From a virus, in the IMG/VR virus record IMGVR_UViG_3300023174_000159, positions 1 to 64,000 of that record: a DNA stretch of 64,000 bases; one strand, written 5' to 3'. Shown here in pieces: positions 1-64,000 of this stretch; the stretch's first letter is position 1, and every line of letters starts with the position of its first letter. A program made the translations under genes and the position numbers. The notes beneath the pieces were generated by a model that was not told where the DNA came from, ran no database searches, and saw only the letters and a program-made list of their open reading frames with translations.

Positions 1-170
1 GAATTCTAATATAAGTGGAACTGCAAGTGTTGGATCTTTGAGTTCTGGTTCACATACAGTAACTGGGAATTCTAATATAAGTGGAACTGTCAAAATAGGA
101 GGCTCAACTACCGTAGTTGGATCTTTAAGTTCTGGTTCTCATACAATAACTGGAAATTCTAAAATTACAA
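1..170 (+). repeat. Imperfect tandem repeats in the fibre shaft
   Basis: The string GAATTCTAATATAAGTGGAA occurs at base 1 and again at base 67, and a related GGATCTTT(G/A)AGTTCTGGTT segment at 32 and 119. The units encode Gly/Ser/Thr-rich shaft repeats. The array probably extends to the left of the window. Confidence 0.7.
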
Positions 171-628
171 ATAGAATAGACACTGATGTAATTTATGCAA
201 ATACCTATTTAAATTTACCCAATGCAACAGAAGGCATAATAAATCTCATTTATCCAATCGGAAGTATATTTTTATCATTCACTAATACCGACCCATCTAT
301 CAGATTTACTGGAACTCAATGGACACAAGTGGCAAATGGGAGATTTATAGTTGGTGTTGGTACTGGCAATGATGGTATTCAAAATAGAACTTTTAATTCT
401 GGTAATAATACAAATGGGGAATATGATCATAAATTAACCATCGCTGAAATGCCAAGACATAATCATAATTACTCTTTGATAAATATAATTGGTAATGGTG
501 AGCGTGATAATAACTCACAAGCTGGTGAAAATTATAACACTACCGCAACAAGCAACACAGGTGGAGATGGATTTCATAACAATACACCTCCTGGGTTTGG
601 TTTGTATGTTTGGCAAAGAACATCATAA
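2..628 (+). CDS. Tail fibre/adhesin with gp10-type C-terminal domain (5' truncated)
   Basis: The reading frame is open to the left edge, so the N-terminus is missing. The visible start holds imperfect repeats rich in Gly, Ser and Thr (unit GNSNISGT...SLSSGSHTVT), as expected for a fibrous shaft. From about base 250 the protein matches the C-terminal domain found in phage baseplate and fibre proteins of the gp10 type: YPIGSIF near the start, a GRFIVGVG strand, the EMPRHNH metal-binding-type motif and a terminal PPGFGLYVWQRT. Such domains form the trimeric distal tip that contacts the host. The same domain ends the gene at 2312, with long identical DNA stretches. Virion location and receptor-binding role are inferred from the family. 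Confidence 0.75.
   Translation, partial: NSNISGTASVGSLSSGSHTVTGNSNISGTVKIGGSTTVVGSLSSGSHTITGNSKITNRIDTDVIYANTYLNLPNATEGIINLIYPIGSIFLSFTNTDPSIRFTGTQWTQVANGRFIVGVGTGNDGIQNRTFNSGNNTNGEYDHKLTIAEMPRHNHNYSLINIIGNGERDNNSQAGENYNTTATSNTGGDGFHNNTPPGFGLYVWQRTS
428..527 (+). repeat. Adhesin-tip DNA duplicated at 3956-4055 (copy 1)
   Basis: Two blocks of more than 35 bases each are identical to the corresponding part of the gene at 2312, for example AACCATCGCTGAAATGCCAA and GGTGAGCGTGATAATAACTC. The flanking parts of the two domains diverge much more. Confidence 0.8.
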
Positions 629-643
629 TAGAAATTTAATAAT

Positions 644-2284
644 ATGGCAAGTGTAGTAATATCAAAAATTAAAGTTAGAAGAGGAACCAACGCTCAAAGA
701 CAAAATATAGTATTGGATCAGGGGGAACTTGGGTATACAATTGATACAAATAGATTGTATATTGGAAATGGAACTTCATCTGGTGGTCTGGTGGTTGGTT
801 CTAAAATACATCCTCCGATATTTACAATTGGAGGATTAACATCTGTAATAGCTGAAATTGGAGACATAGTTTGGGCGAATGGAATTTTTTATCAACTGAT
901 ATATTCTAATTACACTGATTTAGCATCGTGGAAAGATGTAGGCGCGTTATTAAATTCATCATATTTTGAATATAATGGAAATAATGAAATAACCTTAAAA
1001 AATAACGTTGTAAAATTACAAAATTTAAATACTGAGGTTTCTGAACAATTTCAAGTACAAGTTGACAATTCATCAATCGAATATACTGGCGGAAATACAT
1101 TACGACTTAAAGATTTAGGTATTGGTAAGGAAAAATTGCAATCATATTCAGTTACTAATGATAAATTAGCTCCTAATGTTGTTGGTTCTGGTTTAACTGG
1201 AGGACAAGGAACCCCAATTACATTAAATTTTGATGAAACTTATTTTTATATTACTTCAGGTGGTAAATTAGCAATTATACCAGATACCATTTTAACTTTT
1301 GGTGATAATATAACAACTGTTAAAAATTTAACAGGTGGTATTTCAATTAAAACTAACTCTATAGATCAATTATACATCAAATCATCATCATTCGGTGGTG
1401 GATTGAGTGGAGGTAGTGGTAATTTTATCTCTATAAATGCTAATACTACAACATTTGGATTTAATTCCGCTTCACAACTCAAAATAAACACAAATTCAAT
1501 TGATGAAACCCTTATCAAGACGAGTATGTTTGGTAATGGATTGCAAGGTGGTAATGGAACCAAAGCAACTTTAAAAATTAATCCTAATCTTTTTACATAT
1601 AATGCAACAAGTGCATTAACATTATTAAGTGCTTCAATTGATAAAGATTATATTAACTTTGGGGCGTTTGGGAATGGATTAAAAGGTGGTAGTGGTCAAG
1701 TAATAGAATTAAAAGTCAAAGAAAATCTTTTTAATTTTGAAGTTGGAAAGTTAACATTATCTGCAAATTCTGTTACAGAACAATATATAAGTTCAGATGC
1801 TTTTCAATATGGCATACAAGGAGGGAACAGTCAAAAAATTTCTATAAATGCTACAACCAATTTTACATTTACAACAGCAAGTAAATTAGATCTCTCGCAA
1901 ATCACAAATGGCTCTACAAATGCAACGATAAGTTCTATAAATACTTTAGAAAATATAAGTTTAAGTAGTGGTGTGAGTTTTCCAAGAATATCATGGGATG
2001 ATTTTGGAAGAATAACAAATATTAAAACTTCCATTGTTGAAGTTTTAACTGGTCGTGGGGCTGTAACTGGCACAATAGCAGCAAGTAACTCACTTTCTTC
2101 AATTTTCAATGGATTTATTACAGAAGGACCGCAAATGGGAAATATCACAACATTCTCAGCAACAGATCATAATAACAACACTTACACGTTATCAAGTGCT
2201 GGATTTTTAGCATTCGATTCTGAAAATACAAGTCTATCTGGACAAAGATTAAAAAGATTTGCAATTCCAATATTTGCTTATTAA
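644..2284 (+). CDS. Tail fibre protein with Mtd-type N-terminal domain
   Basis: Residues 5-55 carry the pattern IKVRRGT...LDQGELGYTIDTNRLYIGNG, typical of the N-terminal domain of phage fibre proteins related to the major tropism determinant. The middle holds four to five repeats of roughly 46 residues, each starting with a loop such as FGGGLSGGSG, FGNGLQGGNG or FGNGLKGGSG and ending in an S(I/V)xxxYI segment, suggesting a repetitive trimeric beta shaft. No enzyme motif is seen. It sits between two genes with gp10-type tips. Virion attachment by the N-terminal domain is inferred; the ligand is unknown. Confidence 0.75.
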   Translation: MASVVISKIKVRRGTNAQRQNIVLDQGELGYTIDTNRLYIGNGTSSGGLVVGSKIHPPIFTIGGLTSVIAEIGDIVWANGIFYQLIYSNYTDLASWKDVGALLNSSYFEYNGNNEITLKNNVVKLQNLNTEVSEQFQVQVDNSSIEYTGGNTLRLKDLGIGKEKLQSYSVTNDKLAPNVVGSGLTGGQGTPITLNFDETYFYITSGGKLAIIPDTILTFGDNITTVKNLTGGISIKTNSIDQLYIKSSSFGGGLSGGSGNFISINANTTTFGFNSASQLKINTNSIDETLIKTSMFGNGLQGGNGTKATLKINPNLFTYNATSALTLLSASIDKDYINFGAFGNGLKGGSGQVIELKVKENLFNFEVGKLTLSANSVTEQYISSDAFQYGIQGGNSQKISINATTNFTFTTASKLDLSQITNGSTNATISSINTLENISLSSGVSFPRISWDDFGRITNIKTSIVEVLTGRGAVTGTIAASNSLSSIFNGFITEGPQMGNITTFSATDHNNNTYTLSSAGFLAFDSENTSLSGQRLKRFAIPIFAY

Positions 2285-2292
2285 TTTCATCA

Positions 2293-2300
2293 TATAAATA
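2293..2300 (+). promoter_or_regulatory. Late promoter TATAAATA
   Basis: Perfect T4-type late box, 11 bases before the ATG at 2312, in a 27-base intergenic gap. Here a short leader of about six bases is expected. Confidence 0.6.
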
Positions 2301-2311
2301 ATAATACTAAT

Positions 2312-4162
2312 ATGCCTAATTCAATAGAAATTTTCGAAAATACTTTACTTCAATTAATTACAAGACAAGGTACTGATAATGATAGAACCGATGTAATTTT
2401 AAAATCTGGAGAATTAGGATATACAACTGATACAAAACGATTATTTATTGGTGATGGAAGCACATACGGTGGTAATGTTGTAGGAAATAAATTTAGAGGA
2501 AATACTACAAACCTAACAACATTGGGAAGTGGGTTGATTGGAGATATTGCATATAAAACAGATGATAAAAGTATATATTCTATTTTATCGGGGGATGGAA
2601 CAAATCCAGCGGATTGGCAGAAAATAGGAGGTGTTTATACAGCCGCTGATGGAAGTATTCAAATAACGACAGATAATAAAATAAGTGTATTAAGCTTATC
2701 AGCAGGTACAATTTCCAGTGATTTGATGGGGCAATCTATCATTTTAAATTCAACAAATAGATTATCACTGTCTTCAACAATAACTACAAATTCAATTGTA
2801 ACTCAACAAAATACACAATATTTAAAACTTCCAGAATATTTGTCTATAAATTCCAACGAATATACCTTTCCAATAGGTGAATTAGGAAATAATAAATATT
2901 TAAAAACTGATGCTGTTGGAAGATTATCATGGAGTGGATTGGGTTCTAATGTTAATTATTTTACATACAACAGTGGTGGTATATTGCCTGTTGGTACTAT
3001 AATATCCACACTAACATCAACAAATTTAAATACAGATTGGGTGATTTGCAATGGTCAATCATTAGCTGGTGCAAATTATCGAGAATTATCAGCTGTAATA
3101 GGGAATACATATGGTGGGAATAGTGTTAATTTTAATGTTCCGAATTTAAACAATAGATTGTTATACGGTACAAGTTCAACTCCTTTCAATTCTACAAAAT
3201 ATACATTCACATCTGCAACAACAGCAGCTGCTTTGTCTGCACACCGATCATCATTATCAGCGGTTGGTGTTAACTTTTTCATAAAAGCAAAACCAGATAA
3301 AGTAATAAAAGGAACCTTTAGAGTTGAATCACCTTTAAATGTAACAGTAGATGGAACGAATAGAAACAGCACTAATATTCCAGCATTAACCACTCTTGAT
3401 AGTGATGTTGTGGTTTCTTTACCAACCAGTAACATTAATGTAAGTTCTCCATTAGGTATTACAAAAGGTGGAACAGATTATACTGGAACAAATGTAAGTA
3501 TTTTTGATGGAACTTTAAACATAACTGGTCCAACCAACACACTACAAGTTGATTCTCCTTTAAAATTAACAGTAGCAGGAGCTGATCAGACTGGAAATCC
3601 AATAAATCCATATATTAATAATCTTAAATTGCAACTGAATACAGCAAATGCAATAACATCAAATTATCCATTAACACTTACAGTGAATGGTGAGGATAAA
3701 TCAGGTCAGTATGTAGCTTTAGATACACCAAATCAAAATATTAGTATTGATTTGAATTTAAACAATTTTATGAATACGATATATCCAGTTGGTAGTATCT
3801 TATTTTCTATTGATGGTACAAATCCTCAAAGTAGATTTGGGGGAACTTGGGTGCAAATAGCAAGTGGTAGATTTATAGTTGGTGTTGGAGGTGGCAGTGA
3901 TGATAATAATCAGGTTAAAACATTCATAGCTAGAAATAATTCTGGAGAATATGAACATAAATTAACCATCGCTGAAATGCCAAGACATAATCACACATAC
4001 GACAAAATAGAAATAATTGGTAATGGTGAGCGTGATAATAACTCACAAGCTGGGGTATCATTTACATCAACTGCGACAAATTTCGTTGGTGGAGATGCAT
4101 ATCATAACAATACTCCTCCTGGGTTTGGTATGTATGCTTGGGAACGAACCGCATTAGCTTAA
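2312..4162 (+). CDS. Tail fibre/adhesin with Mtd-type, tail-collar and gp10-type domains
   Basis: Three recognisable parts in order. Residues 10-60 repeat the N-terminal domain of the gene at 644 (LKSGELGYTTDTKRLFIGDG). Residues about 220-300 match the phage tail-collar domain (LPVGTIISTL, WVICNGQSL, YGGNSVNFNVPNL). Residues about 490-616 are the gp10-type C-terminal domain (YPVGSILFS, GRFIVGVGGG, EMPRHNH, PPGFGMYAWERT), shared with the truncated gene at the window edge. The last part is almost certainly an exposed adhesin tip. A two-tip architecture suggests a long fibre or baseplate-linked fibre; which T4 gene it replaces is unclear. Confidence 0.78.
   Translation: MPNSIEIFENTLLQLITRQGTDNDRTDVILKSGELGYTTDTKRLFIGDGSTYGGNVVGNKFRGNTTNLTTLGSGLIGDIAYKTDDKSIYSILSGDGTNPADWQKIGGVYTAADGSIQITTDNKISVLSLSAGTISSDLMGQSIILNSTNRLSLSSTITTNSIVTQQNTQYLKLPEYLSINSNEYTFPIGELGNNKYLKTDAVGRLSWSGLGSNVNYFTYNSGGILPVGTIISTLTSTNLNTDWVICNGQSLAGANYRELSAVIGNTYGGNSVNFNVPNLNNRLLYGTSSTPFNSTKYTFTSATTAAALSAHRSSLSAVGVNFFIKAKPDKVIKGTFRVESPLNVTVDGTNRNSTNIPALTTLDSDVVVSLPTSNINVSSPLGITKGGTDYTGTNVSIFDGTLNITGPTNTLQVDSPLKLTVAGADQTGNPINPYINNLKLQLNTANAITSNYPLTLTVNGEDKSGQYVALDTPNQNISIDLNLNNFMNTIYPVGSILFSIDGTNPQSRFGGTWVQIASGRFIVGVGGGSDDNNQVKTFIARNNSGEYEHKLTIAEMPRHNHTYDKIEIIGNGERDNNSQAGVSFTSTATNFVGGDAYHNNTPPGFGMYAWERTALA
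3956..4055 (+). repeat. Adhesin-tip DNA duplicated at 428-527 (copy 2)
   Basis: Partner of the copy at 428-527. The identity is confined to the EMPRHNH and GERDNNSQAG part of the tip domain, indicating recent gene conversion or strong constraint at DNA level. Confidence 0.8.
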
Positions 4163-4168
4163 TAACCA

Positions 4169-4996
4169 ATGCCGTTACCAACTGATATTTTATTACCAGG
4201 AAATGCTAAATTTCTTAGTTTTGTTGATCCAAAATTAAGATTAAATCCTCATTATGATATAGTGTGGAGTTTTCAAATAGCATTAACAGGAACCGAACAT
4301 GCTTTTTCTACTTTTTTAATTAATGATAGTAATTTTATTTCAAACCAAGGTCATTACTTGGGGCTTCCAATAGATATCAATGCTATAACCACTGAATTGT
4401 TTATACCTATTTCAACTGAATCTGGAGAATATATAACAACACAATCAGCATTATCCACAGCATTGCTTAGTATATCTTTTGATACCACTGGATTCAATGC
4501 ATTATCAACACCATTCAGAGAAGGATTACTTAAATCTCAAATTAAAAAGAATAGTATAACAATAAGAGATGATAATCAAGCAGTAATATATCACAATGCA
4601 TTGTCCGCACTTGGTCTTTCTGCAACTGCAACTACTTTTGTCATGACATCTACACAAAGATATTGGCAAACTTTGAGATTTAGATTATCCAACTTGGGTT
4701 CAAAATTAGATATTGATTTGAAACGTGATGTGGAATATACAACAATACTTTCACTTCCTTTGAATATTTCAATGAGAAATGAAAGTCAAACATATGTAGG
4801 ATTTTCATTCGCATCCCCAGTATCATCAAGTATATCTCAACCACTATCATCCACTTTATTTTTAAATAATTTTCATATTCAAGGAAACACATCAGAACCA
4901 ACTTATGAAATTATAGATAATATTCCATTTGTGATTGATACAGATCCACAATATGAAATTTTTAATAATAATTTAATTATTGCTCCTAAAGAATAA
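4169..4996 (+). CDS. Putative virion protein, possible lectin-like beta sandwich
   Basis: I do not recognise the family with certainty. The protein follows the fibre gene after six bases, so it is probably co-transcribed. It begins with a segment typical of concanavalin-A-like folds: a WSFQIALTG strand, a FSTFLIND strand, then a SISFDTTGFNALST strand resembling the SFDT motif of L-type lectins, and a later MRNESQTYVGFSFASP strand near the end. No signal peptide or membrane segment. A sugar-binding accessory of the tail is a reasonable guess, not established. Confidence 0.5.
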   Translation: MPLPTDILLPGNAKFLSFVDPKLRLNPHYDIVWSFQIALTGTEHAFSTFLINDSNFISNQGHYLGLPIDINAITTELFIPISTESGEYITTQSALSTALLSISFDTTGFNALSTPFREGLLKSQIKKNSITIRDDNQAVIYHNALSALGLSATATTFVMTSTQRYWQTLRFRLSNLGSKLDIDLKRDVEYTTILSLPLNISMRNESQTYVGFSFASPVSSSISQPLSSTLFLNNFHIQGNTSEPTYEIIDNIPFVIDTDPQYEIFNNNLIIAPKE

Positions 4997-5063
4997 TATA
5001 TTATAATGAATTATTTTAATATTGATAAACAATTAAAAAAACCTACTAAATCAGTTTGATGCT

Positions 5064-5966
5064 ATGACAGTTTATAAAATTTACATAGCCGCTAATCGTG
5101 GCGTTTATAACGTTAATACGGATACAGATATAACAGCAACCCTAACGGCTTGTGTTGGTTCTGAAATTTATCTAGTATATGAGATGGATAGTGAGTGGAT
5201 AGCTCATTATAGTTGGACTAGTGTTGACTTTACAAGTACATATGTTACCAACCCCCTAGGGATAACACAGGTACAAGAGGATGTGCCAATTGTAGCAAAT
5301 TTGGGTGGTGCTATTGGAGATAGTGAAGCAATAATTCCAGGTGGTTATGGTGAAGGTTATGTTATTATTGATCCCCCACCTTCTACCATACCTCATGCTG
5401 GTAGTCGAGGAAATTTTATAGCTGATTCAGTAGGTACGTGGCGTATACCACAGGTTCGATGGAATTTTGACGGATATCCAGATCCAGAATTTCCAGGACC
5501 GCCAACCCCAGCATCTGGTGATATATATCCTAATATTGCTATCACAGTTGAAGATTGTGGTGAAGGCGGTGGTGGAGGTAACACAACAACTACTAGCACA
5601 ACAACTACAACAACCACGACACCTAGCCCCAGCGCAACGACTACAACACCCAGTCCCAGTGCAACAACTACAACATGTCCTCCATGTCCTCCTTGTCCTA
5701 GCACCACGACAACTCTTTTACCAACAACTCTTCCAAATCCTCCAATAGATCCAGTAACACCAGCTATATTAAGTTCTATACCATCTACAAATTCTGTTAG
5801 AACCATAACATTAGTCGATCCAATATATCCATTATCATCTGATGTTGTTTTAACAACAACAACTACGACAACAACGACTACGACAACTACTACATCAATT
5901 CCAGTTTTGATATCATCGACGACGTTTGAACCTTGTGATACCAATTGTAATAAATTGAACTATTAA
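5064..5966 (+). CDS. Threonine-rich mucin-like virion protein, copy 1
   Basis: About 165 N-terminal residues form a folded-looking domain starting MTVYKIYIAANRGVYN and containing LTACVGSEIYLVYEMD. It is followed by a low-complexity region with long Thr runs, PSPSATTTT units and a CPPCPPCPS segment, then a conserved linker (VRTITLVDPIYPLSSDVVL), another run of about 14 Thr, and a tail with CDTNCNKLNY. The next gene is a paralogue with the same plan. Thr/Pro/Ser arrays like these are classic O-glycosylation substrates, and a glycosyltransferase gene lies 0.8 kb downstream. Virion location is inferred from the fibre-gene context. No signal peptide. Confidence 0.7.
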   Translation: MTVYKIYIAANRGVYNVNTDTDITATLTACVGSEIYLVYEMDSEWIAHYSWTSVDFTSTYVTNPLGITQVQEDVPIVANLGGAIGDSEAIIPGGYGEGYVIIDPPPSTIPHAGSRGNFIADSVGTWRIPQVRWNFDGYPDPEFPGPPTPASGDIYPNIAITVEDCGEGGGGGNTTTTSTTTTTTTTPSPSATTTTPSPSATTTTCPPCPPCPSTTTTLLPTTLPNPPIDPVTPAILSSIPSTNSVRTITLVDPIYPLSSDVVLTTTTTTTTTTTTTTSIPVLISSTTFEPCDTNCNKLNY

Positions 5967-5983
5967 CAAACAACCACAATTAT

Positions 5984-6796
5984 ATGACAATTTATGGAAT
6001 TTATGTGTCCGCTCAGATCGGAGTTCGATCTCCTACGACTGATACAAATATAACACAAACCTTAACAGCTTGTGTTGATTCTGAAATTTATGCAGTATTA
6101 GATTTAAATGAGGAATATGCAATCCACCACCCTAGTCCTGGTGATGAATATACAACGTTATTTTATACAGATACTTTTGGAAATCCTCAAGTAGATGCTG
6201 ATAGCGGAATTGGCGATATATCAACACTAATTGGAGTACCCTATCCTTTTTTTGGATCTACTGGAGGCTTTATTGCAAATATAGTAGGTACGTGGAATAT
6301 ATCTGATATATTCTGGAATTTTGACAATAGGGGATCTGGTAACATATACCCCAATATTAATATTGAAATTTCAGATTGTAATACCACTACTACCACAACA
6401 CAAGCTCCAACCACTACTACAACAACTACAACAACAACTACACCTAGTCCCAGTGCAACGACTACAACACCTAGTCCCAGTGCAACCACTACTACCACTA
6501 CTACTACTACTACTACTACCACTACTACTACAACTACCACATCTTCACCATACGCAGTTCACACCTCCCAACCCCCACCAATTATTGAACCTTCAATTCC
6601 AGCATCTTTAGAACCTATAATTTCTACAAATTCTCCTAGAACTATAATTTTAGTCGATCCAGTATATCCATTATCATCTGATGTTGTTTTAACAACAACT
6701 ACGACAACAACTTCTACGACAACAACTTCTACGACAACAACTACTCTATCACCAATATTAAAATGCGAACCAGATTGCAATAAATTGGGGTATTAA
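5984..6796 (+). CDS. Threonine-rich mucin-like virion protein, copy 2
   Basis: Paralogue of the preceding gene: N-terminal domain starting MTIYGIYVSAQIGVRS with LTACVDSEIYAVLDLN, then Thr runs broken by PSPSATTTTPSPSATTTT, then the same linker motif (PRTIILVDPVYPLSSDVVL), a second Thr-rich tract and the tail CEPDCNKLGY. The longest Thr run is encoded by nearly pure ACT/ACC codons. The two tandem copies differ mainly in Thr-run length. Likely a surface-exposed, glycosylatable decoration of tail or head; function not known. Confidence 0.7.
   Translation: MTIYGIYVSAQIGVRSPTTDTNITQTLTACVDSEIYAVLDLNEEYAIHHPSPGDEYTTLFYTDTFGNPQVDADSGIGDISTLIGVPYPFFGSTGGFIANIVGTWNISDIFWNFDNRGSGNIYPNINIEISDCNTTTTTTQAPTTTTTTTTTTTPSPSATTTTPSPSATTTTTTTTTTTTTTTTTTTSSPYAVHTSQPPPIIEPSIPASLEPIISTNSPRTIILVDPVYPLSSDVVLTTTTTTTSTTTTSTTTTTLSPILKCEPDCNKLGY
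6481..6541 (+). repeat. ACT/ACC trinucleotide microsatellite
   Basis: About 20 consecutive Thr codons, mostly ACT, in the second Thr-rich gene. Slippage by whole triplets would change the length of the Thr run without breaking the frame. Confidence 0.85.
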
Positions 6797-6802
6797 TAAA
6801 TA
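6797..6802 (+). promoter_or_regulatory. Late promoter box TAAATA
   Basis: TAAATA seven bases before the ATG at 6810, just after the stop of the Thr-rich gene. Confidence 0.5.
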
Positions 6803-6809
6803 TGTCAAT

Positions 6810-7739
6810 ATGAGAAAATTGACGATTGGAATGGCAACTTATGATGATTATGATGGTGTGTATTTTACAATCCAATCAATTAGAATGTTTCATAAAGAAG
6901 TGTTAAATGACATTGAATTTGTAATAATTGATAACAATCCATCTGGTAATCATGCAAAACCAATCAGAGAATTAACTGATTGGGTAAAAGAACCAATTCA
7001 ATATTTTCCATTTATTAAATTTAAATCAACAACTGTAAAAAATAAAGTTTTTGAAGTAGCTGATACACCATATGTAATGTGTATTGATAGCCATGTTATG
7101 TTAGAACCAGGATGTTTAAAAAAATTAATAGATTTTTATGATGCTGGTCTTGATGATAACAATTTATTACAAGGCCCACTTATTTATGATGATCTATTAA
7201 ACATATCAACACACTTTGATTTGAAATGGAGCGGTCATATGTGGGGAACTTGGGCTACTGATGATAGAGGAAAGGACATAAACTCAATACCATTTGAAAT
7301 TCCAGCCCAAGGAATGGGATTATTTTCATGTAGAAAATCCGCTTGGTTGGGTTTTAACAAAGAATTTCGTGGATTTGGGGGTGAAGAAGGCTATATCCAT
7401 GAAAAATATAGAAAAAATGGTAAAAAAACACTTTGTTTACCATTTTTAAAATGGCTTCATAGATTTGGAAGACCTGCTGGGGTTCCGTATGTCAACGATT
7501 TAAAGGATCGTTTTAGAAATTATATGATTGGGTTTGCAGAGCTTGATTTAGACACTACAGAATTAAAAAATCACTTCAGTAATGCTATATCTAAAGAAGA
7601 TATTGATTCTATAGAACAGGAAAGTATTGTTTTAAAGAAAGAATTAGATAAACTTACAAATCCAACCATGGTTATCATGAGTCCTGATAATACTCTTCAG
7701 GACAAAATACCCAAATTGATTTCAGTATCTACATCATGA
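6810..7739 (+). CDS. GT-A glycosyltransferase, polypeptide GalNAc-transferase-like
   Basis: The N-terminus (LTIGMATYDDYDGVYFTIQS, then FVIIDNNPSG) is a GT-A nucleotide-sugar fold. The metal motif near residue 91 is DSHV, the DxH form typical of polypeptide GalNAc-transferases rather than the usual DxD. Downstream features also fit that family: AQGMGLFSCRKSAW, then GFGGEEGYIHEKYR (compare the WGGEN region) near residue 190 and WLHRFGRP near 215, which could supply the third metal ligand. It lies directly after two Thr-rich genes, so these are the obvious protein acceptors. Family assignment beyond GT-A and the substrate are inference. Confidence 0.75.
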   Translation: MRKLTIGMATYDDYDGVYFTIQSIRMFHKEVLNDIEFVIIDNNPSGNHAKPIRELTDWVKEPIQYFPFIKFKSTTVKNKVFEVADTPYVMCIDSHVMLEPGCLKKLIDFYDAGLDDNNLLQGPLIYDDLLNISTHFDLKWSGHMWGTWATDDRGKDINSIPFEIPAQGMGLFSCRKSAWLGFNKEFRGFGGEEGYIHEKYRKNGKKTLCLPFLKWLHRFGRPAGVPYVNDLKDRFRNYMIGFAELDLDTTELKNHFSNAISKEDIDSIEQESIVLKKELDKLTNPTMVIMSPDNTLQDKIPKLISVSTS

Positions 7740-7936
7740 AGCATTGCTGGATAGCGTTCTTCAATATAATGGTCAATTGCAACAGGCTTTAAAAAATTAT
7801 CAACATTTAAGTTTAATTGTTCTGCTTTTTCTTGAATAAAGTTTAGTGCTTCCACTAAACAAGCCCATCTTGCAAAGGAAACGCTACTCATTTCCTCAAC
7901 CACATCATTTTTTCTTTCGATTGTTATTTTGTTCAT
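7697..7936 (-). CDS. Small hypothetical protein
   Basis: 79 residues, acidic and helix-rich, not recognised. Its 3' end overlaps the glycosyltransferase gene by 43 bases on the opposite strand. It ends in TGA and sits nine bases downstream of a zinc-ribbon membrane-protein gene, with which it is probably co-transcribed. Confidence 0.55.
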   Translation of the reverse strand: MNKITIERKNDVVEEMSSVSFARWACLVEALNFIQEKAEQLNLNVDNFLKPVAIDHYIEERYPAMLHDVDTEINLGILS

Positions 7937-7945
7937 GCTATGATA

Positions 7946-8419
7946 TTAATCTAGTTTTTTATTAATCAAATTTTCAAAAATTGTATTGTTATCTGATGGT
8001 TGTGAGACTAATATACTATCGTAACTTACAAAAATTTTGTATTTTTCTTTACAATGTTTGCATTCTGTTAAATTTTCAGAATTTGGAAGTAAAATTCCGT
8101 TAAATAATTCACCATTGCAGCTGCAAGGTATGCTTACAACCTGTTCATCTAAAAATGTTTCATATTCTTGAATAACTTCATCTTTTTCAGATATTAAATC
8201 AAACAAACGTTGATTATCTTGATCAAATTTATCATTATTTTCAATAGGTTTATTATTAGTTACAATAGCATGAATTCCTATAAGTAAAAATATCAAAGAA
8301 AATAGAATAAAAAATGAACTTTGAAATGGTATTGATGAAAAACTCAAACCATATGAAAATGCAAGCGAAAACAGTATTCCTACGACACTAGGAAACAAAT
8401 AAATTTTAATATTACTCAT
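7946..8419 (-). CDS. Membrane protein with cytoplasmic zinc ribbon
   Basis: 157 residues. Two hydrophobic helices near the N-terminus (YLFPSVVGILFSLAFSYGL and SSFFILFSLIFLLIGIHAIV) are followed by a charged linker and a CSC...CKHC cysteine arrangement resembling a zinc ribbon. I chose the ATG at 8419, which overlaps the stop of the upstream gene (ATGAGTAA) and gives MSNIKIYLF. The hairpin topology would place the ribbon in the cytoplasm. Role unknown; superinfection exclusion or host take-over are possibilities without direct evidence. Confidence 0.65.
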   Translation of the reverse strand: MSNIKIYLFPSVVGILFSLAFSYGLSFSSIPFQSSFFILFSLIFLLIGIHAIVTNNKPIENNDKFDQDNQRLFDLISEKDEVIQEYETFLDEQVVSIPCSCNGELFNGILLPNSENLTECKHCKEKYKIFVSYDSILVSQPSDNNTIFENLINKKLD

Positions 8420-8774
8420 CATCAACGTCCATTTTACCACCTATGCTTTGTTTGTCAAGAATGTTATCTACATTTCTAAAAAGATACATGACTAATTTAT
8501 CCATATTTTCTTTTAATTTAGCTAATTCCTTTTTATCTTTGATATTATTAGATTCTAACAATGGCTCTATGATTTTTGAAGCTTTTATAGCATTTTCAAC
8601 TATGTTTCCGAAGCATATAGGCAAATCATGCATTTCATATGGTAATGATTTTTGAGAATTGTGGTTTTCTTTCTCTTCTTTTTTAAGTTTTTTGAAATTT
8701 TCAACATTATCAAAATCAAAATTGATATTTGCTGATAAAAAACCTGTAGAATATGGAGAATCTTTGCTTCGCAT
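8412..8774 (-). CDS. Hypothetical protein
   Basis: 120 residues, starting MRSKDSPYSTGF and ending in an acidic DVDDE. I set the start at 8774, much later than the longest open frame, because a GATAAATA box lies exactly five bases upstream and because the longer frame would run antisense through the gene at 8809. The C-terminal half is helical and charged (KKELAKLKENMDKL). No family recognised. Confidence 0.65.
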   Translation of the reverse strand: MRSKDSPYSTGFLSANINFDFDNVENFKKLKKEEKENHNSQKSLPYEMHDLPICFGNIVENAIKASKIIEPLLESNNIKDKKELAKLKENMDKLVMYLFRNVDNILDKQSIGGKMDVDDE

Positions 8775-8779
8775 ATTAT

Positions 8780-8785
8780 TATTTA
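8780..8785 (-). promoter_or_regulatory. Late promoter box TAAATA (reverse)
   Basis: Reads GATAAATA then five bases then the ATG at 8774. Diverges from the box at 8798; the two start codons are only 34 bases apart. Confidence 0.75.
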
Positions 8786-8797
8786 TCAAATAAACAC

Positions 8798-8803
8798 TAA
8801 ATA
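8798..8803 (+). promoter_or_regulatory. Late promoter box TAAATA
   Basis: CTAAATA, five bases, then the ATG at 8809. Confidence 0.75.
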
Positions 8804-8808
8804 TAAAT

Positions 8809-9240
8809 ATGAGCAATTTATACGCTAAAAGATTCAAGATGATGTTGGAAGCTGATGAAGATCTTTCATTGGAACGAGATGCTATGGAAGCTTCTTTGGA
8901 TGATGGTACAAATCCAGCTGAATTTGATGCAAATATTGATGGTATGAAACAAGCGCAGACCGAAATAGATAACGCTTTTTCTAAGAGAAACCAAGAAATT
9001 GTTAATGAATTGCAAGGTTGGCTCAATGAAATACAAGCATTTTTGAAAATTCTTAATAGTGAAGATAGTACAAGTATGCAGTCTAGACTTGCAAATGCTG
9101 AAGCAGATACCATTTTTGATAAAATGAAGCAATCACAGCAGACAAAAATATCCAGAGTCGCTTCTGATTTGGCATCATTGGAACAAGCGTTCCTTGGATT
9201 TATGGCACAGACAAAAAATCCAAAATATAAATATGTTTGA
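8809..9240 (+). CDS. Small late protein, possible internal head protein
   Basis: 143 residues, acidic and mostly helical, no recognised domain. The N-terminus MSNLYAKRFKMMLEADEDL resembles other small late proteins of this genome: a short amphipathic segment ending in hydrophobic-x-Glu (MLE|A), as in T4 capsid-targeting sequences cut by gp21. A late-promoter box precedes it by five bases and an intrinsic terminator follows, so it is a single-gene late unit. A head-internal role is inference only. Confidence 0.65.
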   Translation: MSNLYAKRFKMMLEADEDLSLERDAMEASLDDGTNPAEFDANIDGMKQAQTEIDNAFSKRNQEIVNELQGWLNEIQAFLKILNSEDSTSMQSRLANAEADTIFDKMKQSQQTKISRVASDLASLEQAFLGFMAQTKNPKYKYV

Positions 9241-9275
9241 ATTTTGTTGATAATCAACGAGTTACAACTATTATT

Positions 9276-9304
9276 AAACCCAGTAAGAAATTACTGGGTT
9301 TTTT
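9276..9304 (+). terminator. Intrinsic terminator
   Basis: Perfect 11-bp stem AAACCCAGTAA / TTACTGGGTTT with a GAAA tetraloop, followed by a T tract. Ends the unit at 8809. Confidence 0.9.
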
Positions 9305-9328
9305 ATTAATTTTTTCTAGTCTTGGCAC

Positions 9329-9334
9329 TAAATA
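9329..9334 (+). promoter_or_regulatory. Late promoter box TAAATA
   Basis: CTAAATA, five bases, then the ATG at 9340. It lies directly after the terminator. Confidence 0.75.
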
Positions 9335-9339
9335 GTAAT

Positions 9340-10413
9340 ATGAAATACAAATATGGGCTAATTTGGAAAAGCAAACTACCAAAACTTCAAGGAAAAGAAT
9401 TAGAGATCCTAACACTTCATTTGGAACAAAAGGTATCAGTATTAAAACTTTCCGAGATGTTTGAATGTGACCGAAAACCAATTCAAAATATCATAAAGAA
9501 AAATGGATACTCTACTAGACCATCAACTAGTCCAGAATTAGATGGTAAAGAATCCGAAATATTAAAAATGTATATTCAAGATCAATTAACCATTCAAACT
9601 ATTCGTAAAAAGGTTGGTTGTTCATTCAACACGATCAGAAGATTTTTAAAAAGGAATAATGTTTCTCTTAGGTCAGCAGAAGAGAGTAGAAAGACAGAAA
9701 ATGGCAGAGTAAAAGGAACCACTCGACGATTAACAGACTCTAAAGATTTGTATAATGCTATCGAAATGTATAATAATGGAGAAGTCCTAGAAAAAATTGG
9801 GATACTCTATAACATTACACCTAGAGGATTACAGCAAAAGTTTATAAAAGCTGGTGTAAAAATGAGAACGTTAACAGAATCCGCAAATCTCCCGACAACC
9901 TATGAGAGAAAGAAAGATACCAATTTAAAAAATTGGGGGGTTGAAAATCCTACTCAGAGTTCTGTTATATATGACCGAATAAAAGCAACCAATGTTAAAA
10001 AATATGGCGTTGAGTATGTTATGCAAGACACTGATATATTTCAAATGGCTACAAAGAATGCTCACCGATTTAAATTTGCAACTATTCATGGTAGACTATT
10101 CACCCACTTACAAGGATATGAACCGCAGGGTGTAATTTATTTGATTGAACAGATGGGAATTGGTGTAGATGATATCCATACTGGAAGAACAATTCCCAAA
10201 ATTCAATATTCCTTTGATGGTAAATCTAAGATATACTTTCCAGATTTATATATACCATCAAAAAACCTTTTGGTTGAGATTAAATGCGATTATACTTATA
10301 ATAAAGAATTGGAAAAGAACAAAGCCAAACGAAAAGCTGCTTTAGAATCCAAATATGATTACCTCACCATCATTTTCAACAATAATGGGAAAGATATCTC
10401 TAAAATATTCTAA
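9340..10413 (+). CDS. Putative homing endonuclease (PD-(D/E)xK type with HTH repeats)
   Basis: 357 residues from the ATG at 9340. The N-terminal half holds several short helix-turn-helix-like repeats (KLSEMFECDRKPIQNIIKKN; TIRKKVGCSFNTIRRFLKRN; EKIGILYNITPRGLQQKFIK). The middle has the pair WGVENPTQSSVIYDRIKATN and KKYGVEYVMQ, a motif common in phage homing nucleases. The C-terminal part has YFPDLYIPSKNLLVEIKCD, a PD...ExK catalytic signature. Together these point to a free-standing homing endonuclease. A late promoter and preceding terminator make it its own unit. Its target is unknown. Confidence 0.7.
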   Translation: MKYKYGLIWKSKLPKLQGKELEILTLHLEQKVSVLKLSEMFECDRKPIQNIIKKNGYSTRPSTSPELDGKESEILKMYIQDQLTIQTIRKKVGCSFNTIRRFLKRNNVSLRSAEESRKTENGRVKGTTRRLTDSKDLYNAIEMYNNGEVLEKIGILYNITPRGLQQKFIKAGVKMRTLTESANLPTTYERKKDTNLKNWGVENPTQSSVIYDRIKATNVKKYGVEYVMQDTDIFQMATKNAHRFKFATIHGRLFTHLQGYEPQGVIYLIEQMGIGVDDIHTGRTIPKIQYSFDGKSKIYFPDLYIPSKNLLVEIKCDYTYNKELEKNKAKRKAALESKYDYLTIIFNNNGKDISKIF

Positions 10414-10420
10414 TATAAAC

Positions 10421-10426
10421 TAAATA
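10421..10426 (+). promoter_or_regulatory. Late promoter box TAAATA
   Basis: CTAAATA 13 bases before the ATG at 10440. Confidence 0.5.
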
Positions 10427-10439
10427 ATAATACAACATT

Positions 10440-10694
10440 ATGAAAAAGAAAGATCAAGAATCAATTGCTAAGTTATATATGGAGAACAATGCTGCTTCAA
10501 TGTCTGTACAGGAAATTGTAAATTCTAATATAAGTTCTGCATTAGATCAACTTCAATCATCAGATTTTAATGGGCGTTCACTTTTAGCTCATATAGAAAA
10601 CATATTTGACACATTAGATGAAAATAATATACAATATGATCCATATGAAGTAGAACCTCTAGTTATCGAATATATTAGATCAAATCCTTCATAA
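10440..10694 (+). CDS. Small hypothetical late protein
   Basis: 84 residues, acidic, not recognised. The N-terminus (DQESIAKLYMENNAAS) resembles that of the protein at 32211 (DDENLENIYLEMTS), giving a shared D-x-E-x-(I/L)-x-x-x-Y-x-E pattern. Its stop overlaps the stop of the convergent primase gene by six bases. An intrinsic terminator for this strand lies just beyond, inside the primase gene. Confidence 0.6.
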   Translation: MKKKDQESIAKLYMENNAASMSVQEIVNSNISSALDQLQSSDFNGRSLLAHIENIFDTLDENNIQYDPYEVEPLVIEYIRSNPS

Positions 10695-11801
10695 ATTTTT
10701 AAACAAAACGTTAAACTTCAAAATAGCACCTTTACCACAGGTGCTATTTTTCTTTATGAAAGAATGTTTTATCTCATCAAGACCACAATGAATACATAAT
10801 TCATTGAAATCTTTGAATGTCTTAAACTTCTCAGGCCAAATAAAAACACATTCTCCCATTTCTAATAAAACTTTAGTCTTTTCTTTAGCTGTTTTGTCAA
10901 TCCACTGGTTATCTAATACCCATATTTTATTATAAAGCTTCAATTCTTTTAATTGTTCTACTTGGATTGACGTAAATCGATGTTGTCCTTCGTTGATACC
11001 CGCTACAGCTACTCCATTACGCACAAAACAGGCATCCAGCGGTCCTTCGAATATAAATACGTCATCTAGTGAAGGGTCTACCCTTTCTATCCCAAAAATT
11101 GATTTATCGGAGTTAATTTTTGATAAATAATTTGGTTTTTCATCCCATTTAACAAGTTTTCTGGTCTGATAATGAATAAATTTACCAGAAGTATCTAAAA
11201 ATGGTATAACTAATCTATTTTTATGATTAAAATCATTTAAAGATATATAAAATGCGCTTGGTTTATTGATTGCAGTGTCTAATCTACGCAATTTTAAATA
11301 ATCTAAAGCAGTTTGAACTATATTATTATCTTTATAATACTCTAATTGAATAGAATCGAATAAATTAATGCAATCATCTGGTAAAGATGGGCTTTTTTTA
11401 ACTTTAACAGACTCGTTTATTGACATCACATCCAATAAATCATAAGAATCATCTGATATTTCACGACAAATTTCATCATACTTCATTCCAGATACTCTCA
11501 TAATCCACTTTAAAGGATTACTACTCCAACCGCAGTTATGACAATAAATTAAATTGTTTTCTGGGATATAAAAACAACGTTTTTTCTTACCAAGGCTTTT
11601 ACCTTCTTTGCAAATAGGACATGAACATTGATAGGTATCGTTATACCTATTGTGTTTTGGATAGAATCCCAATTCAAAAAACTTAGTAACTACATAATCT
11701 GTAGGTAGTTCTTCAAATTTTTTGGTTTTCTTTATGTTGAGTCCTTGCAATATTGCGGACAAATTTTGGGAGTCTTTCAACATACTCAAGTATACCTTCA
11801 T
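10689..11801 (-). CDS. 61: DNA primase, T4 gp61-like
   Basis: Synthesises RNA primers for lagging-strand replication with the gp41 helicase. A zinc-binding site is formed by C61, C64, C87 and C90 (CPIC...CHNC). A Toprim-type core follows, with FIFEGPLDA (E252) and the strand WVLDNQ. Length (about 370) is close to T4 gp61 (342). The ATG at 11801, or the one at 11783, overlaps the upstream gene by 71-89 bases, so the true start could be a later non-ATG codon. It is the last gene of a replication operon that starts near 18 kb. Confidence 0.85.
   Translation of the reverse strand: MKVYLSMLKDSQNLSAILQGLNIKKTKKFEELPTDYVVTKFFELGFYPKHNRYNDTYQCSCPICKEGKSLGKKKRCFYIPENNLIYCHNCGWSSNPLKWIMRVSGMKYDEICREISDDSYDLLDVMSINESVKVKKSPSLPDDCINLFDSIQLEYYKDNNIVQTALDYLKLRRLDTAINKPSAFYISLNDFNHKNRLVIPFLDTSGKFIHYQTRKLVKWDEKPNYLSKINSDKSIFGIERVDPSLDDVFIFEGPLDACFVRNGVAVAGINEGQHRFTSIQVEQLKELKLYNKIWVLDNQWIDKTAKEKTKVLLEMGECVFIWPEKFKTFKDFNELCIHCGLDEIKHSFIKKNSTCGKGAILKFNVLFKNL
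10720..10755 (+). terminator. Intrinsic terminator embedded in the primase 3' end
   Basis: 12-bp stem AAAATAGCACCT / AGGTGCTATTTT with a seven-base loop and a following TTCTTT tract on the + strand. On the - strand the trailing T run is only four bases, so it should stop + strand transcripts better. Confidence 0.8.
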
Positions 11802-11997
11802 TTAATGCAAAGTCAAACTTATCAAATGGCACTTTTTGATTTTCCATCAATGGAGATGCTAAAAAGTCATAGCATTCTTCATTTTTTGATATCAAGATGA
11901 ACATCTGCCCAGCATAATCTCCAGTTTGTACAGCATATACACTTCCAAATTTTGGACTTTTTTTAAAAAAGTTAAACAAAAAGTTAAACATAATCAA
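11713..11997 (-). CDS. Hypothetical protein
   Basis: 94 residues. Hydrophobic N-terminus (MIMFNFLFNFF) then GSVYAVQTGDYAGQMFILIS, which looks like a small beta-barrel. Starts four bases inside the preceding gene's end (ATGA-type overlap) and runs 71-89 bases into the primase gene. Not recognised. Confidence 0.5.
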   Translation of the reverse strand: MIMFNFLFNFFKKSPKFGSVYAVQTGDYAGQMFILISKNEECYDFLASPLMENQKVPFDKFDFALNEGILEYVERLPKFVRNIARTQHKENQKI

Positions 11998-12305
11998 CCT
12001 TCCATTATTTTTTTATTCATGAAAATACCAAATTCTTCTATAAATGCATTATCTAATGCTGATTTATCTAACTTAGATTTACTCATGGTGATTTTAACTG
12101 GATTTCCATCTATATCATATCCTATTAATTTGAAACATGTTAAAAATTCACTCAGGGATGATGTAATAGCTTGATTTAATATTATTTTAGACGGTTTTTT
12201 TCTATCGTCTTGTAATTTCAATTTTAATGAATCTATTAAAAGTTTTTTAATCTCTTCATTTGAATAAATGTCATCTCCATCATCCATATAAGTATTTAAT
12301 GTCAC
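11994..12305 (-). CDS. Hypothetical protein
   Basis: 103 residues, charged and probably helical. Located between the gene at 12312 and the gene at 11713 within the tightly packed replication operon. No motif recognised. Confidence 0.6.
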   Translation of the reverse strand: MTLNTYMDDGDDIYSNEEIKKLLIDSLKLKLQDDRKKPSKIILNQAITSSLSEFLTCFKLIGYDIDGNPVKITMSKSKLDKSALDNAFIEEFGIFMNKKIMEG

Positions 12306-12311
12306 GCAATA

Positions 12312-12659
12312 TTAAACTATAGATTCTTCTTTTTTAAGAAATGTATGGTCATTATATTTTTGAGGAACCATTTTTTCTAATAAAATTGTAATTATAATTT
12401 CCATTGAACTGGTTTTTAAATTATAATTTTTAGGAAAGAATGCTCCACCATCATTGATTTCAAACATTAAGTCTCCATTGAATTCTTTGTTTTGATAACA
12501 TGTAATTATCAAACTTCTGCCACCAGGATCTACCATAACGCTCCACTTTCTAGGATCTTGTTGACCATAATCTCTGAATAATTTAATTGCAATAAATCCA
12601 GAATCGCGGAGTCTCTTTAAGAAGTAACTGAATGTTGATATTTTATTTTTATTGTTCAT
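12312..12659 (-). CDS. Hypothetical protein downstream of the sliding clamp
   Basis: 115 residues, mixed alpha/beta (FAIK and SLIITCYQN strands, MEIIITILLEKM helix). Its ATG overlaps the clamp stop codon (ATGA), indicating translational coupling. T4 places regA and gp62 near the clamp, but I see no convincing match to either. Confidence 0.6.
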   Translation of the reverse strand: MNNKNKISTFSYFLKRLRDSGFIAIKLFRDYGQQDPRKWSVMVDPGGRSLIITCYQNKEFNGDLMFEINDGGAFFPKNYNLKTSSMEIIITILLEKMVPQKYNDHTFLKKEESIV

Positions 12660-13378
12660 TTGACTAAGCTTGATATGATATAATTTAGATAAACTTTTTC
12701 AAAATTCAAGTTTATATTAGCGACTCCGATCTTTGTATTTATTTTAAAATTAAAATCACTATTTTCTGTAAATGTCAAAAGACGCAAGTTATCAAGATTA
12801 ATAATAAAATCATCCAATTCAAAATCCACAGAGCCTGATGTGATTGATAAAACATCACTATTTGCCGATGTTTTATCTTGTAAATTCCAATACAATTCAC
12901 CATCCTTTGTATATATGTACAATTTATTAGTATCAGAAAATGCTGAATTTGTTTTTAATAAATGTTTAATGAAACTTTTAGGAACATTAAAATCTATATC
13001 ATAAGATATACTCTTAATTTTCTCTAAACTCATTTTTGTTTTTGCAATGAGTCCATCTTCATAAAGATGATATTTGAATTTTATTTGTTTACCTCTGTAT
13101 TCTAGATTATTATTGTTTAAAGTTAAAACAATATCATCCGAACCATCACACATTTTCAAAGCACTTGATAACTTTGAAACTGAAGGGATATTCAATACTT
13201 TATCTTCATCAAAATCAATTTCGGTTCGTCCCCACAATATCAAAGATGCGTCTTCGCTATTTGATATGAAATAAATTCCACCATCCTTAATATTAAGAAT
13301 GGCGGTATCATTTATTTTGGATAATGATTCTAATAGAAAAAGAAAGTTACTTTTGTTAAGCGTTATTTTCTGATTCAT
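12656..13378 (-). CDS. 45: Sliding clamp, T4 gp45-like
   Basis: 240 residues (T4 gp45 has 228) with the repeating beta-alpha-beta layout of PCNA-fold clamps: KITLNKSNFLFLLESLSKIN at the start, a DGGIYFISNSEDASLILWG strand pair, a second half beginning DFNVPKSFIKHLLKTN and a final beta-rich segment. The clamp tethers the polymerase and in T4 also activates late transcription together with gp55 and gp33. It sits in the same operon as gp32, gp41 and the primase. Sequence divergence is high; the assignment rests on length, fold pattern and context. Confidence 0.78.
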   Translation of the reverse strand: MNQKITLNKSNFLFLLESLSKINDTAILNIKDGGIYFISNSEDASLILWGRTEIDFDEDKVLNIPSVSKLSSALKMCDGSDDIVLTLNNNNLEYRGKQIKFKYHLYEDGLIAKTKMSLEKIKSISYDIDFNVPKSFIKHLLKTNSAFSDTNKLYIYTKDGELYWNLQDKTSANSDVLSITSGSVDFELDDFIINLDNLRLLTFTENSDFNFKINTKIGVANINLNFEKVYLNYIISSLVK

Positions 13379-13802
13379 TTTGAATTAATTTAATTAACTT
13401 ATCAAATTTTTTGTTTAAATCTTCCAATATTTTACTTTGCTTTTTCAATAAATCATTCGTCTTTTCTTGTTCAGATTTATTGAATTTTAATTCTAATTGA
13501 TTTACATCCACTTCAACTGCTGGAGGTTGTGGTATATATTGGTTAGGCAATGGTAGAATCTGTGGTTCAATATGTTGAGGTTGAACTGGTGGTTGAATAT
13601 ATTGAGGTTGCGGCACTTGAGAGCTTCTAAAGTCTCTCTCAAGTGCCGTTTTAATTGCTCCTGATATCCCTCCATCTCTCATACCATCAGTTTTTGTCTG
13701 TTGGTCATTGAAATACATTGAATCTATTTCTTTGCCTAGTGCAAACATAGGCCCAGCGAATTCAATCAATGCTTGTTTTTCTTCAGGACTTAACATATTC
13801 AA
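13356..13802 (-). CDS. Hypothetical protein, Pro/Gln-rich with C-terminal coiled coil
   Basis: 148 residues. A short helical N-terminus (LSPEEKQALIEFAGPMFALG), a Pro/Gln-rich linker (QPQYIQPPVQPQHIEPQ), and a C-terminal coiled coil (NDLLKKQSKILEDLNKKFDK). Overlaps the clamp gene start by 23 bases and the gp32 gene end by four. Contains a strong inverted repeat at 13611-13648. The position between gp32 and gp45 suggests a replisome accessory, but no function is known. Confidence 0.6.
   Translation of the reverse strand: MNMLSPEEKQALIEFAGPMFALGKEIDSMYFNDQQTKTDGMRDGGISGAIKTALERDFRSSQVPQPQYIQPPVQPQHIEPQILPLPNQYIPQPPAVEVDVNQLELKFNKSEQEKTNDLLKKQSKILEDLNKKFDKLIKLIQNESENNA
13611..13648. repeat. 13-bp perfect inverted repeat inside a coding region
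   Basis: CGGCACTTGAGAG and CTCTCAAGTGCCG separated by 12 bases. On the + strand it is followed by TTTTAATT, so it could terminate antisense transcripts; on the coding strand it would form a strong mRNA hairpin. Confidence 0.8.
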
Positions 13803-14710
13803 CTATCGAGTTCATTTAAGAGTGCGTCAATTTCATCATCGACATCTTCAACTGGTTGTTTTGTTTTTTTAACTTCTTTTTTTGCAGGAAAGTTAAATGG
13901 AATTTCATCTTCTTCATCTTCATCATCAAATTTTGATGTTGATGGTTTAGAAGTAACCGCTGGTGACTTTGATCTTTCAGATTCTGATGATTTTCCAAAG
14001 AAATGTGTATTTAAAATTTCATCAAGCTCATCAAAAGTTTTGATTGGATAAATTTGTTCAAGATCATGAGCCTTTGAATAAATTTCTTCAATTTCTTCGT
14101 CATCAAGATTTAAGGTTGGCTTATTATAAAAACCAGATGATTCAAATGTGGTATAATCCCCACGACCTTCTGCTTTGATTTTCAAATTAGCACCTTCTGG
14201 TCCAAGATCAAAAATACGAGCACCGAATTCATCAGCTCCATCGCCAGTTAGAGCATCATCGATGATCTTTTTGATTTGAGGTCCAATCTTTAAAACTTTA
14301 ACAGTTCCGTTATTGTCTGGATTTGATGGATCATCAATAACATATATATTAACAAACCAGTTTTCTTTACGACGAATGATTTTACCAAGTTCTTTTTCAG
14401 CTGGATCTTCACTCTTGATAAGCTTCCAGAATGTTTCTGTGATTGGATCACGATCATTAAATGTTTGAAGGGATAGTGTTGAAATATAACTACCAGTTAC
14501 TTTACTCTTCCAACCATGAGTATAATGATGGAAGAATGTCTTTTCTGGATCTTCCAAATTTGGAATTAACCTGATTGTGTATGTTTTCCCAGCTGGGAAT
14601 TTCATTACATTTGCGAATGCACTGTTTCCAGATGATTCGTTTGTTTTATTGAGAGTATCTTTGATTTTCTCAAACATACTCGCGTTGAATTTAGTTTTGC
14701 TTGTTTTCAT
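13799..14710 (-). CDS. 32: Single-stranded DNA-binding protein, T4 gp32-like
   Basis: 303 residues (T4 gp32 has 301). Residues about 35-65 match the start of the OB-fold core (MKFPAGKTYTIRLIPN, FHHYTHGW), and the region around 110-190 holds the aromatic-rich core (ENWFVNIYVIDDPSNPDNNG, then FDLGPEGANLKIK). The C-terminus is highly acidic (DDEDEEDEI, ending DEIDALLNELDS), as in gp32, where it recruits partners. No clear zinc cysteines are seen, unlike T4. Coats single-stranded DNA for replication, recombination and repair. Confidence 0.9.
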   Translation of the reverse strand: MKTSKTKFNASMFEKIKDTLNKTNESSGNSAFANVMKFPAGKTYTIRLIPNLEDPEKTFFHHYTHGWKSKVTGSYISTLSLQTFNDRDPITETFWKLIKSEDPAEKELGKIIRRKENWFVNIYVIDDPSNPDNNGTVKVLKIGPQIKKIIDDALTGDGADEFGARIFDLGPEGANLKIKAEGRGDYTTFESSGFYNKPTLNLDDEEIEEIYSKAHDLEQIYPIKTFDELDEILNTHFFGKSSESERSKSPAVTSKPSTSKFDDEDEEDEIPFNFPAKKEVKKTKQPVEDVDDEIDALLNELDS

Positions 14711-14714
14711 AGAA

Positions 14715-14909
14715 TTATTGAATGATTTTTTTAATTATTTTAATTGTTAGTGTTAATATTGTCAGGCCAAGTATCATTAATACAAATATAGTTGCTGCTA
14801 GAAACCATATAGGGAATATTATCCAACCCCAACTTACATTTAGTATATCAACCAGTTTTAAAAAAGCAAGGAAAAAAGTCAAATATATAGAAAAATTTAT
14901 TAATTTCAT
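14715..14909 (-). CDS. Small two-helix membrane protein
   Basis: 64 residues with two hydrophobic segments (FSIYLTFFLAFLKLV and IIFPIWFLAATIFVLMILG) and a basic tail (KIIKKIIQ). Overlaps the upstream gene by four bases (ATGA) and ends four bases before gp32, so it is part of the operon. Function unknown. Confidence 0.6.
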   Translation of the reverse strand: MKLINFSIYLTFFLAFLKLVDILNVSWGWIIFPIWFLAATIFVLMILGLTILTLTIKIIKKIIQ

Positions 14910-15550
14910 TGTTTTTTTAGATTATGGTTAATTTTATCGATTGCTTGTTTTCCAAATGTTTTTAATTTTTTGGATGACTGAAATTTGTTTCTGGTTATTT
15001 GAAATGTTTTCCAAAAATCACCAAACGCAAAATTCAGTATGTCTGAATCTACATCAATTTTTGAAAATGTCAATGTATGCAGTGTATAATAATTGATTTT
15101 ATGATTTTTTAAATGTTCTATAAATGATGGCAATGTTCCTGTTGCGTGTGTTTTGTATTCTTCTAAAGATATATCGTTTTCTTTGCAAAAGGAAAATATA
15201 AATTTTAAAGAGTTTGAAAATCTCACAAGAGATTCTGAAGAATCTGGATCTTCAGAATTTAAAGTTTTCATATAATTAGTATAACATGTAACTGCCTTTA
15301 AAGTTATATAATATTCCAAAGTGTAGTATGTTTCATCTGGATATATTTTATAAGGTGCTATAAAAAAATAATCAATATTTACATTTTTATTAGAATTGAA
15401 AAATTTTTCAAGCTTATTAAGAATAATTATTTTTTTTTCATCTAAATTATCAAAATTTTGTTTTTGTTTGAATGGTAAATTTTTTACCTTTCTTGATATA
15501 GCCAAATGAGAATTATAAATTCGTTTTTGATTATCGTTTATTTTTGACAT
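14906..15550 (-). CDS. Putative helicase-loading protein, gp59-like
   Basis: 214 residues (T4 gp59 has 217), all-helical in appearance and basic. Position matches T4, where gene 59 lies immediately before gene 32. The C-terminal part (LPSFIEHLKNHKINYYTLHT then GDFWKTFQITRNKF) has the same spacing of aromatic and charged residues as the gp59 C-terminal domain. gp59 loads gp41 helicase onto gp32-covered forks. Similarity is weak by eye, so this is a contextual call; otherwise a hypothetical protein. Confidence 0.45.
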   Translation of the reverse strand: MSKINDNQKRIYNSHLAISRKVKNLPFKQKQNFDNLDEKKIIILNKLEKFFNSNKNVNIDYFFIAPYKIYPDETYYTLEYYITLKAVTCYTNYMKTLNSEDPDSSESLVRFSNSLKFIFSFCKENDISLEEYKTHATGTLPSFIEHLKNHKINYYTLHTLTFSKIDVDSDILNFAFGDFWKTFQITRNKFQSSKKLKTFGKQAIDKINHNLKKQ

Positions 15551-15830
15551 TCTTTTTATTTTTTTTACAACTGTTTAGATATTTCGTAACATACTTGCTT
15601 TTGACAAGGCTTGGATCGAATTCCAAAAATATCTTAACAACTTCATAGTCAGTGTCAATACATAAAATATCTTTTAGCAAAGTTTTCATTTTTTCATGTT
15701 GTAATGTATAAACAAACACATTCTGAACAGACATTTTTTTTCCTTGAATATTCATAATGAATGTACAGTAGCACATGAACAGATGCATCTGTTCAGTTTC
15801 GATAAGTGAGGCATATGGAGGTTCAGTCAT
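15531..15830 (-). CDS. Hypothetical protein in the gp33 position
   Basis: 99 residues. I chose the ATG at 15830 because it overlaps the stop of the upstream gene (ATGA) instead of a longer frame running into that gene. Sequence starts MTEPPYASLIETEQMHLFMC and ends with a lysine-rich tail. In T4 the gene just upstream of 59 is 33, the late-transcription co-activator. I see no clear gp33 motif, so only the position suggests it. Confidence 0.5.
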   Translation of the reverse strand: MTEPPYASLIETEQMHLFMCYCTFIMNIQGKKMSVQNVFVYTLQHEKMKTLLKDILCIDTDYEVVKIFLEFDPSLVKSKYVTKYLNSCKKNKKNVKNKR

Positions 15831-16684
15831 AATTCTATTAATGTTGTTGTAAAATCTAAAAACTTTTGAGTAATCTTTCCACCCGATGAATTTAAACTTC
15901 CACCACCATTGCAAAGATTTTCTGCCATGAATTTAATATCAGCTGATGAATTTTTATTTTTTCTAAAGGAAACAAATTGAGTATTCATGTTCACAATAAC
16001 TGCAATTTCACAATCATAATTATTCAATATTGAATTCGCTATTTCATTTGCGCTTCCCTTTGCAAAGGTAGCAATTACTGAATTTCCTTTGTATTCTCCT
16101 TGATATAAACATAAGTTTTCAAGTTCCGAATTTAAATCTCTATAAAAAGATGCTGATAATTTTAATTCTGATTCAGATAATTCTTGATATCCTGACCAAA
16201 ATTTATTAACAAAATTATAGAATCTATTATTGCCACTTTTTCTAAAAAGACCATTTAATATTTTGGCTTCTTTAGTTTTTAATTGATAGCTATTGTAATC
16301 ATCTATGAAAATTATTAATTTTTTAAGATTTGCTGAAAATTCAAACTTATCTTTAAATTTTTTATATAACAACTTAACACACGATGTATTATCTTCATGT
16401 ATTAGTGTTGATTCATGAACAATTATATCTTCTTTTTTATCAGATACTATAATAACCTTTGAGTCATCAATTTTATTGATTACATTTTGATTTAAGGGTA
16501 TTCCTATAATAAAAATTTTATCATACTCTTTTGATTTTTCATCAAACCACTCGGTATATTTTTTTTCAAAGTCTCCAAAAAATATACACTGATAATCAAA
16601 ATTTGATTTGTGAAATATATTACCTAATGTAATAGTTGATCCCACTCCATCTAAATCACAATTTGTCCATAAGAATACATTCAT
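15827..16684 (-). CDS. DHH-family phosphoesterase
   Basis: 285 residues. The N-terminus has NCDLDGVGSTITLGNI, equivalent to the HxDxDG metal site of DHH enzymes, followed by IVSDKKE and an IFIDDYNSY segment. The C-terminus carries a DHHA1-like sugar/nucleic-acid-binding motif (SADIKFMAENLCNGGGSLNS then SGGKI). Such proteins are NrnA- or RecJ-like exonucleases or nanoRNases. It takes the place in the operon where T4 has rnh and dsbA, so removal of primers or short RNA is a plausible role. The first histidine of the classical motif is replaced by Asn or Cys. Confidence 0.72.
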   Translation of the reverse strand: MNVFLWTNCDLDGVGSTITLGNIFHKSNFDYQCIFFGDFEKKYTEWFDEKSKEYDKIFIIGIPLNQNVINKIDDSKVIIVSDKKEDIIVHESTLIHEDNTSCVKLLYKKFKDKFEFSANLKKLIIFIDDYNSYQLKTKEAKILNGLFRKSGNNRFYNFVNKFWSGYQELSESELKLSASFYRDLNSELENLCLYQGEYKGNSVIATFAKGSANEIANSILNNYDCEIAVIVNMNTQFVSFRKNKNSSADIKFMAENLCNGGGSLNSSGGKITQKFLDFTTTLIEL

Positions 16685-16701
16685 GTATTATATGATTTAA
16701 T

Positions 16702-18018
16702 TCAATTTGAAAATTTTTCAAGTAATGATAAATCTTCATCATTAATCATCTGATCTTCCTCTTCTGATTGTGTGATAGTTAATGTCGAATAATCAATTTT
16801 CATAGGTTGTACCATTCCTCTTGGACCGTATCTATTTTTCATCATTCCAAGTCTAATCAATCCTAATTCTTGATCTTCTTCGTTTTGAAAGATGGAAACG
16901 ATAACATCCGCTGTAGCTGCCAAACCTACTGATTCTGAAATAGTAGCTAAATCTGGATTATCTATATTGAATCCAGATTTGTTTAGTTGAGTTGCACTGA
17001 TGATAGGACATTTAAAAATATAACTCATTGCTCTAACCTGTTCACAAATATATTTCACTCGTTCATATGAATTAGAACCAATTGTTGAATGTAAAAGATT
17101 AACATAATCAATTACAATAGCGTCCACACGTTCTCCAGAATCTTGAAATTTTTTAACAAATGCTGTTAATTGTTTTGGAGTTATCGTGCTTGGTGGAAAT
17201 TCTTTAATGAAAATTTTCCCTTCTGGTATTTTATCTTTTTCAGTTTTTAAGAAATGTTTTAAAGATTTACAAGATGATTGAAATTCCTTCAATGGTATTT
17301 TTGTTATATTTGAGCAAATTCTTTTAGCATATAACATTTCACTCATTTCCAATGAAACTAAAAGAACGGTCTTGTTCTGTTTTGCTATATTTGCAGCTAT
17401 ATTTCCGAGAAAAATACTTTTACCAATGTTTGTTTGACCAGCAAAAATATACAATGATTTACCATCCTCTCTAAACCCTCCATTCATCGCATCATCTAAC
17501 CATTCCCACTTGGAGGGGATTACTTTTTCTACATTATTAATATCATCAATGATACGATCACTATCTGAAAAGATTTCCAAACCATTATCAGTTACTAACT
17601 TTATATTACATGACTTTTCGAATTGTTCAAGAATATTTGAGGTATCAACGACACCTTCAGACACATCATTAGCGACTTTCAACAAAGTGTGATATACGCT
17701 TTTTTCTTTTAAGAAAATTTCAGTATTTTCATATAGTTCATCAATATCTAAATTCTTATCAAGATCTTTAAAAGATGAAACTAATTGTTTGAATCCTTCT
17801 TTTAAATTATCATCAACCAAATATGATTTTATTTCAGTTACACTTGGTAGTTTCTGTCTTTTATCATAAAAGTTTCGTACTATTTCAAAATACTTTGAAA
17901 TTCTTTTATCTTCGAAATATTCTGGGTTTATATAGTCTGCGATAGAATTTAAATAAGTCGCATCAATTAAACATTGTCGTGCTAATATTTTTTCAAAATG
18001 TTCTAAATTAAGATTCAT
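16702..18018 (-). CDS. 41: Replicative DNA helicase, T4 gp41-like
   Basis: 438 residues (T4 gp41 has 475), DnaB-type hexameric helicase. The N-terminal domain (LEHFEKILARQCLIDATYL) is followed by a RecA-like motor: Walker A GQTNIGKS near residue 200, LLVSLEMSEMLYAKRI, Walker B in AIVIDYVNLL, the glutamine-rich motif ISATQLNKSG and KNRYGPRG near the end. Drives fork progress 5'-3' and recruits primase. Its start overlaps the preceding glycosyltransferase gene by 11 bases. Confidence 0.9.
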   Translation of the reverse strand: MNLNLEHFEKILARQCLIDATYLNSIADYINPEYFEDKRISKYFEIVRNFYDKRQKLPSVTEIKSYLVDDNLKEGFKQLVSSFKDLDKNLDIDELYENTEIFLKEKSVYHTLLKVANDVSEGVVDTSNILEQFEKSCNIKLVTDNGLEIFSDSDRIIDDINNVEKVIPSKWEWLDDAMNGGFREDGKSLYIFAGQTNIGKSIFLGNIAANIAKQNKTVLLVSLEMSEMLYAKRICSNITKIPLKEFQSSCKSLKHFLKTEKDKIPEGKIFIKEFPPSTITPKQLTAFVKKFQDSGERVDAIVIDYVNLLHSTIGSNSYERVKYICEQVRAMSYIFKCPIISATQLNKSGFNIDNPDLATISESVGLAATADVIVSIFQNEEDQELGLIRLGMMKNRYGPRGMVQPMKIDYSTLTITQSEEEDQMINDEDLSLLEKFSN

Positions 18019-18670
18019 ATTTATTTAAAAACCACTGTTCGGCTGCTTTCCACTCATCTGTAAATTCTTGCAGTCCTGGAGATTCGTGTGTTATGCAAAT
18101 GCCTCCTACCCCCACTCGATGGCCTATCTTATGACAATTTAAAGAGAAGTCAAGATCATAAAAATGAGCCTTGGCAGGATTTGAAGTATCGAATCTGACA
18201 CTTTCCATTACCTTTCTGTTCATTGCCATAAAAACACCATCCAACATGACAACCCTGTGTGGGTAAGGTCCAAAACTTGTCATATTTTTATAGTTGCCAG
18301 TTCCATGAGCTACTGCACCATGTAATTTACCACCACCGAATCCACCTCCCATAATGTGCCATAACGCTGGGCTTTGTAAATTTATTTGAGATGTTCCAGC
18401 AACACCTATCAAATCATAAGTTTCAAATAATTTAATTAATTTTGGTATTGGATCATATTCCAACCAAACATCATCGTGGACTAATACCAAACCATCCCAA
18501 TTTTCTTCTAAAGCTTTATCTATAGCTTTATTGTAAGCTTTTGGCAATCCTGTATTGTTGTTTAAATCAAAACTAATGTCTATATCTAAATTTAATTCTT
18601 TTATGCTTTTTAGCAAAGATGTGTCATTTGGATTAAGTTTTCTGGTAGCTGAAAAGAAAGCAATTCTCAT
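18008..18670 (-). CDS. GT-A glycosyltransferase
   Basis: 220 residues. Starts MRIAFFSATRKLNPND, with NNTGLPKAYNKAIDKALEEN and a metal-type motif VLVHDDVWLE near residue 75; later LDGVFMAMNRKVMESVRFD and HFYDLDFSLNCHKIGH correspond to acceptor-side motifs of family-2-like transferases. It is the first gene of the replication operon and has its own early-type promoter with -10 six bases before the ATG. The acceptor is unknown. Confidence 0.75.
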   Translation of the reverse strand: MRIAFFSATRKLNPNDTSLLKSIKELNLDIDISFDLNNNTGLPKAYNKAIDKALEENWDGLVLVHDDVWLEYDPIPKLIKLFETYDLIGVAGTSQINLQSPALWHIMGGGFGGGKLHGAVAHGTGNYKNMTSFGPYPHRVVMLDGVFMAMNRKVMESVRFDTSNPAKAHFYDLDFSLNCHKIGHRVGVGGICITHESPGLQEFTDEWKAAEQWFLNKYES

Positions 18671-18676
18671 ATTTTA

Positions 18677-18704
18677 ATGATATCACCCCTATTTAATTTG
18701 TCAA
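18677..18704 (-). promoter_or_regulatory. Early sigma70-type promoter
   Basis: TTGACA, 16 bases, TATCAT, six bases, ATG at 18670. The predicted start site coincides with the start codon. Confidence 0.8.
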
Positions 18705-18709
18705 TTTGC

Positions 18710-18715
18710 TAAATA
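18710..18715 (+). promoter_or_regulatory. Late promoter box TAAATA
   Basis: CTAAATA, five bases, then the ATG at 18721. Divergent from the early promoter at 18677-18704. Confidence 0.75.
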
Positions 18716-18720
18716 TATTC

Positions 18721-20544
18721 ATGAATTTGTTTAATTTTGAATATTTTACTGAAAGAGCAGAAATATTGAATGAGATGGCTAGACCCTTTGTTTTATTCGG
18801 TGCTGGAACTCCCGCTAATGTAAAATATAAAGAATTAATGAACCAATTGGTGGAAGAATACCCAGGAAAACAACCCACATCTTATAGAATTACATTAGAT
18901 AAGTATTTCTTAGATAAATTTAATGAAAAATATGAAATTTATAAATTTTCAAAACAACAGCTTTCAGATTATATTGAGTCTAATTTAAAAAATATAGCTT
19001 CTGTAATGTTTGATGATGAAAATGCTTTAGATTTAAGTGATGAAGATATACAAAATTTTGAATTAAATTCTGATTCTTCTTTAATTGGTGATATTTTATA
19101 TCATTTTGAAAACAAATTAAATAAAAAAGATTATAAAGCATTTATTAAGAATTTTTCAACCACTGTTAAAAATAACAATAAATTAAAAATGTCTTTAAAA
19201 ATGATAAAGACCTTAATTTCTGAAGATGAAGATGAATATGTTTTAAGTGGAAATGAAATTGTTAGATATGAATCAGATGGCGCAAGTGATGCAACTGCAA
19301 CTAGATCTACTATAGAAAAAGTATCAGATGAATATAAAGAACAATTTAATAATAAAGATTTTATTAATTCTTTAGTTGCGGAAGATGCTATAACATATGC
19401 TGAGACAGCATCAGAAAGATCAATTAGAACAAAGGGAATGGAAAAGGCTAGAGTTGAAACTACTGGTATTCGATTTAAGGAGTTTTCACAACTTGAAAAT
19501 TATTTAAAACCTACTTTGAAAGAATTAAATCGTGACATGCATAAACGAAATATAAGTTTAGGTAGAGGAGGAAAGGGAGGATCTAAACAAGAATCAGAAA
19601 TTTCAGATTCACAGGAATCTGATATCGGATTACCTTTTTCAACATTATATATTGATAATATCTTAGATATATTATCCAGATTAATAGCAGAAAGAAAAAA
19701 ATTACCAACAGGAACCTCAAATGATATATGGGGAAAGAGAGATCAACAATTAGAAAAATCTAATATTATAATAAAGCCTGAATATTTAAATTATGAAATT
19801 TCTGTTCCAATGCAATTAATAAAATCATTTTCTTCAAAGGAAATTGAAGATGTATATACAGCATTTGAAAATATATATGATAAATTTGAAAAAGATCAAT
19901 TTGAATATACAGAAAATGATTTATCTAAATTAATAGATCGAGTTAAAGATAAGAATCCAAAATTATCTAGTCTTTTAGAATTTTTCAGAACATCATTAAC
20001 TGGAGTTGAAAAACAAAAAAATAAAATCGAACAAGATCGAACATTTGTTGGATATGATGATGATTTAATTAGAAAGTATTTCCCAGATACTGAAAGTGAT
20101 GAATTTAAAAACTTTACAAATTGGTACAGTGCTAAAACAAAATATGAAGAAAAATTAAAAAACGATCTTTTAGAAAGAATAATTAATTATTTGGCTAGTA
20201 TGAAAGAACAAATGACATCAGTAAATGATGAAAAGGAAATGAGTAGTGGTTCTTCTGATATATTAAATAAATTACAAACTTATGAAAATAAGATTCGCAG
20301 TTTAGAAAAGACATATAAATACAGACCAACCGAACAATTAAAAAATGAAATTGATAACTTAAAGGAAATCGTAGATTCTATCAAATCTAAATATAATCCC
20401 GAACAGGATGAAGAAGAATACACCATAAATTATATGACCGAGCAGGTCAAAAAAGATAAATTAACGAATATGAGTGGTGATTTTGTAGAACGAGGATTTA
20501 AAAAACCAATAAATTATTGGCATTGGACTCAACTAAATGAATAA
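18721..20544 (+). CDS. Large late protein of unknown function
   Basis: 607 residues from the ATG at 18721. Highly charged and helix-rich; no enzyme motif, cysteine cluster or membrane segment seen. Several acidic stretches (DDENALDLSDEDIQNFEL, ISEDEDEYVL), a Gly-rich break (SLGRGGKGGSKQ) near residue 285, and a C-terminal coiled-coil part. The N-terminus MNLFNFEYFTERAEILNEM is similar in style to short late proteins that may be targeted to the head. It forms a one-gene late unit with its own promoter and a strong terminator. A head-internal or ejected protein is a hypothesis only. Confidence 0.65.
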   Translation: MNLFNFEYFTERAEILNEMARPFVLFGAGTPANVKYKELMNQLVEEYPGKQPTSYRITLDKYFLDKFNEKYEIYKFSKQQLSDYIESNLKNIASVMFDDENALDLSDEDIQNFELNSDSSLIGDILYHFENKLNKKDYKAFIKNFSTTVKNNNKLKMSLKMIKTLISEDEDEYVLSGNEIVRYESDGASDATATRSTIEKVSDEYKEQFNNKDFINSLVAEDAITYAETASERSIRTKGMEKARVETTGIRFKEFSQLENYLKPTLKELNRDMHKRNISLGRGGKGGSKQESEISDSQESDIGLPFSTLYIDNILDILSRLIAERKKLPTGTSNDIWGKRDQQLEKSNIIIKPEYLNYEISVPMQLIKSFSSKEIEDVYTAFENIYDKFEKDQFEYTENDLSKLIDRVKDKNPKLSSLLEFFRTSLTGVEKQKNKIEQDRTFVGYDDDLIRKYFPDTESDEFKNFTNWYSAKTKYEEKLKNDLLERIINYLASMKEQMTSVNDEKEMSSGSSDILNKLQTYENKIRSLEKTYKYRPTEQLKNEIDNLKEIVDSIKSKYNPEQDEEEYTINYMTEQVKKDKLTNMSGDFVERGFKKPINYWHWTQLNE

Positions 20545-20545
20545 T

Positions 20546-20574
20546 AAAAAGCCCCTCTTAATGAGGGGCTTTTT
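20546..20574. terminator. Bidirectional intrinsic terminator
   Basis: Perfect 12-bp stem AAAAAGCCCCTC / GAGGGGCTTTTT with a five-base loop, T-rich on both strands, between two convergent genes. Confidence 0.95.
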
Positions 20575-20577
20575 GTT

Positions 20578-21705
20578 TTAATCTTCTATTTCTTCTTCGT
20601 AATCTTCTTCTAGATCGTCTAGCGGAATTTCCCCAACTTTATTTCCATATGACCATTCTCGTTTCAAACGAGATTCAAGTTCTGGTAACAATTTATCCCA
20701 AATTTCATCTTTCTTTCTCCAAGATTTATAAAAGCCTAATTTTTCACCAGTCCAATCGCTGTATGTTGCTCCATTAGCAACAACTACACCCATTTCTTTC
20801 ATGATGTCAAGTAAACCAAAATACTTGTCCAATCCTGTGGCGAATGAAAGATACATCTCACCTTCAAGATATTGTTTAATGAAACGATTCTTAACAGTAA
20901 GTGCTCTAATAATAACACCAGAGTAACTTTTCTGTCCAGCTGCTTTAGTATCTTCGATTGTTTTACCTCCATCATCTTTTACTGGCTTTCTAGCTAATTG
21001 AATGGTTACAGAAGGCAAATAAATTGATGCTTTACCTCCAGCAATATTCTTTTCAAGTGTTGGATACATCTGACTGGGATCATCATATACATGATTTGTC
21101 ATCAAAATGGGAGTTTTAGTTAATGTAGACATATTTGTACATGTCTTCAATAAACTTTTAATGCTTTTGGCAAAAGTTCCCATATCTGATGATGTATTTT
21201 CTTTATCCATTCTACTAAGTTCTAGTTCACTTTGTAAGTTGGCTAATGAATCAATCGCAATGATGAATTTACCTTCTAAACCTTTTTCCTTTACGGATTT
21301 TAATAGTTTATAAATTGAGTTTCTTGTATTTTCAGCAGTTTGAACATTTACATATTTTACTTTACTGGTATCAAGACCCATTTTAGAAGCACTTTCTTCA
21401 TCAATAGCACCTTCTGTATCATAAATTACAACTTGCATGCCCTTTTTTTGGGCATTTGCTAAGATTTTGAGAATGAACCCCGTTTTAAAGGTTTGACTCG
21501 GACCAGCAAATTGAGTAACTCTGCCTCTAGGAACACCACCATACAATGAACCAGAGATCAGTGCATTTAATACCATTGATCCAGTGTCAATCCAATCATC
21601 AATTCCAGTTATTTTACTGTCACTGAGATATGATGAGTATGGTGTAATATCATCGATGCTGCTTAATACATCATCAATGTCTTTTTGACTGCTGTTTTTG
21701 GCCAT
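20578..21705 (-). CDS. uvsX: RecA-family recombinase UvsX
   Basis: 375 residues (T4 UvsX has 391). N-terminal segment IDDWIDTGSMVLNALISGSL leads to Walker A GPSQTFKT near residue 68, then QVVIYDTEGAIDEESASK, Walker B in FIIAIDSLANLQ, TPILMTNHVYDD and the C-terminal acidic tail DDLEEDYEEEIED. Performs strand exchange in recombination-dependent replication, with UvsY as mediator. Last gene of its operon, ending at the bidirectional terminator. Confidence 0.95.
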   Translation of the reverse strand: MAKNSSQKDIDDVLSSIDDITPYSSYLSDSKITGIDDWIDTGSMVLNALISGSLYGGVPRGRVTQFAGPSQTFKTGFILKILANAQKKGMQVVIYDTEGAIDEESASKMGLDTSKVKYVNVQTAENTRNSIYKLLKSVKEKGLEGKFIIAIDSLANLQSELELSRMDKENTSSDMGTFAKSIKSLLKTCTNMSTLTKTPILMTNHVYDDPSQMYPTLEKNIAGGKASIYLPSVTIQLARKPVKDDGGKTIEDTKAAGQKSYSGVIIRALTVKNRFIKQYLEGEMYLSFATGLDKYFGLLDIMKEMGVVVANGATYSDWTGEKLGFYKSWRKKDEIWDKLLPELESRLKREWSYGNKVGEIPLDDLEEDYEEEIED

Positions 21706-21706
21706 A

Positions 21707-22051
21707 TCAAAGATCGTTTATAGAGATAATTTTTGGGCTGTTTTGCTGTGTTGTTTCTTGCGGTGTATTAATTTTTTGATATTGAGACACGATACGTTCA
21801 TCTAATTCAACATCAGCGATTGCGATATTTGATTTGGTATATGTCCAGATATTCTTTTCACGACTTTCTTTGCTGATGAATTCAAAAAAGAAGAGTGGAA
21901 ATGTTTGAACTTGAAGTTGTCCTGATGCTTCTGGTTGAACATGAATAATGACTGGATTATTGATGCTGACGGTGTTTGTATCTTCAGCTGCAAGAATACC
22001 CATGATTGTTCTTCCGATTTGGTCTTGTATTACGATATGTTTTTCTTTCAT
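21707..22051 (-). CDS. Conserved-looking hypothetical protein
   Basis: 114 residues. I chose the ATG at 22051 (MKEKHIVIQDQ) over an upstream TTG because an early promoter ends seven bases before it. The first 65 residues look like a small beta-barrel (GRTIMGILAAE, VSINNPVIIHVQP, VQTFPLFFFEFISKE), similar in outline to SH3 or Sm folds. Ends one base before UvsX starts, so the two are probably co-expressed. Confidence 0.62.
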   Translation of the reverse strand: MKEKHIVIQDQIGRTIMGILAAEDTNTVSINNPVIIHVQPEASGQLQVQTFPLFFFEFISKESREKNIWTYTKSNIAIADVELDERIVSQYQKINTPQETTQQNSPKIISINDL

Positions 22052-22058
22052 ATAGATC

Positions 22059-22086
22059 AATTTATCATATATTATAACGAAGTCAA
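22059..22086 (-). promoter_or_regulatory. Early sigma70-type promoter
   Basis: TTGACT, 16 bases, TAAATT, seven bases, ATG at 22051. Lies over the end of the upstream gene and would drive the small gene and uvsX. Confidence 0.65.
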
Positions 22087-22497
22087 CATCTTTCGATGTT
22101 CTTTTAAAATTTCATTAAATGCTTTGCCGACATTGTGTTTTTTTGATGCTAAAACAATAAAACGTTTCATCAAAGCTTCAAAGGTTTTAATAATCAAAGC
22201 GTGTCTTTTACTAAATTCTTTATGTTTTGTATATTTTTTACCAAAAATTATATCTTCAAATATTTCTAATGTATAGCCCATGCTATCAACAGATATAGCT
22301 TCAATTTTTCTTTCTATTATTTGTTTTTTTGGCGGTGGTCGTTTTTTAATTTTTAAAATTTGTAAACGCAACTCTTCCATTTTTGGATTCATAAATGAGC
22401 CTTCATCTAAACCCTGTAGAGCATTTGATATTTTTTGATATGCTTCATTTTCAGCAACATCCAATCCCTTATTATAAGCTTCGTTTGCACTAATCAT
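22072..22497 (-). CDS. Hypothetical protein
   Basis: 141 residues, basic and helical (KIKKRPPPKKQIIERKIEAI). Begins MISANEAYNKGLDVAENEAY; the EAYNKG motif and its underlying DNA are repeated in the short frame just upstream. Its ATG overlaps the TGA of a 19-codon frame (ATGA). No recognised domain. Confidence 0.6.
   Translation of the reverse strand: MISANEAYNKGLDVAENEAYQKISNALQGLDEGSFMNPKMEELRLQILKIKKRPPPKKQIIERKIEAISVDSMGYTLEIFEDIIFGKKYTKHKEFSKRHALIIKTFEALMKRFIVLASKKHNVGKAFNEILKEHRKMLTSL
22465..22482. repeat. 18-bp direct repeat, copy 1
   Basis: TCCCTTATTATAAGCTTC, identical to 22567-22584, 102 bases apart. Encodes EAYNKG on the - strand in both places. Confidence 0.85.
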
Positions 22498-22553
22498 TGT
22501 GTTTCTTCTTGTTTTGTTTTATTTCTAGGTTTTCCTAATTTAACTAATCTCAT
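22494..22553 (-). CDS. Possible 19-residue coupled reading frame
   Basis: ATG at 22553 encodes MRLVKLGKPRNKTKQEETQ and stops in TGA overlapping the next ATG. It fills the gap between the polymerase C-terminal gene and the 141-residue gene. Could be a real micro-ORF or a relic of a longer gene. Confidence 0.25.
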   Translation of the reverse strand: MRLVKLGKPRNKTKQEETQ

Positions 22554-22596
22554 TTTTTCTATAGGTTCCCTTATTATAAGCTTCTTGCGCGGTCAT
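22540..22596 (-). CDS. Possible 18-residue reading frame with repeated EAYNKG start
   Basis: ATG at 22596 encodes MTAQEAYNKGTYRKNEIS. Its first residues resemble those of the gene at 22497. It could be a fragment of a duplicated gene start. Confidence 0.25.
   Translation of the reverse strand: MTAQEAYNKGTYRKNEIS
22567..22584. repeat. 18-bp direct repeat, copy 2
   Basis: Identical to 22465-22482; lies in the short frame directly after the polymerase gene. Confidence 0.85.
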
Positions 22597-22600
22597 ATAA

Positions 22601-23566
22601 TTAATTTTCTGAAAAGAAATCTAATAAATCAACTTTAACATTCTCGTTTGGCTTTCTTAAAATCCAACCAACAGCTTCATAAAAAAATTCAATATTTCTA
22701 TACATTAAATTTTCAAACATTTTTTCATAATCAATTTCAAATTCTTTTTTAAATTCTTCGGGATAGTTACCACCATATCCAACAACGTTAATATTATATC
22801 TGTTTTGCTTTTTAACATTAATATATTTGATTTTATCACCCTGTTTTAATTTTGGATATTTTCCACTTAATTCCAACTTATCTAATAATACATTGTGATA
22901 ATATGCAGCTTTCATATGTTCCTGCATTCCTTTGGAAATTTTTTCAAAACCATCACATTCATTAATATACTTATCAAAGGTATTGATACCACTTATTCTG
23001 GATATCATTTCATGAGGTAGTGTTTTAAAAGTTTCATAAGCTTGATTGAATAGATCATCAGATGTAATTTTATTTTTATCAATAATCATACTTTCTATAA
23101 TCTCTTTCAAATACGGTTTTAATTTTTTTGGCATTGTTGTTTTAACGACGGAAACGCCTTTGTATTTAAATTTATCTACTTTGAATCCTTCATCATCGAT
23201 CATATGAAGAACATAATATTTCTTCTTTAAGAAAATGCCAGAATCGCATATAGTTTCTCGTTTAAAAACAAAACGAGGATCTATACTTTTTAAGTCTTCT
23301 TTAGCCCAGTTTGTCATTTCTGTGTTTATATAATTTTCAATATAATCACAGAAATCTAAAAAATCTGAATTGATATTTCCGTTTTTATAAATCGGTATTC
23401 CCTTTTTATCTAAACATTTTAAAGAAACATATGCTGAATTATGTATAAGTATTTCGTTAGCAAAAAACCAAGGATTCTCCTGATCTTCCATTTCTATGTC
23501 GTATACATATTCATCTTGGAATTCTTCCAATTCTATAACTTCGAAATCTTTATATTCAATATTCAT
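22601..23566 (-). CDS. 43: DNA polymerase gp43, C-terminal part with intein C-half
   Basis: 321 residues. The first 43 form an intein C-terminal fragment: VYDIEMEDQENPW, FFANEILIHN with penultimate His42 and terminal Asn43, followed by Ser44 as the first extein residue. The extein continues SAYVSLKC, completing polymerase motif C, and carries the palm/thumb part including KKKYYVLHM and the C-terminal tail. Start ATG is in frame with, and nine bases after, the TAG that ends the N-terminal gene. After trans-splicing the two exteins give about 862 residues (T4 gp43 has 898). Confidence 0.88.
   Translation of the reverse strand: MNIEYKDFEVIELEEFQDEYVYDIEMEDQENPWFFANEILIHNSAYVSLKCLDKKGIPIYKNGNINSDFLDFCDYIENYINTEMTNWAKEDLKSIDPRFVFKRETICDSGIFLKKKYYVLHMIDDEGFKVDKFKYKGVSVVKTTMPKKLKPYLKEIIESMIIDKNKITSDDLFNQAYETFKTLPHEMISRISGINTFDKYINECDGFEKISKGMQEHMKAAYYHNVLLDKLELSGKYPKLKQGDKIKYINVKKQNRYNINVVGYGGNYPEEFKKEFEIDYEKMFENLMYRNIEFFYEAVGWILRKPNENVKVDLLDFFSEN
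23438..23566 (-). other. Split intein, C-terminal fragment
   Basis: 43 codons ending in His-Asn before Ser+1. Length and break position match the usual split site of natural split inteins such as DnaE. Confidence 0.88.
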
Positions 23567-23572
23567 GATGTT

Positions 23573-25687
23573 CTATTTAAATATCGTTGTAATGATTTTA
23601 TCACCTATATGATATTCTTTCGGTGAAATCCTAATCAACTTATTATTTCTCATCACCATAAGTCCATGATCTTCCGTCATTATAATTTCTCTATCTCCGC
23701 ATTTAATTTTAAATTTTCTTTTCGACACGCGATGACGAAATAATCTCCTAACTTTTGAAAATTCGGGAGATTTGGTTCCGTTCTTAGAAGTTAATATTTT
23801 TAACGACTCAACATCTAATAATTCATGTCCATGTTTGGTTAGTTTAATAGTTTGTTTTGAATATTCTTCGTTCCATAATTCATCGATTCTCTTATTGCCT
23901 GATGTAGTATGTAGTAAAGTATCCCCAACAAAACTATCAGTATCATTGTATATAATACAATTATTCAATTCCATTTCTGATAAATCTGGATACTTTTCAC
24001 TTAATGATTTTTTGAAAATTTCATTTGAATTCTTAATAACAGCCTGTCCAGTCAATGTTACCGAAGATGCAATATCATCATCTCCCATTGGAGCGTATGC
24101 ATTTCCCATATATCCATACAATGAATTTAAGTTAATCTTATATGCATATTGAATAGAGTCATATCTATTCTGTTCAGATTGAATGAAGGATCTTTCTTTT
24201 TTAGAAAGAGTTTTATCTTCTTTTAATTTTGTTTTACAATCTTTCATGGCTTTTTGCATTTTCTGCCTCTCAGAATATAACCAATCTAGATATTCGGGAA
24301 CAATTCCTTTTCGTTTCTGAGAAAATAAAAACCCAGCTTTTGTAAATGCTACTTGTTCAGCCTTGATATAATTTTCAAATTTTTCTTTATCAAATTCATA
24401 TACCCTGCCTGTTACATGATAAATTTTATATGTGTTTTCAAATTCTTCATATCTCCCAATTTTGGTTTCTGGTGATAGATTCAATGAAATCATAACACTT
24501 GGGTATAGAGAGTTAGCATCAAAACTCACCAGATTTTCAGATATACCTCGTTTAGGCTCTCTAACATACGCTCCTGGATTTTTTCCAATTTTTATAGGTC
24601 TAATAAAGGTTGGAATTCTTTGATTTCTTTTTCGTGCTTGGACAGCTAATGCACCGTTCATAATAGGAACGGTATCGATGGCCTTTTCGATATTAGTAAG
24701 TCCTATGTTTGCAAGGAATCTCAATGTCTTCATATATCGCAACTCATCATCCAATTTCACGAGAAGCTCTACATCCAGAATGTTATAGTCCACAAAGGTT
24801 TTCCAATCTCTAATTGAAAGTTCCCACAACTGACCTTCGTATTCTATTTTATTTTTACCAAGTTCTACTTCCGCAATGTAATCCAATTTATATGATTCCT
24901 GCTTATCAAGCTTAAACTTTTGATATAAAACCATGTAGTCAACTGAAGACACTCCTTCAATAACAATTTGAATCGGGGGTTCTCCAAATTTAACTTTCTT
25001 TTTTACCTTCTCATATATTCTACCAATAGGAGATAATCTCTTTTGCCATTCTTCATCTAATACAACAGCTATTCGATTTACTATATAAGGTATATCGAAT
25101 CCAGAACTATTCCATCCAGAAACTACATCTGGGTAATCAAGTTCCCAAAATTTAATGAAAGTTTTTAATAATAATTCTTCACTTTTACAATGAATATATT
25201 TTATTTTTTTATCTGTAATATGGGAAGTATCGAAAGGTTTTAATCCGAACGTAACATAACGCTCTTTTATAGAATCATAACAAGTTATTAGATTGATTAT
25301 ATCTTCTGGATTTTGAATATCTGGAAACTTTCCTTTATTACTAAAAGTTTCAATATCTATAAACATCACTTTGAGTGGATGTTTAGAAAAATTCTCATCA
25401 TTATTTTGATGCCAATAATTATCAATAAGAAATTGCTGCGCTGGTGGTAAATTTTCAAATATTCTTTTTATATTTGAATCTTTTAAAAATTTATTTCTTT
25501 CAAATCCAGAATCAAATTCTCTTTTTGTAATGTTAGTTTTAAATATGCTTTCTTCTTCTCCGTTTGGTTTTTCCAAAAACAGATAAGGATTAAAATCTAA
25601 ATCATATTTTACACGATTACCATCAGCATCCCATGAAAATAAATGGACACATCTTTCTTTATTATTGTAAACGCAATTTCTGTACAC
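23573..25687 (-). CDS. 43: DNA polymerase gp43, N-terminal part with intein N-half
   Basis: 704 residues, family B polymerase. The 3'-5' exonuclease motifs are present: MFIDIETFSN, VSGWNSSGFDIPYI and YNILDVELL. Polymerase motif A is SFDANSLYPSVM, motif B is KINLNSLYGYMGN, and motif C begins IIYNDTD at residue 584. From Ser585 the sequence is an intein N-fragment of 120 residues, starting SFVGDTLLH with block B TEDHGL, and ending at TAG. The start codon is GTG at 25687. It follows a glycosyltransferase gene by 31 bases. Without splicing the palm would lack the residues after motif C. Confidence 0.92.
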   Translation of the reverse strand: MYRNCVYNNKERCVHLFSWDADGNRVKYDLDFNPYLFLEKPNGEEESIFKTNITKREFDSGFERNKFLKDSNIKRIFENLPPAQQFLIDNYWHQNNDENFSKHPLKVMFIDIETFSNKGKFPDIQNPEDIINLITCYDSIKERYVTFGLKPFDTSHITDKKIKYIHCKSEELLLKTFIKFWELDYPDVVSGWNSSGFDIPYIVNRIAVVLDEEWQKRLSPIGRIYEKVKKKVKFGEPPIQIVIEGVSSVDYMVLYQKFKLDKQESYKLDYIAEVELGKNKIEYEGQLWELSIRDWKTFVDYNILDVELLVKLDDELRYMKTLRFLANIGLTNIEKAIDTVPIMNGALAVQARKRNQRIPTFIRPIKIGKNPGAYVREPKRGISENLVSFDANSLYPSVMISLNLSPETKIGRYEEFENTYKIYHVTGRVYEFDKEKFENYIKAEQVAFTKAGFLFSQKRKGIVPEYLDWLYSERQKMQKAMKDCKTKLKEDKTLSKKERSFIQSEQNRYDSIQYAYKINLNSLYGYMGNAYAPMGDDDIASSVTLTGQAVIKNSNEIFKKSLSEKYPDLSEMELNNCIIYNDTDSFVGDTLLHTTSGNKRIDELWNEEYSKQTIKLTKHGHELLDVESLKILTSKNGTKSPEFSKVRRLFRHRVSKRKFKIKCGDREIIMTEDHGLMVMRNNKLIRISPKEYHIGDKIITTIFK
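23574..23579 (-). promoter_or_regulatory. Possible late promoter box overlapping the TAG stop
   Basis: Reads TTTAAATAG: TAAATA seven bases before the ATG of the C-terminal polymerase gene, sharing bases with the TAG stop of the N-terminal gene. Confidence 0.35.
23576..23935 (-). other. Split intein, N-terminal fragment
   Basis: 120 codons from Ser1 (SFVGDTLL) with the TxxH motif at 87-90 (TEDH). No homing endonuclease domain. Inserted between the second Asp and the Ser of YNDTD|S. Confidence 0.9.
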
Positions 25688-25718
25688 TAAAGTAAGTAAA
25701 CCATCATTTTTCCAATTG

Positions 25719-26921
25719 TCAATTAAACTTTGGAATATATTTTCTAGCTAAAGAACCGTAAGGTGTTTCAAGTGCTTCCATAAAAGCTCCGATATTTTCT
25801 GGTAGTTCTAAAAATCTAGATTCTCCAATTTTACGAAGCTCTGGGATCAATTGATAATATTTTGATCTATTTTTCCAATTTAATAATTGTTCAACTTTAT
25901 TTTCCAAATCTTCCCCAGTCTTAAATTTTAAGACATCGAGAGCATTTTCATATGTTGTCATGTCTTGAACAAGGCAAGGAATTCCCAAACAAGCAGCTTC
26001 AATATATTTTATATCAGATTTGCTTCTATTGAAAGAATTGTCTTGAAGTGGAGCTAAAAACAATTGAGCATTCAAGCTATTTAAAAAGTTAGGATATTCA
26101 ATCAATGTTTTCCATGGATGAAATTCAATTTTTCTATTTTCAACCAAATGTTTCAATGGTGGAGGCACAGCTCCTATGAAAACAAATTGATACTTGTCAA
26201 CATTTTTAGAAATAAACTCTACAACATGAGTGAAATCGTCTTGTTGATTTGTTTTATTATGAACATCGAAATGAGCACCAGAACCTGAATATACAATTCT
26301 GGGTTTCTTTTTATTTTTTTCAAAATTATCAATAACTTTACGATAATTAAATTGATGACCAATCCACCAATATGGTGGGAAGTTGGGTATGACTGAAATT
26401 TCCTGTTTTCCAGTTCTTAACTTATATAAATCTCTCATATGTTTACAGGTAACTGTGACTTCATCTGCCATGTTGATCATATCAACACAATTTTGACGAA
26501 TTTCATCACTGTCAAACGCTGGTTTGTATATATTGTAATCTGGAATATCTTCTCTAAAGACAACATCATCAACCTCATATATAATTTTAAATCCAATATC
26601 TGGTTGAATGCTTTTTAAGAATTCGACAAACATTTTTTGTTCTTTACTCGCCTGTCTTTGAAGTTTGATTGTTTTTATATCTCGATACCACTCCTTTTCA
26701 AAAATCATTTTTGTCATGGATGTTGAATCTCCCATATTAGACATATTAATATGAAGTTCTGGCCATCCTATTCTCCATTGCCCACATCCCTGACGGTCTG
26801 CCATGAAGTTGAGATACCTAGATGGTCCTGTAGGTGCTGCATGAACTGGTTGTGTATTAACAACTACATTATTAGAAAATGGAGTTGTTGGGAACGGAGA
26901 TGGAAATGCGTTTACAAACAT
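25719..26921 (-). CDS. GT-B glycosyltransferase (GT4-like)
   Basis: 400 residues. N-terminal domain with IGFKIIYEVDDVVF and DEVTVTCKHM, then the linker VIPNFPPYWW and a C-terminal Rossmann domain: PRIVYSGSGAH, YQFVFIGAVPPPL, APLQDNSFNRSKSDIKYIEA with the conserved EAACLGIPCLVQD. These fit family-4 retaining glycosyltransferases. It lies between gp46 and the polymerase, and has its own early promoter. DNA, fibre or cell-surface glycosylation are all possible targets. Confidence 0.82.
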   Translation of the reverse strand: MFVNAFPSPFPTTPFSNNVVVNTQPVHAAPTGPSRYLNFMADRQGCGQWRIGWPELHINMSNMGDSTSMTKMIFEKEWYRDIKTIKLQRQASKEQKMFVEFLKSIQPDIGFKIIYEVDDVVFREDIPDYNIYKPAFDSDEIRQNCVDMINMADEVTVTCKHMRDLYKLRTGKQEISVIPNFPPYWWIGHQFNYRKVIDNFEKNKKKPRIVYSGSGAHFDVHNKTNQQDDFTHVVEFISKNVDKYQFVFIGAVPPPLKHLVENRKIEFHPWKTLIEYPNFLNSLNAQLFLAPLQDNSFNRSKSDIKYIEAACLGIPCLVQDMTTYENALDVLKFKTGEDLENKVEQLLNWKNRSKYYQLIPELRKIGESRFLELPENIGAFMEALETPYGSLARKYIPKFN

Positions 26922-26927
26922 ATAGTG

Positions 26928-26955
26928 TAGTTATATTTTAAAAATTAATTGTCAA
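26928..26955 (-). promoter_or_regulatory. Early sigma70-type promoter
   Basis: TTGACA, 16 bases, TAACTA, six bases, ATG at 26921. Predicted start site at the start codon. Confidence 0.75.
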
Positions 26956-26960
26956 TTAGT

Positions 26961-28763
26961 TTAATAAACTCTTTTAGTTATTCCGTTCTCTTTTTCTAAG
27001 TTTACAATTTCACCATCGATATGTTTTGTAGTTTCTTTTCTATGTGAAATTGCATATACACTCATGTTATTTTTATTAATTCTATTTTTTAAAACTTTAA
27101 TTAATAAATCCAAACCGAGTTCATCAAATGCACTATCAAAAATTTCATCATAAAATTCAAGATTGGATGATATGCCGCTAATTTTTCTTCTCATGTCTGA
27201 AAAACTTAAAACACAAGCAACATCAACACTTCTTTTTTCAGCTCCAGATAAATTACTATAAGAAAATTCTTTACCTTTATTAGTTGATATATGTTCATCA
27301 AAATATTCATCAAATTTACATTTAATCGTCATTCCAAGATCACTTATATATGTTGAAATTGTAGAATTTAACATATCTAGTAATTTTTTTATAGCATAAC
27401 TTTTAACACCCTCTTCTCCCAATACAAATTTACAAATTTCGTAATCAGAATCCTTCTGTTTGAAAATTTCAAGAGCGTCTTCTTGTTCTTTTTTTCTAAT
27501 TTCAGTTTTTTGTATGTTTTCTTCAAATGAATCTGTGGATATAGTAGTTTTTTTAAAATCAGTATCTAAATTTTTCAAAGATTCTTCATATTCTTCAAGA
27601 ATATTAGCGTAATTTATTCTTTTTTGATTATTATCTTTTTCTGTCTGAATACTTTCATTGATTATACCTATGTTTTTTTGAATTTTTGCTTTTTTAGTTA
27701 ACCATTCTTCCCTTTCTTTATCATTTTCAGTCAATATCAACTTGAAATTTGATAATTTACTTTCTATCTCATCCTTTTTAGAAGTAATATATTGTATATG
27801 ATCATGTGTTACGTCTTGGAAACACTTATCACATTTTGCAATACCATCTACAGAATTCAGTTTATTTAATTCTTCTTTTAAGTTACTGATATCCTTCGTT
27901 AATTCGATTTTTTTTATTTGCAAATTTCCAATTTTACCATCAATTTTATTCCATGCATCTTCTAACTTTAGATATTGCTGTTTTAATTCATCAATATTTT
28001 TATTTTTTGGTAATTCTGAAATTTTTGTTTTAGTATTTTGAATTTTATTATTAATTTCATTCTTTCTAGTATTCAAAAACTCTTCATGTTCTTCTGTTTG
28101 CTTTTGTATACTAATCAATTGATCTTTATAAACATTAATTGATGTTTTTAATTCCTCTGTACGAGCGTTTGATATATTAATATTATTCTTATTCTCACTT
28201 ATATCCTTTTTAAGGTCTTTTAACATCAATCCAAACACCTCTATATTAAAAATATCTTCAATAAATTTGCGTTTTTCTGCCGCATTTTTTAACATGAATG
28301 GCGTTGTATCACTTAATGTCATTATATCGCAACTTTTATGAATTATTGAGTTAGTTCCAAGCAAATCGCATATATATTTGTTAGTATTTGCAATACTATC
28401 TCTTGTTATATCTTCATCACCTTTCCAAAGTTCAACTTTTGTCGGTTTAACCTGTCTAACTATTTTATAAGATTGTGTTTCTGTTGAAGATTCGATACCA
28501 AACTGTAATTCAACACGCCCTTTACCTTTCGTTATGTTGTTTACAATATATTCATTCTTAATTTTACCAATTGTTTCTCCAAAAAGTGCATAAAAATATG
28601 CAGACATGACAGAACTTTTACCAACTGCATTTTTTCTGTCTGGGTTATCTATGTTTTGCCCAGTTATAAGATTTAGACCTTTATTAAATTCAATTTCAAT
28701 TGTATCATTACCAATACTGAGGAAATTTTGTATTATTAATTTGTTATATCTAATTTTTTTCAT
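26961..28763 (-). CDS. 46: Recombination nuclease ATPase, gp46 (Rad50/SbcC-like)
   Basis: 600 residues (T4 gp46 has 560). N-terminal P-loop is extended (GQNIDNPDRKNAVGKSS, residues 35-51). A long coiled coil surrounds a zinc hook CDKC near residue 308. The C-terminal lobe has the ABC signature YSNLSGAEKRS near 504 and Walker B LEFYDEIFDS near 541. Works with gp47 to resect DNA ends for recombination-dependent replication and to degrade host DNA. Start overlaps the gp47 stop by one base (TAATG). Confidence 0.93.
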   Translation of the reverse strand: MKKIRYNKLIIQNFLSIGNDTIEIEFNKGLNLITGQNIDNPDRKNAVGKSSVMSAYFYALFGETIGKIKNEYIVNNITKGKGRVELQFGIESSTETQSYKIVRQVKPTKVELWKGDEDITRDSIANTNKYICDLLGTNSIIHKSCDIMTLSDTTPFMLKNAAEKRKFIEDIFNIEVFGLMLKDLKKDISENKNNINISNARTEELKTSINVYKDQLISIQKQTEEHEEFLNTRKNEINNKIQNTKTKISELPKNKNIDELKQQYLKLEDAWNKIDGKIGNLQIKKIELTKDISNLKEELNKLNSVDGIAKCDKCFQDVTHDHIQYITSKKDEIESKLSNFKLILTENDKEREEWLTKKAKIQKNIGIINESIQTEKDNNQKRINYANILEEYEESLKNLDTDFKKTTISTDSFEENIQKTEIRKKEQEDALEIFKQKDSDYEICKFVLGEEGVKSYAIKKLLDMLNSTISTYISDLGMTIKCKFDEYFDEHISTNKGKEFSYSNLSGAEKRSVDVACVLSFSDMRRKISGISSNLEFYDEIFDSAFDELGLDLLIKVLKNRINKNNMSVYAISHRKETTKHIDGEIVNLEKENGITKRVY

Positions 28764-29785
28764 TAGTTTTTATTATTTTTGTATAATTCTTCGTTAATTT
28801 TTTTAACTCTTTCTAATTGATCTTCATCTAAACCTAATTGTTCATAAAATTCATCAAACATTTCTTTAATATTGATAGAATCTACACTTTCAACATCATT
28901 TAATGACTTATTAATGACATTATAGTCTATAGTTAATTGCCATGGTTTCAATTTATTGAGTAAATTTGTCACTTTTTCTAACTTAACATCATCAACTTCT
29001 TCATCAACCACTAATTTAACGATGTTATTTTTGATACTATCAACATCCAATGATTTTATTTTACTGATATACGTTTTTACAAACTGTGGAGACACTTCAT
29101 TTTTAAAAAAATCAAGAGAACCACTCTCTACATCAAGAATATGATATCCTTTTATATTTGCTTCATCTGAAAAATCCAAAGGAAAGCAACTTCCAACATA
29201 GTGTATGTTACCTTCTTTGTATTTTTTACTGTTTCTGTTGTGAAAATGTCCAGAAAATATGGCATTTGTAGCATTTGAAAGCATATGCAATGGGTTTAAA
29301 CCATGATTACACACTGTGTAATTGTTCATTTTGAATGTTTGTATTTCAAAATGACCAAAAATATAATCATATGAATTGTCTGGAATATTATTATTCCAAG
29401 GAACCATTAAAAATCGCTTATTAAATGCTTCAAATTCTAAATTTTTATCAATTAATGTGATATTGTCATAACCACGGACCAATCCTAGACTGTGAACATC
29501 ACTTCTATTCTTGTAATAAGCATCGTGGTTCCCAATAATCATAAAAAGATTAAAATTTTTAAAATTTTCTATAATTTGTGAGGCAATGTGGATAGTTTGA
29601 ACACTAATTTCTGTTCTATTATCAAAAAAATCTCCTAAAAATAATATATCCTTTATTTTCTTTTGATTTAATTCATTTATAATCCAATCCGTCCATTTTA
29701 AAGCAGTATCATGCCATTTTTCTGAATTTCCATACACTCCTAAATGTAAATCACTGAAAATTGCAACATTTGTTTTCTTTATCAT
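28763..29785 (-). CDS. 47: Recombination nuclease, gp47 (Mre11/SbcD-like)
   Basis: 340 residues (T4 gp47 has 339). Calcineurin-like metallophosphoesterase motifs in order: FSDLHLG (D12, H14), LFLGDFFDN, IIGNHDAYY, FGHFEIQ and FSGHFHNRN. Catalytic partner of gp46. Directly follows the late sigma factor gene, the arrangement seen in T4 relatives. Confidence 0.95.
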   Translation of the reverse strand: MIKKTNVAIFSDLHLGVYGNSEKWHDTALKWTDWIINELNQKKIKDILFLGDFFDNRTEISVQTIHIASQIIENFKNFNLFMIIGNHDAYYKNRSDVHSLGLVRGYDNITLIDKNLEFEAFNKRFLMVPWNNNIPDNSYDYIFGHFEIQTFKMNNYTVCNHGLNPLHMLSNATNAIFSGHFHNRNSKKYKEGNIHYVGSCFPLDFSDEANIKGYHILDVESGSLDFFKNEVSPQFVKTYISKIKSLDVDSIKNNIVKLVVDEEVDDVKLEKVTNLLNKLKPWQLTIDYNVINKSLNDVESVDSINIKEMFDEFYEQLGLDEDQLERVKKINEELYKNNKN

Positions 29786-29810
29786 AATAATGGTGTGTTA
29801 TTTCAACAAA

Positions 29811-30266
29811 TTAATTAAAATTTTCAGAAGAATTATCATCATCTAAAAATCCAGATGGTTTTGTGTATACATTTCCTTCAGATTCAATCATATTTTGCTC
29901 ATATAACATCTGTTTATACTCTTGTAATCCTTCATGTTGTCTGTTTTCTTTCTTTATTCTGTTGGTAAATGCGTTCCATGCTATCTGATTAAAGTAACTA
30001 AATGGATTATATCCTGAATCCATGTTGTATTTCTTACCTTCAAGAGCTGAATACATTTTAATAACAGCATCACCGACCATTTCTTCTTTCCAAGATTTTG
30101 TATAATTGATAAATCTCCAATTATAACTCAATCCTTCTGCAATTTTAACTACATTAACAGCTAATTCATCTGTCATTTTATCACTCTCGTAATATTCTTG
30201 AATTTGTCTTTTAAAATCATTAGAATTTACGTATATACTTGCTTTTATTTCTGGATTAATTTTCAT
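29811..30266 (-). CDS. 55: Late-transcription sigma factor gp55
   Basis: 151 residues (T4 gp55 has 185). The core matches gp55: VVKIAEGLSYNWRFINYTKS, WKEEMVGDAVIKMYSALEG, then YNPFSYFNQIAWNAFTNRIK. gp55 replaces the promoter-recognition region of sigma and directs host RNA polymerase to the -10 box TATAAATA. Its presence fits the many TAAATA boxes in this window. ATG overlaps the stop of uvsW (ATGA). Confidence 0.9.
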   Translation of the reverse strand: MKINPEIKASIYVNSNDFKRQIQEYYESDKMTDELAVNVVKIAEGLSYNWRFINYTKSWKEEMVGDAVIKMYSALEGKKYNMDSGYNPFSYFNQIAWNAFTNRIKKENRQHEGLQEYKQMLYEQNMIESEGNVYTKPSGFLDDDNSSENFN

Positions 30267-31708
30267 AAATTTATTTGTATTTCTTTATATGATATCTGTT
30301 CATCATTATAAATTTGTTTTCTTTCATCAGCGTGATTAGTTGAATATTTTAAATTGTCATATATGTCAAAAATTACAAGTTTTGATTTCTTTTCATGCAA
30401 CCTCAACCCTCTTCCAATTCCTTGGACTATACGAACAAAACTTTTTCCACCAGAAGCAAATACAATATTGTGTAAATTTTTAATATTGATTCCTGTTGAA
30501 AAGATACTACTCATTGCAATACATACTATGTTATCACACTTTTCCATGTTCGCAACAACCCCATTTCTTTCATCTAATTCAACGTCACCTTTGATAAAAA
30601 CTACATCTTTGTTTTGAATATTATTCAAACAATTCAACAACGCCTCCCCATGTTCAAGGTGATTTACTAAAATCAACGTATTGTTTTGAAGTTTAGAAAC
30701 AATTTTAAAAATAATATTGTTTCTTTTTTCTGAATTGTACAAATAAGAAAGCTCTGCGAGATAGTCTTCAGTGGGTGTTTTGTTTTTATTTTTATTCTTT
30801 TTAGGAATATCTTTAGAACAATGATTGAGTGAAATCATCTTAACAACAACATCAGTTAAAACGTTATCATCCCGTAACTCTTTGCTATTCTTTTCAAATA
30901 ATAAAGGACCAAAAATTCCCAATATCTTCCATACATCGTATTGATCTTTTGGAAGTGTTCCAGTAAAACCAAATCGATTTGGTGTTTTTATTTTGTTGAT
31001 TATTTTTGATATCTTACTTGTACCAGAACATCTGTGACATTCATCAACTATAATCAAATCAACATCCTTTATCCATTGGTTTTCATCAAATTTAGATACT
31101 AAATTTTCAGAATTAACTATCACAACATCTGAATGTTCTAACTTATTAGTTCCTGTCCATCCCGAATATGAGAAATTAACATTATAAGATTCAAAATCTT
31201 TCTGTAATTGAGATACCAATGATATTCCAGGTACTACAACTACAACTTTGTAAGATTGTTTGGTTCTGTTTATCCAAAAATTTTCAATTAAAGACGCTAT
31301 GCAGAAGCTTTTTCCAGAACCTGTAGCACTTTTAATTGTTCCTCTTCCATATTTTAAACATAATTTGACAATTTCCATTTGGAAATCTCTATGTGGAAAT
31401 GTGAATCCATCAAATATAGATTCGGTTTTAATTCCACAGTTTAAAAATTGTTTAAATTCTTCAGTATATTCAATATTTGTATATTGTTCTTGAATTAAAA
31501 TATTGATTATTTCTTTATAAAGACCAAAATCAAACTTCCCAGATTTATCAATTGCATATTTCCTATCTGGAATACGTCTTCCATATTTTTTAGCAAATTT
31601 GGCAGCGTCATTTTTAACACTTAATTTGTTTTTTATGCAATAAAACGTGGCCTGATCGCATATGACCAGACCCTTGTTTGTTTTTGCATCGTAATGCAAT
31701 TTAATCAA
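30263..31708 (-). CDS. uvsW: Recombination helicase UvsW
   Basis: 481 residues (T4 UvsW has 503). Superfamily-2 helicase: Walker A SATGSGKS near residue 128, VVVVVPGISLVSQL, DEAD-type box VDECHR near 222, GFTGTLPKDQ, and the late motif QGIGRGLRLHE. UvsW remodels branched DNA and unwinds origin R-loops in T4. No ATG is available at the N-terminus; translation appears to start at TTG 31708 (or ATT just upstream), giving IKLHYD as in the UvsW N-terminal domain. Confidence 0.93.
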   Translation of the reverse strand: MIKLHYDAKTNKGLVICDQATFYCIKNKLSVKNDAAKFAKKYGRRIPDRKYAIDKSGKFDFGLYKEIINILIQEQYTNIEYTEEFKQFLNCGIKTESIFDGFTFPHRDFQMEIVKLCLKYGRGTIKSATGSGKSFCIASLIENFWINRTKQSYKVVVVVPGISLVSQLQKDFESYNVNFSYSGWTGTNKLEHSDVVIVNSENLVSKFDENQWIKDVDLIIVDECHRCSGTSKISKIINKIKTPNRFGFTGTLPKDQYDVWKILGIFGPLLFEKNSKELRDDNVLTDVVVKMISLNHCSKDIPKKNKNKNKTPTEDYLAELSYLYNSEKRNNIIFKIVSKLQNNTLILVNHLEHGEALLNCLNNIQNKDVVFIKGDVELDERNGVVANMEKCDNIVCIAMSSIFSTGINIKNLHNIVFASGGKSFVRIVQGIGRGLRLHEKKSKLVIFDIYDNLKYSTNHADERKQIYNDEQISYKEIQINL

Positions 31709-31719
31709 AATTAATTAAA

Positions 31720-31737
31720 GAGTGATTAAGATCACTC
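31720..31737 (-). other. Hairpin between uvsY-like gene and uvsW
   Basis: GAGTGAT / ATCACTC with a four-base loop, followed on the - strand by TTTAATTAATTTT and the uvsW start. Could be a weak terminator or a structure hiding the uvsW start. Confidence 0.5.
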
Positions 31738-31774
31738 GCAATCAATTCAAATTCCTGTATGTGTGGAACTTCTA

Positions 31775-32179
31775 TCATCCTTCTTGTAATTGTATAAATT
31801 TTATTATATTTTCAAAATCTTTTGCTATGTATTTTACACAGTCATAAATTCTTTCGAGTTGTTTAAAATTTAATTTTAATTCTTCTATTTGAAGATTTAT
31901 TTCTTCAACATCGTGACTTTCTTCTATTTTATCAAGTGTTGATTTGTTTATTTTTATTTCTGAATTATCTATTAATTTTTTTTGTAATGTTTTGATTATA
32001 TATTTTTTTTTCTGTTCAAGTGATTTAATCTCTTGTTCAGTTTCTGATAAAATATTTGCCCAATATGATTTTTCTCCTGGAACTTGATTGAGTTTATCAG
32101 CTAAACTGAGCATATCGATATTTGTCGCAAACTCGGAATATTTTTTTGTATAAAATTTTCTTTTTTCAGAATTATTCAT
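31775..32179 (-). CDS. uvsY: UvsY-like recombination mediator
   Basis: 134 residues from the ATG at 32179 (T4 UvsY has 137). Helical and charged, with YWANILSETEQEIKSLEQKK in the place of the UvsY segment that contains YSKWLNKH, and a C-terminal helix with ERIYDCVKYIAKDFENIIKF. It is immediately upstream of uvsW, as expected from T4 gene order. UvsY loads UvsX on gp32-coated DNA. Similarity is by pattern, not strong identity. Confidence 0.68.
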   Translation of the reverse strand: MNNSEKRKFYTKKYSEFATNIDMLSLADKLNQVPGEKSYWANILSETEQEIKSLEQKKKYIIKTLQKKLIDNSEIKINKSTLDKIEESHDVEEINLQIEELKLNFKQLERIYDCVKYIAKDFENIIKFIQLQEG

Positions 32180-32197
32180 AATCAATTATTCTTTTAT

Positions 32198-32205
32198 TAT
32201 AAATA
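32198..32205 (+). promoter_or_regulatory. Late promoter, perfect TATAAATA
   Basis: TATAAATA, five bases, then the ATG at 32211. Confidence 0.85.
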
Positions 32206-32210
32206 ATAAT

Positions 32211-32480
32211 ATGAAAATGTCAAGGATAGATGATGAAAATTTAGAAAATATTTATTTAGAAATGACATCGGTTGGTGTAGTTGGTCCAGTTGCATCCGTT
32301 GTAACTGATTTAGGAACATCAAATAAGGACTCTTATGCTCAAGGAAATACTAGAATTCCAAAAGGACCAAAAAAGAAAAAAAATAAACCTCAAATAGCTA
32401 GAAGAAATCTATCATTTGACAGTACATTAGATTATCAAACTCCTGAAGTTAAGTCCATTATTAAAAATACTAGAAAATAA
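32211..32480 (+). CDS. Small late protein
   Basis: 89 residues. The N-terminus (DDENLENIYLEMTSVG) has a YLE motif resembling a head-protease site, then VVGPVASVV, a basic patch (PKGPKKKKNKPQIARR) and a tail. Driven by a perfect late promoter. No family recognised; a small DNA-contacting head protein would fit the basic patch, but this is a guess. Confidence 0.6.
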   Translation: MKMSRIDDENLENIYLEMTSVGVVGPVASVVTDLGTSNKDSYAQGNTRIPKGPKKKKNKPQIARRNLSFDSTLDYQTPEVKSIIKNTRK

Positions 32481-32491
32481 TATAACACCAC

Positions 32492-32519
32492 TTGACAAAT
32501 GAAAAAACCATATTACATA
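32492..32519 (+). promoter_or_regulatory. Early-type promoter without a gene at the usual distance
   Basis: TTGACA, 16 bases, TACATA. Where other promoters of this type have ATG, this one runs into GGGTGGTGGGTGGG and an A/T-only tract. Confidence 0.65.
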
Positions 32520-32607
32520 TGGGTGGTGGGTGGGATTTGATATATATATAATATTATATATAATTATTATTGTATTATTATTATTAATATATAATTATAT
32601 AATATAT
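32492..32607 (+). other. Candidate R-loop replication origin
   Basis: Promoter, then a G-rich start of transcript (32521-32534), then 67 bases (32540-32606) with a single G and otherwise only A or T. Lies about 300 bases from the uvsY-like start, as ori(uvsY) does in T4. The A/T tract would act as an unwinding element; the G-rich RNA would stabilise an R-loop. Confidence 0.45.
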
Positions 32608-33037
32608 GTTAAATTGGATAAATTTACCTGATGAAACTAATAATTTTCATGGCTTTGTATACATTATAAATAATAATTATCCAAACTCAGAAAAAAAATA
32701 TTATATTGGTTGTAAAAAATTGTTAAAACGATTAAAAAGAAAACCATTAAAAGGTAAAAAAAGAAGTAGAATATCATATGTTGATAATAATGTAAATTCT
32801 TATTGGGGAAGTTCAGAAGAATTAAAAAAAGATATTGAAAAATACGGTTTAGAACATTTTGAACGAAAAGTTTTACATATGTGTGAAAATCAATGGGAAA
32901 TGAAATTTTTAGAAATGTATGAACAAATGAAAAATAATGTATTATTTGACAAATCATCATACAATGGCATAATAAATGTTAGGATTAATTCAGTTCCGAA
33001 ATCCTTAGAGGAAAAATACAAAAATTTTAAATTTTAA
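32606..33037 (+). CDS. GIY-YIG family nuclease
   Basis: 143 residues. N-terminal FHGFVYIINN and KYYIGCKKLLKR form the GIY-YIG strand pair, followed by a basic stretch, then YWGSSEELKKDIEKYGLEHF, an RKVLHMCENQWEMKFLEMYE segment that supplies the usual Glu, and a YNGIINVRI end. This layout is typical of small phage GIY-YIG nucleases, many of them homing enzymes (Seg-like). It lies directly after the A/T-rich candidate origin. Homing versus origin-related function cannot be told from sequence. Confidence 0.7.
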   Translation: MLNWINLPDETNNFHGFVYIINNNYPNSEKKYYIGCKKLLKRLKRKPLKGKKRSRISYVDNNVNSYWGSSEELKKDIEKYGLEHFERKVLHMCENQWEMKFLEMYEQMKNNVLFDKSSYNGIINVRINSVPKSLEEKYKNFKF

Positions 33038-33580
33038 ATGCATTTTATCAAAAAAACCACAAATAATTCTACAATTTCATTAATTTTTGAAAAAGAAAAC
33101 AAAGAAATTGTAGATATTGACTATATTTTTAAAAAAACTAATGATAATTTCTGCATTTATTTGAATAATTTATCATTACCAGTGACATTTGATTTTAAAA
33201 ACAGAGATAATAAAAAAATTTATATGAATGAGTTTATAAAAACATTTACTCATTATGTGAAATTTAGAGAAAATAATGAAAAATTGTACTTTTATAGCAA
33301 TCCTTTGACAAAAGATGAATTTAGAAATAAATTAATTTTAAAATTAAAAACATTATTTGGAATAACTATTCTACAAGAATATAAAAGTCTTGAAAATATA
33401 GCAACATTATTAGAAATTGGATGTTGCGAAACCGTTACAAAACTCATAAATTTTTTAAATGAAGAGAGAAAAACAAAATCATTCAAACAAATTAAAAAAT
33501 ATTTAGAAAAGCACGGTTTTGTATATCTGAATGATGTTTATTTCAATGATTTTTCCAATAAGCTGTGCTTGTTTACATAA
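33038..33580 (+). CDS. Hypothetical protein
   Basis: 180 residues, starts on the base after the preceding stop. Lys- and Asn-rich. The C-terminal third (LENIATLLEIGCCETVTKLI then FKQIKKYLEKHGFVY) could be a helix-turn-helix or winged-helix unit. Function unknown. Confidence 0.55.
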   Translation: MHFIKKTTNNSTISLIFEKENKEIVDIDYIFKKTNDNFCIYLNNLSLPVTFDFKNRDNKKIYMNEFIKTFTHYVKFRENNEKLYFYSNPLTKDEFRNKLILKLKTLFGITILQEYKSLENIATLLEIGCCETVTKLINFLNEERKTKSFKQIKKYLEKHGFVYLNDVYFNDFSNKLCLFT

Positions 33581-33583
33581 ATA
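33578..33583 (+). promoter_or_regulatory. Late promoter box TAAATA
   Basis: CATAAATA, six bases, then the ATG at 33590; overlaps the stop of the preceding gene. Confidence 0.7.
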
Positions 33584-33589
33584 TTATGT

Positions 33590-33964
33590 ATGAGTAAATT
33601 TATTCAATTAATAGAAGATTTTGATCCATCAAATGATAAAAATCCAATCAATGCATCATATGAATTTATAAATTTCTTAAAAAATAATGATATAAAATAT
33701 GGAAGAGTCAAACCCAACACTTTTTATATTCATGACAAAGCTGATTTGAATAAAGTTTTTGTAATCGAAGTGAAGGATGTTGTTAACACTAAACCATCCG
33801 AAGAAGATGGTGAAGTAGAAACCGTTGTGGATACATTAGCTGATACAGATCCAAAAGCGGCTAAAGCAAAACAAGACCGAATGAAAGCCGTTAAAGTTTT
33901 AGGTTCCAAGGCTTTACCGAAATATGTTCAAAAAACTACAGAATTATTAAAAGCCAGAATTTAA
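33590..33964 (+). CDS. Small late protein
   Basis: 124 residues. Starts MSKFIQLIEDFDPSND, with LIE as a possible head-protease-type motif. The middle is acidic, the C-terminus basic (KAAKAKQDRMKAVKVLGSKA). The stop overlaps the next ATG by one base (TAATG). Not recognised. Confidence 0.6.
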   Translation: MSKFIQLIEDFDPSNDKNPINASYEFINFLKNNDIKYGRVKPNTFYIHDKADLNKVFVIEVKDVVNTKPSEEDGEVETVVDTLADTDPKAAKAKQDRMKAVKVLGSKALPKYVQKTTELLKARI

Positions 33965-34329
33965 TGAAAAGTAAAACACTACAACTTATAAACAAATATT
34001 CTAAAATTCTCAAAGAACAAGGAGAGTTAGAAGGTCAACAGGTGGATGCAACACAAGATATCGGAGCGACTGATGTCGTTGAACCTCCAGTACAACAAGA
34101 ACTACCATTCACGGCAGAATCTGAAAATGATTATATAATGCAAATGTTATATGCTGCTAAATTTGAACCAACACCTGAGCAAAATACAGAACTTGATAAT
34201 CTTATTGATAAGATGAAAAGTAAAGAAGTAAAAAATTCAAGATCTGAAATATTGCCAATTATTCAACAAATGATAAGTTCCGAAGTAGAATCAACTCAAC
34301 TTAGAAATCTTTCTGATCAAATAGATTAA
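33964..34329 (+). CDS. Small late protein
   Basis: 121 residues, acidic, helical. Starts MKSKTLQLINKYSKILKEQG. Translationally coupled to the gene before it. No known domain; probably belongs with the surrounding small late genes. Confidence 0.58.
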   Translation: MKSKTLQLINKYSKILKEQGELEGQQVDATQDIGATDVVEPPVQQELPFTAESENDYIMQMLYAAKFEPTPEQNTELDNLIDKMKSKEVKNSRSEILPIIQQMISSEVESTQLRNLSDQID

Positions 34330-34332
34330 ATA
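34327..34332 (+). promoter_or_regulatory. Late promoter box TAAATA
   Basis: TTAAATA, five bases, then the ATG at 34338; overlaps the preceding stop codon. Confidence 0.72.
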
Positions 34333-34337
34333 ATATT

Positions 34338-34886
34338 ATGAATTTTAAATTAAAGGAAAATGGATTGATTTGGGAAAATTATGCCAACATCCCAAGTATG
34401 AAAAAAAGACAATTCTCTTCTGATGAATCTGAAGAAAAAAAAGATCATGGATTTGATAGTGAAAAATCAGATCTTAATCATGATGGTGAGATTTCAGAAT
34501 ATGAAAGAACTAGAGGAATGGCTATAGCAAACTCCATGAGTAATGATCCAGAAGACGATGAAGATTTTTATGACGATGATGAGTCAGATGATGGTAAAAG
34601 CGTTGTAATGTCTTTTGATACAGCAGAACCAGTTGAAACAGAATATAAAGAAGAAGAACCTGATGAGGACGATCATGAAAGAAATGAAATGATCAAATCT
34701 GAAATTAAAAAACTCTGTGAATTTGCAAAAAGATTGGAAAACATGGCATGCGATGCAAATTTTGAAGAGTGGATGGTTGCTAAAATTACCAAAGCTGCTG
34801 ATTATACTTCAGATGTATACTTCAGAGTAAGTGCAAAGGCGGATTATGCCAATGGTTCTCATGACTATGACGAAGACGAATATTAA
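34338..34886 (+). CDS. Acidic late protein with one EF-hand-like loop
   Basis: 182 residues. Residues 45-56 (DLNHDGEISEYE) are a complete EF-hand calcium loop with Asp1, Asn3, Asp5, Gly6, Ile8 and Glu12. It is followed by a long acidic tract (DPEDDEDFYDDDESDD) and a helical C-terminus (EIKKLCEFAKRLENMA). Single EF-hand loops of this kind are seen in phage structural proteins, but the role here is unknown. Confidence 0.65.
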   Translation: MNFKLKENGLIWENYANIPSMKKRQFSSDESEEKKDHGFDSEKSDLNHDGEISEYERTRGMAIANSMSNDPEDDEDFYDDDESDDGKSVVMSFDTAEPVETEYKEEEPDEDDHERNEMIKSEIKKLCEFAKRLENMACDANFEEWMVAKITKAADYTSDVYFRVSAKADYANGSHDYDEDEY

Positions 34887-34889
34887 AAA

Positions 34890-35336
34890 ATGAAGAGTTT
34901 CGAATCATTTTTTTATGAAAAATTAGTTCTTGGATTGATAGAAGATATCCACATAGATGGTATTGGTACGATTTCATCTAAATTAGATACTGGCAATGGA
35001 GCACATAATGTATTGCATGGAGAAGATATTGAAATAGATACCAAGAATAAAGTAGTTAGATTTACAACAGTTCATTCAATTTCTTTAGAAAAGGAGCTAT
35101 TGGATTTGATAACTATAAACATAGGAGCGAACAAACAAGAACGCCGCCCTGTTGTTAATTTTAATTTAAAAATGGGAAATAATGTATATAAAAATATTCC
35201 ATTCAGCATCGGTAATAGAGCATCAAATATTCATAAAATTTTAATAGGTAAACCATTCATTGAAAATGATTTAAATGCATTAATAGATGTAAGTGTAAAT
35301 AATGTAGTAGACAAAAATTTAGAAGTTAATATATGA
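34890..35336 (+). CDS. Retropepsin-like aspartyl protease (ATP-dependent zinc protease family)
   Basis: 148 residues. The active-site motif is KLDTGNGAHN with Asp33-Thr34-Gly35, followed by strands VVRFTTVHS and RRPVVNFNLKMGNNVY, then IGNRASNIHKILIGKPF (residues 108-123), the LIGR-type motif of the family usually encoded next to rimK. Such proteins are related to dimeric retroviral proteases. The first residues (MKSFESFFYEKL) look like a head-targeting segment. A role in virion maturation is possible; the head protease gp21 is also present. Confidence 0.65.
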   Translation: MKSFESFFYEKLVLGLIEDIHIDGIGTISSKLDTGNGAHNVLHGEDIEIDTKNKVVRFTTVHSISLEKELLDLITINIGANKQERRPVVNFNLKMGNNVYKNIPFSIGNRASNIHKILIGKPFIENDLNALIDVSVNNVVDKNLEVNI

Positions 35337-35752
35337 AAAAATACTCACAAAAAGAATTATTAGAAGAAGGTTTCTGGAAGGGCGTTGGAAGTGCCATTAA
35401 AGGTGTTGCAAGAGGCGCTGATTATATTGTTGGTCAAGTTGCTCCAAAAGCTCAAAGTCTTTATAAAGACCCTTATAATGCTGCTAAGGGGTTAGTTCGT
35501 GCTGTTCAAGGAAAACCCCCAATCAATAACAAAACAAGAAGAACTGGTAATAATACATCAAATATAAGTCCTCAAGAAATGGCAAATATAAAAAGAGGAT
35601 TAACAAGTAAAGGTATAACTTTACTAAATATTCCAAAATTAAGTTATACAGATCAAAATACACGAGTTAAGTACTACAATGTTGAAATTGAAAGTAATGG
35701 TAGACGAATTAGAGCTATTGTGGATGCAAATGGAAATTTTCCAACTCCGTAA
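35333..35752 (+). CDS. Small late protein with Gly-rich N-terminus
   Basis: 139 residues. Starts MKKYSQKELLEEGFWKG, with LLE near residue 11, then an amphipathic Gly/Ala segment (VGSAIKGVARGADYIVGQVA), a basic linker and a beta-rich C-terminus (VKYYNVEIESNGRRIRAIVD). ATG overlaps the protease gene stop (ATGA). Not recognised. Confidence 0.6.
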   Translation: MKKYSQKELLEEGFWKGVGSAIKGVARGADYIVGQVAPKAQSLYKDPYNAAKGLVRAVQGKPPINNKTRRTGNNTSNISPQEMANIKRGLTSKGITLLNIPKLSYTDQNTRVKYYNVEIESNGRRIRAIVDANGNFPTP

Positions 35753-35753
35753 T

Positions 35754-35781
35754 TTGACATTTTTATTATTTTGACTAAAAT
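35754..35781 (+). promoter_or_regulatory. Early sigma70-type promoter
   Basis: TTGACA, 16 bases, TAAAAT, six bases, ATG at 35788. Confidence 0.8.
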
Positions 35782-35787
35782 ATAATT

Positions 35788-35997
35788 ATGAAGGTTGAAA
35801 TTAAAACAAATAATGATGAATTATTTCATTTTGTAGAAACAAAAGAAAATAATAAAGTAGAATCTGAAACAGTTACTACTGAAATTCAAGAAGATACTCT
35901 AGGAATTATTTCACCAGCTCAAAGACCAGCGCCAAGATCAGCACCTATCGAAAATAACAAAGGTGCTGGTTGGTTTGCAGGAACGAGTTGGGAGTAA
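35788..35997 (+). CDS. Small hypothetical protein
   Basis: 69 residues, acidic with a Pro/Ala stretch (PAQRPAPRSAPIE) and an aromatic end (GWFAGTSWE). Own early promoter; its stop abuts the stop of the convergent phoH gene. Function unknown. Confidence 0.55.
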   Translation: MKVEIKTNNDELFHFVETKENNKVESETVTTEIQEDTLGIISPAQRPAPRSAPIENNKGAGWFAGTSWE

Positions 35998-36741
35998 TTA
36001 AACGCCTAATACGCTGGTAATATGCTTTAATATAGGGCTTCTGACAACATCATCAGTATCGAATTTCATACAATGTATGTTATTTTTTCTTGAATGTTCA
36101 GTATCAAACAATTGATGTATTTTTTCAAATCCTGAATCTTTAATATCACATTGTTTAGCATCTCCACAAACGATATATTTGCTGTTTCTACCAAATCTGG
36201 TTAAAATAGTTGTCAACTCTCCCCTACTCATATTTTGCGCTTCATCAATAATAACAAATGAATCATGAAATGTTAATCCTCTAACGAAATTAACAGGTAT
36301 TGCTCTTATATATTTCTGACTTAACAGCATATTTGATACTGTTGGATCGACAATTTCATTTAATTTATCCATCAATGGCATGGTATAAGGACTGAATTTT
36401 TCATCAAGTTCCCCAGGTAGAGCACCCATGCTTCTAGATGAGCTTTCCACAACAGATCTAATATAAATTATTTGATCTACTTTATTTTCCTTTAGATGTT
36501 CTAAAGCTGCATATACAGACATGTATGTTTTATTTGTACCTGCAAGTCCATCTATGAACATAATATGCGTATTGGGATCATTTATGGTATAATAAGATTG
36601 AGTTTGATTTTCAGTAAATGGAAAGTGTTTTTTTAAATTAATCTTGTCAAAATCGAAATTTTTCTTATAAGATTCGATAAATTCGTTTTCAAAATCTGAT
36701 GATGATTCTTTACGTTTGCGCGTAGGTTTTCTTGTGCTCAT
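35998..36741 (-). CDS. phoH: PhoH-like ATPase
   Basis: 247 residues. Walker A GLAGTNKT near residue 66, Walker B FVIIDEAQNMSRGE, and the family segment IIYIRSVVESSSRSMGALPG. PhoH-like genes are common in aquatic phages; the biochemical role (RNA-related ATPase or helicase) is unsettled. The N-terminus is basic (MSTRKPTRKRKESS). A late-type box precedes it by seven bases. Confidence 0.92.
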   Translation of the reverse strand: MSTRKPTRKRKESSSDFENEFIESYKKNFDFDKINLKKHFPFTENQTQSYYTINDPNTHIMFIDGLAGTNKTYMSVYAALEHLKENKVDQIIYIRSVVESSSRSMGALPGELDEKFSPYTMPLMDKLNEIVDPTVSNMLLSQKYIRAIPVNFVRGLTFHDSFVIIDEAQNMSRGELTTILTRFGRNSKYIVCGDAKQCDIKDSGFEKIHQLFDTEHSRKNNIHCMKFDTDDVVRSPILKHITSVLGV

Positions 36742-36748
36742 GTATTAA

Positions 36749-36754
36749 TATTTA
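36749..36754 (-). promoter_or_regulatory. Possible late promoter box TAAATA
   Basis: TTAAATA, seven bases, then the ATG of phoH at 36741. Confidence 0.5.
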
Positions 36755-36824
36755 ACTGAAAATATGACCCCCCAATTCAATATTCAATAACAATCCAAAT
36801 AGCTAAATAATATAACCAAACAGC

Positions 36825-36851
36825 TTGACTTTTCTAAAATTTAGGTAAAAT
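36825..36851 (+). promoter_or_regulatory. Early sigma70-type promoter
   Basis: TTGACT, 15 bases, TAAAAT, six bases, ATG at 36858. Probably drives the kinase and the sugar island behind it. Confidence 0.75.
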
Positions 36852-36857
36852 ATCTGA

Positions 36858-37592
36858 ATGAGAATAGCTATAAGCGGTGCTTCTAATTCTGGCAAAACAA
36901 CATTAATTAACGCATTTCTTCGAAGATGGCCTATGTATGGAACTCCGATGAAATCTTATAGAGAATTGATAAATGAACATGAGTTAAACCACTCTTCTAA
37001 AACAAGCGAAGAAACGCAACTTTTGATTTTGGATTCTATGATGAAGATCCAAGAACAATACAAGTCGAGTGATAATGTAATTTTAGATAGATGCACATGG
37101 GACAATTTAGCATACACTTTAGTTGCAAATTCTTATGAACAAGTTTCTGATGAAGTCACAGCTGCTTCTATTTCATTTGTGAAAGAAAGCATGAAAAATA
37201 TAGATATTATTTTCTGGTTGGAATATGACTCGGATATTAAAATTTTAGACAACGGAGTGAGAGATTCTAATCTTGATTATATAAAAGAAGTTAATGGTGT
37301 ATTTGCTCAACTATATGAGCATTATAATGATAACTTAGAATCTGATATATTTTATCCAAAGGAAGATTGTCCTGCTATTATACCAGTAGAAGGCAAAACT
37401 GTTGATGATAGATTATTTTATATTTCTCAATTTATTGATGAAAAAGGAGAATTGATTGAACCAGATAGTGATTTATTCAGCGAAGAAAACCTTCAAATAT
37501 TAGAACAGATGCTCACTGATCAAACTAAGGCAAAGTCTGATGATCAAGAGGTTATTAAATTAATGAAAGAAATTAGCAAAATTAAAAAGTAA
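36858..37592 (+). CDS. P-loop nucleotide/nucleoside kinase-like protein
   Basis: 244 residues. MRIAISGASNSGKTTLINAF holds the Walker A loop (GASNSGKT). NVILDRCTWDNLAYTL is the DRxxxD-type segment of deoxynucleoside and thymidylate kinases, and IIFWLEYDSD follows. The C-terminal 40 residues are acidic then lysine-rich. Probably phosphorylates a nucleotide or nucleoside; NadR-type kinases are an alternative. First gene of the sugar island; its stop overlaps the next ATG. Confidence 0.72.
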   Translation: MRIAISGASNSGKTTLINAFLRRWPMYGTPMKSYRELINEHELNHSSKTSEETQLLILDSMMKIQEQYKSSDNVILDRCTWDNLAYTLVANSYEQVSDEVTAASISFVKESMKNIDIIFWLEYDSDIKILDNGVRDSNLDYIKEVNGVFAQLYEHYNDNLESDIFYPKEDCPAIIPVEGKTVDDRLFYISQFIDEKGELIEPDSDLFSEENLQILEQMLTDQTKAKSDDQEVIKLMKEISKIKK

Positions 37593-38407
37593 TGTCAGAT
37601 AAACAAAAAATAGGCGTTGGAATTATTACTTATAATAGACCTGAAGGTTTAAAAAAACTTTTAGATAGTATTTCTTATTGCAATTTTATTGATTTAATTA
37701 TCATAAATGATGGAGAACCTATAGATAACTTACCAGGATATAATTATTATTTAGAAAATAATGAAACAAATTTAGGCGTTGGTAAATCCAAAAATAAAGC
37801 ATTAAAACATTTAATGGATAAAGGGTGTGATCATTTCTTTCTCATAGAAGATGACATCTACATCAAAGATGAAGCCGTTTTTCAAAAATATATCAACGCT
37901 TCAAAGGTTTCTGGAATACAGCACTTTAATTTTTCACAACACGGTATGATGAATAAGTCATGGCCTGATGGTAAAGCAAATCCTTTGCTTGTAATTGATT
38001 ATGGATCTATAAAAATTCCATTATATATGGCTACAGTTGGAGCATTTTCTTATTATTCAAGACTTTGCATAGAACAAGTTGGATATATGGATGAAAGATA
38101 TTATAATGCGTGTGAACATGTAGATCATACATATGAAATTATTAAAAAAGGCATGCACCCCCCGTTTTGGTATAATGCTGATATTGAAAACTCTTGGGAA
38201 TATTTGGGTGATGAAACTTGGAGCGTAGAGCAATCTACAATTTCATCAAAAAATAATCATCAGCAAATTGTATCAAAGGCGGATGAGATTTTCTTTTTAA
38301 AACATGGTTATGTTCCTAGAGCAGTGCCATTCTCTAAAGAAGACGAAGTAATACAATCTATTAAAAAAATTAAAAAACAATATGGATCTGACGTTAGTAA
38401 CTTGTAA
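37592..38407 (+). CDS. Family-2-type glycosyltransferase
   Basis: 271 residues. GT-A fold: IGVGIITYNRPEGLKKLLDS, LIIINDGEP, NLGVGKSKNKALKHLMDKG and the metal motif LIEDDIYIKD, then MATVGAFSYYSRLCIEQVGY and CEHVDHTYEIIKKG. Inverting sugar transferase, donor and acceptor unknown. Coupled to the kinase gene (TAATG) and overlapping the next gene by 26 bases. Confidence 0.85.
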   Translation: MSDKQKIGVGIITYNRPEGLKKLLDSISYCNFIDLIIINDGEPIDNLPGYNYYLENNETNLGVGKSKNKALKHLMDKGCDHFFLIEDDIYIKDEAVFQKYINASKVSGIQHFNFSQHGMMNKSWPDGKANPLLVIDYGSIKIPLYMATVGAFSYYSRLCIEQVGYMDERYYNACEHVDHTYEIIKKGMHPPFWYNADIENSWEYLGDETWSVEQSTISSKNNHQQIVSKADEIFFLKHGYVPRAVPFSKEDEVIQSIKKIKKQYGSDVSNL

Positions 38408-39125
38408 TTATAATACACCTGATTTAATAATAAAATTATTACAAAGTGTAAAAAATACATCATCACAATTACCAAATGTTATTGTGATGAACACATCAAC
38501 AGATGAAGAATCTGATAAAATTCTTTCAGATTATGGCATACCTTATTATAATTTAAAAGGGGGAACTCACGGAGAAGCTGTTAATTTAGCTTTAAAAAAA
38601 ATCAAAACTAAATATGCTATTTTAGTAGATTCAGATGTTATTTTTTTGAAGGATTTCTTACCAGCTTTTGAGAAATTTAAACTGCAAAATTTATCATTAA
38701 TGGGTAAAGTTGTTGGAAATATCGGTGGTAAAAATCTCCACGAAAGAGTACAACCTTGGTATTGTTTTTTAGATTGTGCTAAATTAAAAAACCATAATAT
38801 TCAATTCTTTGATAAAAAACGAGTTAAACAAAGCAGAGAAGAAAATATAAAGATTTACGATATAGGATCAACTATGTTTGAAGATATCCAAAGGGCCGAT
38901 TTGTTGATTGGTGATGTTGATTTAGAAAATAAATATTTTAAACATTATGGTGGTATGTCTTGGTATTGTCAAAAATATAATCCATCAAATGATGATAATG
39001 ATATTGATTTTGGTGGAACGCATCCACATGAAATTTTTTGGAATGTTGGTCAACAGATAAGAAACCAATATAATATTGAAACTGAATTTTTAAAAGATAT
39101 AGATATTAAATCACTTTTTAAATGA
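38382..39125 (+). CDS. Family-2-type glycosyltransferase
   Basis: 247 residues. MDLTLVTCNYNTPDLIIKLL, GGTHGEAVNLALKKIKTKYA and the metal motif LVDSDVIFLKD mark a GT-A enzyme. The C-terminal region (GGMSWYCQKY, then DFGGTHPHEIF) is unlike the neighbour, suggesting a different acceptor. Ends in an ATGA overlap with the fucosyltransferase. Confidence 0.8.
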   Translation: MDLTLVTCNYNTPDLIIKLLQSVKNTSSQLPNVIVMNTSTDEESDKILSDYGIPYYNLKGGTHGEAVNLALKKIKTKYAILVDSDVIFLKDFLPAFEKFKLQNLSLMGKVVGNIGGKNLHERVQPWYCFLDCAKLKNHNIQFFDKKRVKQSREENIKIYDIGSTMFEDIQRADLLIGDVDLENKYFKHYGGMSWYCQKYNPSNDDNDIDFGGTHPHEIFWNVGQQIRNQYNIETEFLKDIDIKSLFK

Positions 39126-39874
39126 ATAATTGTTTTGTAAAAGTTTGCGGGGGTTTAGGAAATCAACTATTTCAAGTAGCTGCTGCTTATTCGTATTGTA
39201 AAAAATATAATAAGAAATTATATATAGATATATCAGATTGGAGTGCTTCCCAAGGAAATAATCCAACAAATTACAAAGATTCTATATTTAAAAATTTTGA
39301 ATATCATTTTTATTCCACTCCAGAAACTACACAAATAAATGAAGATGATTTAGTTTATAAAGAACTTCCATTTTATGATGGAGATGTATCATTGCATGGT
39401 TACTTTCAATCTGAAAAATATTTTACAGAATATAAACAAGAATTTATAAATTTATTAAATTTACCAGATGTTAATAAATCATTTATAGAAGAACAGAATG
39501 TAGCCTTTCATATAAGAAGAGGTGATTATATCACTTATGCACACATATATAATGTTTGCAATACTGATTATTTTAATAATCAGTTTGATAATTTTAAAGA
39601 TTATCAAATAAATGTTTTTACTGACTCTCCAGATATTGTATCTAAAGAATTTAAAAATAAAAAATTTAATTTAATCATATCAAATTCTGAATTAGAAGAC
39701 TTGACTTTAATGAGTTCACATACAAATATAGTATGTAGTAATTCAACATTTTCTTGGTGGGCATCACTATTAGGTAAAGAAAAAAACAATATAATAGTTC
39801 CAGATAGATGGTTTAACAATACTCAAAATCATTATGACATATACAGATCAGACTTTACAAAAATTGAAGTATAA
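39122..39874 (+). CDS. GT11 fucosyltransferase (alpha-1,2 type)
   Basis: 250 residues. All family-11 landmarks are present: KVCGGLGNQLFQVAAAYSYC at the N-terminus, AFHIRRGDYI in the GDP-fucose site, and CSNSTFSWWASLLG near the C-terminus. Transfers fucose from GDP-fucose, usually to galactose. Fits the GDP-fucose synthase gene 3 kb downstream. Confidence 0.9.
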   Translation: MNNCFVKVCGGLGNQLFQVAAAYSYCKKYNKKLYIDISDWSASQGNNPTNYKDSIFKNFEYHFYSTPETTQINEDDLVYKELPFYDGDVSLHGYFQSEKYFTEYKQEFINLLNLPDVNKSFIEEQNVAFHIRRGDYITYAHIYNVCNTDYFNNQFDNFKDYQINVFTDSPDIVSKEFKNKKFNLIISNSELEDLTLMSSHTNIVCSNSTFSWWASLLGKEKNNIIVPDRWFNNTQNHYDIYRSDFTKIEV

Positions 39875-40634
39875 TTTAACTGAAACTTCATTTATAATAC
39901 ATTTTAGAAAAGATTCGGATGATAGAATTTTTAATCTTAAATGTATTTTAAATTATTTTGATACTTATATTGATTATAAAGAATTATTTATAATTAATGA
40001 TGATTCTGAATTAGATAGTGAATTGGAAAAACTTAAAGAGAAATATCCAAAAATATCAATAGGATTTTTTAAGAATGATGATATCTATCAAAGAACTTTA
40101 TGTTTCAATAAAATTGCAACAATAGCAACTGGTAAAGTTTTATGTTTTTATGATACTGATGTTTTAGTAAAACCAGAATACTTGCAACATTCTCAAAAAT
40201 TAATATTGAATGGTTCATTAGATCACGTTTATCCATATAATGGTCTTTTTGTAGATGTTAAAAAAGAACACAGAGAATTATTAGTAGAGTTTAATTTTTC
40301 TAAATTAGAATCGTTATTATTAGAACGACACATAGGTTATGATAATGAATACATGACAGTAGCGCATGATCATTCTGTGGGTGGTATCAACATGCTATCT
40401 AAAATAGCATTTGATAGAATCGAAGGATATAATACCAATTTTATAGGATGGGGATGTGAAGATGTTGATATATATACTAAATCAGGTTTTAAAAATAAAG
40501 TAGCTGGGATAAGTTCACCAGATGCTATATGTTGGCATATTCATCATGATAACACTATCAGAACAGAGCATAAATATTATCAAAATAATGTGAATTTATT
40601 ATATAGGAATAATAAATTAATTAAAAAAAAATGA
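39834..40634 (+). CDS. Galactosyltransferase-like GT-A enzyme (GT7 C-terminal type)
   Basis: 266 residues. FIIHFRKDSDDRIFNLKCIL, metal motif LCFYDTDVLVKPEYL, and then VGGINMLSKIAFDRIEGYNT followed by GWGCEDVDIY, the hallmark of the C-terminal domain of beta-1,4-galactosyltransferases and related enzymes. The first ATG overlaps the GT11 gene by 41 bases; a later start is possible. Confidence 0.82.
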   Translation: MTYTDQTLQKLKYNLTETSFIIHFRKDSDDRIFNLKCILNYFDTYIDYKELFIINDDSELDSELEKLKEKYPKISIGFFKNDDIYQRTLCFNKIATIATGKVLCFYDTDVLVKPEYLQHSQKLILNGSLDHVYPYNGLFVDVKKEHRELLVEFNFSKLESLLLERHIGYDNEYMTVAHDHSVGGINMLSKIAFDRIEGYNTNFIGWGCEDVDIYTKSGFKNKVAGISSPDAICWHIHHDNTIRTEHKYYQNNVNLLYRNNKLIKKK

Positions 40635-41329
40635 AGAAACGATTTTCAATATGTATACCTGTGTGGGAACAGCACGGATTTGGTCTTCAGTATTTGAAAG
40701 ATCTAATTCATTCAATCCAAATCCAAACATTTCAGGATTGGGAGATTGTGATTTCTGATCATAGTAAAAATTTTAATATTTTTGATTTTTGTTTAGCGGA
40801 ATCGGAGAAAGATTATATATTACGATATTTCAAATATGAGGAAAAATATGGTAATGGTGTTTCAAATCTCAACAATGTTTTAAAAAAAGCCGAAGGTGAA
40901 ATTATCAAGATCATGTTTCAAGATGACTTCATGTTTGACCGAAGATGTTTGGAAAAATTTGATGAAGTATTCCAGTATAAAAATAATAAATGGGCTGTTT
41001 GTGGATGTAATCATACGAGAGATGGTGTGAATTTTGAGAAATTCATGGTTCCGTACTGGAATGATAAATTGTTGGAAGGTGTGAACACAATCAGTTCCCC
41101 ATCCGTTCTGGCATTTAGAAATGGAAACATTGAATTGTTTGATGAAAACTTGACAATGCTCATGGATGTGGCATACTATTACCGATTGGGAGAAAAATAC
41201 GGATTACCTATGGTGATTGAAGATTGTTTGGTGACGAATCGGTGTCATGAGAATCAAATTAGTAATAAGTATTCTGGAAATTTGGGAGAAGAGATAAGGT
41301 ATTGTAAGGAAAAATATGATAGTAACTGA
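40631..41329 (+). CDS. Family-2-type glycosyltransferase
   Basis: 232 residues. RFSICIPVWEQHGFGLQYLK, QDWEIVISDHSKN, GNGVSNLNNVLKKAEGEIIK and metal-type motif MFQDDFMFD, then SPSVLAFRNGN. Clearly a GT-A enzyme. G+C is visibly higher than in its neighbours, pointing to recent acquisition together with the next gene. Confidence 0.85.
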   Translation: MKKRFSICIPVWEQHGFGLQYLKDLIHSIQIQTFQDWEIVISDHSKNFNIFDFCLAESEKDYILRYFKYEEKYGNGVSNLNNVLKKAEGEIIKIMFQDDFMFDRRCLEKFDEVFQYKNNKWAVCGCNHTRDGVNFEKFMVPYWNDKLLEGVNTISSPSVLAFRNGNIELFDENLTMLMDVAYYYRLGEKYGLPMVIEDCLVTNRCHENQISNKYSGNLGEEIRYCKEKYDSN

Positions 41330-42206
41330 AATATATAATGGACAAGGATTAGGTAATCAACTCGCTTGTTATGTGACAACGCGAGTGGTTGCCAAAGATT
41401 TGGGATATGATTTTGGGATCATGAATCCGCACAAGTTCAAGTGTTTGGATTTCATGGATTTGGATTTTGGATTACCCGTTACGGGTGGTTCAGGGAGAGA
41501 AGGAGGGCCACCTGATACGCTTCCCGATGGTATCCAGCACTATTTCAAGGAAAGATGGTTGTATCTTCCCAATGGCTCCAATGTAACTATTGACGATCTC
41601 AATCTGGAACTGATCCAAGATAATACCAAAATTGATGGTATTTTTCAATCAGAAGATAGAATCATTCATCGCAAGAATGAGATTCGTCAATGGTTGAAGG
41701 TGAAACCAGAAAAAGATTGTTATGATTATTCTGATCCAAATATTTGCATCATTAATTATCGGGGGGGAGAATACGCCAGTGTTTCGGATTTTCATTTAAA
41801 TGGAAAGTATTGGGAGTATGCGATTAAAAAGATGCAGACGATAAATATAAATTTCCGATTTGTAGTAATCACGGATGATGTTGAACGGGCAAGCGCACAA
41901 TTTCCAGATTTTGAAGTGAAACATTTTGATATTGGCAAGGATTTCTCAATCATCAAAAACGCCCACTATTTGATTCTGTCGAATTCTAGCTTCCCATATT
42001 TTGCCACTCTTCTGAGTGACACCGTAAAATATATACTAGCTCCAAAATATTGGGGTAGGCACAACATCTCTGATGGTTATTGGGCATGTGGCTACAACAT
42101 TTTCAGGGATCATGTCTATATTGATAGGGGAGGATCATTGTTTGGATATGATGAATGTGTTGAGGAATTTGAAAAATACAAAAAAAGAACAGGAATTTAT
42201 GGGTAA
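41316..42206 (+). CDS. GT11-like fucosyltransferase
   Basis: 296 residues. NGQGLGNQLACYVTTRVVAK and ICIINYRGGEYA correspond to the GGLGNQ and HxRRGDY sites of GT11 and related GDP-fucose enzymes, and LILSNSSFPYFATLLS to the C-terminal motif. More distant from the family than the gene at 39122. Lies in the most G+C-rich stretch of the island (up to about 55% near 41.5 kb). Confidence 0.75.
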   Translation: MIVTEIYNGQGLGNQLACYVTTRVVAKDLGYDFGIMNPHKFKCLDFMDLDFGLPVTGGSGREGGPPDTLPDGIQHYFKERWLYLPNGSNVTIDDLNLELIQDNTKIDGIFQSEDRIIHRKNEIRQWLKVKPEKDCYDYSDPNICIINYRGGEYASVSDFHLNGKYWEYAIKKMQTININFRFVVITDDVERASAQFPDFEVKHFDIGKDFSIIKNAHYLILSNSSFPYFATLLSDTVKYILAPKYWGRHNISDGYWACGYNIFRDHVYIDRGGSLFGYDECVEEFEKYKKRTGIYG

Positions 42207-43101
42207 AGTATTAGTCACTGGGGGGCATGGATTGGTGGGATCTATATTAGAAGCTGATGTTAAAGTCGGTAGAGAATTTGACTTGAGAATACCCGAAGAA
42301 TCAAATAGGTTGATCGAAACTTATAAACCAACACATGTTATACATTGCGCGGCTAAAGTTGGCGGGATAGGTGGTAATATATCAGCTATGGGAGAATATT
42401 TCTACGATAATTTGATGATCAATACTAACATTATTGAATCGTGTAGATTAAATAATGTCGAAAAATTGGTAGTGTTTCTATCTACATGTATATTCCCAGC
42501 AGACGTTGAATATCCATTAACAGAAGATAAGATTCATTTAGGACCACCACATGAAACTAATTATGGATATGGTTATTCTAAAAGAATGGCAGAGGTGCAA
42601 ATTAGATCGTATAATCAACAATATGGCACGAAATATTTTGCCGTTATACCATGTAATATGTATGGACTTAATGATAATTATAATTTAGAAAATACTCATG
42701 TCATACCAGCTTTGATACATAAGGTTTATTTAGCTAAAATAAATAATACCAATTTACATGTTTGGGGAAGTGGTAATCCTTTGAGAGAATTTATTTATGC
42801 CAAAGACGTTGCAAATATAATAAAATTATTGATGGATAAATATAATAGAACATCTCCGATTATATTATCAACTTCTAACGAAGTTTCTATTAGAGAAGTT
42901 GTAGAAATGATATGCGATATTATGGATTTTAAAAATAAAGTAATATTTGACACATCTAAACCCGATGGGCAATTCAAGAAACCATCTGATAATTCATATT
43001 TAAAATCTATAATCGGAGATTACGAATTTACGACATTACGAGTTGGTTTGGAAGAAACCATAAAGCATTTTATTAAAAACTACAATACAATTAGATTATG
43101 A
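42199..43101 (+). CDS. fcl: GDP-L-fucose synthase
   Basis: 300 residues from the ATG at 42199, which overlaps the preceding stop by eight bases. Short-chain dehydrogenase fold: VLVTGGHGLVGS (NADP site), CAAKVGGIGGN, Ser in LSTCIFP, and the catalytic Tyr/Lys in GYGYSKRMAE. HVWGSGNPLREFIYAKDVA is diagnostic for GDP-fucose synthases. Converts GDP-4-keto-6-deoxymannose to GDP-fucose. No GDP-mannose dehydratase is in the window, so the precursor comes from the host or another phage gene. Confidence 0.9.
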   Translation: MGKVLVTGGHGLVGSILEADVKVGREFDLRIPEESNRLIETYKPTHVIHCAAKVGGIGGNISAMGEYFYDNLMINTNIIESCRLNNVEKLVVFLSTCIFPADVEYPLTEDKIHLGPPHETNYGYGYSKRMAEVQIRSYNQQYGTKYFAVIPCNMYGLNDNYNLENTHVIPALIHKVYLAKINNTNLHVWGSGNPLREFIYAKDVANIIKLLMDKYNRTSPIILSTSNEVSIREVVEMICDIMDFKNKVIFDTSKPDGQFKKPSDNSYLKSIIGDYEFTTLRVGLEETIKHFIKNYNTIRL

Positions 43102-44312
43102 AAGAATTATTCACATTAGGCGAGCTACACGTTTCAGATTTTTTAATCGATGGGGAGAAATCTAGAGGTGGAAAGGTAGAATTAAAAATGATGCTAGATG
43201 AAGAGACTGGTGCGGTTAGATTGCAAGAACAAACGCCGCTGGGTGATATGTTTGGTAAATATTGGTATCGTTCGGGTATAAATCATACAATGAAGAGAGA
43301 GTTAGAGGGAATCGTAAACTCTATACATGATGTCACAAAACTTGAAGAAAATGATATGTGGGTTGATATCGCATGTAATGATGGAACATTGCTCAGTTAT
43401 CTACCTAAAAATTTAATTAGGATTGGTATCGATCCAGTAGATGATTCATATAAACAAGAATCTGAAAAACACGCGGATTTGATTATACAAGATTACTTCA
43501 ATGCATCATTGCTCAAGAAAAGTAAATTCGGTCATTTGAAAGCTAAAGTTGTAACCACAATCGCAATGTTTTACGATTTGGAAAATCCAATACCATTCAT
43601 TAAAGATGTTTATGATATAATAGAGGATGACGGTCTATGGGTGTTACAGATGAGTTACACCCCATTAATGATTGAGCAATTAGCTTTCGATAATATATGC
43701 CATGAACATATGTATTACTACTCACTGTTTAATATTAAGAATATTTTAGAGAAAAATGGATTTCAAGTAGTGGACTGTCAATTAAACGATGTTAATGGGG
43801 GGTCTTTTAGGGTTTACGTGATGAAGGATAATGCTAACTTAAAAACTTTTGGAACTCAACCGTATAGAGATGTCGCCAGATATAGAGTCAATTCTATATT
43901 AGCTTATGAGAAATCTTTAGAGTTAGATAAGGTTGAAATTTGGATTGAATTTTTTAAACGTATAAATGAGTTGAAAGTGAAAACCGTTTCGTTCATTTTG
44001 GAACAAAAATCCAAGGGTAAGGTTATATGGGGGTATGGTGCATCCACTAAGGGTAATACCTTACTACAATATTTTGGACTTGATAATACAATGATCGATG
44101 GAATCGCTGAAAGAAATCCTGACAAATGGGGATTACATACTGTTGGAACTAATATTCCCATATATTCTGAAGAAGAAATGAGAAAAGCGAACCCAGATTT
44201 TTTATTGGTATTACCTTGGCATTTCATAAATGAATTTGTTGAAAGAGAAAAAGAATTTCTCAACAAAGGTGGTAAATTTATCGTACCGTGTCCGAAATTT
44301 GAAATAATTTAA
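43098..44312 (+). CDS. Sugar C-methyltransferase-like SAM enzyme
   Basis: 404 residues. SAM-binding core at MWVDIACNDGTLLSYLP, then TTIAMFYDLENPIPFIKDV and VLQMSYTPLMIEQ, followed by the C-terminal domain with IWGYGASTKGNTLLQYFGL and FLLVLPWHF. This order matches the NovU/TylC3-type C-methyltransferases of deoxysugars. The N-terminal zinc cysteines usual in the family are missing; only LGELHVSDFL resembles it. Acts presumably on a nucleotide-linked sugar made in the same island. Confidence 0.78.
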   Translation: MKELFTLGELHVSDFLIDGEKSRGGKVELKMMLDEETGAVRLQEQTPLGDMFGKYWYRSGINHTMKRELEGIVNSIHDVTKLEENDMWVDIACNDGTLLSYLPKNLIRIGIDPVDDSYKQESEKHADLIIQDYFNASLLKKSKFGHLKAKVVTTIAMFYDLENPIPFIKDVYDIIEDDGLWVLQMSYTPLMIEQLAFDNICHEHMYYYSLFNIKNILEKNGFQVVDCQLNDVNGGSFRVYVMKDNANLKTFGTQPYRDVARYRVNSILAYEKSLELDKVEIWIEFFKRINELKVKTVSFILEQKSKGKVIWGYGASTKGNTLLQYFGLDNTMIDGIAERNPDKWGLHTVGTNIPIYSEEEMRKANPDFLLVLPWHFINEFVEREKEFLNKGGKFIVPCPKFEII

Positions 44313-44313
44313 A

Positions 44314-45051
44314 ATGAATAAAAAAATTAAAATCAGTGTGTTATTACCAACACGAGGTAGATTTGCGGCGTTTAAAAATTCTGTGGAATCACTATTGGAT
44401 ACTTGCAATAATGTGAATAATTTTGAGATATTACTTGCAATGGATAATGATGATATAGATACCGTTCGTGATACGGAAGAATACATTAAATCTAAAGATA
44501 ATATACAGATGTTTTTATGTGAGAGGCATCATTATTTAAATCTCAATAATTATTATAATGAATTGTCTGAAAAATCAATTGGCGATTCTTTATTTTTGTG
44601 GAATGATGATGCTATTATGGAGAGTGGTGGGTGGGATGATATCCTAATTAAAGAACATGAGAAATTTTGTGTGATAAGTCCTAAAGTTAGTAATATGCAA
44701 CATTACTGGAATACGCAGGGAGTATTATTTCCCATAATACCTCGGAAGTGGTTCGACTTAACAGGTAGATTGTCATATGTCCAAGCAGCCGATTCATGGA
44801 TCGACATCTTGAGTAAAAGATTGGGATTATTGCATAATGTTGGAGAGATTAGTATATATCATGATAGACATGATATAACTGGTAATAATCATGATAATAC
44901 CTACACAGAAGGAAGATCGGGGGTTGCAGTATCCAAAAAAGGATGGGCAGAAGAAATAGAAAAAGATTATGAAAAGTTAAACACATATATAGAAACATTG
45001 GATCAAGACTTCACATCAACGTGGGGAAGAAATATTAACTATGCAAAATGA
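44314..45051 (+). CDS. Family-2-type glycosyltransferase
   Basis: 245 residues. IKISVLLPTRGRFAAFKNSV, FEILLAMDNDDIDT and metal motif LFLWNDDAIMESG; DNTYTEGRSGVAVSKKGW near the end. GT-A fold. Its stop overlaps the next start (ATGA). Acceptor unknown. Confidence 0.82.
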   Translation: MNKKIKISVLLPTRGRFAAFKNSVESLLDTCNNVNNFEILLAMDNDDIDTVRDTEEYIKSKDNIQMFLCERHHYLNLNNYYNELSEKSIGDSLFLWNDDAIMESGGWDDILIKEHEKFCVISPKVSNMQHYWNTQGVLFPIIPRKWFDLTGRLSYVQAADSWIDILSKRLGLLHNVGEISIYHDRHDITGNNHDNTYTEGRSGVAVSKKGWAEEIEKDYEKLNTYIETLDQDFTSTWGRNINYAK

Positions 45052-45842
45052 TTTACGATATTTTTAGCTTTAACAACGAACTCGACATGTTGGAATTGAG
45101 ATTGAATATTCTCGATCCATACGTGGATAAATTTGTATTGGTGGAAGCGGACAAGACTTTCAGTGGTGTTGATAAGCCGTTGTATTACGAAGAGAATAAG
45201 GAACGCTTTGAGAAATTCCACGATAAGATTATCCATTACAAGGTTTTAGATTCTCCGACATCGTTTGATGATCCAAATTGCGATCAGGAGATTCTACAGA
45301 TGGCTCTAAATAGTAGCAATGTTGATAGGGGGCATATTTGTTGGTTGGTTGAATTCTTTCAAAAGGAAAGTATAAAAAAAGCATTGGTGGATTTAAATGA
45401 TAACGATATTTGTTGGGTTTCAGATGTTGATGAAATTTGGAATTATGGTTTAAAATTTGATATAAATGATGTTGATATTTATAAACCAAAAATTAATAAT
45501 TGTTATATAGAATATCTTAATATTAAAACAAATGAAAACTGGACATATTTTACTGGTCCTATCGTAACTAGATGGAAAAATATCAAAAATGAATGTTTAA
45601 ATCATATAAGGACACAAAACAAAATGAACCATATTTATAAATTTATTGATAATGGAGGATGGCATTTCAATGCTTTGGGTGGAGTTCAAAAAAAGATAAA
45701 TGATTTTCAACATCCTGTATATCATACTCAGTATATGGAATATAGAAAAAATGGTTGGAGGGTTGATGAGGAGGGATTGCCTGAATATGTAATAAATCAT
45801 CGTGATGAATTGAAAAAAAAGAATTTTATTTATGAAACCTGA
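45048..45842 (+). CDS. GT17-type N-acetylglucosaminyltransferase
   Basis: 264 residues. MIYDIFSFNNELDMLELRLN, DKFVLVEADKTFSG, QKESIKKALVDLNDNDICWV with SDVDEIW, and GGWHFNALGG match family 17 (beta-1,4-GlcNAc transferases). Base composition changes sharply inside the gene near 45360, from about 43% to about 15-25% G+C, suggesting a recombinant gene. Confidence 0.85.
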   Translation: MIYDIFSFNNELDMLELRLNILDPYVDKFVLVEADKTFSGVDKPLYYEENKERFEKFHDKIIHYKVLDSPTSFDDPNCDQEILQMALNSSNVDRGHICWLVEFFQKESIKKALVDLNDNDICWVSDVDEIWNYGLKFDINDVDIYKPKINNCYIEYLNIKTNENWTYFTGPIVTRWKNIKNECLNHIRTQNKMNHIYKFIDNGGWHFNALGGVQKKINDFQHPVYHTQYMEYRKNGWRVDEEGLPEYVINHRDELKKKNFIYET

Positions 45843-46641
45843 ATTATACGGTACTGTAACCGACAATACTCATTTAGATGAGATAGATTTTAAATGTAGA
45901 GTAGTCATAGAACCATCAACCGACTATTTTAACTACCATTTAATAAATGATAGATTGAAATATGAAAAATTAATATTGTTACATGGTCTGGAACCACCAC
46001 CCATAAATTATATTAAAAATGAAATATTAAACAATTACCAATTATTTGATCATATATATTCATATGATGATGAAATTGTAGCAATCTGTAATAATGCTAA
46101 ATCCTTTGCATTTGGTTCTTGTTGGGTATTAATGAACGAACAACTAGAACGAATTGAAAAAAAATCTGAATATAAAGATGTCTTTAATATAAAAGATAAA
46201 AAATTTAAAATTTCTTTTATAAAGTCTGGGAAAAATCAATTAGAAGGTCATAAATTAAGACATATAGTGGATTTATCAGGGTTTGAAGGGGAGATATTTA
46301 TTCCTCATAATCATATACCATCAAAAATACCATTATTTACCGATTCAATGTTTCATGTATGTATCGAAAATTCACGATATAATAATTATTTCACTGAAAA
46401 GCTAATTGATTGTTTGATCAGCAAAACAATTCCAATATATTGGGGATGTCCAAATATATCAAAATACTTTAATACTGAAGGGATGTTTATTGTTAATAAC
46501 ATCGAAGAAATGAATCAAGTGATAAAGAATTTATCAGTAAAAGATTATTATGATAAATTAAATGCAGTATTAGAAAATTTCAAACTTTGCAAAGAATATG
46601 CCTTTTTTTGGGACAGGTTGAATGAATATATTTTAAAATAA
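45832..46641 (+). CDS. GT10-like fucosyltransferase
   Basis: 269 residues. FHVCIENSRYNNYFTEKLID followed by KTIPIYWGCPNISKYF is the donor-site signature of alpha-1,3/4 fucosyltransferases (FENS...YFTEK...VPVYWG). The N-terminal half is divergent. Third candidate fucosyltransferase in this island. Confidence 0.8.
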   Translation: MKPELYGTVTDNTHLDEIDFKCRVVIEPSTDYFNYHLINDRLKYEKLILLHGLEPPPINYIKNEILNNYQLFDHIYSYDDEIVAICNNAKSFAFGSCWVLMNEQLERIEKKSEYKDVFNIKDKKFKISFIKSGKNQLEGHKLRHIVDLSGFEGEIFIPHNHIPSKIPLFTDSMFHVCIENSRYNNYFTEKLIDCLISKTIPIYWGCPNISKYFNTEGMFIVNNIEEMNQVIKNLSVKDYYDKLNAVLENFKLCKEYAFFWDRLNEYILK

Positions 46642-46644
46642 ATT

Positions 46645-46686
46645 ATGAATAGAACAGAAATTATTATGAATAGAGCAGAAATTATT
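46645..46686 (+). repeat. 21-bp tandem duplication of a gene start
   Basis: Two copies of ATGAATAGA(A/G)CAGAAATTATT, differing at one base, at the 5' end of the methyltransferase gene. Confidence 0.9.
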
Positions 46687-47256
46687 AATGAATTGATTAA
46701 CAAATACGGATACACATCCTATTTAGAAATAGGGATCAATAATCCAAATGTTGATAGGAGTTGGGAAAAAATAAAAGTTGATATTAAACATGGTATTGAT
46801 CCAAATTTTGAAACTACATATCAGATGACATCTGATGAATTTTTTTCAAATCATGTAAATCAAAATTATGATATTATTTTCGTAGATGGGTTGCACGTAT
46901 TTGAACAAGTATATAAAGATATTAAGAATTCATTAAAATATTTAAATAATAGTGGTACTATTATAGTGCATGATTGTAATCCTTTAAATGAAATTGTTCA
47001 AAGACCAGAACGTGTTTCCGATGTTTGGAATGGTGATGTTTGGAAAGCAATCGTTAAGCTTCGTATGGAAGAAATTGATCTAACTATTCATACAGTTGAC
47101 ACGGATGAAGGATGCGCTATTATTCGTCGTGGAAGTCAAGTTCTGCTTCCTGTCTCTCCTGAAGAAAACCCATATGATTATTCATTTCTGGAAAGACGAA
47201 GGGTAGAATCTTTGAATTTAATCAGTGTTGAAGATTTTAAAAAAATATATTTATAA
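46645..47256 (+). CDS. SAM-dependent methyltransferase
   Basis: 203 residues. SYLEIGINNPN (SAM loop), KHGIDPNFETTYQMTSDEFF, YDIIFVDGLHVFEQVYKDIK and GTIIVHDCNP fit the class I methyltransferase family often found with glycosyltransferases. The first 14 codons are a tandem duplication (MNRTEII, MNRAEII), so there are two in-frame ATG starts 21 bases apart. Confidence 0.75.
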   Translation: MNRTEIIMNRAEIINELINKYGYTSYLEIGINNPNVDRSWEKIKVDIKHGIDPNFETTYQMTSDEFFSNHVNQNYDIIFVDGLHVFEQVYKDIKNSLKYLNNSGTIIVHDCNPLNEIVQRPERVSDVWNGDVWKAIVKLRMEEIDLTIHTVDTDEGCAIIRRGSQVLLPVSPEENPYDYSFLERRRVESLNLISVEDFKKIYL

Positions 47257-47264
47257 ACAACATA

Positions 47265-47612
47265 ATGTTCAAAGCAATAAATCATATATTATTTGAAAAT
47301 TCTTCTAAAGAAATAGATTCAGAATCTTTAGAAGAGTTTGTTCCTTATATGGTAACAAGATATTTTTCTTTTTATGATGATGGAAAATATATAGATTATA
47401 TTAATTCTACAATTAATAAATATCATGGAATTTTTAAATCAACGGAAGAGGAATATAAATTCTATGAAAATATAATTCCTAAATTAAAAAAGAAAAAGAT
47501 CAATTATATTAAAAAAATTAAAAAAGATAAAAATAAAGAAACTCCAAAAAAAGTTATTCCTGATTTTTATTCAAAAAAAGAATGGGAAAACTTGACATCC
47601 AAAGATATATAA
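47265..47612 (+). CDS. Putative clamp-loader small subunit, gp62-like
   Basis: 115 residues, shorter than T4 gp62 (187). FVPYMVTRYFSFYDDGKYID and YINSTINKYH resemble the start of phage clamp-loader A subunits (a conserved PF(I/M)VNR-type segment, then a mobile helix), followed by FYENIIPKLKKKKINYIKKI and a lysine-rich tail. The large subunit gp44 is not in this window. Moderate similarity, so treat as probable. Confidence 0.5.
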   Translation: MFKAINHILFENSSKEIDSESLEEFVPYMVTRYFSFYDDGKYIDYINSTINKYHGIFKSTEEEYKFYENIIPKLKKKKINYIKKIKKDKNKETPKKVIPDFYSKKEWENLTSKDI

Positions 47613-47624
47613 TTAAATTTATAT

Positions 47625-48047
47625 ATGTCAGTTTCAATAGATGCCTTATTTCCACAACGATCACACATTGATCTTTCAGATAAAATGTTGCCCACTGATT
47701 TTGGGCTAGATAATTTCATGTTATCTAATTTATTTGATGATGTTATATTAATTGAGTATTGCGATATACAGGGAGGTGATGGTGGATCTGAATATATTTT
47801 AAGAGGAGGAATTGCAATTCCCGTTAACCAAATCCATAATGCTTGGAGAAAAGGAAAAGTTATCCTGAATGGACCCAGAGTTCAATACACTAAAGTTGGA
47901 GATATTGTTGTATTCCCAAATAATATGGGAATACCAATTACCAATTTAGAAATTGAAGATCATGGTAAAATTAAAAACGGATTGTTTATTAATGAACAGC
48001 GAATTTTTGGAATTTGTAAAGTTAATAGTAAAATAGACAGTAAATAA
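47625..48047 (+). CDS. GroES-like co-chaperonin (gp31-like)
   Basis: 140 residues. A beta-barrel layout like GroES: DDVILIEYCD, then a Gly-rich loop YILRGGIAIPVNQ in the place of the mobile loop that contacts GroEL, then KGKVILNGPRVQYTKVGDIV with VVFPNNMGIP and a final strand NEQRIFGICKV. T4 gp31 substitutes for GroES in folding the capsid protein. The match is by strand pattern and the GDIVVF signature. A host-chaperonin adaptor is the likely role. Confidence 0.6.
   Translation: MSVSIDALFPQRSHIDLSDKMLPTDFGLDNFMLSNLFDDVILIEYCDIQGGDGGSEYILRGGIAIPVNQIHNAWRKGKVILNGPRVQYTKVGDIVVFPNNMGIPITNLEIEDHGKIKNGLFINEQRIFGICKVNSKIDSK
48041..48046 (+). promoter_or_regulatory. Late promoter box TAAATA
   Basis: GTAAATA, six bases, then the ATG at 48053; overlaps the preceding stop codon. 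Confidence 0.6.
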
Positions 48048-48052
48048 TTTAG

Positions 48053-48541
48053 ATGGATCTTCCTAAATTATCTGATATTATCAAATCAGCTGCTGAATTT
48101 TTTAGAAATATAAAAAATTCGGTTTTAGGCAATATTAATAATCGCACTAGGAGAAAAATTGGTAGATCTGAATTAAAAAGTTTATTAAATTCAAATGTTT
48201 GTGAAATTATATTTTTAAGAAGAACTCCAGAAAGAGCACCAGTTCCGCCAAGAGCACAATGGAGAAGAATGTTATGCACCAACAGTATTCAAATTTTAAA
48301 CAGTACCAATGGAAAAATATCTTTAAATTTTAGATTTCCAAGAAGTCCAAGAAGAATAGATGAAGTTAAGCACAACATAGTCGTGGTTTGGGATATTATA
48401 ATGCAAGATTATAGAAATGTAAGTATGGAAAATTGCTATCTAATTCAAACAATCCCAGGAAACGATTCATTTTGGAAATATTATAATCAAGTTTTATATA
48501 CTATGACTCCAGCTCAAAAAATTAATTTTATGGATACTTAA
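48053..48541 (+). CDS. SH3-type beta-barrel protein
   Basis: 162 residues. After a basic helical N-terminus the core has ELKSLLNSNVCEIIFLRRTP, WRRMLCTNSIQILNST, and NIVVVWDIIMQDYRNVSMEN, a pattern seen in small phage proteins annotated as SH3 beta-barrel fold (VWD...WR motif). Function unknown; possibly nucleic-acid or protein binding. Confidence 0.5.
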   Translation: MDLPKLSDIIKSAAEFFRNIKNSVLGNINNRTRRKIGRSELKSLLNSNVCEIIFLRRTPERAPVPPRAQWRRMLCTNSIQILNSTNGKISLNFRFPRSPRRIDEVKHNIVVVWDIIMQDYRNVSMENCYLIQTIPGNDSFWKYYNQVLYTMTPAQKINFMDT

Positions 48542-48542
48542 A

Positions 48543-48869
48543 ATGAACAACATTGAACAACAATTAAAAAAATGTATTTTAAAAAATGTCAATTTTGTTA
48601 TTGATGATAAATCTGTGCGTTCTGGAAAAATTAAAGTTTTTAATATCAAACAATTTTTTATAAGATTTAAAATCTTAACAGGTGACATAGAAAAAGAATA
48701 TGAACTTCCATATCCTTATAAATTAATAGAAACTAATAATGGATTTATATTTGATTATTGTTTGAGTGCTTTTTGCCCACCATCAAATGAAAATTATTAT
48801 AAAATGTTACTTTGTGATAAAAGCAACGCATCTAAAATATACAACAATTATCTGTTTATGAAATTTTGA
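48543..48869 (+). CDS. Hypothetical protein
   Basis: 108 residues, one base after the preceding stop. Lys/Asn-rich, mixed alpha/beta (IKVFNIKQFFIRFKIL). No motif recognised. Confidence 0.5.
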   Translation: MNNIEQQLKKCILKNVNFVIDDKSVRSGKIKVFNIKQFFIRFKILTGDIEKEYELPYPYKLIETNNGFIFDYCLSAFCPPSNENYYKMLLCDKSNASKIYNNYLFMKF

Positions 48870-48873
48870 TCAA

Positions 48874-48901
48874 TTGACATTTGAATTTTTTGAAGTAGTC
48901 T
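48874..48901 (+). promoter_or_regulatory. Early sigma70-type promoter
   Basis: TTGACA, 16 bases, TAGTCT, seven bases, ATG at 48909. Confidence 0.65.
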
Positions 48902-48908
48902 GTTTAAA

Positions 48909-50525
48909 ATGTCTAATTTAATTCTTAATTTCCCCGAATCTTACAATCCATCACCGTTACAAGTTAAGATTCTAAAAAAGATAGAGCAATCTATTGCAAA
49001 CGGTGATAAATTTATAGTTTGCAATGCTCCAACAGGATCTGGTAAATCATTCTTCGCTCCAACATTGGCCAAGTATATAGGAGGACCAAGCGATACTTGG
49101 AAATCTAGAGTTGATGATTACAGTATATTCGGAGAAAAAGGATCTGAATATGTAGATGATGAATCATCATTTGGTATATATGCGTTGACTATTACGAAAG
49201 CATTACAAGATCAATATAAAAATTCATTTGATTCTGCTTCAGTATTAAAAGGCCAATCTAATTATCAATGTAATTATGATGATATGTTGACTGTTGATGT
49301 CGCTCCGTGTATATACATGCCAGCATTAAAGAAAGAATGTTGGAGTTGTAACAGATGCAGTTACTATAATGATAGAAACATGATGTTGAAAAGTGAATTT
49401 GCAATATTGAATTATAGTATGTATTTTTCTTTACCAGACCATTTAAAAAGAAGAAAAATATTGGTTTTGGATGAAGCTTCAGAGTTAGAAGAACAATTAG
49501 TAAATCAATTTACTTGTGAAATAGATTTATCTTTTTTGAAAAAAACATACATTAAAATATCAGCATTTCCTTCTGATGAAAAGGCTTCAAATGTTTTATC
49601 TTGGTTGGGTAAATTGTTATCTGAAATAAAAACCACAATCGATTCATATTTGGATTATTTTAAAGATAAGAAAAATAAAGATTCCGAATTTCATAAAAAG
49701 AAAGGTGAATATTCAAAACTATTGAATATTTCTAAAAAAATAGAATTATTAATAGAAACATATTATGATAGTCAATATATCATTGAACATGGAGATACAA
49801 TTCTGAAATTCATTCCTTTAAAAATTGATAAATTAAGCAAATATCTGTTTGATAATGCAGATCATATTATTTTATTAAGTGCTACTATAATAGATCCAAT
49901 TAATTTCTGTAATAACTTGGGTATTTCAAAATATTCATATATTGAAGTAAATTCAGAATTCGATCCTGAAAAATCTCCAATTTATATTTTAGCTAAACAA
50001 AAAATTAATTATACTAATCTTAAATCGTTACTTCCTAAAATTTGCAAACAAATTGAGGGAATTTTAGAAGAACATAAAGATCAAAAAGGTATTATACATA
50101 CACACACTCAATTTATAACTGATTATATCAGAGATAATGTAAATTCTGATCGATTACTTTGCAGAGAATTAGGAACATCAAATGATGTAATTCTAGAAAA
50201 GCATTCGAAAAAAACCAAAGCTACTGTATTGGTATCTCCATCTATGACATACGGAGTTGACTTGAAAGGAGACTTGGCCGAATTTCAAATAATATTGAAA
50301 GCTCCATGGCTACCAACAAAAGATCCAAGAGTTGAAAAAATGATGAAACTTGATAACAATTGGTATTCTAATAAAATGCTTTGTAACTTGGTACAAGCTT
50401 GCGGTAGAGGTGTGAGAGCAACAACAGACGAGTGCATTACTTATATACTAGATGGTAGTATATTTGATGCAATTGCCAAAAATAAGAAAAAGTTACCCAA
50501 ATACTTTTTAGATAGACTTCAATAA
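48909..50525 (+). CDS. DinG/XPD-like iron-sulfur DNA helicase
   Basis: 538 residues. Walker A NAPTGSGKS (39-47), an inserted cysteine cluster (C120, C133, C143, C146, C149) that could hold a 4Fe-4S centre, Walker B VLDEAS (185-190), HIILLSATIIDP, KGIIHTHTQF, VLVSPSMTYGVDL and QACGRGVRA. This is the Rad3/XPD/DinG helicase plan. T4 has no direct counterpart at this place. Likely removes R-loops or protein blocks or assists repair. Early promoter of its own. Confidence 0.87.
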   Translation: MSNLILNFPESYNPSPLQVKILKKIEQSIANGDKFIVCNAPTGSGKSFFAPTLAKYIGGPSDTWKSRVDDYSIFGEKGSEYVDDESSFGIYALTITKALQDQYKNSFDSASVLKGQSNYQCNYDDMLTVDVAPCIYMPALKKECWSCNRCSYYNDRNMMLKSEFAILNYSMYFSLPDHLKRRKILVLDEASELEEQLVNQFTCEIDLSFLKKTYIKISAFPSDEKASNVLSWLGKLLSEIKTTIDSYLDYFKDKKNKDSEFHKKKGEYSKLLNISKKIELLIETYYDSQYIIEHGDTILKFIPLKIDKLSKYLFDNADHIILLSATIIDPINFCNNLGISKYSYIEVNSEFDPEKSPIYILAKQKINYTNLKSLLPKICKQIEGILEEHKDQKGIIHTHTQFITDYIRDNVNSDRLLCRELGTSNDVILEKHSKKTKATVLVSPSMTYGVDLKGDLAEFQIILKAPWLPTKDPRVEKMMKLDNNWYSNKMLCNLVQACGRGVRATTDECITYILDGSIFDAIAKNKKKLPKYFLDRLQ

Positions 50526-50538
50526 TGAAAGAAAATCT

Positions 50539-50544
50539 TAAATA
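50539..50544 (+). promoter_or_regulatory. Late promoter box TAAATA
   Basis: CTTAAATA, six bases, then GTG at 50551; supports the GTG start. Confidence 0.72.
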
Positions 50545-50550
50545 AGTTAA

Positions 50551-51663
50551 GTGATTAAATATTCGTATCATCGTGAGCAACTTGATTTATTAATGCTTTT
50601 TACATCAGCATTTGATGATGCTTTCGTATACAGATATAATTTTAATACAAAAACACCAGAATCTAAAATACAAGTTAGATACATACATGGGCCGAAGCAG
50701 CGAGTAATACATGATATAGTAACAAAGGAAAAAACTTTAACTTTACCAGTTGTAGCAATAGAGCAAACTGGATTATCCAGAGATCCAGACAGAGTTTTCC
50801 ATAAACATCAAAATATATACAGACCATTATTGGGAAATGTTTCAAAGATTGGTAAAATCCCAACACCGATTCCTGTAACTATGGATGTCAAAGTATCTAT
50901 AATTGCAAAATATAAAGAAGATATTGATCAAATTATTCAAAATTTTGTTACTGTTTGTAATCCTTATTTTGTTGTTTCTTGGAAGATTCCAGAAGAATTC
51001 GGATTAGATTTCACTGATGAATTAAGAGTTCAAATTGAATGGGCTGGGAATATTTCTTATACAACACCAGATTCATTGGGAGTTGATGACAAATATAGGA
51101 TAAGTGCTGATACAACTTTCACTATAAAAGGTTGGCTTTTTCCATCATTGCAAAATCCAGAAGCTCCTATTTATGTTGTTAATACCAAATTTATAAATCA
51201 AAATTTAGCATCAAGAGTGACAGGATATGATGATTATCCAACATTATCAGCATCATATGTTGAGTCTGATACTATATTAATATCAGCATATCCAGAATTT
51301 ACTAATTTTTACTATTCAGTTTCTGGAGACATAATTCCATTATCAGAACCCACTGCATTTAATTATAAAGTAAGAAATAATTTCTTAATATTAGGAAAGC
51401 GTTTTGGTTACAATAATACATGGTATTTAAGTTCTCCGCAAACAAAACAGTTCTCATTAAATTTTGTAGAAATTAAAACGGCTAGATTTCCGATTATATC
51501 GGCTTATAAAATTCCTGAAAACTTAATAACTACATACACAGATAATAATGTAGCAATATCATTTCCAGAAAATTTATTATCAGCTTTAAGTGCAAACTTT
51601 ACTATAGTAACTGCCAATAGTGCTGGGTGGACATCTTCCAAATATCCATTTTCAAAACGATGA
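50551..51663 (+). CDS. 15: Tail sheath stabiliser, T4 gp15-like
   Basis: 370 residues (T4 gp15 has 272; extra C-terminal part). Matches gp15 over the first 230: LTLPVVAIEQTGLSRDPDRV, IPVTMDVKVSIIAKYKEDID, FVTVCNPYFVVSWKIPEEFG, RVQIEWAGNI and FTIKGWLFPS. gp15 caps the tail and joins it to the head. Start is GTG at 50551, placed by the late promoter. First of the virion block that runs to the window end. Confidence 0.82.
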   Translation: MIKYSYHREQLDLLMLFTSAFDDAFVYRYNFNTKTPESKIQVRYIHGPKQRVIHDIVTKEKTLTLPVVAIEQTGLSRDPDRVFHKHQNIYRPLLGNVSKIGKIPTPIPVTMDVKVSIIAKYKEDIDQIIQNFVTVCNPYFVVSWKIPEEFGLDFTDELRVQIEWAGNISYTTPDSLGVDDKYRISADTTFTIKGWLFPSLQNPEAPIYVVNTKFINQNLASRVTGYDDYPTLSASYVESDTILISAYPEFTNFYYSVSGDIIPLSEPTAFNYKVRNNFLILGKRFGYNNTWYLSSPQTKQFSLNFVEIKTARFPIISAYKIPENLITTYTDNNVAISFPENLLSALSANFTIVTANSAGWTSSKYPFSKR

Positions 51664-51692
51664 TAAAATAATTGATATTTAATATTTATACC

Positions 51693-51698
51693 TAAATA
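51693..51698 (+). promoter_or_regulatory. Late promoter box TAAATA
   Basis: CTAAATA, six bases, then the ATG at 51705. Confidence 0.72.
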
Positions 51699-51704
51699 AG
51701 ATAT

Positions 51705-53525
51705 ATGGCAGGGTCTGACAGTTCTACAACATCAAATTCAAATAGGAATTTTGTTTCCAGAGATGGGAGAAGTGCGACTTTTAATAGATCCATGACTTCT
51801 TATTTGAATTCAAGAAGTACAAATTCTTATGATATTTTAGATTCTGACGAAAATAAAAATACAAAATATAAGTATTTCAAAAAGGTTGGAATGCGAAGAG
51901 CCGAAGCAATTTCTAAAAATTCAATTGCATTAAGCAATGATTACAATGATACGGCTTATGGAATGATGCATAAAGATTCATCTTTCGGAGATGTAATGTA
52001 TGCAACAGTTTCTGAAGATAAGCCAGGTAGATTAAGAGACTATAGATCAATTGCATCATATTCAGAAGTCTCTGATGCATTAGATGAAATTTGTGATGAA
52101 TGTATAAATTATGATGAAAATTCAAATATAATGAAAATTTTATTTGTTAATGATAATTTAAAATCCATCGAAAAGGAAAAAATATCTGATGAATTTGACA
52201 AATTTTTAAATCATTTTGATTTAAAAAATAAAGGATGGAGATACTTTAGACAATTTTTAATAGAAGGTGAATTGTATTTTGAAAATATAATTCATGAAAA
52301 TTATACCAAACAAGGAATTTTAGCTGTACAAAATTTACCAGCTGATAACATTGATCCTGTATATGGAAATATACAAAACATGTTAATCAAAGGATTTCTA
52401 TACAAAAAACCAATATTTGATCCAAAAGATCCAAAAAAAGTTGAAAAATTTGAATATATTCCATTTGAAGAAAATCAAATCATATATGTCAATAATGAAG
52501 CTTATAATGAAACAAAAGAATATGTAGTTCCATTTGTTGAAAATTGTCGTCGTGCATATCGTCAATTATCAATGATTGAAGATAGTGTAGTTATTCATAG
52601 AATGGTGCATGCGCCTCTTCGTTTCATGTTTAATGTAGACGTTGGTAGAATGCCAGTGCCGCAAGCTGAATCATATCTTCGTAAATTACAACAACAATAT
52701 TGGTCTACCAAAACATTTGATTCTGATCAAAATGATATTGTCAAGAAATACAATCCACAATCAACGTTGGATAGTTATTGGTTTGCAAAGCGTCAAGGAC
52801 AAGAAGCAACATCAGTTCAAACTTTTGGAGGACAACCAAGCGATGGTAATTTAGATGTGTTGGATTGGTTCCTTAAAAAACTTTATCGTTCTTTGAAAGT
52901 TCCAACCAGTAGATTGAAAGATGATAGTGGTCTTTCGGATGGTGCTCAAATTTTAAATGAAGAATTAAAATTTGCAAAAATGATTATTCGCCAACAGCAA
53001 AAATTTGCAGCTGCTATTAAAAAAGGATTTATTACTCATATCAAACTTCGTGGAATGTTTGATGAATATGATGTCGAAGAACAAAATATAGATGTTTCAT
53101 TTGTTCCACCTGGGACATTTTTCGAAATGAGAGAAAATCAAAAGAAACAATTAAAAGTTGAAATGTACGGTTCTGTTATGAATACCCAAAATATTTCAGA
53201 TACATTTGCAAAGAAAAAATATCTTGGTTGGGGAGATAAAGAAGTTCTTGCTGATAGAGAATTCCGTCGATCAGATGCTGCATTTACTTGGGAATTACAA
53301 CAAATAACAAACGGTGGACCGAATTGGAAATCTCAATTATTAGCACAGGCTGGTGGACAATCAGCAGAAGCTGGAGAAGCACCTGATCTTGGAGGTGGTG
53401 GAATGCCACCAGACTTTGGTGGAGGGCCAGCATCAGTTGGAGCAGAACCACCACCAGCACAAGAAGAACCATTCGCTGGTGAAGCTAATACAGAGCCACC
53501 CCCTGGTGAAGGAGCACCAGCTTAA
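51705..53525 (+). CDS. 20: Portal protein, T4 gp20-like
   Basis: 606 residues (T4 gp20 has 524). Signature segments: FRQFLIEGELYFENII, VVIHRMVHAPLRFMFNVDVG, QQQYWSTKTFDSDQNDIVKK, YWFAKRQGQEATSVQTFGG, LKVPTSRLKDDSGLSDGAQI and FKITHIKLRG-type clip residues. Forms the dodecameric DNA gate at the head vertex. The last 60 residues are Gly/Pro/Glu-rich, a low-complexity addition. Late promoter six bases upstream. Confidence 0.95.
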   Translation: MAGSDSSTTSNSNRNFVSRDGRSATFNRSMTSYLNSRSTNSYDILDSDENKNTKYKYFKKVGMRRAEAISKNSIALSNDYNDTAYGMMHKDSSFGDVMYATVSEDKPGRLRDYRSIASYSEVSDALDEICDECINYDENSNIMKILFVNDNLKSIEKEKISDEFDKFLNHFDLKNKGWRYFRQFLIEGELYFENIIHENYTKQGILAVQNLPADNIDPVYGNIQNMLIKGFLYKKPIFDPKDPKKVEKFEYIPFEENQIIYVNNEAYNETKEYVVPFVENCRRAYRQLSMIEDSVVIHRMVHAPLRFMFNVDVGRMPVPQAESYLRKLQQQYWSTKTFDSDQNDIVKKYNPQSTLDSYWFAKRQGQEATSVQTFGGQPSDGNLDVLDWFLKKLYRSLKVPTSRLKDDSGLSDGAQILNEELKFAKMIIRQQQKFAAAIKKGFITHIKLRGMFDEYDVEEQNIDVSFVPPGTFFEMRENQKKQLKVEMYGSVMNTQNISDTFAKKKYLGWGDKEVLADREFRRSDAAFTWELQQITNGGPNWKSQLLAQAGGQSAEAGEAPDLGGGGMPPDFGGGPASVGAEPPPAQEEPFAGEANTEPPPGEGAPA

Positions 53526-53818
53526 CTACAGAATTTTACACAATTAAACGAAGAGGAATAATAAAATCCAGTTCCGTTGTTTGAATTGAAATTAAATCCA
53601 GGTGTGCTCGCAGCAACGCATTGATAAAAATAATATGTGGTTCCATTATTAGATGTAACATGATTATATCTAGTTGATTGTCCCCACAAAATAAAATCAT
53701 TGGCTGAAAGATAATAATATCTAGAACCATTATTTGCATTTAAATCGATACCTACTTGACTAGGAACTCCGCAAGATATCGGAAAATAGAAAGTTCCATT
53801 ATTATCAGTAATTGCCAC
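53522..53818 (-). CDS. Antisense small protein with NNGT repeats
   Basis: 98 residues read from GTG at 53818. Four repeats of about 23 residues each carry NNG(T/S) plus aromatic residues (NNGTFYFPISC, NNGSRYYYLSA, NNGTTYYFYQC, NNGTGFYYSSS). A reverse late-promoter box lies exactly five bases upstream, which strongly supports a real gene. It fills the gap between portal and neck genes on the opposite strand. Probably a small beta-rich structural or surface protein; function unknown. Confidence 0.6.
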   Translation of the reverse strand: MAITDNNGTFYFPISCGVPSQVGIDLNANNGSRYYYLSANDFILWGQSTRYNHVTSNNGTTYYFYQCVAASTPGFNFNSNNGTGFYYSSSFNCVKFCS

Positions 53819-53823
53819 AATAT

Positions 53824-53829
53824 TATTTA
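53824..53829 (-). promoter_or_regulatory. Late promoter box TAAATA (reverse)
   Basis: TTAAATA, five bases, then GTG at 53818. Back-to-back with the + strand box at 53845. Confidence 0.72.
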
Positions 53830-53844
53830 ATTAAAGCAATAGAT

Positions 53845-53850
53845 TAAATA
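53845..53850 (+). promoter_or_regulatory. Late promoter box TAAATA
   Basis: TTAAATA, five bases, then the ATG at 53856. Confidence 0.75.
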
Positions 53851-53855
53851 CAGTT

Positions 53856-54998
53856 ATGTCTGAATTATGTCAAATAAGTCCAATATCCGCATTCATGTCA
53901 ACGAATTTAAATTCAAGGATTGAATGTTTTCAACAATTGGGTGAGCGTATTATGAGAATGTTAGGGCATCCAATTATAAATGTAGAAATTCATCCAGACC
54001 AGTTATATGATTCTATTTCAATGGCTATTGAATTTTTCACAAAGTACGCTGGATATACTCAAGAATATTTGATATTTGATAGCAATTTATATGAAACAAA
54101 CAAAGGAATACGATTGGATCATCTTTTCACAGTTGCGAATACGGGGTTTACATTAAGTCAAAAATTACAACAACCAGCTAGATCAAATCCAGATTTCACT
54201 GTGGATATTCCAGAAGCATTGTATATATCATTATCTTCAATTCCACAAACTTATTTTTCAGCAAGTAGCTCATTAAGCTCCGCAGTTGCATCAGATGGAA
54301 TTTATGAAATGCAAATAATCAACTCTGAAATATATAATCAATTTACATCATATAGACCGCAATTAAGTTCATATTTCAAAATGGCTCCGCAAAGAAAAAT
54401 ATCTTCACAGTGTCAAAATATAGAAAATGCAACACAATACAATAATATGTTTGATTATGATACGATGGATTATAGAAAAGTAATATCCGTCACAGATTTT
54501 GAAGAAGGTAGTAATCAAGGAATTAATACACTATTCACTTTAGAACAGACACTTGCTCAACAAACATATTTTAGTTATGCGATGGGTAATTACGGATTCG
54601 ATTTGCTTTCATGGCACACTATGAAAGATTGGATTGATACAAGAGAAAAGCTTTTAGCGATAAGAAGAGACATACATTTTGATGCAAGAACTCAATATTT
54701 AAAATTCTATCCACAACCAAAAAATACAAGATTTTATGGTGTAATATCATGTTACGTAGAAAGACCAATAAGAGATCTAATAAAAGAAAAGTGGGTATTG
54801 GATTACAGTGTGGCTTTAGCGAAAGTGATGTGGGGAAGAATACTTACAAAAATCACAGGAGTGTCATTACTCGGTGGTGGGAATTTCAGTGGTGATACTA
54901 TTCTTGCGGAAGGTCTTAAAGAAAAAGAAGCATTAGAAACAATGTTGGTAGAAGGTGGATTCGGCGATTTTGCTCCTATCTCGCTGATAGTTGGATAA
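53856..54998 (+). CDS. 13: Neck protein, T4 gp13-like
   Basis: 380 residues (T4 gp13 has 309). GHPIINVEIHPDQLYDSISM and AIEFFTKYAGYTQEYLIFD match the gp13 N-terminus; later FDARTQYLKFYPQP and VLDYSVALAKVMWGRILTKI are family-like. gp13 with gp14 forms the neck that closes the packaged head. Own late promoter. Confidence 0.85.
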   Translation: MSELCQISPISAFMSTNLNSRIECFQQLGERIMRMLGHPIINVEIHPDQLYDSISMAIEFFTKYAGYTQEYLIFDSNLYETNKGIRLDHLFTVANTGFTLSQKLQQPARSNPDFTVDIPEALYISLSSIPQTYFSASSSLSSAVASDGIYEMQIINSEIYNQFTSYRPQLSSYFKMAPQRKISSQCQNIENATQYNNMFDYDTMDYRKVISVTDFEEGSNQGINTLFTLEQTLAQQTYFSYAMGNYGFDLLSWHTMKDWIDTREKLLAIRRDIHFDARTQYLKFYPQPKNTRFYGVISCYVERPIRDLIKEKWVLDYSVALAKVMWGRILTKITGVSLLGGGNFSGDTILAEGLKEKEALETMLVEGGFGDFAPISLIVG

Positions 54999-54999
54999 T

Positions 55000-55452
55000 A
55001 TGCTTCCTTTAAAAAGAGATAAAAGATTCCGTCAAGGAATTTATAAACCAAAAAATCCTAAAAAATTTATTGGTACTCATGCCATTTATAGAAGTGGATT
55101 AGAGTGTAAATTTTTTATATTCTGTGATAATAATTCAAATGTTGTTCGTTGGGGAAGTGAAAATATAATAATTCCATATGTTTCAAAAATCGATGGAAAG
55201 TGGCATAAGTATTATGTTGATAATTATGTTGAAATTATGGAAGGATCTAAATTAGTGAAATATTTGGTAGAGATAAAACCATACAAACAAACGTTAAAAC
55301 CAGAATCAAAACAAGGTAAAAAGAAAAGCAGTTTATTATACGAACAAACGCAGTGGATTATTAACCATGAAGGAAAATGGCCAGCCGCTATGCAATTTTG
55401 CAAAAATAGAGGGTGGAAATTTCTTATTTTGACTGAGAAGGAATTGAATTAA
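55000..55452 (+). CDS. 4: Head completion protein, T4 gp4-like
   Basis: 150 residues, same size as T4 gp4. FRQGIYKPKNPKKFIGTHAI, YRSGLECKFFIFCDNNSNVV, RWGSENIIIPYVSKIDG, KWHKYYVDNYVEI and YLVEIKPYKQT reproduce the gp4 sequence pattern, which resembles a nuclease-like fold. Required to finish the head before tail joining. I chose ATG 55000, one base after the gp13 stop, over an upstream TTG. Confidence 0.9.
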   Translation: MLPLKRDKRFRQGIYKPKNPKKFIGTHAIYRSGLECKFFIFCDNNSNVVRWGSENIIIPYVSKIDGKWHKYYVDNYVEIMEGSKLVKYLVEIKPYKQTLKPESKQGKKKSSLLYEQTQWIINHEGKWPAAMQFCKNRGWKFLILTEKELN

Positions 55453-55464
55453 AAATTATTACAA

Positions 55465-55470
55465 TAAATA
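55465..55470 (+). promoter_or_regulatory. Late promoter box TAAATA
   Basis: ATAAATA, six bases, then the ATG at 55477. Confidence 0.7.
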
Positions 55471-55476
55471 AGATAA

Positions 55477-57231
55477 ATGAGGCTTTTTACGGAAAATGTT
55501 GATTTTGTTGCCACATCGGGTGATAAAAATATTCTTCAAACAGAAAAATATGAAGAAGTGTTTTTTGATGTATACGAAATTATAATAAATGGTAAAAAAT
55601 TTATATCTGAGAAAATAGGAGAATACGATAAACATCCTATTGTAAAAATACCCGTGGAAATCGACGGGATTAAAAAAGATTACCCATTTATATTAAACGA
55701 AGGTAAATTTCAAATAGTATTCAATGAACAAAATAATTTGATTCAAGAATCTGTAGAAGAAAATATTCCAGTAATAACTGAAGAAGTTGAAGAAATTGAA
55801 GAATATTCCAAAGAATCATTTGAAAAAGCACTTGTAGATATTCAAGAAAAGAAAAATAAAATTCTAGAATATATAGAAAATGTTAAAAAAACCGCAAACC
55901 AAGAAACTGATGAATATAATAAAAATCAGTTAAAAATATTAGAGCAGCAGAAACAACAAAACAAAAAAGAATTACAATCATTTTTGGAATCATCCAAAGA
56001 ATCATGGTTGCATGAATTTGTTGATACGTCGAATAAAATTAAAAAAGAATTATTTGATAGATTGAATATTAATAATTCTGAAATATATGAATCAATTGAT
56101 TTAAAATTAGAAGTTATTTCTGATGATTTTAAAAAATTAATAAATGAGGATTTCTCAAATACAGAAAAGATATTTGAAAATAAAATAAAAGAATTAATAA
56201 ATGAGATTTATAATAATCAAGTTATTAAAGTTATTAATAACGGTATTGATAAAATTTCAGAACAATCTGAAATTTCATTTGAAAATATAAAAAATAATTT
56301 TAACTCAGCGCTTTCTGAAAAAGCAAATGATACTGATTTAAAAAACGTTGAAAGTAAATTAGAAAATGAAATATTATCAATACAAAAAGAATCAATTGAA
56401 TTACATGATTTAATTTCAAAAACAGCATCATCAAATCAAAAATCTATAACTTTTATTGATAATAAAATTGATGAAACTCAAATAAAATTTAAAGAAAGTA
56501 TTGTAAAAATAATTGATGGAAAGATTGAAGAGAATGAAGTTAACATAACAACATATTACAATGAAAAACTTGATATTGTTGAAAATAAACTTATAGATCT
56601 TTCAGATGAAAATAGAAAATATTTTATTGGATTAATAAATGAAAGTAAAGATAATCTTTTAAAAGAAATAAAATCTATAAAAGAAAATAAAGCGATTGAG
56701 TATATTATTGAAAATAAAAAAACTGGAGAGAAAAAAGAAATTGATATCGATTCAATAAAAAGTGATCTTCAAAAAGAAATTTCAAATAAAATTTCAAACG
56801 AGATAATCGCTCTTAGAAAATATACAGCATATCATGGCGGTGGTGGTGGTACTGTAGCACAACAATTTGCTAATGGTGGAACCATGAATGGATCATTGAA
56901 TATCAATGGTCAAATTTTAAGTGGTGGTGTTGATATATCTACATTGTTTATTTCACAGGCAAATAGTGGAAATTATATTTTAAATGGTGGTAATACAGTC
57001 ACCGCACCATTATCGGTAGGTACTAATTCAGGTCAGAATTTAGTTTTTGAAACTAATAACTTGAGTAGAATGACTATTTTATCATCAGGTAATGTTGGTA
57101 TTGATACAACAATACCAACCGAAAAACTCACAGTATCAGGTAATCTAAGTGCATCTGGTAATGCATATGCAGGAGGAAATAAATTAGCAGCAGAGAATTT
57201 TGCTGTTGCAATGGCTATTGCACTTGGATAA
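55477..57231 (+). CDS. Long coiled-coil fibre protein
   Basis: 584 residues. Residues 20-110 are a globular start; about 115-450 are continuous coiled coil (EKKNKILEYIENVKKTANQE and similar heptads); a GGGGG hinge near 454; then a beta-rich tip with GGTMNGSLNINGQILSGGVD, TILSSGNVGIDTTIPTEKLT and VSGNLSASGNAYAGG, as in phage fibre ends. The plan recalls fibritin whiskers or a short fibre, and its place after neck genes favours a whisker/collar fibre. No chaperone-type autoproteolysis domain seen. Confidence 0.68.
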   Translation: MRLFTENVDFVATSGDKNILQTEKYEEVFFDVYEIIINGKKFISEKIGEYDKHPIVKIPVEIDGIKKDYPFILNEGKFQIVFNEQNNLIQESVEENIPVITEEVEEIEEYSKESFEKALVDIQEKKNKILEYIENVKKTANQETDEYNKNQLKILEQQKQQNKKELQSFLESSKESWLHEFVDTSNKIKKELFDRLNINNSEIYESIDLKLEVISDDFKKLINEDFSNTEKIFENKIKELINEIYNNQVIKVINNGIDKISEQSEISFENIKNNFNSALSEKANDTDLKNVESKLENEILSIQKESIELHDLISKTASSNQKSITFIDNKIDETQIKFKESIVKIIDGKIEENEVNITTYYNEKLDIVENKLIDLSDENRKYFIGLINESKDNLLKEIKSIKENKAIEYIIENKKTGEKKEIDIDSIKSDLQKEISNKISNEIIALRKYTAYHGGGGGTVAQQFANGGTMNGSLNINGQILSGGVDISTLFISQANSGNYILNGGNTVTAPLSVGTNSGQNLVFETNNLSRMTILSSGNVGIDTTIPTEKLTVSGNLSASGNAYAGGNKLAAENFAVAMAIALG

Positions 57232-57239
57232 CTTTCGAA

Positions 57240-57245
57240 TAAATA
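57240..57245 (+). promoter_or_regulatory. Possible late promoter box TAAATA
   Basis: ATAAATA 10 bases before the ATG at 57256. Confidence 0.5.
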
Positions 57246-57255
57246 GACATAGATA

Positions 57256-57996
57256 ATGAAGACTTTAACAACAACATATGCATTTACTGCCTCTCCTGTA
57301 GGTAAAGTACAGATCACTAATTATCCTAATATTGTATTAGATCAGATTTTATTAATTACTAATGTAACTAGTAATACTATAATTTATAATTTTGCTGATC
57401 CAACTAAAGGTGGATATCTCACAGGCAATATCTTAACACTGAGTGCTACTACAACATCAATGTTAAGTAGTGATAGACTTCAGATCTTTGTTGATGACTT
57501 AACAGCGCCAGTATATGCAAAATATTATGATGCCACTTCTTATTCTCCAGTAACATCCATATCAGCAGTTCCAGCTTTGACAGGTACTAATGCCTTTATT
57601 ACTATTGATGCTCAAACAGGTGGAGCAATGGCCTTGCAAGGTGATTTAGATAAAGATATAGATAGCGTCACTACTTTTAATGTTGGTTATGGATCGGTAT
57701 CAAATTACCTAACAGGAGCTACTTTAGGTACAGCTGTTACAGGTGTTGGAACTCAAGTCCTTTCTGCCAACTCAAATAGAATTACTTTATTTGGTCAAAA
57801 TTATGGAACAGTCCCGTTGTATGTAAAATATGGGTTAGGATGTAGTACCAATTCGTTTAATTTTATGTTATATCCAGGAACAGCAGAATTTGACGCTAAA
57901 GGTGAAAAATTTTCTGATGATAGATATAAAGGAGATGTATCTGTAAATACAATTTCAGGTTCAACTGGACGATATATTTTCTGGGAGGGTGTTTGA
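57256..57996 (+). CDS. Putative beta-rich virion protein
   Basis: 246 residues, Thr/Ser-rich, all beta in appearance. Starts MKTLTTTYAFTASPVGKVQI, with LLITNVTSNTIIYNFADP and later LFGQNYGTVPLYVKYGLG. No enzyme motif. Heads a run of lectin-like genes and is coupled to the first (TGATG). Likely a decoration or adaptor on which the following proteins sit. Confidence 0.55.
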   Translation: MKTLTTTYAFTASPVGKVQITNYPNIVLDQILLITNVTSNTIIYNFADPTKGGYLTGNILTLSATTTSMLSSDRLQIFVDDLTAPVYAKYYDATSYSPVTSISAVPALTGTNAFITIDAQTGGAMALQGDLDKDIDSVTTFNVGYGSVSNYLTGATLGTAVTGVGTQVLSANSNRITLFGQNYGTVPLYVKYGLGCSTNSFNFMLYPGTAEFDAKGEKFSDDRYKGDVSVNTISGSTGRYIFWEGV

Positions 57997-58931
57997 TGAA
58001 ATACTACGGGATACAAAATGAAGTAAAAGCATATGCTAATCGCTTACAAAGTGAACAAGGCATAGCTATATCTTCCAGTGATTTAAAAGCCCTAAACGAT
58101 AGAGTAGAAGCACTTAAAAAATCTGGTGTCTGGAGTCGGTTTAGTTTAGGGTTTAATGATGTTGATGGTGATGCTTATCTAAGCAGAGCGGGAGTAACAG
58201 ATATACTTGGTAGGGCTGAAGTTCTTTGGTTTACTAGAGGAATGAAGGCTCTTGATTTATGGAGCAGTATGGTTTCTTGGCCGATGAGGAGTTATCAAAA
58301 CAAAGGAACAGCTTCTACTGTTTATAGTCTTGGAGGATTTGGAGTTTATGATGGAACTATGACGAATAGCCCAAGTTGGAGTGTTAATGGTATAACATTT
58401 GCAGCTAATACCCAATATATACAATATTCTCCTAATTTTGCTGTAAATTTCACAAAAGGTGGATATAGCGTGTATGCTGTTTGGAGTGGAATGGGAGTTG
58501 CTATTACATCTAACGAAGGTGCTTTTGTTTTATTTGGGTCGTCGGATAACGTAATACAAAATGTATACACAACAGGTGTAGGTGGTGGTACAACATGGCA
58601 ACCTCAAAGTAGAAATTATAATGGTAACAGATATTTTAATGCAGTTACTCAATCAGTTATTGGTAATATTGCATTTGGTTGGAACGCTAATCGTCTTATC
58701 TTGCAAAAAGATGGAGTTGATTTATCAATGGGATCTCAACCAAGTTCAACCCCCACCAATGGCTCTTATACTATGAGAACTATTGGAAGAAATAATACAA
58801 CAGCATCAGCTACTTCAAGAGTTAGTTGTTTATTGGTATTTTCTCCAGATTTTCAAATGGATGCTGCTAAAAATTTATTGATTCATAATTTAGTAAAATC
58901 AACAATAGGGAATGGTTTAGCATTAGCATAA
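57996..58931 (+). CDS. Lectin-like virion protein, paralogue 1 of 5
   Basis: 311 residues from ATG 57996. N-terminal helical module (YGIQNEVKAYANRLQSEQGI with DLKALNDRVEALKKSGVW), then WPMRSYQNKGTASTVYSLGG, FGVYDGTMTNSPSWSVNGIT and a concanavalin-A-like beta sandwich, ending KNLLIHNLVKSTIGNGLALA. Four following genes share this plan. A sugar-binding virion decoration is the likely role; the shared N-terminus probably docks on a common partner. Confidence 0.65.
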   Translation: MKYYGIQNEVKAYANRLQSEQGIAISSSDLKALNDRVEALKKSGVWSRFSLGFNDVDGDAYLSRAGVTDILGRAEVLWFTRGMKALDLWSSMVSWPMRSYQNKGTASTVYSLGGFGVYDGTMTNSPSWSVNGITFAANTQYIQYSPNFAVNFTKGGYSVYAVWSGMGVAITSNEGAFVLFGSSDNVIQNVYTTGVGGGTTWQPQSRNYNGNRYFNAVTQSVIGNIAFGWNANRLILQKDGVDLSMGSQPSSTPTNGSYTMRTIGRNNTTASATSRVSCLLVFSPDFQMDAAKNLLIHNLVKSTIGNGLALA

Positions 58932-58932
58932 T

Positions 58933-59760
58933 ATGGCAAAAAGATATTACAATTTAGAAAAAGAAACCAAAGACTATCTAAAGGCTTGTAGTGATAGAAA
59001 TATTACTCCTCGTATTTCTAATAAAGCAATAAATGATTATGTGTTAAAACAAAAAAATAACCAATGGATACCCACAGCTAGTCAACTTATTGAATATGCT
59101 TTATCTCCTGTTTTGTGGTTAGATTCATCTATATCTTTTAGTTATAGAGGTGCTGGAACAGTATGGGGAAATTTAATAGATAACACATTAAATGCGTCTT
59201 TACCAGCATCTGCATTATTTACAAGTTTAAAAAGATCTGGTGCTGTTTTCTTACCATTGGGAGCAGCTGGAACCACTCCTTGGACTACACTCGGTTTAAC
59301 TAATATATTTACTTTAGATTTTTGGATCACTGTTTCAGAGATTACTGGGTCATTTAGTACTGGATTAATTTATAGAGAGGTATATCTTACAGATGGATTT
59401 CGTTGCGGTGTTAATAATCCTTCTAAGCGAATTAATTTTGCGAGTGGTCAAAGTGGTGGTAATGTTAGTCTTAATTCTGGCACTGATAGTATTATATTAG
59501 GTACTCCCGTAAATATAACTATAACATATAATCCCAATACATTAGTAGCTTCTATATATAAAAATGGAGTATTGGTACAGACACAGACAAGTGCTACATT
59601 AAAAGCACCATCTACCACAGCTAGTGCAACAATAAATACTACTTTAGATAGCACAAGTAGTAGTTTACAATTCCATAATTTAAAAATATATAATAGAGCT
59701 TTAACGCAAACAGAAATAACCGAAAGTTATAACACTTTAAGTTCAAGATTTTTCTCATGA
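58933..59760 (+). CDS. Lectin-like virion protein, paralogue 2 of 5
   Basis: 275 residues. N-terminal YNLEKETKDYLKACSDRNIT and ISNKAINDYVLKQKNNQWIP correspond to the helical module; the core is a LamG/concanavalin-A-like domain (FTLDFWITVSEITGSF, NITITYNPNTLVASIYKNGV, LQFHNLKIYNRALTQTEITE). It lacks the WPMRS segment of its neighbours. Ends in ATGA overlap with the next gene. Confidence 0.65.
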   Translation: MAKRYYNLEKETKDYLKACSDRNITPRISNKAINDYVLKQKNNQWIPTASQLIEYALSPVLWLDSSISFSYRGAGTVWGNLIDNTLNASLPASALFTSLKRSGAVFLPLGAAGTTPWTTLGLTNIFTLDFWITVSEITGSFSTGLIYREVYLTDGFRCGVNNPSKRINFASGQSGGNVSLNSGTDSIILGTPVNITITYNPNTLVASIYKNGVLVQTQTSATLKAPSTTASATINTTLDSTSSSLQFHNLKIYNRALTQTEITESYNTLSSRFFS

Positions 59761-60545
59761 TACCTACCAAATCATATAGTCTTCAAAACGAGACAAGACA
59801 ATACCTAAGAAGATTATATGCTTATGGTAAAGAATTGAATGGTGTTGATATTGCTGATTTAGATAACTTTATAGCAGGATTAAAACAATTAAATCTTTGG
59901 CAAAATATTATCTGTTGGCCTATGAGATCTATTCATAATATAGGAACAGGATCTACTGTTTTGAGTTTGGGGGGAGGTGGCACTTATAATGGCACAATGC
60001 TTAATAGCCCAACATGGGGTATAATTGGAATGACTTTTCCTAGAACAACCGCATCATGCGTTTCAGCAACTCGTCCTATTGGATCAACTCCAACAGCGGA
60101 ATATAGTGTTTTTTCTGTTCATTGTAATTTTGTTGAAGATGCACTTTATCGTGCTGTATGGATAGGAAGAGATGCTAGTAATGATAGAATGTTCTTTAGA
60201 ACTGCTGGTGGTGGTGCAGATGCTTATGCTGCTGGAACAGTTGGAGTATCAGCCCCAACTTCTATTGATGGTAATCATTCTACTGCTTTGGTGGCATCGT
60301 CTGGCTCAGTATCCAAAACAGTCACTGCATACAAAGATGGAACAGTATCCTCTTCTACTACAGGAACAAATACAGGGAATAATACAATATATAATATTGG
60401 TGGATTATCTACCGATTCTTCTAGATCTTTTGGATATGAAATATCTTTTAATGCTGCTTTTACAAAAGCATTAAATGCTAACGAAGTGATCTTATTGCAT
60501 AATTTAATTAAAACAACTATTGGAAGGGACTTAGGATTACCTTAA
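59757..60545 (+). CDS. Lectin-like virion protein, paralogue 3 of 5
   Basis: 262 residues. YSLQNETRQYLRRLYAYGKE, LDNFIAGLKQLNLW, WPMRSIHNIGTGSTVLSLGG, TYNGTMLNSPTWGIIGMTF and the end NLIKTTIGRDLGLP are shared with paralogues 1, 4 and 5. The central beta-sandwich strands differ, as expected if ligand loops diversified. Confidence 0.65.
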   Translation: MIPTKSYSLQNETRQYLRRLYAYGKELNGVDIADLDNFIAGLKQLNLWQNIICWPMRSIHNIGTGSTVLSLGGGGTYNGTMLNSPTWGIIGMTFPRTTASCVSATRPIGSTPTAEYSVFSVHCNFVEDALYRAVWIGRDASNDRMFFRTAGGGADAYAAGTVGVSAPTSIDGNHSTALVASSGSVSKTVTAYKDGTVSSSTTGTNTGNNTIYNIGGLSTDSSRSFGYEISFNAAFTKALNANEVILLHNLIKTTIGRDLGLP

Positions 60546-60546
60546 T

Positions 60547-61368
60547 ATGTCAAATACACGAAAATATACTTTTGACATTGATACCAAGCGTTATCTCAAT
60601 AGAGTTAATGTTTATAGGCAATTAAATGGTCTTGACAAGATAGCAAATATTGATGCTGTAGATATTGATAATTTTGTTATAGGATTAAAAGATTTAGGAT
60701 TGTGGTCTGATTCATATATTTGGTTGTTAATGAGTCAATATAATGTAGCTACTGGTATATCTTTAATTGGTTTAAATGGCAATACTCCGAATGGGACTCT
60801 AATTAATTCACCTACATGGAGTACTAATGGGATAGTATTTTTAAACTCAGCAGCACAAAGAATAGATATACCTGTAACCTTTAGTTTTGGAGACGTATAT
60901 ACAATTTTTGCATCAGCTAAACTAACTAATGTGGCTTCTGCTAATTTAACTGTATTAGGCTTTGGTAATAACAGAGGTGGGGCGATTGGTGTATCATCTA
61001 ATAGTTCAACTCTTTTAAGAAATGTTCAATGGGATGTTAATAGAGATTCTACAGGAGCATATACCAGCAGTGCCGTAATAACTACTAATAATTTCTCTAG
61101 TACAATAACTGGAAACTCTACTTCTTCGATTAATTATGCAAATACTACAGCATATACAACATTAAATGCTGATTATAGAATATCAAATGCAGATACTTTG
61201 GTGACAATAGGAGCATTACACATTTCTGGAACAACATATGATTCTGGATATTTCAATGGTAATATTCATATAGCATTTATGCTTAAGAGATCTATTACAG
61301 CATCAGAACAATCTAGTTTATATAATTTATACAAAGCAACAATAGGAAAAACATTAGGATTACCATAA
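60547..61368 (+). CDS. Lectin-like virion protein, paralogue 4 of 5
   Basis: 273 residues. YTFDIDTKRYLNRVNVYRQL, DIDNFVIGLKDLGLW, NGTLINSPTWSTNGIVF and the end NLYKATIGKTLGLP place it in the array. The WPMRS segment is replaced by WLLMSQYN. Starts two bases after the previous stop. Confidence 0.65.
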   Translation: MSNTRKYTFDIDTKRYLNRVNVYRQLNGLDKIANIDAVDIDNFVIGLKDLGLWSDSYIWLLMSQYNVATGISLIGLNGNTPNGTLINSPTWSTNGIVFLNSAAQRIDIPVTFSFGDVYTIFASAKLTNVASANLTVLGFGNNRGGAIGVSSNSSTLLRNVQWDVNRDSTGAYTSSAVITTNNFSSTITGNSTSSINYANTTAYTTLNADYRISNADTLVTIGALHISGTTYDSGYFNGNIHIAFMLKRSITASEQSSLYNLYKATIGKTLGLP

Positions 61369-61369
61369 T

Positions 61370-62182
61370 ATGCCAAGAACAAGAACATACGGGTTAGATG
61401 TAGATACCATTGCTTTTGCCGCTAGAGTAAAAGCTGGTAGTGGCAAAACTATTTTACCTGAAAACTTAAAACAAATTAATAAATTTGTTATCGGTGTTAA
61501 GAAACTAGGGCTATGGAATTCTATGGTTTGTTGGCCGATGAGAAGTATTCATAACGCTGGAACTGGTTCAATAATATATAGTTTGGGCGGATTAGGCATT
61601 TATAATGGCAGTATGGTAAATAGTCCAGAATGGAGTAAAAATGGGATCATAACAGTAAATGGTATAAATGCATATCCAACATTTACAAATTTAACATATA
61701 TTCCTAATAATTTTAATGGTACAATGTGCGGTATAGGTGGATTATTTTATACATCTAATCAACGTTTTATAGGTCATAATGCTGGTGCTGGTGGTTGGAT
61801 GGTCGCTACGATTTCGACTAATACTAGTTATGCTAGTTATTTTGATACAACTAAAGGTATTGCCACCTCATATACAGGTGGATCTACTGTTAGTAATAAT
61901 AATCGTGACACTGTTTCATTTGCAGGTTTTTCTAGAACTTTAGCAGGAAACACAACATTCTATATTTCCAACCCAAATACTGGAGGTGTAAATTATACTA
62001 TATCAACAGCAACACTTACTGGATTAAGTGTTGCAACAAGTTCTTCATATATGAGCGCTGGTATAAATTCATTTCTTATACACATTACAAATTTAAACTA
62101 CAATCAAACTCAATACAAAACATTAGAAACTTTACTTAGAAATACTTTATTTAAAGATAATACATTTCAATGGCAATATTAA
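61370..62182 (+). CDS. Lectin-like virion protein, paralogue 5 of 5
   Basis: 270 residues. YGLDVDTIAFAARVKAGSGK, QINKFVIGVKKLGLW, WPMRSIHNAGTGSIIYSLGG and YNGSMVNSPEWSKNGII follow the family plan; the C-terminus (LLRNTLFKDNTFQWQY) departs from the TIGxxLGLP ending. Last of the tandem series. Confidence 0.65.
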   Translation: MPRTRTYGLDVDTIAFAARVKAGSGKTILPENLKQINKFVIGVKKLGLWNSMVCWPMRSIHNAGTGSIIYSLGGLGIYNGSMVNSPEWSKNGIITVNGINAYPTFTNLTYIPNNFNGTMCGIGGLFYTSNQRFIGHNAGAGGWMVATISTNTSYASYFDTTKGIATSYTGGSTVSNNNRDTVSFAGFSRTLAGNTTFYISNPNTGGVNYTISTATLTGLSVATSSSYMSAGINSFLIHITNLNYNQTQYKTLETLLRNTLFKDNTFQWQY

Positions 62183-62186
62183 AATT

Positions 62187-62543
62187 ATGAAATACGCAAC
62201 AACATTCAGAACATTCGCTTTCCCAGAAAGCATAGTCAAACAACTTCCAATTCTTATAGAACAATTCGGAGAAGAAGCTACTGATGGATTATTAACAGTG
62301 CAAACAATTGCTTGCGGCTGGGACGATTCAGAACATACCAGACTCAGAGCATTAAGATTCCCAGAGACTGCTTCTTTAACTGATTTAATTGATGGGCGCA
62401 AAGCTTATACTGCGTTATGGTCACTCAGATTACTTGAAGCATATGATCAAGGATTACTTGCTGATGTTCAAGAATTAACAACTGAAGAACTACAGGCTCT
62501 ATTACCAGTATATGAAGAAATATTTATAGAAGAAAATAATTAA
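62187..62543 (+). CDS. Hypothetical protein
   Basis: 118 residues, acidic and helical with richer G+C than its neighbours. FPESIVKQLPILIEQFGEEA and DDSEHTRLRALRFPETASLT are the most distinctive parts. Four bases after the lectin array, so likely co-transcribed. Not recognised. Confidence 0.6.
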   Translation: MKYATTFRTFAFPESIVKQLPILIEQFGEEATDGLLTVQTIACGWDDSEHTRLRALRFPETASLTDLIDGRKAYTALWSLRLLEAYDQGLLADVQELTTEELQALLPVYEEIFIEENN

Positions 62544-62603
62544 GTGATAATATATAAAAATAATAAACATACTGATAATATTAGATTTTTTATAATAAAA
62601 AGA

Positions 62604-62609
62604 TAAATA
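62604..62609 (+). promoter_or_regulatory. Late promoter box TAAATA
   Basis: GATAAATA, five bases, then the ATG of gp21 at 62615, in a 71-base A/T-rich gap. Confidence 0.78.
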
Positions 62610-62614
62610 ATTCC

Positions 62615-63283
62615 ATGGCATTGAAACTTAGACTAATTGCAGAAAATCCAGAACTCTTAGAAAGATTTGAAATTGTTGAAGAACAAGACAATTTAAAGAA
62701 AGGTAGTTCTTTATATGTTAAAGGTCCGTTCATAGGATGCAATCAAGTTAATAAAAATCGTCGTATGTATAATTTAGAAGATACACGCGAAGAAGTAAAT
62801 CGTTATATCAACGAAATGGTAACTCCTGGAAGAGCAATGGGTGAATTAAATCATCCGTCAAGTGCTGAAGTTAATCTTGAAAGAGCATGTCATTTAGTTA
62901 CTGAACTTTATGAAGAAGATAATGCATTTTATGGCAAGGCCAAAGTATTATCAACTCCAATGGGACAAATTTTAAGAGCATTGATCAATGATGGTGTTAA
63001 AGTTGGAATGTCAACCAGAGCATTAGGGTCATTGCAAGAAGAGTCATCATATAATATTGTAAAAAATATGAGACTTGTTGCTGTTGACGCAGTTGCAGAT
63101 CCATCATTTCCAAAAGCGTTTGTCAATGGAATTTTAGAATCAAAACAGTGGGTCGTTTCTGATAATGGAAAATATGAAGAAATTTATGAAAATTTTGAAA
63201 AATCCATAGGTAAACTTCCAAAACACGATATGGGTAATTATTTAAAAGATCAAATTTTAAAATTTATCAATTCACTTAGTTAA
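62615..63283 (+). CDS. 21: Prohead protease, T4 gp21-like
   Basis: 222 residues (T4 gp21 has 212). The catalytic His lies in GELNHPSS (H80) and the Ser in VGMSTRALG (S133), with [11 protein letters not shown] completing the fold of the herpes-type protease family. Cleaves scaffold and capsid precursors after hydrophobic-x-Glu. Located just before the scaffold genes, as in T4. Confidence 0.93.
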
Positions 63284-63286
63284 ATA
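63281..63286 (+). promoter_or_regulatory. Late promoter box TAAATA
   Basis: TTAAATA overlapping the gp21 stop, five bases, then the ATG at 63292. Confidence 0.72.
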
Positions 63287-63291
63287 ATATC

Positions 63292-63648
63292 ATGCCGCTT
63301 AAAAAAGGATCATCAGAAAAAACAATAAGTTCTAACATCTCAAAAGAGATCAAGTCTTATAAGAAGACTGGGAAGATTGGAACATCTAAACCAAAATCAA
63401 AGAAAAAAGCACAACAGCAAGCTGTTGCGATTGCGCTTTCAAAAGCTGGTAAAGGTAAAAAGAAAAAGCCTGAACAATCCGAAGAAACAAAAACTAAATC
63501 CAAAATAAATGAAAATGCAACAATTGCATCATTTATTAATTGTATTTTTGAAAAAAATTACAACGCTGCGAATAAATATTTAACAGACATTCTTAATTCA
63601 AAATTACAAAACAGAATTCAGGATGAACTAACAACTCCATTATTTTAA
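63292..63648 (+). CDS. Prohead core protein, gp67/68-like
   Basis: 118 residues. The N-terminal half is very basic and contains [20 protein letters not shown], a motif of small phage and bacterial basic proteins. The C-terminal part ([20 protein letters not shown] and [10 protein letters not shown]) resembles T4 gp67, where LIEAI...AARKLFAEAM is followed by IKEE. Lies between gp21 and gp22, where T4 relatives keep core proteins. Probably a DNA-associated core component. Confidence 0.6.
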
Positions 63649-63651
63649 TTT

Positions 63652-64000
63652 ATGAAAATTACCGATCTATTAAACGAAGATGTTATCAGTGTAATTGGTG
63701 AAAAATCACTGGTTGCAATTCAAGAAGCTTTTGAAAATAAAGTCGAGTTAACAACCGAAGCTGCGCTTATTGCACAGGATGAAGTTTATGCTGAAAAACT
63801 CAATGAACTAATCAAAGCAATTGATAAAGATCATAGTTCAAAAATGAAAAGAGTTGTTGAAGCAGTCGATGCTGACAGAACACAAAAACTTTTAAAAATT
63901 GCTAAGAAATATGAAAGAACACTGAATGAAGATTCATCAGCGTTCAAAAAGCAAATGGTTGGTGCAGTCAGTGTATATCTTGATGAATTTTTAGAAGAAT
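63652..64000 (+). CDS. 22: Prohead scaffold protein, gp22-like (3' truncated by window)
   Basis: 116 residues visible from ATG 63652, four bases after the core-protein stop; the frame continues past the window. Sequence MKITDLLNEDVISVIGEKSL, then FENKVELTTEAALIAQDEVY and KRVVEAVDADRTQKLLKIAK, is the acidic-basic helical pattern of gp22 scaffolds. It should be degraded by gp21 during maturation. Major capsid gene gp23 is expected just outside. Confidence 0.82.
   Translation, partial: MKITDLLNEDVISVIGEKSLVAIQEAFENKVELTTEAALIAQDEVYAEKLNELIKAIDKDHSSKMKRVVEAVDADRTQKLLKIAKKYERTLNEDSSAFKKQMVGAVSVYLDEFLEE

What the first reader, a model, noticed from the sequence alone, without database searches (positions are those of the whole stretch)
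22601..25687. Split DNA polymerase joined by a natural split mini-intein
The family B polymerase is encoded by two adjacent genes. The upstream one ends with a 120-residue intein N-fragment starting at Ser585 (SFVGDTLL, block B TEDH). The downstream one begins with a 43-residue C-fragment ending ILIHN before Ser+1. The break point (120 + 43) is the canonical site of natural split inteins, and the insertion is at the catalytic YxDTD|S motif. Exteins together give about 862 residues, a full-length gp43. Split inteins in phage replication genes are known from metagenomic fractured genes, but usually with an endonuclease gene between the halves; here only six bases separate stop and start.
Basis: partly seen in the sequence, partly recalled or inferred. 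Interest (0 to 1): 0.85.

Follow-up and report, generated by a model that had tools for sequence, protein, structure and literature searches.

The report
Phage polymerase split intein lacking endonuclease
A T4-like phage makes its DNA polymerase in two pieces carrying matching halves of a protein-splicing element (a known type of split intein), but the DNA-cutting gene that normally sits between the halves has been deleted, leaving six bases and showing how such elements lose their mobility gene.

Summary
Two minus-strand ORFs (25687-23573 and 23566-22601) encode gp43 interrupted at YNDTD|S by a 120+43-residue split intein; the joined exteins (584+278) match the 862 aa of an intein-free relative that is 99% identical. 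The intein is a new member of a characterised family, the serine-type "Aes123 PolB1" split inteins of phage gp43. The modelled fold's best PDB match is the Aes123 PolB1 crystal structure (TM 0.86). Most relatives carry a VSR-like homing-endonuclease gene between the halves. The sister intein (L065, polymerase 78% identical) aligns with the window exactly up to the stop codon and again exactly from the ATG; its 1018 intervening bases holding the endonuclease are 6 bases here. So the split is inherited and the endonuclease gene was lost; an amber mutation or sequencing error in a one-piece intein is unlikely. The close spacing is not unique: relatives form a graded series (intact endonuclease, C-terminal relics, bare split, one-piece inteins), with at least ten switches forced on a tree of 30. 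Amber recoding is not supported. Trans-splicing is inferred, not shown. The insert was probably acquired recently: six of the few differences from the empty allele fall within ten bases of the site.

The parts
23573..25687 (-). gp43 N-part gene: family-B DNA polymerase N-extein plus intein N-fragment (704 aa, GTG start)
   Evidence: ORF; Pfam DNA_pol_B and DNA_pol_B_exo1; PHROG 262
23936..25687 (-). N-extein, 584 aa, ends ...IIYNDTD
   Evidence: 582 of 584 residues identical to intein-free L006
23576..23935 (-). intein N-fragment, 120 aa (Ser1, NX motif RH at 67-68, block B TEDH at 87-90)
   Evidence: fold
23573..23575 (-). TAG stop of the N gene, at the same alignment position as the TAA of sister L065
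23567..23572 (-). six-base spacer AACATC; stands where L065 has 1018 nt with a VSR-like endonuclease gene
22601..23566 (-). gp43 C-part gene: intein C-fragment plus C-extein (321 aa, ATG start homologous to that of L065)
23438..23566 (-). intein C-fragment, 43 aa (block F VYDIEMED, block G ILIHN)
22601..23437 (-). C-extein, 278 aa, starts Ser+1 AYVSLKC; coordinates include the stop codon
   Evidence: PHROG 262
23432..23437 (-). downstream flank with four base differences from the empty allele L006 (offsets 0, 1, 2, 5 from the insertion point)
23936..23939 (-). upstream flank with two base differences from L006 (offsets -1 and -4); the next difference upstream is at -130
22482..22567 (-). about 85 nt relic of a GIY-YIG/NUMOD3 homing-endonuclease gene just downstream of gp43 (intact in near-identical L024)

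Best explanation
The phage's gp43 DNA polymerase is translated as two proteins that carry the N- and C-halves of a serine-type (Ser1/Ser+1) split intein at the catalytic YxDTD|S motif. The halves associate, fold into a HINT domain, excise themselves and ligate the exteins into an 862-aa polymerase that is presumably functional. The element descends from a phage gp43 split intein that had a VSR-like homing-endonuclease gene between its halves. That gene was deleted down to six bases, while the original stop and start codons of the split were kept. Shown by sequence: the anatomy, the homologous break points, the empty alleles, the family membership and the missing endonuclease. Inferred: association, trans-splicing, translational coupling, polymerase activity and arrival by recombination from an intein-bearing donor.
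For: Anatomy and motifs. Intein-free alleles: L006 is 99% identical, has 862 aa, and of 19 differing codons 16 are synonymous. Sister L065: blastn alignment runs to within the stop codon (window 23574 = L065 4359) and resumes at the ATG (23566 = 5379); L065 has a 336-aa endonuclease between, 31% identical over 265 aa to the Aes123 'VSR endonuclease'. Intein tree: window plus L065 at 99/96 support. Endonuclease C-terminal relics of 115, 66 and 25 residues in L073, L027 and L075. AlphaFold2 pLDDT 95.3 and Foldseek top hit 9hth, Aes123 PolB1, TM 0.86. Published trans-splicing of Aes123 PolB1 and other phage PolB split inteins (PMC12707363, PMC10189870).
Against: No splicing, expression or read data. 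No second copy of this intein in IMG/VR by exact DNA patterns. The window's six bases hold no recognisable endonuclease sequence, so the deletion is inferred from L065 and the graded series. The C gene has no Shine-Dalgarno-like upstream sequence, but neither do most genes of this phage.
Confidence: 0.9

Rival explanations
1. It is a one-piece mini-intein with an amber codon, either a sequencing error or a recent nonsense mutation, so the split is an artefact.
For: Stop and start share one frame, and read-through would give a 166-residue intein of the same size as real one-piece relatives L070, L078, L080 and L089. TAG is otherwise unused as a stop in the window.
Against: The stop falls on exactly the alignment column where the endonuclease-split sister L065 stops, and the ATG falls on L065's C-gene start. 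The window groups with L065 at 99/96, not with a one-piece intein. In L075 and L085 the two halves are out of frame yet nearly as close together, so bare splits exist without any amber codon.
Confidence: 0.05
2. The TAG is read through or reassigned in this phage or its host, so that one long polypeptide is made and the intein splices in cis.
For: TAG is very rare as a stop: 1 of 66 counted genes in the window, 0 of 129 in relatives' loci, 0 of 85 in G003.
Against: A near relative (G001) ends 5 of 142 ORFs in TAG, at least two of them recognisable endonuclease-type genes. No convincing gene in the window becomes longer when TAG is read as sense apart from this one. No CUA-anticodon tRNA was found in the window or in G001 and G003, which carry 8 and 28 tRNAs. 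Homology to the separate start codon of L065.
Confidence: 0.04
3. The intein halves do not splice and the phage makes a two-subunit polymerase, or the gene is dead.
For: gp43 naturally encoded in two parts at another position, annotated as subunits (gp43A/gp43B), occurs in Aeromonas phages.
Against: All splicing residues are intact, the fold is confident, the extein codon changes against L006 are 16 synonymous to 3 amino-acid changing, and an unspliced 163-aa insert would interrupt the catalytic DTD motif.
Confidence: 0.05

Closest known systems
Aes123 PolB1 split intein (Aeromonas phages Aes123/Aes508; parent of the engineered CL and CLm inteins; PDB 9hth)
   Same: Same gene and site (gp43, DTD|S), Ser1/Ser+1, NX-motif RH/KH region, same break point, same fold (TM 0.86)
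   Different: Aes123 has a VSR-endonuclease gene between the halves; intein identity about 35%; the window has one cysteine at a non-catalytic position
L065 (IMG/VR 3300032312_002367) gp43 split intein
   Same: Sister intein, 58% identical, in a polymerase 78%/72% identical; identical stop and start positions
   Different: Retains a 336-aa endonuclease gene between the halves
[quoted passage not shown]
   Same: Typically split, Ser1/Ser+1 inteins of PolB with IntN of 115-120 aa and IntC of 39-46 aa
   Different: In the related Campylobacter phage F379 the halves are separated by about 1 kb; the gene arrangement of the other two was not examined
'Fractured genes' of Dassa et al. 2009 (split intein plus free-standing endonuclease; cited in PMC6892783 and PMC3229294, paper itself not held)
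   Same: Phage-type replication gene broken by a split intein
   Different: No endonuclease gene between the halves here
Neq Pol split intein of Nanoarchaeum equitans (named in PMC10189870 as the first natural cysteine-less split intein; site and gene order from own knowledge)
   Same: Split PolB joined by a serine-type split mini-intein
   Different: Archaeal, halves encoded far apart
One-piece gp43 mini-inteins of Salicola phage SCTP-2, Campylobacter phage CC_R7, L070, L078, L080 and L089
   Same: Homologous intein in the same polymerase
   Different: Single uninterrupted reading frame

Membership tests
Class 1 split intein | HINT fold formed by the two fragments together | tested here: met
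   AlphaFold2 pLDDT 95.3, pTM 0.89 on the read-through chain; top PDB matches are inteins
Class 1 split intein | Nucleophile at residue 1, TxxH in block B, block F Asp, C-terminal HN, Ser/Thr/Cys at +1 | tested here: met
   Ser1, TEDH 87-90, VYDIEMED, ILIHN|S
Class 1 split intein | Two separate reading frames broken in the typical split region | tested here: met
   120+43 split; both ends align with those of established split relatives
Class 1 split intein | Trans-splicing activity | not testable with these tools
   No experiment or expression data
Aes123 PolB1-type cysteine-independent split intein of phage gp43 | Serine at 1 and +1, and the NX-motif His preceded by Arg | tested here: met
   Ser1, Ser+1, R67-H68 invariant in alignment A1; motif described in PMC10189870
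Aes123 PolB1-type cysteine-independent split intein of phage gp43 | Sequence or structural homology and the same insertion site | tested here: met
   phmmer E=2e-17 to 9hth, Foldseek TM 0.86, DTD|S in nearly all
Fractured gene (split intein with endonuclease gene between the halves) | Homing-endonuclease gene between the two halves | tested here: not met
   Only six bases, no match to the endonuclease profile
One-piece (cis) mini-intein | Single uninterrupted reading frame | tested here: not met
   In-frame TAG at 23575-23573; no support for recoding

The most novel reading that the evidence does not exclude
Split inteins of phage gp43 are part of an evolutionary loop rather than an end point: after homing, the endonuclease gene between the halves is deleted step by step and the halves fuse again into one-piece mini-inteins, repeatedly and independently. 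The window is caught one stop codon before re-fusion. Support: the graded endonuclease relics, at least ten forced state changes on the tree, correlated intein and endonuclease distances, and one-piece inteins L078 (MSN) and L080 (MN) that keep a methionine at the old start position of the C gene. The opposite direction (repeated endonuclease insertion into one-piece inteins) is not formally excluded for every case.
Probability: 0.55. Interest if true: 0.6.

Novelty: new variant of a known kind. Interest (0 to 1): 0.42.

Why it matters
It adds an endonuclease-free member, with minimal spacing, to a family of serine-type split inteins used in protein chemistry. Compared with its relatives, it documents how the mobility gene of a split intein is lost. 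The series makes testable whether split inteins can return to one-piece inteins: a single codon separates the two states here. The intein-free allele at 99% identity gives a natural control for the effect of the intein on the polymerase.

Tried and rejected
Amber reassignment: suggested by the near absence of TAG stops, rejected because TAG ends genes in a relative, no recoded gene appears, and no suppressor tRNA was found. One-piece intein with a chance stop or sequencing error: rejected on exact homology of both ends to L065. Uniqueness of the close spacing: rejected, see L075-L077 and L085-L087. Shine-Dalgarno strength as evidence for or against the C-gene start: uninformative because most genes of this phage lack such sites. 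Exact-DNA searches for other copies of the junction in IMG/VR found none. The genome-contig scan with the IntN profile gave only two short, partial Bacteroidota hits, not followed. Substitution rates against L065 were near or past saturation and not used. The Dassa 2009 paper is not held.

Full report
WHAT IS THERE. On the minus strand, an ORF at 25687-23573 encodes the exonuclease and the first half of the polymerase domain of a family-B (gp43-type) DNA polymerase, followed by 120 residues of intein that begin at Ser585 directly after IIYNDTD. It stops at TAG (23575-23573). Six bases later (AACATC) an ATG opens a second ORF, 23566-22601, that begins with 43 residues of intein ending ILIHN and continues with SAYVSLKC and the rest of the polymerase. 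Pfam finds DNA_pol_B and DNA_pol_B_exo1 in the first and a sub-threshold Intein_splicing match; PHROG 262 (DNA polymerase) covers both parts consecutively, profile positions 19-582 and 581-852. Stop and start are in one frame, so the halves would read as one 166-residue intein if TAG were sense.

EMPTY ALLELES. A scan of IMG/VR returned 19 relatives. In the 18 that span the site (L006-L023) the polymerase gene is uninterrupted; L024 does not reach the site. L006 is 98.7% identical upstream and 99.8% downstream and encodes 862 aa, exactly the length of the joined exteins. The exteins differ from L006 in 19 codons, 16 synonymous. The differences are strikingly placed: six lie at -4, -1, 0, +1, +2 and +5 relative to the insertion point, and the next ones are at -130 and +831. 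All four codons concerned are synonymous. Four of the six window bases match the flanks of the intein-bearing relative L065 (ACT before, TCA after), while L006 shares AGT after the site with the other close empty alleles. This looks like a short co-conversion tract left when the intein was copied in from an intein-bearing donor; that is inference.

RELATIVES OF THE INTEIN. Profile and protein searches found homologues at the same DTD|S site (or an equivalent one) in Aeromonas phages Aes123/Aes508, Tenacibaculum phage PTm1, Campylobacter phages, Vibrio phage VPALA, Pseudomonas phages PA5oct/MIJ3, Lak phages and about twenty IMG/VR contigs. By sequence the closest solved structure is 9hth, E=2e-17. 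AlphaFold2 folds the read-through chain with mean pLDDT 95.3, and Foldseek's best PDB match is again 9hth, the Aes123 PolB1 split intein, TM 0.86. Published work describes a family of cysteine-independent (Ser1/Ser+1) split inteins, with CP21, LCGC14 and GOM-OPS-1 as further members having IntN 115-120 and IntC 39-46 residues (PMC12707363), and an NX-motif histidine preceded by arginine (PMC10189870). The window has all of these: Ser1, Ser+1, R67-H68, TEDH.

WHY THE SPLIT IS REAL. The sister intein in the tree of 30 sequences is L065 (support 99/96), in a polymerase 78% (N) and 72% (C) identical. A blastn alignment between the two loci runs from window 26819 to 23574, that is into the stop codon, and resumes at 23566, the A of the ATG. 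Between these points L065 has 1018 bases with a 336-aa gene related to the Aes123 VSR endonuclease (31% over 265 aa); the window has six. Both ends of the split are therefore inherited. A chance nonsense change or sequencing error in a one-piece intein would have to hit the homologous stop position and also find an ATG at the homologous start.

HOW THE ENDONUCLEASE WAS LOST. Classifying all loci gives a graded series: endonuclease-separated halves (about 960-1190 nt, 1.8 kb in PA5oct/MIJ3), reduced spacers (362, 343, 202, 116 nt), bare splits (stop to ATG 29, 11 and, here, 6 nt) and one-piece inteins (six in the tree). A profile of the endonuclease finds its C-terminal end, 115, 66 and 25 residues, still present in L073, L027 and L075. 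The inteins of L073 and L074 are nearly identical while their spacers are 342 and 1062 nt. Intein and endonuclease distances correlate across 16 loci (Mantel r 0.71, 0 of 5000 permutations), as expected if they travelled together. The four states are scattered over the tree, with at least ten changes forced for the endonuclease-bearing state. One-piece inteins L078 and L080 keep Met-Ser-Asn and Met-Asn where the C gene starts in split relatives, which hints at re-fusion after endonuclease loss; two of six is suggestive only.

TAG. This phage group hardly uses TAG as a stop (1 of 66 in the window, 0 of 129 in relatives' loci). I tested whether TAG could be sense. It ends five ORFs in relative G001, including a GIY-YIG endonuclease and an HNH-like gene; no convincing gene other than this one is extended by reading through it; no suppressor tRNA was detected in the window, G001 or G003. 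TAG is thus probably an ordinary, disfavoured stop that arrived with the intein DNA. Intein-bearing relatives use it more (7 of 42).

MECHANISM. Most likely the two ORFs are translated from one message, perhaps by re-initiation across the six bases (inferred). The intein halves associate, fold, and splice Asp584 to Ser+1, rebuilding the catalytic motif YxDTDS. Without splicing the DTD motif would be disrupted, so selection on the polymerase should maintain the splicing residues. Without its endonuclease the element can no longer home by itself.

LIMITS. One assembled viral contig (66.8 kb record); no reads, no expression, no host. The direction of change between endonuclease-bearing and one-piece states is argued from relics, not modelled.

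Noticed in passing
window 22482-22567: About 85 nt relic of a GIY-YIG/NUMOD3 homing-endonuclease gene between gp43 and the next gene; the near-identical contig L024 has the intact 258-aa gene (427-1203) and L006 has no insertion.
   Followed up: partly
L027 8207-10055: The UvsX recombinase gene in the same contig as a gp43 split intein appears to be broken by an atypically split intein: 16-aa N-fragment CITASQKIKVYEMKTM after GGPSQ, an endonuclease-like remnant, then an ORF with weak Intein_splicing and RecA matches.
   Followed up: partly
window and L006-L023, G001, G003-G007: TAG is almost absent as a stop codon in this T4-like phage group (0 to 3.5% of ORFs), without signs of recoding; cause unknown.
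   Followed up: partly
L025 7345-7580: The C-half polymerase gene seems frameshifted after about 77 codons (continues from 7535 in another frame); sequencing error or decay not distinguished.
   Followed up: no
L034 4341-5187: In Campylobacter phage F379 the endonuclease region between the gp43 halves is itself in two short ORFs, while the closely related CC_R7 has a one-piece intein; a good natural pair for studying re-fusion.
   Followed up: partly
window 1-64000: Most genes lack Shine-Dalgarno-like sequences upstream of their starts, as in phages of hosts that do not rely on them.
   Followed up: no
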